Assembly: GCA_003167275.1 (NCBI GenBank)
Contig: PMTT01000756.1
Coordinates: 677-33,188, forward strand
From: Bryobacterales bacterium
GTDB lineage: Bacteria > Acidobacteriota > Terriglobia > Bryobacterales > Bryobacteraceae
Reading direction: 5' to 3'
Length of the DNA: 32,512 nt
The translations under genes were made by a program, and so were the position numbers. Below are positions 1 through 32,512 of this stretch, piece after piece. The notes under the pieces are model-generated. The model was given only the letters and a program-made list of their open reading frames with translations, did not search any database and was not told the origin of the DNA. Each line of letters begins with the position of its first letter. Position 1 is the first letter of the stretch.

Positions 1-22
1 GCGACCGTGAGGGAGCGGTCGC
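1..22. repeat. Palindromic repeat, family E (copy 1)
   Basis: GCGACCG and CGGTCGC form a perfect 7-bp stem around the 8-nt loop TGAGGGAG. The core GCGACCGTGAGGGAGCGGT recurs at 29025-29044 inside actB. It lies about 40 bp past the cheB stop, so it could also help end the chemotaxis transcript. Confidence 0.7.
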
Positions 23-61
23 CCGTGTGAGGGCTACCCCAAATGGATAAGCACACAAGGC

Positions 62-1135
62 CTAATGACAGAGCCGTACCACTTCGGACGCGATGGCGCT
101 GAGCGGCATGACCCGATCTACCGCGCCCGTCTTGATCGCCTCGGCGGGCATTCCAAAGACGACGCAACTGGCTTCATCCTGCGCGATATTGAACGCCCCA
201 GCCTGCTTCATCTCGAGCATTCCCCGGGCGCCATCGTCGCCCATCCCGGTCATGATGACTCCCATCACGTTCCTTCCGCCATAGCGCGCCGCCGAGCGGA
301 ACAGCACATCCACGGAAGGCCGATGCCGGCTGACCAACGGCCCATCTCTGAGTTCCACGAAGTACCGGGCGCCGCTGCGCTTCAGCAGAAGGTGGCGGTT
401 CCCGGGCGCGATCAACGCCTGACCGCGAATCACCGAATCATTGTCCGCGGCCTCCTTTACGGAGATGCGGCAGGTTTTGTCCAGCCGTTCGGCGAACCGG
501 GCGGTGAACTCCTCCGGCATGTGCTGCACGATCGCAATCCCAGGGGCATCCAGCGGCATGGCCTCCAGGAATTCGCGGAGCGCTTCGGTCCCTCCTGTGG
601 ATGCTCCCACCACGACCACCTTCTGAGTGGTCTGAATCAACGCCTTCGAGACCGGTTTTGGCAGCACGGCGTCCGCGGTCAACTTGGGAGCCACTGCCAA
701 CCGGACCGTGCGGGCTTTGGGGATGCGGGCGCGCGCGGCCGATTTCACGACGTCGCAGATCCTGACCCGTGACTCCTCGAAGAACTCCCGGGCCCCCAGG
801 CGGGGCTTGGCGATGATCTCGATCGCGCCTTTTTCGAGGGCCGCCAGGGCGGTGTCCGAGCCTGCTCCGGCCAGAGTCGAGCAGATGACTACCGGAATGG
901 GATGCTGGCTCATGATCCTCTCGAGGAAGGTCAAACCATCCATCCGCGGCATCTCGATGTCGAGGGTGATGACGTCGGGTATCTCCTGTTTGATGCGCTC
1001 GACCGCCACGTAGGGATCGGACGCCACGCCCATGACTTCAATCTGGGGGTCCGACTCCAGGATTACTTTCAGGACTTGGCGGACCGACGCAGAATCATCG
1101 ACGATCAGTACTTTGAACTTACCCGACGTTTTCAT
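62..1135 (-). CDS. cheB: CheB, chemoreceptor glutamate methylesterase/deamidase
   Basis: Two-domain response regulator of 357 aa that removes methyl groups from chemoreceptor glutamates, opposing CheR, in the cytoplasm. The N-terminal receiver domain (about 7-125) has the acidic pair D13/D14, the phospho-acceptor D59 in [10 protein letters not shown] and K110. After a linker (about 130-168), the methylesterase domain carries the catalytic triad: S179 in GASTGG, H205 in QHMP and D301 in GMGDDG. Length is normal for the family. It is the last gene of the leftward chemotaxis operon, 114 bp after cheR; that gap is filled with hairpin repeats, which may lower its expression. CheA encoded upstream is the expected phosphodonor. 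The ATG at 1135 directly precedes the receiver domain. Confidence 0.96.
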
Positions 1136-1164
1136 ATTTTTGTGGTGCGGACAGCCTGGCCCGC

Positions 1165-1240
1165 GGCCGACCCCCTGGTCGGCCTGCTGGAACTACCAAG
1201 AGCCGGACCAGGGGGTCCGGCGCGGACGAGGGCGTCCGCC
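1165..1240. repeat. Triple hairpin repeat, family D (copy 1), in the cheR-cheB gap
   Basis: Three adjacent inverted repeats: GGCCGACC/GGTCGGCC with a 4-nt loop (1165-1184), CCGGACC/GGTCCGG (1203-1220) and GCGGACG/CGTCCGC (1222-1239). The CCAGGGGGTC core recurs at 14381-14416. The element lies inside the chemotaxis operon between cheR and cheB. Confidence 0.7.
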
Positions 1241-1249
1241 CTACCTTTG

Positions 1250-2113
1250 TCATAACGGCTTTCGGTATATGGACGTTTTGATGGGCCTGAGAGGAACATC
1301 CAGGCTTGCGAGCGATTCCGAGTGGCCGGCGAACAGGTATCCTCCCGGAGCGAGATTCCGGCAGATCTTGTGGATCACCGCTTCCTGTGTGCCGCGGTCG
1401 AAGTAGATCATGACATTGCGGAAAAAGACGACGTCGAAAGTGTCCCGGATGCCGTAGTCGTCGTCCATGAAGTTCAACGGATGAAAGCTGACCTTCTTTC
1501 GCAATTCCGGGACAACGCGGGCAAGCCGTTCCGCGTCGTTCCGGCTGCGGAGCAGGTATTTCCGGCGAAGTTCCGGCGGGACCGGCAGAATCTGCGATTC
1601 CTGATAAACCCCGTTTCGCGCATGGGTCAGGACTTTGGAGGAAACATCCGTACCAAGAATCGCGAAATCGAAGCCGGGCCGGCGGCTGGCGCACTCGGCG
1701 AGCAACATTGCCAACGTGTACGGCTCCTCTCCCGAAGAGCACCCGGCGGACCACGCCTTGAACCGCCGGCCGGGGTGGCTCGCCGCCGGCAGGACCACGC
1801 CGCAGAGGTAATCGAAATGCTCGGGCTCCCGAAAGAAGTCGGTCTTGTTGGTGGTAATGGCATTGATGAAGTGTTCGCGCTCTTCGGTATGGGAAGCATC
1901 GAAGAAGTAGTCGCCATAGTGGTCCACTGACTTCAGCCGCAGGTCGCGAACACGCCGCAAGAGACGGCTCTGCACCATGGTCATTTTCGATTCGGGCATC
2001 TTGATGCCGAGTTCCATGGTGATGAAGCGCGCGAAGCGGGCGAAACTCGCCGGAGACAGCGCCACGGAGGCGACGACGCCCTCCTGAGTTTCTACCTTGT
2101 TGGGTAGAGTCAC
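1250..2113 (-). CDS. cheR: CheR, chemoreceptor glutamate methyltransferase
   Basis: SAM-dependent methyltransferase that methylates receptor glutamates during adaptation. The helical N-terminal domain spans about 18-85. It is followed by the conserved TTNKTDFFRE segment (88-96), the SAM-binding loop SAGCSSGEEP (122-131) and the late motif FFRNVMIYFD (230-239). I chose the GTG at 2113, giving 287 aa. It overlaps the TGA of the upstream receiver gene as GTGA, and a GGAG lies 7 nt ahead, so the two are probably translationally coupled. The frame stays open further upstream to 2239, but that part reads through the receiver gene and has low-complexity, non-family sequence. No TPR extension is present. 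Confidence 0.95.
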   Translation of the reverse strand: MTLPNKVETQEGVVASVALSPASFARFARFITMELGIKMPESKMTMVQSRLLRRVRDLRLKSVDHYGDYFFDASHTEEREHFINAITTNKTDFFREPEHFDYLCGVVLPAASHPGRRFKAWSAGCSSGEEPYTLAMLLAECASRRPGFDFAILGTDVSSKVLTHARNGVYQESQILPVPPELRRKYLLRSRNDAERLARVVPELRKKVSFHPLNFMDDDYGIRDTFDVVFFRNVMIYFDRGTQEAVIHKICRNLAPGGYLFAGHSESLASLDVPLRPIKTSIYRKPL

Positions 2114-2496
2114 TGGTGAACTCCGGGATCCGGCGCGGCGCCCAGTGCCGCCCGGATCGCGTCGAGCAGATCGGCATGGGAGAAGGGCTTCAGGAGTGTC
2201 TGGCAGGCCCCCATGTGTCTGGCGACTGCCAGCATGCATCCCTTTCCCGTAATGCCGCTCATCGCCACGACAGGCACATCCGGGCAGATCCGGCGCCGTT
2301 CCCGGATCACATCCAGGCCGTCTTCCTCAGGCATGTAGATGTCCGTCAGGATCAGATCGATTGGCTCGTTCTTCAACAGCCGAACAGCGCTTTTCCCATT
2401 GGCGCACAAGCGTACGCGATAGCCGGCCTCCGCGAGCATCCCCTCGACCGTTTGCAGGGCTGAAGGCGAATCGTCTATTACCAGAATCGTGGGCAT
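2110..2496 (-). CDS. CheY-like single-domain response regulator
   Basis: Stand-alone receiver domain of 128 aa. It has the acidic pair D8/D9, the phospho-acceptor D52 in LTDIYMP, S80 at the conserved Ser/Thr position and K103 in LLKPF. There is no output domain, so it probably acts by binding a partner when phosphorylated by the CheA of this operon. It may serve as the CheY that reaches the motor or as a phosphate sink. The ATG at 2496 starts directly at the first strand (MPTILVIDD). An in-frame ATG at 2556 would add 20 residues without family similarity. It overlaps the cheR start. It lies 117 bp after cheW, across two hairpins. Which output it controls cannot be told from the sequence. Confidence 0.92.
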   Translation of the reverse strand: MPTILVIDDSPSALQTVEGMLAEAGYRVRLCANGKSAVRLLKNEPIDLILTDIYMPEEDGLDVIRERRRICPDVPVVAMSGITGKGCMLAVARHMGACQTLLKPFSHADLLDAIRAALGAAPDPGVHQ

Positions 2497-2565
2497 AGGT
2501 ATCTCGCTGCCGGGCCGTCCAGGCGGCTCTTCAAGCCTGTACGCAAATCCTCGCACTCAGCGCTC

Positions 2566-2602
2566 GCCGGCTGAAAGCCGGCGGCAGCCAGGATTGGCTG
2601 CC
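2566..2602. repeat. Tandem hairpin repeat, family F (copy 1)
   Basis: GCCGGC/GCCGGC around TGAAA (2566-2582) is followed at once by GGCAGCCA/TGGCTGCC (2583-2602). It sits between cheW and the CheY-like gene. A related GCCGGCC-AAA-GGCCGGC hairpin occurs at 18875-18891. Confidence 0.65.
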
Positions 2603-2613
2603 CCACCTTGGTC

Positions 2614-3114
2614 CTAATGGGCGAACGCCAGCTCCCCGGTGTGGGGAGCGGCGTCCCTCACCAACGCGAGTTCTTCGGAGGAGAAGACCGCGTTGACATC
2701 CAGGATGATGATGAAGTCGTCGCCGCGCTTCCCCATCCCCTGGATGAAATCGGTCCGCCACCGCATGGCGATGCGCGGCGGCGGGTTGATATTCCCCGGC
2801 TCGATCTCGATGACTTCGTGCACGCTATCGGCAATGCCGCCCAGGACCGCGGCCTCGCCGTCCAGTTCGAGTTCCATGACGATGATGCGCGTATGCACCG
2901 TATCGGCTCCTTTCGGCAGACCGAATCGAAGACGGAAATCCACCACCGGGGTCGCCTGTCCGCGGACGTTGACCACGCCTCGCATATAGGCAGGGGCAGT
3001 CGGCACCTTCGTGATCTGAGGTACTTCCAGCACCTCGCGAACCTGGGCGACGTCGATGGCAAACAGCTCATCCCCCAGTTTGAAAGTCATGTATTGACGG
3101 GTTTCGGTAATCAT
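2614..3114 (-). CDS. cheW: CheW, chemotaxis coupling protein
   Basis: Adaptor of 166 aa that links the kinase CheA to chemoreceptors in the signalling array. The CheW fold fills the protein: the opening strand QYMTFKLGDELFAIDV (7-22), VREVLEVP, the highly conserved MRGVVNVRGQATPVVDFR stretch (44-61), and the closing FIQGMGKRGDDFIIILDV. Only one CheW is encoded in the operon. It lies 20 bp downstream of the receptor gene, consistent with co-transcription. The C-terminal tail after ILDVNAVFSSEELALV runs about 15 residues past the usual end. The start ATG at 3114 matches the family start. Confidence 0.95.
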   Translation of the reverse strand: MITETRQYMTFKLGDELFAIDVAQVREVLEVPQITKVPTAPAYMRGVVNVRGQATPVVDFRLRFGLPKGADTVHTRIIVMELELDGEAAVLGGIADSVHEVIEIEPGNINPPPRIAMRWRTDFIQGMGKRGDDFIIILDVNAVFSSEELALVRDAAPHTGELAFAH

Positions 3115-3134
3115 CTTCGTAAGTACCTCGGGCG

Positions 3135-4977
3135 CTACGCCTCATAGGCGGTGAAGTCCCGGTCGCGTGAGTCGGCGGCGCCGGGACTGGCGTCCAGCTC
3201 GATGCTTGCTCCAGCGCCTTTGATGGCGCGATGCATGTGCGCGAGCGCGGCCGTAGTGGATCGCGGATCGGCAGGTCTTGAAGGCGCCGCGGGACGGGCC
3301 GGAGCGCTCCTTTTGCTCTGCGGCGCCTTGCTCAGCGGCGCCCGAACCGTGCGCGTGTCGCCAGTCTTGAAGAAGGCGATGGTGGACTGCAGGACCTCCG
3401 CCTGGCTGGAGAGTTCTTCGGCCGTGGAGGCCATTTCCTCGGACGCCGCCGAATTCTGCTGGATCACCTGGTCGAGCTGCTGGATGGCCTTGTTGACCTG
3501 GGCGGCCCCGGTGTTTTGTTCGGCGCTGGCCGCCGCGATCTCGCGGACCAGTTCCGCCGTTTTCTGAATGTCGGGAACCAGTCTCGTCAGCAGTTGGCCG
3601 GCGCCTTCGGCGATCTGTACGCCATCGACACTCAGGCGGCCGATCTCGGCAGCGGCTGTCTGACTGCGTTCGGCGAGCTTGCGCACCTCCGATGCCACCA
3701 CCGCGAAGCCCTTGCCGTGCTCTCCCGCGCGGGCGGCTTCCACCGCGGCATTCAACGCCAGAAGGTCGGTTTTGCGTGCGATCTCCTCGATAATGCCGAT
3801 CTTCTCGGCCACCTGTTTCATGGCGCCGACGGTGCGGACCACCGCCTCGCCGCTGGAGCGCGCGTCCTCGGCGGCTTTGGACGCGATCTTGTCGGTCTGC
3901 CTGGCATTGTCGGCGTTCTGTTGGATGCTGGCCGCCATTTCTTCCATGGACGACGTGCTTTCCTCGGCCGCGGAGGCCTGTTCGGTAGCGCCCTGGGAAA
4001 GCCCCTGTGCCGCGGAGCTCATCTCCTCGCTCCCGGTGGCCACGTTGCCCGCGGCGGTGGTAACCTCCGCGACCGTCTTGCGGAGGTTTTCCAACATTTT
4101 CGTGAGCGCCTGTCCGAGGATGTCCTTTTCCGAGAGTGACTTGGCCTCGACGGTCAAATCCCCTTCGGATATCCGGACGGCCACGTGAGCGGCGCCCTTC
4201 AAGTTGTCCACCATACGGTTCATGGCCGTGAGCATGCGGCCGAGCTCGTCGGTGGACGTCACCTCTACGGTGTGCGAGAGATCGCCTTCGGCGACCTGGT
4301 TCACCAGCCCGACGGCGGTTCCCAGCGGGCGGGTGATGCTCCGGACGACGAAGAAGGAAACGCCGATCGCGATGATCAGGGCGGCTGCGATGCCGATCAG
4401 GACGCCCGCGCGGGCGCTTTTCACCGCATCCTGGACCTTCTGCGACTGCTCATCCGCCGAGGATTTGCTGGAGGAAACGAGATTCCCGGCCGCCTCGAGG
4501 TACTGCTTTTCGAGGGGTCTGACCTTCCCGTTGAGCAGATTCATGGCCTGCTTCTTGGCTTCCGCCGTACCGGCCCGGCTGACCTTCATTGCCTCATCGG
4601 ACGCGGCCACATAGTCGTTGGGCGGCCACCAGGGCGTCGAACAGAGCCCGCTCCTTATCGGTGGAAATCAGTTTCTGATAGTCGGCCCGCAGGCCGCGAT
4701 TGTGAGTGCGCGAATCGTTCACATCGGCTTCCAGCCGCTCCATCTCGCCTTTGTCGGCCGAAGCGATATGTTGGAAGGTCAGGCTGTACTCCTTCTGAAT
4801 GCCGTTCTGTACCTGACCGACGAGGTAAACGCCGGGAAGGGAGTGCATTGCGATCTCGGTGGAACTCCTGTCGATGCTTCCCAGGTTGCCGTAGGCGAAT
4901 AATCCAAGCGCCATGGCGATAGCGATCACAGCGGCGAAGCCGGCGGCAATCCGAATTCCGATCTTCCAATTCTTCAT
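3135..4977 (-). pseudogene. Methyl-accepting chemotaxis protein, split by a one-base frameshift
   Basis: Transmembrane chemoreceptor feeding CheA/CheW. The frame starting at ATG 4977 (AGGGA about 7 nt upstream) encodes TM1 (about 8-30) and an outer four-helix sensor, but ends prematurely near 4594. The rest lies in another frame, open from 4610 to 3135. Removing one base from the GGG at 4620-4622 joins them as [12 protein letters not shown] and gives one 613-aa receptor: TM2 (about 190-211), HAMP (about 212-265), a second HAMP-like stretch, and the conserved signalling tip [18 protein letters not shown] (about 397-414). The C-terminus ends DRDFTAYEA. It is the only receptor in the operon. The extra base may be a sequencing error, a real mutation or a slippage site; the 491-aa C-terminal part alone would lack the sensor. 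Confidence 0.9.
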
Positions 4978-5021
4978 GTTTTTTTCCCTGTTTCGTCTTG
5001 TCTTCCCAAAATGCGAGTTCC

Positions 5022-7154
5022 TTAAGTAATGGCGGCGGTCTGGCCGCCGGTGATCCTACCGGCTGGCGACAGATGGTTCCAAGGCTGCCCGGCAATGCCG
5101 GTGGCACGGCAACCCGCGCCAAAATCCGCAGGATCCTCCCGGCATTGGCGCTCGGCAAACCGCACCACCGCGGCGACGTCCATAATCAACGCCACGCGTC
5201 CGTCACCCATGATCGTCGCGCCGGAGACCACTTCGATGCTCCGCAAGAACTTGCCGAGCGATTGGATAACGGTTTGGTGCGTGCCCAGTACCCGGTCTAC
5301 CACCAGCCCCACGCGGTGGTCTTCGTGCTGCACGATCACGACCTTCTCGATGGAGGGGGCGTTACTCTCGATCCGGAACGCGGTCCGCAGATCGATGTAA
5401 GGAACCAGTTCCCCGCGCACCGCGATCACGTTGCGCCCGTTATTGCGAGCCCTTTGGGAGCGGAGTAACTCGACGTTCTCGGTGACCGCCGCCATGGGGA
5501 CGATGAACTGGTCGCTGCCAATCTCGACGAGCAGGCCCTCAATGATGGCCAACGTCAACGGCAGTGTGATCGAGACCCGGACGCCCTTGCCCTCCTCACT
5601 GGCCAGAGACAAGGAGCCGCGCAAGGCATCGATCTGCCGCTTGACTGCGTCCATGCCCACGCCGCGGCCGGACACGCTGGTGACTTGACGGGCGGTCGAG
5701 AAGCCGGGCATCAGGATGAGGTTGAAAATGTCTTTGTCGGTGAGGCTGGCGGCCGGCGCGATGAGCTGTTTCTCCACCGCCCGGGCGCGGACCGCCGCCC
5801 GGTCGATTCCGCGTCCGTCATCCTGGATGCTGACGACCACATCGGACCCGGTGTGTATGGCGGCAAGGCGGATGGTGGCGCGGCGCGGCTTGCCTTTCGC
5901 CAGGCGTTCCTCGGGAGGCTCGACCGCATGGTCGAGGCAGTTGCGCAAACAGTGCACCAGGGGCTCGCCAAGCTGGTCCAGAATGCTCTTGTCCAGTTCG
6001 GTATCGGCGCCTTCGGTGACGAGGTCGGCCTCCTTTCCGAGTTCTGCCGAAAGGTCATGGACCAAACGCCGGAAGCGGCCGAACAGGGTGCCGATCGGGA
6101 GCATGCGGATTCCGAGCACGTTATCGCGCAGTTCCGCCACCAGCCGTTCCAGCTCCTGAACCGGGTTGGTGAATTCCGGACTTCCACTCTTGGATGCCGC
6201 CTGGGCCAGCCGGGACTGGTTCATGACCAACTCCCCGACGAGGTTCACGAGACGGTCGAGCCGGTTGGACGGCACCCGGACGGTGGACTCTCTGGCCAGC
6301 GCTCTCGACGGTGCGAGTGGGGCGCCTGCCCCGGGGGCGTCGCCGGCGCCCGAATGGTCTGCGGGAGGTGTGACGGCGGGCCGATCCGGCGAGGGGGCGG
6401 CCGCGGTAGATAGAAGAGGGACCGGCGGCAAGACCTCCGGCGTTACTTCGATTTCTAGCTGGCTGTCATCCTCCACGAAAATGAACACGTCCCGGATGAC
6501 GTTCTGGTCGGCGGCACTCTGAAGCGTGATGGTCCACCACAGGTAGCAGAGATCCGGCTGGATCGAGTCGAGTGCCGGCACGTCCTCCGCATGCGCGGTG
6601 ATTTCGCACGGACCCAGCTCGCGAAGTTCCCGCAGCAGCGCGCTGGGGTTGCCGCCATTGACTAGCAGTGAAGGATTCGGACAGAAGCGGATCCGCCATG
6701 TCTGTTCCGCACTTTCGGGGTGCTCCGCGGCGGGCTCGGTGGGCGCGACGCTGCCTTTCTCGGGGATGTTCAGGCCGGGGTTTGCGAACTCTGCGACGGC
6801 CGCGATGAGCCTCTCGCTCGAGCCTGCAGGCGCGGGTGGGCCACCTTGTTCGGCGGCCAGGAGAATCCGGATGTGATCCCGGGCTATCAGCACCAGTTCG
6901 GCCAGCGCCGGGGAAACGGGTATGGCGCCCTCGCGCACTCTGTCGAGGAGGCTCTCCACATGGTGGGTAAAGCCGGCCACGGCGTCCAGACCGCAAATGG
7001 CGCCTGAGCCCTTGATGGTGTGGAAGGCGCGGAAGAGTTGGTTGATGGTCTCCTCGGTCCGCTCTCCGGCGCTAATCGACAGCGCGGATTGCTCGATTTC
7101 CGCGAGGAGTTCCTCGGCTTCCTGGAGGTAGGTCTCAAGCGGGTTATATTGCAT
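5022..7154 (-). CDS. cheA: CheA, chemotaxis histidine kinase
   Basis: Central kinase of the operon (710 aa). Domains in order: HPt (1-105) with the phosphorylated H45 in FHTIKGS; a region about 148-235 that may replace the usual P2 docking domain; an Ala/Pro-rich linker; dimerisation helices (VRVPSNRLDRLVNLVGELVMNQSRL begins there); an HATPase domain with N-box NCLDHAVE, G1 DDGRGID, GFSTA and GRGVGMD; and a CheW-like P5 domain ending near VALIMDVAAVVRF. A tail of about 38 residues after P5 is not family-like and is encoded by palindromic DNA. I chose ATG 7154: GGAAGG lies upstream and the HPt starts there. It overlaps the STAS gene by 11 nt, suggesting translational coupling. Confidence 0.95.
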   Translation of the reverse strand: MQYNPLETYLQEAEELLAEIEQSALSISAGERTEETINQLFRAFHTIKGSGAICGLDAVAGFTHHVESLLDRVREGAIPVSPALAELVLIARDHIRILLAAEQGGPPAPAGSSERLIAAVAEFANPGLNIPEKGSVAPTEPAAEHPESAEQTWRIRFCPNPSLLVNGGNPSALLRELRELGPCEITAHAEDVPALDSIQPDLCYLWWTITLQSAADQNVIRDVFIFVEDDSQLEIEVTPEVLPPVPLLSTAAAPSPDRPAVTPPADHSGAGDAPGAGAPLAPSRALARESTVRVPSNRLDRLVNLVGELVMNQSRLAQAASKSGSPEFTNPVQELERLVAELRDNVLGIRMLPIGTLFGRFRRLVHDLSAELGKEADLVTEGADTELDKSILDQLGEPLVHCLRNCLDHAVEPPEERLAKGKPRRATIRLAAIHTGSDVVVSIQDDGRGIDRAAVRARAVEKQLIAPAASLTDKDIFNLILMPGFSTARQVTSVSGRGVGMDAVKRQIDALRGSLSLASEEGKGVRVSITLPLTLAIIEGLLVEIGSDQFIVPMAAVTENVELLRSQRARNNGRNVIAVRGELVPYIDLRTAFRIESNAPSIEKVVIVQHEDHRVGLVVDRVLGTHQTVIQSLGKFLRSIEVVSGATIMGDGRVALIMDVAAVVRFAERQCREDPADFGAGCRATGIAGQPWNHLSPAGRITGGQTAAIT
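5034..5101. repeat. Cluster of three palindromes encoding the CheA C-terminal tail
   Basis: GGCGG/CCGCC (5034-5048), CCGGT/ACCGG (5047-5062) and CCGGCA/TGCCGG (5089-5101) lie within 70 bp at the 3' end of cheA, just inside its stop codon. They match the style of the intergenic hairpins elsewhere in the window. Confidence 0.5.
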
Positions 7155-7503
7155 CCCGATCGCCTTCCGTGGCCGCGCCAATCGTGTCTGCCGGTGTTTT
7201 GATACTGTCATCTGGCGTCACGTCGGGAAGCGATAGCCCCAGTGCCTCGCTGGCGTTTCGAACGGCGGCGGAGAGCCCGGCCAATCGGAATGGCTTCCCA
7301 AATTGTTCCGCGGTCTTGCGCGCCGAACAGAGCAGTTGGAGCGCGGCCGTATCGCATCCATCCACTTCGGACAGATTGACGGCCGGGCTCGACTCTTCAC
7401 TGACGAAATCGCGGAGTGTCCGGTGAAGTTCCTCCGCCACGCCGATTTCCAAGGTCCCCGCAATCTTCAGCACGTGGTTGGATTCATCTCTCGTGATCTG
7501 CAC
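7144..7503 (-). CDS. STAS-domain protein (anti-sigma-factor-antagonist-like)
   Basis: Small cytoplasmic protein (119 aa) with a single STAS domain. The conserved loop reads LSEVDGCDTAALQLL, where SpoIIAA-type proteins have the phosphorylatable Ser/Thr. I chose the GTG at 7503 because AAGGGAG sits 5-6 nt ahead and the first strand (VQITRDESNHVLKIAGTLEI) begins there; an in-frame ATG at 7545 would add 14 residues. It is the first gene of the chemotaxis operon and overlaps cheA by 11 nt. No RsbW/SpoIIAB-type kinase is encoded nearby, so its partner is unknown. A role inside or alongside the chemosensory array is inferred from position only. The C-terminal 25 residues are outside the domain. Confidence 0.85.
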   Translation of the reverse strand: MQITRDESNHVLKIAGTLEIGVAEELHRTLRDFVSEESSPAVNLSEVDGCDTAALQLLCSARKTAEQFGKPFRLAGLSAAVRNASEALGLSLPDVTPDDSIKTPADTIGAATEGDRDAI

Positions 7504-7743
7504 GGTTTCTCCCTTTGGATCCGATTGAGCAGGCCAGCTCGCCAACCCGCGCCTGGCGGCTCAACACTGTTTCATATCGGTTCAACGGGCGAGGTTTTGA
7601 GGGAAAACAGGAACCGGTATCGGAGAAAGGCGGCAAGGAGATGGGCTGCCAGCTTCAGGCCCCGTGGACGATTCCCAACATTCCCGGCGCGGAGGTCCCG
7701 GCTGACCCAACACAGGCGGGAATACCCGTGCTACAAATCAGTT

Positions 7744-9075
7744 ATGCCACGCCCCATCTGCTTCATGATCATGCCGTACAGCATCAAGCCCACCTCCGCA
7801 TCGCCAGGCAGCGGAGCACCTGACAAAATCAACTTTGACCGGCTGTGGGAAGCCGCACTTCGCCCCGCGATCGACCAGGCCGGTTACGAACCGGTGCGGG
7901 CGAACGAAGACATCGGGGCCCTCATCATCAACGAAATGATCGAACGCCTGGCCATCTCCGACCTGGTGCTGGCCGACGTTTCGATTCCCAACGGCAACGT
8001 CTACTACGAAGTGGGCATCCGCCACGCCGCCCAAAAGCAGGGCTGTATCATGACCGCCGCCACCTGGGCGAAACCGCTTTTCGATATCGACCAGATGCGC
8101 CAGATCCGTTACCCACTGCCCACCGAATGGATCTCCGACGAAGTTGCGGCGGAAATCATTAAGGCCGTCGCAGGCGCGATCCCCATCATGAGCGCCGGCG
8201 ATTCGCCTTTCTATCAGGTCTTCCCCAAGTACCCCGAGTACGACCCGGAGCGCGCCACCTCGTTCAAGAAAAGCCTGGAAGACCTCTCGCGGTTCCAGGC
8301 GGAGATCATCGCCGTCCGCTCCGCCACGGGAGAGGAGTGCCGCAAACGCGCTCTCGACCTTCGTTCGCGATTCCTGAGCGGCGGCCCGATCCAGAAAGCT
8401 GTGGCCGTCGAGGTGATGTACACGCTTCGCGACTGCACGGATTGGGTGACGACGCTCCAGTTTATCGATGGCTTGCCCGAAGACCTCCGCAACTCGACCC
8501 TGGTAAAGGAGCAGCGGGCCCTCGCCCTCTCGAAATCCGGCGACCACGACACCGCCATCGGCGCGCTGCGCGAGCTGATTGCGTCAAGCGGGGACACTTC
8601 CGAACGGCGAGGACTTCTCGGCGGCCGTTATAAGAAGAAGTGGAACACCGGCCACAACCGTATCGATCTCGACCGCGCCATCGCCGAATACGAAGCCGGG
8701 ATGAAGCTCGACCTTAACGATTACTACCCCTCCTGCAACCTCGCGCGCCTCTACCGCACGCGCAAGCGCAAGGGCGACGACGATAAGGCCCGGATCGCGG
8801 CCGCGGTCACCATCATCGCCTGTGAGCGTGCGCGCAATCGCAAGACGAACGACGAATGGCTGAATCCCACGCTCCTCGGCGCGGCTTTCGATGCCGGAGA
8901 CGTCGACAAGGCCCAGGAACTCGCCACCCAGGTGGCCACGGATGGCCCATCTGTCTGGAAGCTCGAGACGACCCTGGAGGACTGCCGGACTGCCGCCGGG
9001 TTGTACCCGGACCCGACGAAGAGCGAGCTCCTGGATGTGATCGCCCAACTGGAGGCAAATCTGCCTGCGAAGTAG
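7744..9075 (+). CDS. Deoxyribosyltransferase/TIR-like plus TPR protein, relative of ASK1 'MAP3K TRAFs-binding' proteins
   Basis: A 443-aa soluble protein. The N-terminal domain (about 1-150) opens with the strand PICFMIMPY, continues with ALRPAIDQAGYEPVRANED, and has the motif SDLVLADVSIPNGNVYYEVG (73-91). That motif is typical of nucleoside-deoxyribosyltransferase-like and TIR-like folds, with D78, N85, Y88 and E89 as likely pocket residues. The second half (about 200-440) is helical and TPR-like: IDLDRAIAEYEAGMKLDLND (about 311-330) reads like a repeat unit. The combination matches my recollection of Pfam MAP3K_TRAFs_bd (formerly DUF4071), shared by bacterial proteins and animal ASK1. The ATG at 7744 starts at the first strand; no clear Shine-Dalgarno is seen. 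It is divergent from the chemotaxis operon. An NAD- or nucleotide-processing or sensing role is inference. Confidence 0.72.
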   Translation: MPRPICFMIMPYSIKPTSASPGSGAPDKINFDRLWEAALRPAIDQAGYEPVRANEDIGALIINEMIERLAISDLVLADVSIPNGNVYYEVGIRHAAQKQGCIMTAATWAKPLFDIDQMRQIRYPLPTEWISDEVAAEIIKAVAGAIPIMSAGDSPFYQVFPKYPEYDPERATSFKKSLEDLSRFQAEIIAVRSATGEECRKRALDLRSRFLSGGPIQKAVAVEVMYTLRDCTDWVTTLQFIDGLPEDLRNSTLVKEQRALALSKSGDHDTAIGALRELIASSGDTSERRGLLGGRYKKKWNTGHNRIDLDRAIAEYEAGMKLDLNDYYPSCNLARLYRTRKRKGDDDKARIAAAVTIIACERARNRKTNDEWLNPTLLGAAFDAGDVDKAQELATQVATDGPSVWKLETTLEDCRTAAGLYPDPTKSELLDVIAQLEANLPAK

Positions 9076-9097
9076 GGGATGAGCCGCCACGGGCCTT

Positions 9098-10756
9098 CTA
9101 TCCCAAAGTCAGCGTCAGCCTGGTGACCGAGGCGGGCGGGAACTGGTGGACCAGGCCTGAGCCTTTGACCGCGACCGTGACCGGCTTGGGTTCCACGGCC
9201 CGCGGATCGGCGAAGGTGTTGTGCGCGTGCGCATCGGCGGTCGCCAGTGTCACCGCCGCGGCCGAGCGCGGCGTTCCCGCGTGCACTACGATCTCAGCCT
9301 CGTGTACCTGGTCAATCGACGGATTCGTCACCGTCAGGGTAAGCTGGCTGCCGGTCACCGACGCCGATCCGTTCAGTCCGCGCATCGTGGCGGGGCTGCC
9401 GTTGCGGGTGTAGTGCGTCTCGGGCGTCGCGAACACCGTGCGAACCGCGCGGCCACCCTGGTGCGCCGAGTACAGATCGAAGACGTGGTAGGTGGGCGTC
9501 ACGCAGAACTTGTCCTCATGCGCCAGGAAGAGCGATTGCAGGCAGTTCACCAGTTGCGCGATGTTGGCCATGGCCACCTTGTCGGCGTGGCGGTTGAAAG
9601 TGTCAAGCGTGAGACCCGCCAGCACCGCGTCGCGCATGGTGTTCTGCTGGCCGAGGAGCGCCAGGGGGAACGGCTCGGTGCCGGAAGCGTACCACGAGCC
9701 CCATTCGTCCACGACCAGTTTGGTGCGGTGCCGCGGATCGGCTTCGCCCATCAAGGCCCACTGCGAAGCGATCAGCGGCTCCATCTCGTCGGCGCCGCGC
9801 AGGATCTCGTAATACTGCTCGGCATCGAACTGGACGGCGTCGCGCTTTCCCGCGATCCATTCGCTGGTGCGGCCGCCGCTCGCATTCCAGGCGTAGTGAT
9901 GCAACGAGAGGCCCCAGAGGCGGTCCAGGGTGCCCAGCCGCGCGAGCTTGGCGAAGAAGCGCCGCGTCCAGTCCGAGTTGCCATCGTTGCCTCCCGATCC
10001 CACCATCGCGAGCCTCGCGCCGTAGCCCGGCACCCACGCCGTGTAGCGGTTGAACTCGGTGGCATAGTCGTCGGGATCGAAGTTGCCGCCGCAGCCCCAG
10101 GACTCGTTCCCCACGCCCCAGAAGCGCACGCCCAACGGATCGGCCTCGCCATCGGCGGCCCGCTGCGCGCCGAGCGTGGTGGCGTTGGCGGGGGAGTTGC
10201 AATACTCGGCCCAGCGCCAGAACTCCTGCGCCGGCAGGCTCCGGAGGTTGGCGGCGAAGTAGGGCTGCGCGCCCACCTGTTTGCAAAGGCGCGCGAATTC
10301 GACGGTGCCGAACTCGTTGGGATCGTAGACCTGCGGCCCTTCGCGGCGCATGCCCTTGGGCCACTCCTGGGCGTCGAGCCAGAAGTTGGTGCGCTTAGGG
10401 CGCTTCTCGCGCGGGCCGATGCCGTCGCGCCAGTCGTACTGGTCGGCGAAGCAGCCGCCGGGCCAGCGCACCACGCCGGGCTTCACCCGACGGAAGGCAT
10501 CCACAAGCTGCTTGCGGAGACCGTTGACGTGGGGAATGCCGGATCGTTCGCCGACCCAGAGTCCGTCATACACCAGGCCGCCGAGATGCTCGACGAAATG
10601 GCCGTAGATTTCCGGTGCGATGGTGCCGACGGGTTCGTTCAGCAAGATGTCGATGCGCGATTCGGGCGACTGCGCCGAGAGTCGTGGGAGGAGCATCCCC
10701 GGCGATGCCAGCGCGGTGGCGGCAGCGAGGAAGCGTCTACGGGTGGTGGAGGGCAT
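9098..10756 (-). CDS. Alpha-L-arabinofuranosidase, GH51 family, Tat-exported
   Basis: Retaining glycoside hydrolase (552 aa) expected to release arabinose from arabinan or arabinoxylan side chains. The N-terminus STTRRRFLAAATALA is a twin-arginine signal, with likely cleavage near LSAQS, so it acts outside the cytoplasm. The (beta/alpha)8 domain has the acid/base E218 in GVGNESWG and the nucleophile E351 in VVDEWGSWY. Early conserved blocks are EIYGHFVEHLG (49-59) and VRWPGGCFADQYDW (96-109). A C-terminal beta domain (about 430-552) follows, as usual for GH51. Length is normal. It is convergent with the ASK1-like gene 22 bp away, and its 5' side is followed by repeats, so it is probably monocistronic. 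Confidence 0.93.
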   Translation of the reverse strand: MPSTTRRRFLAAATALASPGMLLPRLSAQSPESRIDILLNEPVGTIAPEIYGHFVEHLGGLVYDGLWVGERSGIPHVNGLRKQLVDAFRRVKPGVVRWPGGCFADQYDWRDGIGPREKRPKRTNFWLDAQEWPKGMRREGPQVYDPNEFGTVEFARLCKQVGAQPYFAANLRSLPAQEFWRWAEYCNSPANATTLGAQRAADGEADPLGVRFWGVGNESWGCGGNFDPDDYATEFNRYTAWVPGYGARLAMVGSGGNDGNSDWTRRFFAKLARLGTLDRLWGLSLHHYAWNASGGRTSEWIAGKRDAVQFDAEQYYEILRGADEMEPLIASQWALMGEADPRHRTKLVVDEWGSWYASGTEPFPLALLGQQNTMRDAVLAGLTLDTFNRHADKVAMANIAQLVNCLQSLFLAHEDKFCVTPTYHVFDLYSAHQGGRAVRTVFATPETHYTRNGSPATMRGLNGSASVTGSQLTLTVTNPSIDQVHEAEIVVHAGTPRSAAAVTLATADAHAHNTFADPRAVEPKPVTVAVKGSGLVHQFPPASVTRLTLTLG

Positions 10757-10820
10757 GAGGGGTCCGTCGAAATCGTATTATCGGACAGCGGGGACTGAAA
10801 GTCGATAGCGGCTTGGTGGG

Positions 10821-10856
10821 GCAGGTTGTCAACCTGCGGCCGATTGTTAATCGGCC
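10821..10856. repeat. Double hairpin repeat, family C (copy 1)
   Basis: GCAGGTTGTCAACCTGC (10821-10837) is followed at once by GGCCGATT-GTT-AATCGGCC (10838-10856). A second copy lies at 14155-14201 and a degraded one at 18917-18950. It is about 65 bp upstream of the GH51 start. Confidence 0.75.
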
Positions 10857-10928
10857 TGCTGGCGCCGCACGTGCTGTTACAACGCAGAGCTAACACGTGA
10901 TGCCCATGGAGCCGCCCCAGGCGACGGT

Positions 10929-11285
10929 CTAACCTCGTGAGAGGCCGACGCTGTGCGCACAATCGCATATCAAAGTCTTGAAATCCTCGTTGTTGGCGAG
11001 CACCAGATTCTCAATCAGATCATCGAGGTCTTCGGTCTTGTCTTGCAGGTTAGAAGCAAGCCCATTGAGGACAGGGAACTTGGCGATGGCTCTAGCCTCG
11101 GAGGATCGCAAAAAGTCCGCCAGCAGGCGATGAACTTCTTGAAGCCGTGCCGCTTGCCACCGTGCCTGCTCGGGAGTGAGCGACTCCAATCTTGCCGGCG
11201 TAAGAATACCTAAGAGTTCGTCCAGCGCACGATCAATCCTGCGCAGTTGAAGGCAGATGCGGAAATACCCGCGTGCAGCCTCCAC
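10929..11285 (-). CDS. Small hypothetical helical protein
   Basis: Not recognised. About 118 aa from a GTG at 11285, rich in Leu, Glu, Asp and Arg and predicted mostly helical (RRIDRALDELLGIL, LQEVHRLLADFLRSSEARAI). It ends with a conserved-looking segment LVLANNEDFKTLICDCAHSVG that contains two cysteines. The same frame stays open about 69 nt further upstream and encodes plausible protein (FDEIRRTTDRTLAYALL) before an in-frame TAA, with no ATG. The true start may therefore be a rare codon, or the 5' end may be damaged. No signal peptide or membrane segment is seen. It is flanked by repeats on both sides, and no partner gene is evident. Confidence 0.45.
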   Translation of the reverse strand: MEAARGYFRICLQLRRIDRALDELLGILTPARLESLTPEQARWQAARLQEVHRLLADFLRSSEARAIAKFPVLNGLASNLQDKTEDLDDLIENLVLANNEDFKTLICDCAHSVGLSRG

Positions 11286-11504
11286 TAACAGCGCATACGC
11301 AAGGGTCCGGTCGGTTGTGCGCCTGATCTCATCGAATGTGGCTTATCCCGTGCTCATGCCAGCGATTCACTCACTTTGCCGCTTGCCTTCCAACGCGAAG
11401 CAGTGGTAGGACGGGGCGGCACTTTCAGTTTATGGTGACGGTTGTCGTCTGTCAACGCGATTCAACCGCCGAGCGAGCGTCAGGAGGAGCGCTCCACCGA
11501 CCCG

Positions 11505-11539
11505 GCGAGCTTCGCTCGCTAACAGGCGGAACCGCCTGT
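11505..11539. terminator. Paired hairpins just downstream of the phosphoesterase stop
   Basis: GCGAGC-TTC-GCTCGC (11505-11519) and ACAGGCGG-AA-CCGCCTGT (11522-11539) lie within 40 bp of the stop of the leftward gene ending at 11545. They could end its transcript, although no U-tract follows. They resemble the other dispersed hairpin repeats. Confidence 0.45.
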
Positions 11540-11544
11540 CCCAC

Positions 11545-14079
11545 CTACCTCTCGCCAGTCCTCGATGAGGCCGCTCTCACAGGGTACGCTGTCTCGTACC
11601 CCTTCGCGTCCCACCACAGAATCCGATTCAGCGTGTCCTGCGGGATATCGTCGAGGTCGTTCCAGTTCATGGCCGCCGACTGCTGGGCGGCCCACAGCCG
11701 CCGTCCGGCCAGTGCGCGCAACGGCGGATTCATCTCGTCGATGGCCACTTTGGGCACCAGGTGCTCGTACGGGGCCGTGTCGGTCTGTGCGGTGAAGATG
11801 CTGGTCATGGGGCGCGCGGACTTCAGGAACCGTGTGCGTTGGGGGATGCGGAGGATCTCCTGGATGGTCCGGATCATGCTGGTGTGGTTGTAGTTGTTCG
11901 AATCCACCAGGCCGCGGCGGATGAATGGGCCGATCGCCAGGGCCACGGTGCGATGGCCGTCCACGTGGTCCACTCCGTCCTGCGCGTCGTCCTCCACCAC
12001 CAGGATCAGGCTCTTCGCCCAGAAGCGGGATTTGGAAATGCCTTCCACCATCCGCCCCAGCGCCAAGTCGTCATCGGCCACCATAGCGCGCGGCGTGGGC
12101 ACTCCGGGACGCGTGCCGTTGGTGTGGTCCTGGTTGAGGGTGAGGATGCTCAGGTTGGGCAGTTGGCCGCTCTTCTCGTGCTCCGCCAACTCGCGAAGGT
12201 ACTCCTCGGCGCGGATCTGGTCCGGGATGTTCAGCGAACTGTACGGATACCGCTGGCTGCAGTAAGGCGCCAGGGCGGGGACGCCGCTGCGCGCGCCCAC
12301 TGCGTCCTGCCATTTGCCGTCTTTGTAGAGTTGCCAGTATTGGCCCCAAGTCAGCGCGCCGCGCTCGTCCATGTCCTGGGCCTGGTGCGTCACGGGGTCC
12401 CAGCGCGCGGCCAACTGGAATTCGCCGTAGATCCGCACGTCGAGCGGGCGGGTCGCATTTTGCCAGAAGAAGCCGGTGGGCGCCACCACCAGGGCGTCGG
12501 CCAGGTTCCACGCGTAGCCGCGCGGGGACGCCGCGAAGGCGCGCTCCACATAATCGCTGACGAAGGCCTGCATCAGCCAGTCGTGGCCGTCGAAACTGAT
12601 GGCGCCGCCGGTGGAGAAGTTGTCCAGCACGACGTAATGCTCGGCCAGCGCGTGGTGGTTCGGCGTGATGTCGCGCCCGTACATGCAGAGCTTGGGATCG
12701 CCGTTGGCCTTGGCGATGTCGCCGAAAAGCTGGTCGTAGGTGCGGTTCTCCTTGACGATGAGGAAGACGTGCTGGATGCCCAGGGACGAAAGGTTGGCCA
12801 CGCCGCCGGCCGGTTCGAATACCGGACTGTTGGCAGCGCGAACCTCGCGCGTACCGGCCACCATCTGCAGCGGGGTCGGCGCCGGCATCCGTTCCAGCGA
12901 GCCTTCATACTGGTGCGAGTTGAAGGTGCCTTTCTTGTCGGCGGTGTTGCCCAGGCCTTTGATGTTCAGGATGCGCAGCGAGCCTTCGCCATCGACCGCC
13001 ACGGCGGTGGGAAACCAGGCGGACGGCAGCATTCCGCCCACCTCCCAGCGTTTGCCGGACTGCCGCAGTACCGCGATGGCGTTGTTGCCGGCGCATGCCA
13101 CATACAGCGTCTTGCCGCCGGGGGCGAAGGCAGCGGCGATCGGTTGGCTTCCTGCGGTAGCTTCCGGAAAGGACGGGACTTTGACGTCCGCGCGCGCGAG
13201 GGTGTCGGTGTCCAGGAACGAAATGGAGTCGGAATGACTGTTGGTGACGGCCAGCAGTTTCTCGTCGGGGCTCAGTACGACCTGCGACGGGGCCAGTCCG
13301 ACCGCCACTTCCTGCACGGCGAGGGTTTCCGCGTCCACCACGCTGAGGGTGCCGGAGGCTGTCGAACCGGTCACGGGGTCGGTGACTACGGTCGAACCGC
13401 TGGAGGGCGCGACGGTGTCGTTGGGCAGAGGGCGGCGGCCACCGCGGTTGGTCACGTAGATTTTGCCGCTCTCTTTGGAGACCGCTACGCCGAAGGGCGC
13501 GATGCCCACGTCGATCGTTCTCTTGAGCTCGCGGGTTTCGGCGTCGATCACGCCGAGCGCATTGTTGCGGCTGAAGGCCACGTAGGCGGTCTTCCCGTTG
13601 GCCGAGAAGGCGATTCCGGTGGGCACGGGATGGCCTTTCAGTTCGATGCGGACGGTCTTGGCGGGCAGGCCGGCGTCGGTCAACTCCGTCACCATGATGC
13701 CGTCCGGGCCGTTGCGGGTGGCCTCGCTGGCCCACAATTCGCGGTCGCCGGGGCGGAAGGCGATGCCGGCGTAAGATGTGGATCGCGAGGGTACCTCCGC
13801 CAGGCGCATGCCGGTGGTCCCGTCGAGCAGTTGGACGCTGTGCCAGTTGAGCACGGCGAGGACCTTTTTGGCCGAGTCGTATGTCATGTCGACGGGGCGG
13901 CCGGGGATCACGGTGAGTTCGCCCCACGGCCGGAGCAATTGATTGGTGGGGACCAGGTAGTAGTCGCCAGCCTGCTTCCCGAGGGCGGCGGTGCTTTTCA
14001 GGACAGAGAAGACGGCAGTTTGTTGAGCGAGCAGGGCCGCCCCGGCAAGGGCGATGGCGCAAAGGATTGGCGTCCGCAT
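11545..14079 (-). CDS. Secreted YVTN beta-propeller plus phosphoesterase-family protein
   Basis: Large exported protein (844 aa). A signal peptide (1-19, CAIALAGAALLAQQ) is followed by a seven-bladed-type propeller (about 40-400) with repeats such as PVPTGIAFSANGKTAYVAF and APFGVAVSKESGKIYVTN. The C-terminal part (about 435-800) matches the phosphoesterase family that includes acid phosphatases and phospholipase C: HVFLIVKENRTYDQLFGD near 440-457, then SFDGHDWLMQ, LTLNQDHTNGT and LILVVEDDAQDGVDHVDGHRT, rich in candidate metal ligands (D, H, N). The substrate is unknown. The ATG at 14079 precedes the signal peptide. It is preceded and followed by repeat-rich spacers, so it is probably transcribed alone. 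Confidence 0.88.
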   Translation of the reverse strand: MRTPILCAIALAGAALLAQQTAVFSVLKSTAALGKQAGDYYLVPTNQLLRPWGELTVIPGRPVDMTYDSAKKVLAVLNWHSVQLLDGTTGMRLAEVPSRSTSYAGIAFRPGDRELWASEATRNGPDGIMVTELTDAGLPAKTVRIELKGHPVPTGIAFSANGKTAYVAFSRNNALGVIDAETRELKRTIDVGIAPFGVAVSKESGKIYVTNRGGRRPLPNDTVAPSSGSTVVTDPVTGSTASGTLSVVDAETLAVQEVAVGLAPSQVVLSPDEKLLAVTNSHSDSISFLDTDTLARADVKVPSFPEATAGSQPIAAAFAPGGKTLYVACAGNNAIAVLRQSGKRWEVGGMLPSAWFPTAVAVDGEGSLRILNIKGLGNTADKKGTFNSHQYEGSLERMPAPTPLQMVAGTREVRAANSPVFEPAGGVANLSSLGIQHVFLIVKENRTYDQLFGDIAKANGDPKLCMYGRDITPNHHALAEHYVVLDNFSTGGAISFDGHDWLMQAFVSDYVERAFAASPRGYAWNLADALVVAPTGFFWQNATRPLDVRIYGEFQLAARWDPVTHQAQDMDERGALTWGQYWQLYKDGKWQDAVGARSGVPALAPYCSQRYPYSSLNIPDQIRAEEYLRELAEHEKSGQLPNLSILTLNQDHTNGTRPGVPTPRAMVADDDLALGRMVEGISKSRFWAKSLILVVEDDAQDGVDHVDGHRTVALAIGPFIRRGLVDSNNYNHTSMIRTIQEILRIPQRTRFLKSARPMTSIFTAQTDTAPYEHLVPKVAIDEMNPPLRALAGRRLWAAQQSAAMNWNDLDDIPQDTLNRILWWDAKGYETAYPVRAASSRTGER

Positions 14080-14154
14080 AGGAACGTACAGGATAGCGGG
14101 TTGCGGTTACAAGCGGGTGAATGCGGTCTGGTATCGGAGCTTGACCATTGTGGG

Positions 14155-14201
14155 GCAGGTTGTCAACCGGTTGTCAACCTGCGGCGGATTGTTAATCCGC
14201 C
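14155..14201. repeat. Double hairpin repeat, family C (copy 2), with internal duplication
   Basis: Same element as at 10821-10856, but the GGTTGTCAACC core is duplicated in the first hairpin (14155-14182). The second hairpin, GGCGGATT-GTT-AATCCGCC (14183-14201), carries a compensating change: CCGATT/AATCGG has become CGGATT/AATCCG, so base pairing is kept. Confidence 0.75.
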
Positions 14202-14380
14202 TGTGGGAATCATTGCGCTTTTCGCGAGTGGAGCGTCGCGGTTCGACAAGGCGGGTTGCAAACCCGCTACAGGTTGGAAGCCTGCCCCACAAGCTGCCAG
14301 CCTGCACACCACAAGCTGCAAGCTACAGGCTACACACCGCACACTTGACCATCGAAACTTCGTGGCTTCCCGAACACAAG

Positions 14381-14416
14381 CCGACCAGGGGGTCGGCCGC
14401 GGACCAGGGGGTCCGC
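14381..14416. repeat. Hairpin repeat, family D (copy 2)
   Basis: CCGACC-AGGG-GGTCGG (14381-14396) followed by GCGGACC-AGGG-GGTCCGC (14399-14416). The copy at 1165-1240 has the same CCAGGGGGTC cores. It lies just downstream of the stop of the leftward winged-helix gene (14442). Confidence 0.7.
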
Positions 14417-14441
14417 CCCACGAAGCACCCTGGCGCGAATC

Positions 14442-14828
14442 TCAGGCGGTTAGGGCGAATGTCTGGACATCCACGCCTACCTGGGCGCGGCGGGATGTGT
14501 CGTACGGCTGGAAACGATGACCGATGCCGAAGATCGTCTCGATGTAGTGGCTCGCGTAGGCACCCAACTTCTTGCGCAGGTGGCGAATATGCACGTCGAG
14601 GGTCCGGGTCCGGATCTCGGTGCTGTAACCCCATACGCGCATGAGCTGCTCCTCACGAGGTACGATGTCGCCGGCGTATCCGACCAATAAAGCCAGAAGT
14701 TCGTACTCCTTCTTCGTCAGCGTCATCGGGCTGGAATCCAGTGTGGCGACCTGCTTCTGGAAGTCGACCGTCAAATGAGTATCACGATACATCAGGGACT
14801 GCCCACTTATCTCTCGAATTCGTTCCAC
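14442..14828 (-). CDS. Orphan OmpR/PhoB-type winged-helix DNA-binding protein (no receiver)
   Basis: A 128-aa protein consisting of a Trans_reg_C domain: MTLTKKEYELLALLVGYAG (about 35-53), then the recognition region TRTLDVHIRHLRKKLG (about 74-89) and the wing IETIFGIGHRF. These proteins normally carry an N-terminal receiver. Here only about 20 residues precede the DNA-binding fold, so it cannot be controlled by Asp phosphorylation in the usual way. The GTG at 14828 is backed by GAGGAG 6 nt upstream, so the short form is the real product rather than a broken end. Two TGTAAA half sites 11 bp apart lie upstream at 14887-14903 and could be its own operator. Targets are unknown. Confidence 0.87.
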   Translation of the reverse strand: MERIREISGQSLMYRDTHLTVDFQKQVATLDSSPMTLTKKEYELLALLVGYAGDIVPREEQLMRVWGYSTEIRTRTLDVHIRHLRKKLGAYASHYIETIFGIGHRFQPYDTSRRAQVGVDVQTFALTA

Positions 14829-14886
14829 GTGCTCTCCTCTACTGAGTCAATGCTACGGGAAAGGCCTCTGAAGATCGTGGCGATGG

Positions 14887-14903
14887 TGTAAAGAGGTTGT
14901 AAA
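14887..14903 (-). promoter_or_regulatory. Direct repeat, candidate operator of the orphan winged-helix regulator
   Basis: TGTAAA-GAGGT-TGTAAA on the plus strand (TTTACA-N5-TTTACA on the gene strand). The 11-bp repeat distance is what OmpR/PhoB-type dimers bind as head-to-tail half sites. It is centred about 67 bp upstream of the GTG at 14828. Function is inferred from spacing and position only. Confidence 0.4.
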
Positions 14904-14922
14904 ATCGCGGCGCCCGGTTTGA

Positions 14923-15717
14923 CTATCCCAGACGCCGGGAATTTCCAATCACCGAGAGGCTGGAAATGACCATGGCGCCCGCGGCCAGAATCGGGGTCAG
15001 CACACCGGTTACGGCCAGGCTGATGCCCATGGCCAGCAGCGATTCCATGCGGAGCATACCGGCGCGCGCTCCGGCGCAGGCGATGCGCAGGATCGGCGCG
15101 GCGCAGTAGAACACCGACGGCGTGGCGAGCGCCATGAGCAGGTACGGAATGTACCCGCTGAAGCTGGCGCTGATGCGTTCGAAATAGCTGGTGTAGATCA
15201 CCAGGCTGAAGGTCATGACATTCAGCCACAGGAAGGCGGCGACGCCCACGCGCAGGAGGAGGTCCCGGCTTTCGGCGTCGGAAGCGGCGGTCTGTCCGGT
15301 GTATTCGGAGGCGCGGTAGCCCAGCGATTGGACGCGCTCGACGATGCGGTCGGGCGGCAGGTACTGCGGACAGTAGCGGATCTTCAGGAGGTCGGAGGCG
15401 AAGAGTACTTCGGCGGAAACGACTCCCGATACGCGGGTGAGCGCGTGCTCGATGAGCCACCCGCAAGAAGTGCACCACATGCCCGAGAGATGGTAGACGG
15501 CTTCGCGAGTCTCGGCCAGGCTGGGCGGCGCAAGTGCTGGGGCTTCGGCGTTGGAGATCAGGCCCAGGCGAAGGCCTTGTTGGAAGATGGCGGTGTCGCG
15601 GAAGTTCTGGCCCGAGGCGAGGACGCCGCTCTCCATGAGGATGGTGTAGACGTTCTCACATCCCGCGCAGCAGAAGGTATGATTGCCGGAATTCATGCCG
15701 CAGAGCGTACAGGTCAT
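14923..15717 (-). CDS. CcoI/FixI-like P-type ATPase lacking its catalytic domains (internal deletion)
   Basis: A 264-aa protein. The N-terminus has the Cys-rich metal-binding domain of CcoI/FixI-type pumps (C3, C6, C16, C17, C20), then an HMA domain with GMWCTSCG (C82, C85), then two membrane helices (about 155-178 and 187-210) and MESLLAMGIS. At about residue 230 it jumps directly to LAVTGVLTPILAAGAMVISSLSVIGNSRRL, which looks like the last helix and C-terminus of such pumps. Actuator, CPx helix, DKTGT phosphorylation site and ATP-binding domain (roughly 400+ residues) are absent, yet the frame is intact. It cannot pump by ATP hydrolysis. The start is uncertain: ATG 15717 fits the family, while ATG 15795 overlaps the rrf2 end by 10 nt; neither has a good Shine-Dalgarno. 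Confidence 0.8.
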   Translation of the reverse strand: MTCTLCGMNSGNHTFCCAGCENVYTILMESGVLASGQNFRDTAIFQQGLRLGLISNAEAPALAPPSLAETREAVYHLSGMWCTSCGWLIEHALTRVSGVVSAEVLFASDLLKIRYCPQYLPPDRIVERVQSLGYRASEYTGQTAASDAESRDLLLRVGVAAFLWLNVMTFSLVIYTSYFERISASFSGYIPYLLMALATPSVFYCAAPILRIACAGARAGMLRMESLLAMGISLAVTGVLTPILAAGAMVISSLSVIGNSRRLG

Positions 15718-15785
15718 ACGTGGCGCGCACACCCTTGAAAAACACCGCTTGGTGGGCGGCCCCCCGGCCAGCACGGCGATCCACG

Positions 15786-16229
15786 TCAATTCCATTTCGT
15801 GCCATCGACCGGGGTGCGCACGAGGGACACCTCTTCGGCCAGGGCGCCAATGGTGGCTCGCTGCAAGACACCGCTCATGGCGGCTTGTGCCTCGGCCCAG
15901 ACGGCGTGGGCCGGACACCAGTTCTGCCGCTCGCAGGCGTGCGGGCCAGTCAAACATGTATTGAGCCGGACCGGGCCTTCCACCGCCTCGATGATCTCCA
16001 GGACAGACGCGTTACGATGGGTCGATACGAGTTCAAAGCCGCCGGTATTGCCGCGATGCGACACCACCAGGCCGGCGTGGGTGAGGCTTTGCAGGACTTT
16101 TGAAAGGAACTGTTCGGGACACTCTGCCGCTTCGGCCAGGTTCGCGCGGCTGGCACGGGTTTCCGGCGGCAGCCCCGCCAGGTGAATCATCACCCGGACG
16201 GCATAATCGGCGGCTCTTGTGAGTTGCAT
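15786..16229 (-). CDS. Rrf2-family transcriptional regulator with three cysteines
   Basis: A 147-aa regulator. The N-terminal winged helix (MQLTRAADYAVRVMIHLAG, then CPEQFLSKVLQSLTHAGLVVSHRGNTGGF split over 37-65) and the dimerisation helix (SVLEIIEAVEG, 75-85) are typical of Rrf2/NsrR/IscR. C92, C99 and C105 (C-x6-C-x5-C) can bind an Fe-S cluster, so it is probably a redox, NO or iron-status sensor. It overlaps or directly precedes the truncated metal-ATPase gene, suggesting that it once co-regulated that pump. Possible operator palindromes lie upstream (16249-16262 and 16349-16364). The ATG at 16229 matches the family start exactly. Confidence 0.92.
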   Translation of the reverse strand: MQLTRAADYAVRVMIHLAGLPPETRASRANLAEAAECPEQFLSKVLQSLTHAGLVVSHRGNTGGFELVSTHRNASVLEIIEAVEGPVRLNTCLTGPHACERQNWCPAHAVWAEAQAAMSGVLQRATIGALAEEVSLVRTPVDGTKWN

Positions 16230-16248
16230 TATAGCTATTAAGGGTCCT

Positions 16249-16262
16249 TTTATCCGGATGTA
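16249..16262. promoter_or_regulatory. Imperfect palindrome near the rrf2 start
   Basis: TTATCCGGATGTAA, with a perfect ATCCGGAT core, is centred about 26 bp upstream of the rrf2 ATG. The position suits an autoregulatory operator, but this is inference. Confidence 0.3.
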
Positions 16263-16334
16263 AGCCGGAGCATTCTAAGTGCCACATTCGAAAGAACTGT
16301 TAAATCGGGACAATCCAGGTCAGGATTGGGGGAA

Positions 16335-16364
16335 GAGCGAGTTTTCGCTCACCCAATTGGGTGA
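16335..16364. promoter_or_regulatory. Two palindromes between the FG-GAP gene stop and rrf2
   Basis: GAGCGA-GTTT-TCGCTC (16335-16350) overlaps the perfect 16-bp palindrome TCACCCAATTGGGTGA (16349-16364). Both lie just after the stop of the leftward FG-GAP gene (16386) and about 120-135 bp upstream of rrf2. They could be a terminator for the former or a protein-binding site for the latter. Confidence 0.4.
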
Positions 16365-16385
16365 AATGAGCCGGGGTTTGGGTGC

Positions 16386-17534
16386 TTAGTTTCCGCGGGC
16401 ATTCAAGGCGGCCCGCCGGAACAAAAACAGTCCCGACTTCCCGCCCACCACCACGTCCGGGTACGGCCGCCCATCGAGCCGCGCGACCACTACCTGCATG
16501 CCCCCGCCCGCCCGCGAACCGTAGTCGATCAGGTGCTTCACCCACTCGATCCCGCCCGCCGGTGTCTTGAAGGATTCGTACCAATACACCCCCAGCGGCT
16601 CGCGCTCCCCGGGATCGCGACCGTTATGGGCCATATACCGCTTCCCCGTCACCAGGTCGGGCTTCCCGTCGCCATTCAGGTCCGCCACCGTCAAGGCGTG
16701 GGCCTGCGACCAGCTTTCGTCGATTACATGTTTGGTCCACGTCCCCTGCGCGGTCTGCTCCATCCAGAAGATCCCGTAGTTGTGCGCCAGCGAGGTCACG
16801 ATATCGGGACGGCCGTCGCCATTCACGTCCAGCACGTGGATGAAGCCGGTCTCGCCTAACTGGAAATCGCCATGAAACGTCCACTTCCCCGTACGCGGGT
16901 CGGCCGGCGCCTCGAACCACCCTTCGGGAGTGATGATGTCCGTCCGCCCGTCCTTATTGATATCGCCCGCCCCGATGCCGTGCCCGAACGAATGGTCGGC
17001 CACCACGTGCGGCACGAACTCGCCGCCCCGCGCCTCGTACCACGTCAGGGGCGCCTCCTTGTTGCCGAATTCCGGCAGCACCTCCCGTGCCTTGCCGTCA
17101 TTGTCGAGATCCACCAGAAACGCGAACTCGATATTGAACCGGGTCTCGATGGCGTGGTCCTTCCAGACCCCGCCCGACTTTCCGGGATTCTCGCTCCACC
17201 ACAGCCGTTTGGCAAACCATGAGCAACTGACGATGTCCATGCGCCCGTCGCCATTCACATCCAGCGGCAGGTCGCTGAAATCGTCCACATAGTTGTTGGT
17301 GAAATCGATCTGGCGGAAGCGGTGGCGGGTCCACCCCGGCGCCTCATACCAGTACTCTCCCGAAACGATGTCGAGCTTGCCGTCTCCGTTGATGTCAGCC
17401 ACCGCGGCCGTCTCGCTCGCCCCCGGGTCGATCATCTGCCGCTCGAACAGAATCTCGTCCGGGCGGCTGGCGGCCCATCCGCCCAATGCCGCGGCGCCAG
17501 CCGCGAATACCACAAAGCGCCAGTCCATCTTCAT
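16386..17534 (-). CDS. Exported FG-GAP/VCBS repeat protein
   Basis: A 382-aa protein with a hydrophobic N-terminal segment (about 5-22, FVVFAAGAAALGGWAA) acting as signal peptide or anchor. The rest is a beta-propeller of FG-GAP/VCBS-type repeats with calcium-binding loops: DINGDGKLDIV (48-58), DVNGDGRMDIV, DLDNDGKAREV, DINKDGRTDII, DVNGDGRPDIV and DLNGDGKPDLV, roughly one per 45-55 residues. Such proteins are common and abundant in Acidobacteriota and Planctomycetota. Their role (binding, scaffold or cell-surface) is generally unknown, and no catalytic motif is visible. The ATG at 17534 is followed by a second start at codon 3. A half copy of repeat family A lies 14 bp upstream. Confidence 0.88.
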   Translation of the reverse strand: MKMDWRFVVFAAGAAALGGWAASRPDEILFERQMIDPGASETAAVADINGDGKLDIVSGEYWYEAPGWTRHRFRQIDFTNNYVDDFSDLPLDVNGDGRMDIVSCSWFAKRLWWSENPGKSGGVWKDHAIETRFNIEFAFLVDLDNDGKAREVLPEFGNKEAPLTWYEARGGEFVPHVVADHSFGHGIGAGDINKDGRTDIITPEGWFEAPADPRTGKWTFHGDFQLGETGFIHVLDVNGDGRPDIVTSLAHNYGIFWMEQTAQGTWTKHVIDESWSQAHALTVADLNGDGKPDLVTGKRYMAHNGRDPGEREPLGVYWYESFKTPAGGIEWVKHLIDYGSRAGGGMQVVVARLDGRPYPDVVVGGKSGLFLFRRAALNARGN

Positions 17535-17547
17535 TGCACATCTCCGT

Positions 17548-17568
17548 GGGGCATGCTTTAGCTTGCCA
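17548..17568. repeat. Repeat family A, single arm
   Basis: GGGGCATGCTTTAGCTTGCCA matches one arm of the inverted repeats at 20850-20917 and 27143-27210 with one substitution (C for T). There is no second arm here, so this copy cannot fold into the long hairpin. It lies between two leftward genes. Confidence 0.7.
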
Positions 17569-17631
17569 GAATATCAGATTGGCATGGACGCGACGTCGGT
17601 ATAATTCAGATCTTGGCGCGACCTCGCGGTC

Positions 17632-18825
17632 CTAGCGGCGTTCCAGGAACACGATGCTCGATGGAGTACCAACCCCCGTGTATTGGCCCGTGAACGACAG
17701 CCGGCCGGTGCGAGGATCGATGCGAAACGTGGTGACGGCGTCGCCTCTCTGGTTACACACGTAGAAATAGTTGCCCGTGGGGTCGATATTGAAGCTGCGT
17801 GGGTAATCGCCTCGCGTCCACTCTTCGGCGACATAGGTCAACTCGCCGGACGGGCCGACCGAGAAGAGCGAGATGCTGTCGTGCAGCCGGTTGGCCGCAT
17901 AGACGAATCTCCCGTTGGCCGAGACCATCACTTCGGATGTGTAATCTGTGCCCTGGAAGCCGTTGGGCAGGCTGGAGAGGGTCTGCTTCGGCGTGAGGCT
18001 GCCGTTGACGGCGTCGTAATCGAACTTGACCAGCGTGGAGGACTCCTCCTGGAGCGAATACATCCAGCGGCCGTTGGGGTGGAAGGCGAAATGGCGCGGG
18101 CCGTCGCCCGGGGGCAGCGTGATCGATGGCGTCTGGCTCGGGGTAAGCGCGCCCTTTTCGCCGTCGAACTTCCAGATGAAGATGCGATCCAACCCCAGGT
18201 CGGTCGAGAGCACAAACTTGCCGGAAGGGTCGGCCTGGATCATGTGCGCATGCGGGCGGTCGTGGCCGCCGAGCGCGAAACTGCCGTGAGGCGCAGTGGC
18301 GGAAAGCGTGCGGAAGACGTCACCCGCGTCCTGCTTGACGTCAGTTGCGGCACCGAGCGAGCCGTCCGGCCGGATGGGGAGCACCGCGACCGTTCCGCCA
18401 TGGTAATTGGCCACTAGCACATACTTACCCGAAGGGTGGACGCTCAGGTGCGCCGGACCGGCGCCTTGGGAACTGACGGTATTCAGCAACGTCAGATGGC
18501 CGGTGGAGTGATCGATCGAATAAGCGCTCACCGACCCGGAGTTGGCGCCTTCGAAAGTCGAAGTTTCATTGGCCGAGTAGAGATGAGCCTTGGAAGGGTC
18601 CAAAGCCAGGCAGGAAGGGTTCAAAGCATTCGGTATCACCTCAACCTGCGACAGATTCCCGTTGGAGGGATCGATCCGGAGCAAATAGATGCCGCGTCCG
18701 TTGCCCTTGCTGCCTTCGGGGCCCTCCGGAGAACTGTAAGTTCCCACATACATGAGGAGCTGCCGATTCGACTGTGCGGGTAGCGGAAGCACGGCAAGCG
18801 TGAGCAACAACGCGAGCAATCGCAT
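17632..18825 (-). CDS. Secreted lactonase-family seven-bladed propeller (YbhE/PgL-like)
   Basis: A 397-aa protein with a signal peptide (1-18, RLLALLLTLAVLPLPAQS), followed by a propeller of the lactonase family that includes 6-phosphogluconolactonase YbhE and muconate lactonising enzymes. Family blocks are MYVGTYSSPEGPEGSKGNGRGIY (split over about 25-47), NPSCLALDPSKAHLYSANE, GPAHLSVHPSGKYVLVANYHGGTV, and near the end GDYPRSFNIDPTGNYFYVCNQ. Export makes a role in the cytoplasmic pentose phosphate pathway unlikely; the real substrate is unknown. I chose ATG 18825, directly before the signal peptide. The frame continues to 18894 through repeat-like DNA. Confidence 0.88.
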   Translation of the reverse strand: MRLLALLLTLAVLPLPAQSNRQLLMYVGTYSSPEGPEGSKGNGRGIYLLRIDPSNGNLSQVEVIPNALNPSCLALDPSKAHLYSANETSTFEGANSGSVSAYSIDHSTGHLTLLNTVSSQGAGPAHLSVHPSGKYVLVANYHGGTVAVLPIRPDGSLGAATDVKQDAGDVFRTLSATAPHGSFALGGHDRPHAHMIQADPSGKFVLSTDLGLDRIFIWKFDGEKGALTPSQTPSITLPPGDGPRHFAFHPNGRWMYSLQEESSTLVKFDYDAVNGSLTPKQTLSSLPNGFQGTDYTSEVMVSANGRFVYAANRLHDSISLFSVGPSGELTYVAEEWTRGDYPRSFNIDPTGNYFYVCNQRGDAVTTFRIDPRTGRLSFTGQYTGVGTPSSIVFLERR

Positions 18826-18874
18826 GATTGCCCAGTGTACCGTGGGACAGACGATCGTTTTTTGTCGTCTGTCA

Positions 18875-18891
18875 GCCGGCCAAAGGCCGGC
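18875..18891. repeat. Hairpin repeat, family F (copy 2)
   Basis: GCCGGCC-AAA-GGCCGGC, a perfect 7-bp stem, lies between the divergent lactonase (leftward) and parvulin (rightward) genes. A degraded family C copy follows at 18917-18950. Confidence 0.6.
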
Positions 18892-18916
18892 CACAGCCGC
18901 TAAGCCCTGCTCAGGC

Positions 18917-18950
18917 TAGTTGTCAACTTGCAGGCCGATTGTTCAATCTG
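18917..18950. repeat. Degraded copy of repeat family C (copy 3)
   Basis: AGTTGTCAACTTGCAGGCCG and the following ATTGTTCAATCTG match the family C order (GGTTGTCAACCTGC, then GCCGATTGTTAATCGGC) with several changes that weaken the second stem. It falls inside the open frame upstream of the chosen parvulin start, which supports the downstream start. Confidence 0.5.
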
Positions 18951-19009
18951 TCACGCCCGGAACAAAAGACCTCCCTCGCGTTCGCGCCTATGGGAAAATC
19001 GAAAGAACC

Positions 19010-19855
19010 GTGCCGATTCGAGTTAACGGAGAACTGCTGAACGACCAGGAGATCGAGGACGATCAACGCGCCATGCTCCCGCGTCTGAAGGAGGCCATGC
19101 CCGGCGAGCCCTGGAGCGCTGTCTTGGCGAAAGCGAAGGAGTGGGCGCGTGACAACGTGATCGAGCGGGTGCTGCTGCGCCAGGCCGCGATCGCCGACCC
19201 TGAACCCGTGAGCGAAGCCGACCTGGAGGACGCCGTGGCGCGCTTGGGATCGGCCAATCGCCGCGTGGCCCTCCTGGAAAAGAGGGCCGCCGGGCCTTCG
19301 ATTTCGGAGGCCGAGCTGTTGTTTCGCATCGATCGCATCCGGATGCGCGTTTCCGCCAAACTCCTTCCCCCAAAAAGTAAGGAGATCGGCGAGTTCTACA
19401 AGAAAAACGCCGCCCAGTTTTATGCGCCGGAGATGGTGCATGCAGCCCACATCGTACGCAATATCGACGAGCAGACGGACGAGGTTACCGCTCGCGCATC
19501 GATCGAGGAGATCGCCCGCAAGCTGGAGGGCGGCTCCGACTTTGCCCAACTGGCGGACGAACTTTCGGATTGCCCTGGCCAGGGCGGCGATCTCGGCTTC
19601 TTCGAACGGGGCGCGATGGTGGCGGAGTTCGAACGGGTGGTGTTCGGCCTCGCGCCGGGCCAGATCAGCCAGCCCTTTCGTACGCCTTTCGGATACCACA
19701 TCGCCAGGATGATTGAACGCCGTCCCGCGCGGGCCCTGCCATTTTCCGAGGTCTGCGATCAGATCGCGGAGAGCCTGTATGCCGCCAAGCGGCAGCGCGC
19801 GCTGGAGCGTTATCTCGATCAACTTCGCGCCAAGGCGTCGGTAGAGATTACGTGA
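19010..19855 (+). CDS. Parvulin-type peptidyl-prolyl isomerase (PpiC/SurA-like)
   Basis: A 281-aa protein. The N-terminal helical part (about 1-120, VNGELLNDQEIEDDQRAMLP then many charged helices) resembles the SurA_N chaperone module. The rotamase domain (about 138-235) starts with MVHAAHIV and has DFAQLADELSDCP, GGDLGFF, MVAEFERVVFGL, PFRTPFGYHI. It should speed prolyl cis-trans isomerisation in a partner protein. No signal peptide is visible, so it may stay in the cytoplasm, unlike SurA. The frame opens at 18920, but the first 30 residues translate a repeat. I chose the GTG at 19010, with GAAAG about 5 nt upstream; the start is uncertain. Its TGA overlaps the GTG of the next gene (GTGA). 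Confidence 0.85.
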   Translation: MPIRVNGELLNDQEIEDDQRAMLPRLKEAMPGEPWSAVLAKAKEWARDNVIERVLLRQAAIADPEPVSEADLEDAVARLGSANRRVALLEKRAAGPSISEAELLFRIDRIRMRVSAKLLPPKSKEIGEFYKKNAAQFYAPEMVHAAHIVRNIDEQTDEVTARASIEEIARKLEGGSDFAQLADELSDCPGQGGDLGFFERGAMVAEFERVVFGLAPGQISQPFRTPFGYHIARMIERRPARALPFSEVCDQIAESLYAAKRQRALERYLDQLRAKASVEIT

Positions 19856-20838
19856 AACCCGGCTTCGAGATGTTCGCCAGGATGGGCCTCCCGCACCCGT
19901 GTTGTGTTCCCAGCCAGCAACGGGCGCTTCAGCTCCAGGAGTGCCGCCGGGCATCTACCGAACGCCAGCGAGCCACCGGAGGCTCCCGCGATGGGATGAT
20001 TCACATCCCTGGCGGACCGTTCCTGATGGGTACCGACCAGGTGGGCTTTCCAGCCGACGGCGAAGGGCCGGTCCGCGAGGTGAGCGTGGACGGATTCTTC
20101 ATGGATGCCGAGCCGGTCCGCAACTGGCATTTTGAGGAATTTGTGGCGGCCACCGGTTACCGCACGGAGGCCGAGAGATTTGGGTGGTCGTTCGTCTTCC
20201 GCGGTCACATCCCGCCGGAACGTTTCGCCGAACTGGTGGACCAGACCGTTCCCGGCCTCGGCTGGTGGTGCAAGGTGAACGGCGCGGACTGGCGCCATCC
20301 CGAAGGGCCGGACTCCTCGATCGGGGGGCGCGACGGCTACCCTGTCGTGCATGTTTCCTGGAATGACGCGCTCGCCTGGTGCGCGTGGGCGAAGAAGCGA
20401 CTTCCCACAGAAGCCGAGTGGGAGTACGCCGCCCGCGGCGGACTGGAGCAGAAGCTCTACCCCTGGGGCGACGAATTGACGCCGGATGGCCGCCACCTCT
20501 GCAACATCTGGCAAGGCGAGTTTCCCGACCACGACACCGGCGAAGACGGGTTCACGGCGCCCGGTCCCGCCATCGCCTTTCCGCCCAACGGATACGGGCT
20601 CTATGGCGTCGCGGGCAACACCTGGGAATGGTGCGCCGATTGGTTCGATCCGGCCTGGCATGTGACTGCATCGCCCTTCAATCCGGTCGGACCGCCACAC
20701 GGGACCGGCAAGGTGATGAAAGGCGGGTCGTACCTCTGCCACCATTCTTATTGCAATCGTTATCGTGTGGCAGCCCGGACGGCCAACACTCCCGACAGCA
20801 GCACTACCAACATCGGCTTCCGCTCGGTGTCGGACTGA
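19852..20838 (+). CDS. Formylglycine-generating enzyme (sulfatase-modifying factor)
   Basis: A 328-aa enzyme that oxidises the cysteine of the CxPxR motif in type I sulfatases to formylglycine. The FGE fold starts at MIHIPGGPFLMGTD (about 49-62). The C-terminal active site VMKGGSYLCHHSYCNRYR carries both catalytic cysteines, C296 and C301, with spacing as in human SUMF1, followed by NTPDSSTTNIGFR. This supports a true FGE rather than one of the many family members without the cysteines. The GTG at 19852 overlaps the parvulin stop, so the genes are coupled. The first 45 residues have no family counterpart and may be a poor start; no signal peptide is seen. The convergent sulfatase next door has a matching target site. 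Confidence 0.93.
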   Translation: MKPGFEMFARMGLPHPCCVPSQQRALQLQECRRASTERQRATGGSRDGMIHIPGGPFLMGTDQVGFPADGEGPVREVSVDGFFMDAEPVRNWHFEEFVAATGYRTEAERFGWSFVFRGHIPPERFAELVDQTVPGLGWWCKVNGADWRHPEGPDSSIGGRDGYPVVHVSWNDALAWCAWAKKRLPTEAEWEYAARGGLEQKLYPWGDELTPDGRHLCNIWQGEFPDHDTGEDGFTAPGPAIAFPPNGYGLYGVAGNTWEWCADWFDPAWHVTASPFNPVGPPHGTGKVMKGGSYLCHHSYCNRYRVAARTANTPDSSTTNIGFRSVSD

Positions 20839-20849
20839 TCGTGGCACAG

Positions 20850-20917
20850 CATGTAAGGTATGCTTTAGCTTGCCGAGTACAAAACAAGAATCGGCAAGCT
20901 AAAGCATACCTTACATG
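20850..20917. terminator. 27-bp inverted repeat, family A, between convergent genes
   Basis: Perfect 27-bp arms (20850-20876 and 20891-20917, core GGTATGCTTTAGCTTGCC) flank a 14-nt A-rich loop. It fills the gap between the FGE stop and the sulfatase stop, so it can act as a bidirectional terminator. The arm sequence recurs at 27143-27210 and 17548-17568. Confidence 0.8.
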
Positions 20918-20922
20918 CCACG

Positions 20923-22272
20923 CTACTCTGGTTTCCGCAGCGTGTCCCTCCACCGATACAAATCCGTTAGCAACTCATCAACGAGGTTCGCCTGCTGACG
21001 GCGCAGATTGCGCGTCTCGCCCGGATCTTCGTCCAGGTTCGAGAGCCAGATGGCATCTTCCCCTGCCAGCGGCCGGTCGTCCTCACGCCGATCGTATAGT
21101 TGGCCATTCACCACCAGCTTCCAAGGACCTCGGCGAACGGCGAGTTGCCCGCCCTGCGACCAGTACAGGGACTCGTGCGGCGAAGGAGCGCCGTTCAAGA
21201 GGGTCTCCCAAATATCGGACCCGTTCACACGCGGCGGCACGAAGGCGCCCGTTGCCCGGCAGATCGTCGGCAGAATATCCATTGAAATCGCCAGTTCGTC
21301 CGTCCACCCGCCCCTACGCATCCGCGCCGGCCACGAGACAAAGCCGGGCACGTGCATCCCGCCATCGAAAAGGCTGAACTTGAATCCTTTGAATATGCCG
21401 TTGTTGCCGGCCGTGGCGAAATTCCCGTTCAAACCCGCGCGTTTTTCCACCGTAGCGCCGTTGTCTCCCAGGAAGAACATCAGAGTATTCTCCGCGACTC
21501 CCGCCGTTTCCAGTGCGCGCCGGATGCGGCCGATCCCGTCATCTACGGCGGCGATCATGGCGGCGTAGGTCTGGCGCTCCGGCGCGAGGCCCGGAAACCG
21601 CGCCCGGTACTGGTCCGGCGCATGCATCGGATAGTGCGGCGCATTGTAGGCGACGTAGCCGAAGAACGGATTGCCGCGATTGCGCGCGATGTAGGCGGCC
21701 GCCTCCTCGGTGATTCGCTCGGTCAGGTAACGCCCGTCCTCGAAGATCTCGGTGCGGTTACGCCACAGGTCGTGATAATTGGGGACGCGCGGCTCGCCCC
21801 AATAGTATCGGTGCGAATAGTAGTCGACGCAGCCGCTGTGAAAGCCGTAGAAGGAGTCGAATCCGTGCCCTGTCGGGGCGGTCTCATCGGTGTCTCCTAA
21901 ATGCCATTTGCCGAAGCAGGCAGTCCGATAGCCCGCCGTCTTGACCGCGGAAGCGATGGTCGGGACATCGTGCTTGAGCGACGGGCCATTGCCTGCAACG
22001 CCTGCCAATGCCGGGAAGCGGCCCGTCAGGATTGCGGCCCTCGCGGGCGCACAGACCGGCGCGTTCGAATACCAATTGCGAAACTTGAGGCCGCGCTCCG
22101 CCAGCGAGTCGATGTGCGGAGTCTTCAAATCGGCGGCGCCCAAGTACCCGAGATCGTGGCACCCCAGATCGTCGAGCACCACCACCAGAACATTCGGCCG
22201 GTCTGCCGCCGCGCTGCTGAGGAGCGGCGCGGCCAGACTGCCGGCGATGAACCTGCGGCGCGTGGTGTTCAT
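20923..22272 (-). CDS. Tat-exported type I sulfatase
   Basis: A 449-aa arylsulfatase-family enzyme that hydrolyses sulfate esters. The N-terminus NTTRRRFIAGSLAAPLLSSAA is a twin-arginine signal. The metal site begins with D34/D35 in VVVLDDLG. The formylglycine signature is CAPARAAILTGR, with C74 the residue to be modified and R78 the arginine of CxPxR. Later blocks are GKWHLGD and FFLGDNGA. Substrate class is not evident. I chose ATG 22272, with GGGAGG 9 nt upstream, directly at the Tat signal; the same frame continues upstream across other genes and is not real there. Maturation should depend on the FGE encoded convergently 85 bp away. Tat export fits modification and folding in the cytoplasm. 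Confidence 0.94.
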   Translation of the reverse strand: MNTTRRRFIAGSLAAPLLSSAAADRPNVLVVVLDDLGCHDLGYLGAADLKTPHIDSLAERGLKFRNWYSNAPVCAPARAAILTGRFPALAGVAGNGPSLKHDVPTIASAVKTAGYRTACFGKWHLGDTDETAPTGHGFDSFYGFHSGCVDYYSHRYYWGEPRVPNYHDLWRNRTEIFEDGRYLTERITEEAAAYIARNRGNPFFGYVAYNAPHYPMHAPDQYRARFPGLAPERQTYAAMIAAVDDGIGRIRRALETAGVAENTLMFFLGDNGATVEKRAGLNGNFATAGNNGIFKGFKFSLFDGGMHVPGFVSWPARMRRGGWTDELAISMDILPTICRATGAFVPPRVNGSDIWETLLNGAPSPHESLYWSQGGQLAVRRGPWKLVVNGQLYDRREDDRPLAGEDAIWLSNLDEDPGETRNLRRQQANLVDELLTDLYRWRDTLRKPE

Positions 22273-22368
22273 GGGCAATTCCCTCCCTTGGCCAAACTCC
22301 GGAGACTTCCGGAGCACATCGAGTTCGACTGCGTTCATCATATACGTTGCTTCACCGAATGTGGCGCG

Positions 22369-22422
22369 GACACTTGTGTCTGCCGCGTCGAGAGTCGTCT
22401 CGACGTTTTTCGGTCGCGACCG
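22369..22422. repeat. Three palindromes in the sulfatase-peptidase divergent region
   Basis: GACAC-TT-GTGTC (22369-22380), CGTCGAGA-GTCG-TCTCGACG (22386-22405) followed by TTTTT, and the perfect palindrome CGGTCGCGACCG (22411-22422). The middle one looks like an intrinsic terminator on the plus strand, yet it lies upstream of a plus-strand gene. It could be an attenuator or another dispersed repeat. Confidence 0.5.
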
Positions 22423-22503
22423 GTGCCACGGCCGGGGGTGAGTTTTCGACGCGCCCGCGTCTCCGCTTGCGGTGTCACATCCGCCCGCAGTAGCCTGGAG
22501 TGC

Positions 22504-24600
22504 ATGATGCCTTTCCGCCATTGGGTCCCGCTCTCCTTGCTTTCCATGATGGTGGGTACCGCACAAACACCGCCAACCGCGCCGAAGGTCGACCATCGCG
22601 AGGCGCGGCAGGGAGCCACCGTGATCGACGACTATTTCTGGCTGCGCGAAAAGTCCAACCCCAAAGTCACCCAGTACCTGGAAGCCGAAAACGCCTACAC
22701 GGCCGCCATGACCAAGGACCTGCAGCCGTTCAGCGACGCTCTCTACAAAGAGATGCTCGGGCGCATCAAACAGACCGACCTCTCCGTGCCCACGCCCCGC
22801 CACGGCTACCTCTACTATTCGCGCACCGAGGAGGGCAAACAGTACCCCATCCAGTGCCGCCGCAAAGGAACCATGGAGGCGCCCGAGGAAGTGCTGCTCG
22901 ACCTCAACGAGCTGGGCAAGGACAAGAAGTTCGTTGGCCTGGGCGGCTTCGTTGTCAGCGACGACCAGAACCTGGTGGCTTACACAATCGACTACACCGG
23001 CTTCCGCCAGTACGCGCTTCGCGTGAAGGATCTGCGCACCGGGCAGACGCTGCCCGACACCACCGAACGCGTCACGTCGCTGGCCTGGGCCGCCGACAAC
23101 AAGACCCTCTTCCTGGTGACCGAAGATGCCGTCACCAAGCGCAGCGACAAGCTCTGTCGCCACGTGCTGGGCTCCACGAAGTTCGAAGAGATTTACAACG
23201 ATAAGGACGAGCTCTACGACATTGAAATCGGTAAGTCCCGCGACCTGAAGTACCTGTTCCTCGAAAGCGAGGCCAAGGATACTTCCGAAGTGCGCTACCT
23301 GCGCGCCGACCGGCCGGCAGATAAGTTCACCGTCTTTCTGCCGCGCGAAAAGGGTCACCGCTATTACCTGAGCCATCGCGAAGGACTGTTCTACATCCGC
23401 ACGAACAAGAGCGGCCACAATTTCGCCGTGATGACCGCGCCCGAGAACGACCCCTCTCTCAAAAACTGGAAGGTGTTCCTGGCGCACCGCGACAATGTCC
23501 GCATCCAGGATATCGACCTGTTCAAGGACTTCGCGGTCTCCGTGGAAAAAGGCGATGCGCTCGACCACCTGCGCATCCACGATTTCAAAACGGGGGCGTG
23601 GAAGGAAATCGCCTATCCGGAGCCGGTATATTCCGTCTTCCCAGGCGGGACGCCGGATTACGAATCCCACACCTATCGCTACAGCTACCAGAGCTTCGTG
23701 ACTCCGCCGAGCGTTTTCGACTACGACGTGACCACCGGCCAATCCACCCTGCGAAAGCAGCAGGAGGTGTTGGGCGGGTACGACCCGAAGCAGTACGCCA
23801 GTGAGCGCCTCTGGGCCACCGCCCGCGACGGCGTCAAGGTGCCGATCTCGATCGTGTTCAAGAAGGGATTCGAGCGGAACGGCAAAGCCCCGCTCTTCCT
23901 TTACGGTTACGGCAGCTACGGAATCGGCACGCCGCCCACGTTTTCGGGCACCCGCGTGAGTCTGCTCGACCGCGGGATGGCCTACGCCATCGCGCACATC
24001 CGCGGTGGCGACGAGATGGGCGAAAAGTGGCGCGAAGACGGCATGCTCATGAAGAAGAAAAACACCTTCTTCGACTTCATCGACTGCGCGGAATTTCTGA
24101 TCCAGCAGCAGTGGACGTCCAAGGACCGCCTGGTGATCGAAGGCGGCAGCGCCGGAGGCTTGCTGATGGGCGCGGTGGTCAACATGCGGCCCGACCTCTT
24201 CAAAGCGGTGCACGCCGCGGTGCCGTTCGTCGACGTGATGAACACCATGATGGACGCCACACTCCCGTTGACCGTGGGCGAGTATCTGGAGTGGGGCAAT
24301 CCCAACGAGAAGGCCGCCTACGATTACATGAAGACCTACAGCCCCTACGACAACCTGGAGAAGCGTGCGTACCCGGCGATCCTGGTGACCACCAGTTTCA
24401 ACGACAGCCAGGTGATGTACTGGGAGCCCGCCAAATATGTCGCGCGGCTGCGGGCGTTGAAGACCGATTCCAATCCCCTGCTGCTCAAGGTCAAGATGGA
24501 TCCCGCGGGCCACGGTGGCGCCAGCGGACGGTATGACCGGCTGCACGACACGGCTTTCGAGTACGCGTGGATGTTCAGCCAGGTGGGCATCGGTAAGTAG
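22504..24600 (+). CDS. Secreted prolyl oligopeptidase family S9A (oligopeptidase-B-like)
   Basis: Serine peptidase of 698 aa that cleaves short peptides. A signal peptide (about 1-21) precedes the family start KVDHREARQGATVIDDYFWLRE (split over about 28-49). A propeller domain (about 75-420) gates the active site. The alpha/beta hydrolase domain has the triad S549 (EGGSAGG), D634 (FNDSQVMYWEPAKYV) and H670 (AGHGGASGR); the WEPAK and GHGG-SGR contexts favour oligopeptidase B. Classical oligopeptidase B is cytoplasmic, so export is a lineage feature. GGAG lies 3 nt before ATG 22504 and 6 nt before ATG 22507, so the second ATG (697 aa) may be the true start. The TAG is the first part of a long hairpin. 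Confidence 0.94.
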   Translation: MMPFRHWVPLSLLSMMVGTAQTPPTAPKVDHREARQGATVIDDYFWLREKSNPKVTQYLEAENAYTAAMTKDLQPFSDALYKEMLGRIKQTDLSVPTPRHGYLYYSRTEEGKQYPIQCRRKGTMEAPEEVLLDLNELGKDKKFVGLGGFVVSDDQNLVAYTIDYTGFRQYALRVKDLRTGQTLPDTTERVTSLAWAADNKTLFLVTEDAVTKRSDKLCRHVLGSTKFEEIYNDKDELYDIEIGKSRDLKYLFLESEAKDTSEVRYLRADRPADKFTVFLPREKGHRYYLSHREGLFYIRTNKSGHNFAVMTAPENDPSLKNWKVFLAHRDNVRIQDIDLFKDFAVSVEKGDALDHLRIHDFKTGAWKEIAYPEPVYSVFPGGTPDYESHTYRYSYQSFVTPPSVFDYDVTTGQSTLRKQQEVLGGYDPKQYASERLWATARDGVKVPISIVFKKGFERNGKAPLFLYGYGSYGIGTPPTFSGTRVSLLDRGMAYAIAHIRGGDEMGEKWREDGMLMKKKNTFFDFIDCAEFLIQQQWTSKDRLVIEGGSAGGLLMGAVVNMRPDLFKAVHAAVPFVDVMNTMMDATLPLTVGEYLEWGNPNEKAAYDYMKTYSPYDNLEKRAYPAILVTTSFNDSQVMYWEPAKYVARLRALKTDSNPLLLKVKMDPAGHGGASGRYDRLHDTAFEYAWMFSQVGIGK

Positions 24601-24669
24601 CACGGGCATTCTTGCCTGTGTTCGCTTTGGGCTGGAAAAGAAAAACACAGGCAAGAATGCCCGTGCTAC
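24597..24669. terminator. 26-bp inverted repeat, family B, at the peptidase stop
   Basis: Perfect 26-bp arms (24597-24622 and 24644-24669, core GGGCATTCTTGCCTGTGTT) flank a 21-nt loop containing AAAAGAAA. The left arm includes the TAG of the peptidase gene. It should terminate or process the transcript before the ABC transporter genes. The core is not seen elsewhere in the window. Confidence 0.75.
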
Positions 24670-24707
24670 GTCGGAACAAGCCACCCCTCGCCGGCGTCCA
24701 ACCATCT

Positions 24708-26369
24708 ATGCCGCAACGGCCGGAGCGCACCTTCGTCCTACTCGTCCGCCACTTTTTTGACCGTTTTTTCGACACCGAATCGCTCTCGCCTCAGGGAGAT
24801 CCCCACGCCAACATCAGCCAGACTCTCGGCATCCTGGCCGTCCCGAGCGCGTTCTTTGTCCTGGTGTGCCGCCCGCTCGGCCTCTGGGGCTGGAGCCTGG
24901 TGGCAGTCCGCTTCCTCTTCCTTTCGATCTCCATGATCGTCATGGGCTTGACCATCGTCTTCGAATGGGACGCGCTGTTTCCCGACCGCCGCGACTACCA
25001 GATCCTCACGCCGCTGCCTCTCCGCCTTTCCTCTTTGTTCCTCGCCAAGACCGTGGCGCTCGGTATTTTCCTCGGAATCTTTCTGCTGGACGTCAATTTC
25101 TTCGGAGTGCTCTTCTGGCCCGGAATCGATCAAGGCCACAACATCTTCAATCTGCTCGCCGCCCATGTTGCCGCCATGCTGGCAGGCGGCTTGTTCGCTG
25201 CCCTGTCCATCGCCGCGCTCCAGGGCGTCCTGATCACCGTCCTTCCCGGCAAGGCCTACCGCCGGGTGTCGGCGACCCTGCAGACTTTCCTCATGACCGC
25301 CCTGGTCATGCTGTTGTTTCTCACCCCGGTGATGGGGCACGCCATTGAGGGGCTGGCGAAATCGGGCAGCCCGCTGATCTACTATTTCCCCGGTTACTGG
25401 TTCATCGGCCTCTACGAGCGCATGCGGCCTGCCACTCACAACCTGGTCCTGCTCCGTCTCGGAGGTCTGGCGATCCGCGGCCTGTGGTGCACAGCCGGGC
25501 TGTTTGTCGCCACCTACCTGCCCTTCTATCGGCGGCACGCCCGCAAGATGTTGGAGACACCCGAGCCCAGTCCGTCGGGTCCGGGACGCCTCGGGGCATG
25601 GATGGGAACCGCCGTGGAAGGCGCCCTGTTGCGCCGGCCTATCGAGAGCGCGGTCTTCCACTTCATCGGCCAGACCATCCGGCGCAGCGTCAAGCACCGC
25701 TTGTTCCTGGCGACGTACGGCGGATTCGGAGCCGCGCTGGCGGTCATGACCTTGCAATCGGGCCGGTCCGGATTGCTCCGGCTGTCGTTGACTCTGTCGT
25801 TCGTGCTGGTTTCCGGACTTCGCGCCGCCTTCAACTTTCCCTCCGAACTGCGCGCCAACTGGGCCTTCCAGATCACCGAAACCAGCGACTTGAATGGTTA
25901 CTTGGCCGCCACGCGGAAGTGGCTCGTTCTCTGCGCAATCCTGCCGCTCTTTGCGCTGCTGGCCCCCATGGAGTTCGCCTGCTTCCGCTGGACGGCAGCT
26001 CTCTTCCACCTGGCTTTCGGGATCGCGCTGACGGTACTGCTGATGGAAATCCTGTTCTTCGATTTCCGCAAGGTGCCGTTCACCTGCTCGCATTTGCCGG
26101 GCAAGGTCAACCTGGTTGGACTGGGCGTGTTGTATATCCTGGGCTTCACCATGTACAGCAGCACCATGGCCGATCTGGAATCCTGGCTGGCGGACCTGCC
26201 CGTGGCCGCCGCCCTCTTTTTCGTTGTCACGGCATCGGTGTGCGTGGTGTTGAACCGATGGCAGCGATACTCGAATCGGCGCTGGTATCGGGAGTTCGGC
26301 CGCGCCGCGACGCTGGACTATGACGACCCGGGCGACCCCGTGGTGCGGACCCTCGGCCTCACTCAATAG
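24708..26369 (+). CDS. ABC transporter membrane protein
   Basis: Polytopic protein of 553 aa with about 12 predicted membrane segments in two sets of about six. The first set lies about residues 35-290, for example RFLFLSISMIVMGLTIVF; the second about 355-540, for example LGVLYILGFTMYSS. A soluble linker (about 292-345) contains ETPEPSPSGPGRLG. It shows no clear family motif. It is paired with the ATPase gene 9 bp downstream, the arrangement of ABC-2-type exporters, so it is probably the permease. The substrate is unknown. I chose ATG 24708 because the upstream frame (from 24612) translates the family B hairpin. No clear Shine-Dalgarno precedes it. Confidence 0.78.
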   Translation: MPQRPERTFVLLVRHFFDRFFDTESLSPQGDPHANISQTLGILAVPSAFFVLVCRPLGLWGWSLVAVRFLFLSISMIVMGLTIVFEWDALFPDRRDYQILTPLPLRLSSLFLAKTVALGIFLGIFLLDVNFFGVLFWPGIDQGHNIFNLLAAHVAAMLAGGLFAALSIAALQGVLITVLPGKAYRRVSATLQTFLMTALVMLLFLTPVMGHAIEGLAKSGSPLIYYFPGYWFIGLYERMRPATHNLVLLRLGGLAIRGLWCTAGLFVATYLPFYRRHARKMLETPEPSPSGPGRLGAWMGTAVEGALLRRPIESAVFHFIGQTIRRSVKHRLFLATYGGFGAALAVMTLQSGRSGLLRLSLTLSFVLVSGLRAAFNFPSELRANWAFQITETSDLNGYLAATRKWLVLCAILPLFALLAPMEFACFRWTAALFHLAFGIALTVLLMEILFFDFRKVPFTCSHLPGKVNLVGLGVLYILGFTMYSSTMADLESWLADLPVAAALFFVVTASVCVVLNRWQRYSNRRWYREFGRAATLDYDDPGDPVVRTLGLTQ

Positions 26370-26378
26370 GAGCCACCT

Positions 26379-27143
26379 ATGCTGGAGATTCAAGGACTGA
26401 CGAAGTATTACCGCAATACGCCAGTGGTCAACGATGTCAACTTCGTCGTGAGACCGGGCGAAGTGACCGGCTATCTGGGCCCTAACGGGTCGGGCAAGTC
26501 CACCACCGTCAAGATCATCACGGGGTTGCTGGAGGCGACCACGGGGACGGTGCTATTGGATGGCCGGGACGTGCGGGAAGACCCCATGGGCTTCCGGCGC
26601 CGCCTGGGATACGTTCCCGAGGAGGCCATTCTGTACTCCTACCTCACGGGCCTGGAGTACCTGGAACTTATCGGCCGCCTGCGCGGCCTCGCGCCCGCGG
26701 ACGTGAGCCGCAAAGCCAATGAGCTGCTGGAACTCTTCTCCCTGCATTCCTACCGGCACGCGGCTATCTCGACCTATTCGAAGGGGATGAAGCAGCGGGT
26801 CCTGATCTCCGCGGCGCTTCTTCACGACCCCGACGTACTGATTCTGGACGAGCCGCTGTCCGGGATCGATGTGACCTCGGCGCAGTTGTTCCGGCACCTG
26901 CTCGACGAACTGGCTCGCCAGGGAAAGACGATTCTCTACATCTCGCATGTGCTGGAGGTAGTGGAGAAAGTCTGCGCCCACGTGATCATCATCTACAAGG
27001 GGCGCATCATGGCCTCGGATTCGGTAGAGCACCTGCGCGACCTGATGAACGCACCGTCGCTGGAGGGCATCTTCTCCCAGCTCGTGGAAGAGCGAGATCT
27101 GGAGGCCGTAGCGCGCAGCATCGTATCGACGATCCAATCGTAG
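26379..27143 (+). CDS. ABC transporter ATP-binding protein (ABC-2/DrrA-type)
   Basis: A 254-aa nucleotide-binding subunit. It has Walker A GPNGSGKST (34-42), the signature YSKGMKQR (133-140, the variant usual in ABC-2 export systems), Walker B VLILDEP (153-159) with the catalytic E158, and the switch H190 in YISH. The family fits exporters of drugs, lipids or polysaccharides, so export by the membrane protein encoded directly upstream is likely. AGGAG at the previous stop codon is 8 nt before the ATG, so the two genes are translated from one mRNA. The stop codon is the left edge of a family A hairpin that probably ends the transcript. Confidence 0.94.
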   Translation: MLEIQGLTKYYRNTPVVNDVNFVVRPGEVTGYLGPNGSGKSTTVKIITGLLEATTGTVLLDGRDVREDPMGFRRRLGYVPEEAILYSYLTGLEYLELIGRLRGLAPADVSRKANELLELFSLHSYRHAAISTYSKGMKQRVLISAALLHDPDVLILDEPLSGIDVTSAQLFRHLLDELARQGKTILYISHVLEVVEKVCAHVIIIYKGRIMASDSVEHLRDLMNAPSLEGIFSQLVEERDLEAVARSIVSTIQS

Positions 27144-27210
27144 GGTATGCTTTAGCTTGCCCAGCATTGATGGAGGGCGAGCTAATTAGTGGGCAAGCTA
27201 AAGCATACCC
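27143..27210. terminator. 21-bp inverted repeat, family A, after the ABC ATPase gene
   Basis: Perfect 21-bp arms (27143-27163 and 27190-27210) with the same GGTATGCTTTAGCTTGCC core as at 20850-20917. The loop differs in sequence and length (26 nt). The left arm starts at the last base of the TAG stop. It separates the ABC genes from the alternative complex III operon. Confidence 0.8.
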
Positions 27211-27304
27211 CACGAAAGTTGTGATAGACTGATCTCCCGACTACGTCACACGTGTAAATGGGGGAGCGTGCACCATCAGGGCACAGCTCGTCGGGGGGAA
27301 ACGG

Positions 27305-27775
27305 TTGCGGAGGGCAGCTTGGATTGTCTGCATTTTGATCGCGGCGGCATCCGCCCGACCGTCCGGTCAGCCGATTGCGTACTCGCATAAGCAGCACATC
27401 GCGCTGGGGTTACAGTGCCTCGATTGCCATAGCTCCGCCGATACCAGCGCGGCGGCCACCCTGCCTTCGGTTCGCAAATGCATGCTCTGCCATGCCAAGC
27501 TCGCAACCGCCAAACCCGAGATCCGGAAGCTGGCTGCATTTGCAGCGAGCAAGCGCGAAGTCCCCTGGCGGCGGGTCTATGGCTTTCCTGCGGAGTCATT
27601 GGTGAAATTCCAGCATGCTCCCCACGCGCGCGCGAAGATTTCCTGCGCCACTTGCCACGGCGATATGACACAGGCCTCCACCGCCGAGCTCCTGGTGAAG
27701 CACAACATGGGCACGTGTCTGAGATGCCACCGGCAATACAAAGCCACGGAGGACTGCGCCGCATGCCATTACTGA
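27305..27775 (+). CDS. actA: Pentaheme c-type cytochrome (ActA-like)
   Basis: A 156-aa exported cytochrome with a signal peptide or N-terminal anchor (about 4-18). It has five CxxCH haem sites: CLDCH (38-42), CMLCH (59-63), CATCH (114-118), CLRCH (138-142) and CAACH (151-155). Extra histidines such as H28, H31, H104 and H107 suit bis-His ligation, as in class III/c7 cytochromes. As first gene of the operon it corresponds to ActA of alternative complex III, passing electrons from the Fe-S subunits to a soluble or oxidase-bound cytochrome. The start codon is TTG 27305; a GGGGGG stretch lies about 6 nt upstream and no in-frame ATG precedes it. The last haem site ends one residue before the C-terminus. 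Confidence 0.88.
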   Translation: MRRAAWIVCILIAAASARPSGQPIAYSHKQHIALGLQCLDCHSSADTSAAATLPSVRKCMLCHAKLATAKPEIRKLAAFAASKREVPWRRVYGFPAESLVKFQHAPHARAKISCATCHGDMTQASTAELLVKHNMGTCLRCHRQYKATEDCAACHY

Positions 27776-27802
27776 CGCGCCGGCCGGGAGAGGAACGCTG
27801 AC

Positions 27803-30025
27803 ATGGACCGCCGGAACTTCTTCAAGATCCTCTCCGTTACTTCCGCGGGTGCGCTGGGCGGATGCGGCGGGAAGGCCGACCGCGCGATTCCTCTGCTGGT
27901 TCCCGAGCACGAGATCGTCCCTGGCGAAGAACAGTGGCATCCCGCCGTTTGCGCCGAGTGCGGGGCGGGGTGCGCCACCGTGGTGCGCATCATGGAGGGC
28001 GTCCGCGTCGTGGACCGCAATGGTGAAGCCGTTCGCGAGCGCATCGCCGCAATCAAGAAGATCGAGGGCAATCCTCTCGACCCGATCTCCGGCGGCCGTC
28101 TCTGCGCGCGCGGCCAGGCTTCGGTGCAGTCGCTCTACCACCCCGACCGCCTGCGGGGTCCCATGAAGCGCACCGGCCAACGCGGCCAGGCAGCGTTCGC
28201 CGCGATCTCCTGGGCCGATGCCATCGGCCAGGCGGCGGAGATGCTCGCGAAAGTCCGCGCCGCCGATCCCGCCCGAATCGTCTTTCTCGGTGGCGCGCAG
28301 GCGGGCACGCGCTCTCTCGCGATCCAGCGCTTCACGGAGGCGCTGGGTGCGCCCGCCCCCGTGGTCTGCTCCCTCGCCGATCACGCCGTAGAGCACAAAG
28401 CAGCCGAGATCGCCTTCGGCTGGAAAGGCCTGCCAGTCTACGATCTCGCACACGCTCATTACACCCTCGGCGTGGGCGCCGACTTCCTCGGTGGATGGGC
28501 CTCGCCGGTCTACTATGCGCGCCAGTTCGGCGATTTCCGCCAGGGCCGGCGGCAGATCCGCGGGCAACTTGTCCAGGCCGAGTCGCGCCTCTCGATTACG
28601 GCGGCCGCCGCCGACCGCTGGCTGCCGCTCCGTCCCGGCTCGGAGCCGCAGTTTCTGGCGGCTGTTGGGCGAATGTTGCTGGATGCCGGGCTGGCGCGGA
28701 AACCCGAAGCGCTTCCGAAGGCCGTCGTCCAGGCCTTTCAAGCGGCGGACCCGGCCGCGCTGCTGGCCACCTGCGGGCTGGAGGAAAAGCGCGTTCGCCA
28801 GATCGTCAAGGAACTGGGTGAGTCTGAGGCTCCGCTGGTGCTCGCCGGCGCGTCCGTCCCTCACACTAATTCGGTCGATGCCGTGGTTACCTCGCACTAT
28901 GTCAACCTCATGCTTGGCAACGTCGGCAAACCCGGCGGCGTGCACGCTCCGGCAGAGGCCTCCGAAGACCCAGGGAACCGCGCGCTGCTTGCCTCCAAGA
29001 AGCAACCGCCGACCCAACCGAGCCGCGACCGTGAGGGAGCGGTTGTCCCCGCTGACCCGCGACTTTCGCAATCGCTCGCCCATGCCCAAGTCGTGCTCAT
29101 CGACGGCGCGAACCCGGTGTACACGATGCCACACTCCGCCGGCGTCACAGATGCTCAGGCGCGCGCCGAACTGGTGATCGCCTTTGGCAGTTTCCTGGAC
29201 GACTCCGCCGCTTGGGCGGACCTCCTGCTGCCCGACCACCACGCGCTCGAATCCGAAATGGCGCTGGTACCCGCGGTCTCGGAGCGGCAGGCCGTCGCCA
29301 TATCCACGCCCTTCGTCGAGCCGCTCTACGATACGCGCGCCGTGGAGACTACGCTGGCCGAACTGGCCCGCAAGATCGGCGCCGAGTACCAGGGGGTGAC
29401 GCCCAAGGACATCGTCCAGCCCTTGCTGACTGAGGGCGTGAGCTATGAGGACGTCGCGCGCGAAGGAGGCATCTGGCTGGAACCGCCCCCTCCAACGTCC
29501 CCGCGACCCCCCACAGTCGCGCCCAGCTTCGCCGCGGCGCACTTCGAAGGCGACGCCGCGCAGTACCCGTTCCACTTTCAGCCCTACCCATCCCTGCAGT
29601 TCCACGATGGCCGCGGCGCGAATCTCCCGTGGCTCCAGGAACTGCCCGACCCGGCGTCGAGTTCCATCTGGGGACTGCCCGTGGAGATCGACCCGAAGAC
29701 CGCCGCAGCGTTACGGATCGGGAACGGCGACGTGGTGCGTGTGGAGTCTCCGTACGGGTCGTTAGAAGCGCCCGCGTATGTCCACCCCGGTGCGGTCCCA
29801 GGCGTGGTCAGCATGGCGATCGGCGATGGGCATTCGCACTACTCACGCTATGCCTCCGGCCGCGGCGCCAATCCGCTCGCGATCCTGGCGCCGGTCTGGG
29901 AGAGTTCCACCGGCGCCCTGGTATTGGGGGCAACGCGGGTCCGCCTGGCGCGCGCCGGCGGCCGGCGCGGGTGGACCCAGTTTTCGACCGGGGACCGGCA
30001 GGAAAGAGGGTTCGATGGCAGGTAA
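27803..30025 (+). CDS. actB: Molybdopterin-oxidoreductase-like subunit of alternative complex III (ActB, first half)
   Basis: A 740-aa subunit on the outer side of the membrane. The N-terminus DRRNFFKILSVTSAGALGGC combines a twin-arginine motif with a lipobox-like site at C21. A cysteine set C50, C53, C57 and C101 matches the [4Fe-4S] site of the MopB superfamily, which is unexpected if the subunit is only structural. The ADFLGGWASPVYYARQF block and the C-terminal beta-barrel domain (about 625-720) fit ActB. In some species ActB is fused to its ferredoxin-like half; here that half is the next gene. Residues about 400-420 are a low-complexity insert containing SRDREGAV, encoded by repeat family E. 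GAGAGGAACGCTGAC upstream of the ATG supports the start. Confidence 0.88.
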   Translation: MDRRNFFKILSVTSAGALGGCGGKADRAIPLLVPEHEIVPGEEQWHPAVCAECGAGCATVVRIMEGVRVVDRNGEAVRERIAAIKKIEGNPLDPISGGRLCARGQASVQSLYHPDRLRGPMKRTGQRGQAAFAAISWADAIGQAAEMLAKVRAADPARIVFLGGAQAGTRSLAIQRFTEALGAPAPVVCSLADHAVEHKAAEIAFGWKGLPVYDLAHAHYTLGVGADFLGGWASPVYYARQFGDFRQGRRQIRGQLVQAESRLSITAAAADRWLPLRPGSEPQFLAAVGRMLLDAGLARKPEALPKAVVQAFQAADPAALLATCGLEEKRVRQIVKELGESEAPLVLAGASVPHTNSVDAVVTSHYVNLMLGNVGKPGGVHAPAEASEDPGNRALLASKKQPPTQPSRDREGAVVPADPRLSQSLAHAQVVLIDGANPVYTMPHSAGVTDAQARAELVIAFGSFLDDSAAWADLLLPDHHALESEMALVPAVSERQAVAISTPFVEPLYDTRAVETTLAELARKIGAEYQGVTPKDIVQPLLTEGVSYEDVAREGGIWLEPPPPTSPRPPTVAPSFAAAHFEGDAAQYPFHFQPYPSLQFHDGRGANLPWLQELPDPASSSIWGLPVEIDPKTAAALRIGNGDVVRVESPYGSLEAPAYVHPGAVPGVVSMAIGDGHSHYSRYASGRGANPLAILAPVWESSTGALVLGATRVRLARAGGRRGWTQFSTGDRQERGFDGR
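29025..29044. repeat. Palindromic repeat, family E (copy 2), inside actB
   Basis: GCGACCGTGAGGGAGCGGTT matches 19 of 20 bases of the copy at 1-20, including the loop TGAGGGAG. It is translated in frame as part of SRDREGAV (actB residues 407-414). The stem keeps pairing through a G-U pair. Confidence 0.75.
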
Positions 30026-30038
30026 ATCGGAGGAAGCT

Positions 30039-30722
30039 ATGGAACACCGTTGGGGAATGGCCATCGATCTGGACCGGTGCACGGGCTGCGAAGCCTGCGT
30101 GGTGGCGTGCCACGCCGAAAACAACCTGCCCATTTCCACTCCCGAGCAGGCCGCCCAGGGCCGCACCACACACTGGATCCGGATCGACCGCTACTACGAG
30201 GGAGAGTTCCCGGACATCAAGGTCAGATACATGCCGGTGCTCTGCCAGCACTGCGACAACGCGCCCTGCGAGCCTGTCTGCCCTACCTACGCGACCTATC
30301 ACAACCAGGAGGGACTCAACGTCCAGGTCTACAACCGATGCGTCGGCACCTTCTACTGCGCCAACAACTGCCCATACACGGTGCGGTACTTCAACTGGTT
30401 CGCTCCGGAGTGGCCAGAGCCGCTCGCGTTGCAGCACAATCCCGATGTCGCGGTGCGCCCCGCAGGCGTGATGGAGAAATGCACCTTCTGCATCCAGCGG
30501 ATCAAGCGTGCCAAACAGGATTCGGCCGCGGAGGCCCGCCCGCTCGCCGATGGCGATGTGCAGCCGGCGTGTGTGCAGTCCTGTCCCGCCGAGGCGATGG
30601 TCTTCGGCGATCTCAACGACCCAGCCAGCAAGGTCTCGCGCCTGGCGCAGGACGGCCGCGCCACCCGCCTGCTCGAGGAGTTGGGGACCAAGCCCAAGGT
30701 GTTCTATTTGCGAAAAGGCTAG
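30039..30722 (+). CDS. Ferredoxin-like 4Fe-4S subunit of alternative complex III (ActB, second half)
   Basis: A 227-aa iron-sulfur protein of the DmsB/PsrB/NrfC type. The first cluster motif is CTGCEACVVAC (C14, C17, C20, C24 with the following H). Then come CQHCDNAPCEPVC, CVGTFYCANNCPY and, further on, EKCTFC with CVQSCPAEAM. This gives enough cysteines for four clusters. It should carry electrons between the quinol site in ActC and the cytochrome. GGAGG 5 nt upstream favours ATG 30039; ATG 30015, overlapping actB by 11 nt, would add 8 residues. No signal sequence is seen, so export would depend on the Tat-bearing partner encoded upstream. It lies 1 nt from the actC start. Confidence 0.92.
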   Translation: MEHRWGMAIDLDRCTGCEACVVACHAENNLPISTPEQAAQGRTTHWIRIDRYYEGEFPDIKVRYMPVLCQHCDNAPCEPVCPTYATYHNQEGLNVQVYNRCVGTFYCANNCPYTVRYFNWFAPEWPEPLALQHNPDVAVRPAGVMEKCTFCIQRIKRAKQDSAAEARPLADGDVQPACVQSCPAEAMVFGDLNDPASKVSRLAQDGRATRLLEELGTKPKVFYLRKG

Positions 30723-30723
30723 C

Positions 30724-32040
30724 ATGCCATCCGCGCCCGAGCTACTCCCCTATCAACGAATCCGCGAAGACCTGTTCCGGCCGCTCTCGCGCGTCAGCGG
30801 GCGGTACCTGCTCGCGACCCTGATCGCCTTCATCGTGGGCGCCGGCGGACTGGCCGCCTGGGGTCTGCAGCTTCGCCGCGGAATGGGCGTCACCGGTTTG
30901 CAGCGGCCCGTCTTCTGGGGAATCTACATTGTCGACTTCGTCTTCTGGATCGGCATCTCGCATGCCGGCACGCTGATCTCGGCTATCCTGCGGCTTACCG
31001 GCGCCGCCTGGCGCAAGCCCGTCACGCGCGCGGCCGAGGCCATCACGGTCTTCGCGCTGATGATCGGCGGCATGTTCCCCATCATCCACCTGGGCCGCGC
31101 CTGGCTGTTCTACTGGCTGCTGCCGTATCCCAACTCGCGGCTGCTCTGGCCCAATTTCCGCTCCCCGCTCCTGTGGGATCTTACGGCCATCGTCACCTAT
31201 GTCACCGGCAGCATCATCTATCTCTACCTGCCGCTGATTCCCGATCTGGCGCAACTCGCGGAGCATAATACGCCCTGGCGGAAAAGGCTCTACCGCACGC
31301 TGTCGCTCGGCTGGACCGGCAGCGACCGCGAGTGGCACGCCCTGGAGCGCGCCATGAAGCTGATGGCCTGCATCATCCTGGCGGTGGCCGTTTCGGTGCA
31401 CACGGTGGTCGCCTGGGATTTCGCGATGGCGCTCGCGCCCATGTGGCACTCGACCATCTTCGGCCCCTATTTCGTCACGGGCGCGATCTTCAGCGGGATC
31501 GCCGCGCTGGTGCTGGCCATGGTCATCATCCGCAAGGTGCTTGGTCTGGAGGCCTATCTCACTCGGCACCACTTCGACCGTCTGGCCAAGCTGCTGCTAC
31601 TCATGAGCCTGCTGTGGTTCTACTTCACAATCGCCGAGAACCTCACGGTCTGGTACGGTAACGAGCCCAAGGAGATGGCCGTCTTCGGCGCCCGGACGCG
31701 CGCGCATTACGCACCTTACTTCTGGATCATGATGTTCCTGAACTTCGTGGTTCCGTTCGTCCTGCTCGGGATCCGCCGCTTGCGCACCATCACGGGCGCT
31801 ACCGTCGCTTCGGTCTCGGTGCTCGTCGGGATGTGGCTGGAGCGTTTCGTGATCGTCGTGCCGACGCTCGCCAACCCGCGGCTCCCTGCCGCGTCCAGCT
31901 TCTATACGCCCACCTGGGTCGAAGCCGCCATCACCGCCGCCACCTTTGCCGCCATGGCCATGCTGTACATGATTTTTGCGAAGCTGTTCCCGATCATCGC
32001 CGTGTGGGAGTTCAAACCGCATCCGCAGGAGGAGGAGTGA
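30724..32040 (+). CDS. actC: NrfD-family quinol-binding membrane subunit (ActC)
   Basis: A 438-aa integral membrane protein of the NrfD/PsrC family with about ten predicted helices (for example 27-47, [63 protein letters not shown]). It oxidises quinol and passes electrons to the ferredoxin-like subunit. The conserved H and D in SHAGTLIS and the HLGR segment lie where the family has quinol-site and proton-path residues. It starts at ATG 30724, one base after the previous stop, and its TGA is 2 nt before actD, so the operon is tightly coupled. The C-terminus ends in a short charged tail, HPQEEE. Confidence 0.94.
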
Positions 32041-32042
32041 GC

Positions 32043-32512
32043 ATGTATCTGATGGGCGAGTTCCGCGAGAAAGATCGGGCCGCCGCGGCCATCCGGTCGC
32101 TGCGCGCGAGCGGAATCGACACCGGGGATCTCGACCTGTTCTCCGAGGAGCCGGTGGAGTTTCCGCGCGGCGTGCTGGACCGCCCCAGCAGCATGTCCCG
32201 GGTGTCGGTTGCGGGCGCGATCTTGCTCGGCACGCTCGCGACCGCTTTCATCTGGTGGACCCAGCACAACTACCCGCTGGTCACCGGCGGCATGCCGATC
32301 TTCTCGTTCTGGGCGACCGGCGTGATCACGTTCGAGATGACCATGCTGGGCGCAATCGTGGCGACCTTTGGCTGGTTCCTGTGGGAGAGCGGCCTCGTCC
32401 GACGTCGCGACCGCAGAGCACCCGTCCCGGATGTGGATCCCGGCTCTATGTGCCTGCGGGTCCGCTGCCGCGTCAGCCAGGCCGCCGAGGCAATCGACGC
32501 CCTGCGCAGGGC
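32043..32512 (+). CDS. actD: ActD, small membrane subunit of alternative complex III (partial, cut by window edge)
   Basis: Open from ATG 32043 to the right edge: 156 codons, no stop in the window. The sequence starts [20 protein letters not shown], a soluble alpha/beta-like start. It continues with TM helices at about 54-72 and 93-114, separated by the [19 protein letters not shown] stretch typical of ActD (DUF3341 family). In family members this loop precedes a second hydrophobic segment, followed by a cytoplasmic part. ActD binds beside ActC in alternative complex III. The next genes of such operons (ActE cytochrome, ActF, oxidase subunits) are expected beyond the edge but cannot be seen. 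Confidence 0.9.

Follow-up and report, generated by a model that had tools for sequence, protein, structure and literature searches.

An acidobacterial DRHyd-TPR-S protein with the two-domain order of the ASK1 regulatory region

Animal ASK kinases carry a two-domain sensing end, and a protein of similar build is encoded beside a chemotaxis operon in a soil acidobacterium. The locus raises the question of what the bacterial protein does, and whether its neighbourhood has any part in it. The host, a Bryobacterales bacterium, has a large genome of 11.5 Mb; the stretch of 32,512 nucleotides that was analysed is referred to below as the window. A preliminary description had noted the likeness to ASK kinases and the position next to the operon. 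The gene and its immediate surroundings are as follows.

7744..9075, + strand: DRHyd-TPR-S protein gene, ATG start, 443 aa, stop ending at 9075
5022-7211, - strand: CheA of the chemotaxis cluster, context only, divergent from the DRHyd-TPR-S gene
7144-7545, - strand: STAS protein of the chemotaxis cluster (cluster span 5022..7545), context only, divergent
9098..10756, - strand: alpha-L-arabinofuranosidase gene, context only, convergent with the DRHyd-TPR-S gene

The reading frame upstream of 7744 is open as far as a TTG at 7303. The ATG at 7744 is nevertheless kept as the start, because homology begins at residue 1; orthologue N-termini read MxRPICFM. The dN/dS ratio against five relatives is about 0.08-0.15, a sign of purifying selection that identifies a selected coding gene. 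One flank is occupied by the divergent STAS, CheA, MCP, CheR and CheB genes and the other by the convergent alpha-L-arabinofuranosidase gene, and the DRHyd-TPR-S gene therefore forms a single-gene unit, standing alone and divergent from the chemosensory genes as first described. A scan for promoters and terminators at the gene gave no signal exceeding shuffled sequence.

A functional link to the chemotaxis cluster was considered and rejected. Adjacency to the operon recurs in no close relative: genome G015 keeps the che cluster, with the DRHyd-TPR-S gene absent there and placed on another contig, while G001 has the gene elsewhere, without a CheA orthologue. The adjacency is thus regarded as incidental. 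Within the cluster, the chemoreceptor (3135-4977, - strand) seems to be divided between two ORFs that overlap in different frames, with 4HB_MCP at 4594-4977 and HAMP plus the MCP signal domain at 3135-4610; a frameshift, either real or sequencing-derived, is a possible cause. Elsewhere in the window, a 1260-aa ORF (20923-24705, - strand) has a sulfatase domain confined to its C-terminal part (residues 837-1153) and a long N-terminal extension with no Pfam match at 1e-5.

The protein itself is divided into the following parts.

7753..8118, + strand: N-terminal DRHyd domain (NDT/DNPH1-like Rossmannoid fold), about residues 4-125
7957..8028, + strand: pocket motif SDLVLADVSIPNGNVYYEVGIRHA, residues 72-95, holding D78, N83, N85 and E89
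8008..8010, + strand: E89 codon, aligned to the Glu of DNPH1/Rcl YELG; His in human ASK1
8293..8988, + strand: MAP3K_TRAF_bd (PF13281) match, residues 184-415, the helical TPR half related to the ASK1 central regulatory region
8461..8751, + strand: TPR-S (PF20308, 'Tetratricopeptide Repeats-Sensor') match, residues 240-336, by Pfam

The C-terminal half is TPR-like, as had been proposed, and matches two Pfam families above their curated cut-offs: TPR-S with 67 bits (2.5e-18; cut-off 27.6) and MAP3K_TRAF_bd with 45 bits (1e-11; cut-off 24.1). The relationship to ASK kinases proposed at the outset is thereby confirmed, and it extends to solved structures. Human ASK1 (MAP3K5) is the best PDB profile match, at 7e-4 with a 12-sequence profile and 6.3e-12 with 70 sequences, and ASK1 8qgy is the top PDB match when the AF2 model is searched with Foldseek (480 alignment columns, TMq 0.47). 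The rmsd of 14.6 to 8qgy indicates that the relative placement of the two domains differs. With 5ulm, which holds the ASK1 central regulatory region on its own, Foldseek aligns fewer columns (276-278), and the surplus obtained with 8qgy therefore probably comes from the N-terminal domain. By fold, the window protein thus has the two-domain order of the ASK1 regulatory region, in which TPR repeats come after a Rossmann-like domain. The N-terminal domain of ASK1 has itself been described as thioredoxin-like (PMC10972558). ASK1 also has PH and kinase domains, neither of which is found by Pfam in the 443-aa chain, and it bears an FYHLG motif, with His where the window protein has Glu. The Pfam model DRHyd-ASK (PF20309) gives no match at the window locus even at E 10, and PADLOC and NCBIfam return no significant match for the whole protein.

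Assignment of the N-terminal half depends on more remote comparison, as it has no direct match in Pfam, PADLOC or NCBIfam, including Pfam PF05014 Nuc_deoxyrib_tr, which is narrower than the DRHyd superfamily. Profile A2, built from 16 N-terminal domains and run against solved structures, matched DNPH1/Rcl at 1.7e-5, aligning NpNvyYElG with DNPH1 VGYELG and E89 with the Glu of YELG. A paralogue in the same genome (L085) bridges to Nuc_deoxyrib_tr at 1.3e-5 with 25.7 bits, below the cut-off of 28.8; a neighbouring protein at L113 scores 26.0 bits against the same family, also under 28.8. The AF2 model, built from 70 sequences, has a mean pLDDT of 90.7. An earlier model from 12 close homologues reached 73.5, with a poor N-terminal domain, and addition of viral-contig DRHyd sequences brought about the rise. 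The best fold match of the model in BFVD, a viral library, is a CMP/hydroxymethyl-CMP hydrolase. Profile, paralogue bridge, model and fold match together assign the domain to the TIR-DrHyd-SLOG superfamily (PMC9503650), within its NDT/DNPH1 (DRHyd) branch, and the deoxyribosyltransferase-type fold proposed at the outset is borne out.

The pocket motif and its E89, also pointed out in the preliminary description, are strongly conserved. D78, N83, N85, E89, G91, D114 and Y123 are invariant in 21/21 homologues gathered by methods independent of the motif. The D-N-Y-E motif is retained in homologues together with the helical half; both checks named in the preliminary description, on fold and on homologues, thus came out in its favour. 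In alignment A3 (70 sequences) N83, N85, Y88 and E89 are likewise invariant, partly by construction because its viral loci were chosen for matching N[PAG]N[VA][YFI]YE. Human ASK1 reads FYHLG, placing His at the E89 position in an alignment that is collinear but sub-significant. In NDT and DNPH1, a Tyr hydrogen-bonded to the catalytic Glu goes with 2'-deoxy specificity, and TIR NADases have Phe or Ala at the same position (PMC11204291). The window protein shares the N-terminal fold and the YELG-type motif with aligned Glu of DNPH1/Rcl and the nucleoside 2'-deoxyribosyltransferases, which lack a TPR half and have the strand 1 Tyr; a family-conserved Cys6 (C6) apparently stands at that position in the alignment that we infer for strand 1. 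This replacement points away from a strict deoxynucleotide substrate, and the substrate is therefore not readable from the family. As a whole, the observation lies far beyond chance.

Much of this architecture already has a name. NCBI calls the homologues 'TRAFs-binding domain-containing protein', a group (PF13281 plus PF20308, formerly DUF4071) with the same length, order and N-terminal DRHyd motif as the window protein, and Pfam already names TPR-S, MAP3K_TRAF_bd and DRHyd-ASK. Burroughs and Aravind (J Bacteriol 2020) reportedly predicted a TPR scaffold that recognises NAD-derived signals and was taken up into the ASK signalosome. An origin of ASK-signalosome components in bacterial conflict systems has also been published (PMC8195603, which cites that paper). 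The 'undescribed system' of the preliminary description is thus not one: its domains are Pfam families and its tie to ASK kinases is in print as a prediction.

Gene neighbourhoods of close relatives, meaning proteins with at least 40% identity to the window protein, give the family a context. In an 81% identical relative (L006) the gene overlaps a tandem TIR/CAP12-TIR gene. In two others (L007, 78%; L008, 80%) a patatin gene lies 13 bp upstream, and a gene that is probably SLOG is divergently oriented; the SLOG assignment of such small neighbour proteins is weak (best Pfam YAcAr, 0.001; best PDB DprA, 0.14). A Spirosoma homologue (L012, 51%) overlaps a patatin-pYEATS gene. On a Rhodococcus plasmid (L226, 41%) the overlapping gene (L226:9427-11109) encodes a patatin that probably carries a SLOG domain at its N-terminus, and the two Rhodococcus genes look like a sensor-effector pair. 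On an R. leguminosarum plasmid (L111, 44%) the cluster comprises patatin, DUF4231, CAP12-TIR and a second TPR-S protein. At L011 a TIR-WD40 gene lies upstream and a homologue of that gene downstream, and the L010 gene is divergent from an alpha/beta-hydrolase-TPR-S gene. Two Bacteroidetes relatives (L013/L014) adjoin a gene for a 206-aa protein whose family has no Pfam match; a homologue also follows the own-genome paralogue C288. The patatins next to these genes match phospholipase effectors of PADLOC, at best at 6e-44. At L111:5998-7334, the closest R. leguminosarum homologue is annotated as two ORFs and is probably frameshifted.

No recognised partner genes lie beside the window copy, L005, L009 or L015. 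Searches of the window by tblastn with the partner proteins of relatives revealed no remnant of a patatin or TIR gene, the window neighbours examined include no ThsA/ThsB genes, and no CD-NTase occurs among the scanned window neighbours or the scanned partner genes of close relatives. Because the window copy lacks a linked effector or TIR, claims at the level of a system rest on its relatives. In a tree of 24 homologues it groups, with moderate support, with L005, then with L006 (TIR) and with L007 and L008 (patatin).

More distant relatives on plasmids, mostly 25-44% identical, have TIR genes nearby, unlike the window copy. Of 15 annotated plasmid loci, 14 have a TIR gene no more than 6 kb away; 13 of these genes are annotated as such, and the remaining one, labelled 'nucleotide-binding protein', was recognised by a Pfam scan. 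The loci are partly dependent: L118 and L220, both Vibrio plasmids, are nearly the same here, and a single island is common to the Agrobacterium and Neorhizobium loci. As a control, 135 CDS in three 49 kb stretches from three of the same plasmids include no TIR. DUF4231, which we take to be the SLATT family, is present in 6/15 annotated plasmid loci. The TIRs of an E. coli plasmid beside a relative match PADLOC ThsB, and plasmid homologues stand among TIR, toxin-antitoxin and restriction genes. The description of the protein as a 'stress or conflict effector or sensor' fits these neighbourhoods. Rhizobial plasmids (L219, L224, L225) carry a conserved island with DRHyd-TPR-S, a PfkB kinase, a DNA lyase or hypothetical protein, a 7-cyano-7-deazaguanine-synthase-like protein, at least two TIR proteins and DUF4231.

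Virus-assigned sequences also encode the domain. A homologue on viral contig L163 is flanked by two ORFs judged by eye to be TIR-like. Many IMG/VR contigs assigned to viruses (L140-L176) encode 265-320-aa proteins with the same DRHyd domain, and the C-terminal half of the few that were scanned has no Pfam match. Patatin homologues are absent from the viral contigs. The more distant patatins encoded on plasmids are not adjacent to DRHyd-TPR-S genes, so only the nearest patatins show the linkage. The association with patatin and SLOG genes in the close clade may have been covered less fully in earlier descriptions of the family.

The host genome has seven TPR-S matches. Among them are an alpha/beta-hydrolase-TPR-S protein (C711, L080), two TPR-S-trypsin fusions (C462 and C709; L081, L082) and a DRHyd-TPR-S protein with a C-terminal probable SLOG domain (C288, L079:6439-8826), overlapped by a gene of the 206-aa type. 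The fusions in C462, C709 and C711 would represent interchangeable effector domains on one sensor. The same effector set of alpha/beta-hydrolase, trypsin and DRHyd is also fused to bacterial STING (PMC10732462). A single patatin, 33% identical, is encoded on another contig. Distribution is patchy: 29/200 genomes of the bacterial family are positive at E 1e-15, more distant relatives included, and 4/396 genomes of a phylum sample at 1e-30. The close clade nonetheless reaches Verrucomicrobiota, Bacteroidota, Rhizobium and Rhodococcus, a span that suggests spread by horizontal movement.

These observations make it fairly probable that the window protein is a partnerless DRHyd-TPR-S member of nucleotide- or NAD-centred bacterial immunity, in which sensing would fall to TPR-S and cleavage of an N-glycosidic bond to DRHyd. 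The TPR-S half would act as a sensing or regulating scaffold that detects a cue of infection or stress, most plausibly an NAD-derived or nucleotide messenger from TIR-type enzymes. Switched on via the TPR half, the DRHyd half would then cleave the N-glycosidic bond of NAD+ or a nucleotide, with E89 as the putative key catalytic residue. Substrate depletion could lead to growth arrest; alternatively, the product could activate effectors such as the patatin phospholipases encoded beside close relatives. The unlinked window copy would work alone or with partners encoded elsewhere, and animal ASK kinases would have kept the two-domain sensing end and lost the catalytic Glu.

Parts of known defence systems recur around the family. 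TIR- and SLOG-type components of Thoeris (ThsB TIR plus ThsA with its SLOG sensor) are found beside the relatives, but no ThsA was found, a patatin would replace SIR2, and the window has no linked TIR or SLOG. A more specific version of the scheme, which we regard as rather unlikely, would cast close-clade DRHyd-TPR-S proteins as one half of a two-part system resembling Thoeris, the half that senses and makes the messenger: on infection, DRHyd would convert NAD+ to a derivative of ADP-ribose, and a SLOG domain, free or fused, would read this product and unleash a membrane-attacking patatin phospholipase, the window copy being an orphan or using unlinked effectors and ASK kinases having inherited the same end with the enzyme dead. 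With CBASS, the resemblance lies in patatin effectors of the CapV kind; relative to CBASS and the TIR-/DRHyd-STING fusions, no cyclic-nucleotide synthase stands beside the gene or its close relatives, and TPR-S takes the place of STING. The Swarozyc/DUF4062 TIR-like NADases have a TIR/NDT-like domain with a conserved Glu in an antiphage protein; they belong to a different family with no TPR-S reported, and are NADases by experiment (PMC13174449), whereas the window protein is read from its sequence.

The main rival to cleavage by DRHyd is a pure ligand-binding sensor, which would hold a TIR-made NAD-derived messenger uncleaved while the TPR half relays the signal to effectors, much as the ASK1 N-terminal domain serves its kinase. 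For the animal proteins such a role is suggested by the His of ASK1, which regulates even so; the TIR genes tightly linked to relatives could supply the signal, and inactive members of the superfamily bind nucleotides as sensors (PMC9503650). The invariance of E89, D78, N83 and N85 in distant bacterial relatives goes beyond expectation for a degenerate pocket, and we give a non-catalytic bacterial protein a low likelihood.

A housekeeping function of the gene in stress or redox signalling, outside any conflict and possibly tied to the chemotaxis cluster, is distinctly unlikely. Such a role would agree with its divergence from STAS/CheA, with purifying selection and with ASK1 being a stress sensor; it fits poorly with the uncoupling of gene and cluster in G015 and G001, the patchy distribution, and the plasmid homologues amid conflict genes. 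That the protein is a DNPH1-like nucleotide-pool enzyme, sanitising odd deoxynucleotides with TPR repeats for assembly only, seems very improbable even though DNPH1/Rcl are the closest solved N-terminal structures by sequence, given the apparent loss of the DNPH1/NDT Tyr to C6, a TPR half specifically of TPR-S/ASK type, and neighbours that are conflict genes.

The reading of the window protein as a DRHyd-TPR-S enzyme and sensor accords with what was already predicted from sequence for the family, namely that it is a component of bacterial immunity and gave rise to the sensing end of animal ASK kinases. The papers that could be searched contained no biochemical test of the DRHyd-TPR-S family. 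The window copy and its 78-86% identical relatives, small single-chain proteins with an intact pocket, are directly testable, and they make it possible to ask whether the ancestor of the ASK1 N-terminal domain hydrolysed NAD or nucleotides. A phospholipase arm, which may serve in phage defence, is in turn suggested by the relatives linked to patatin genes.
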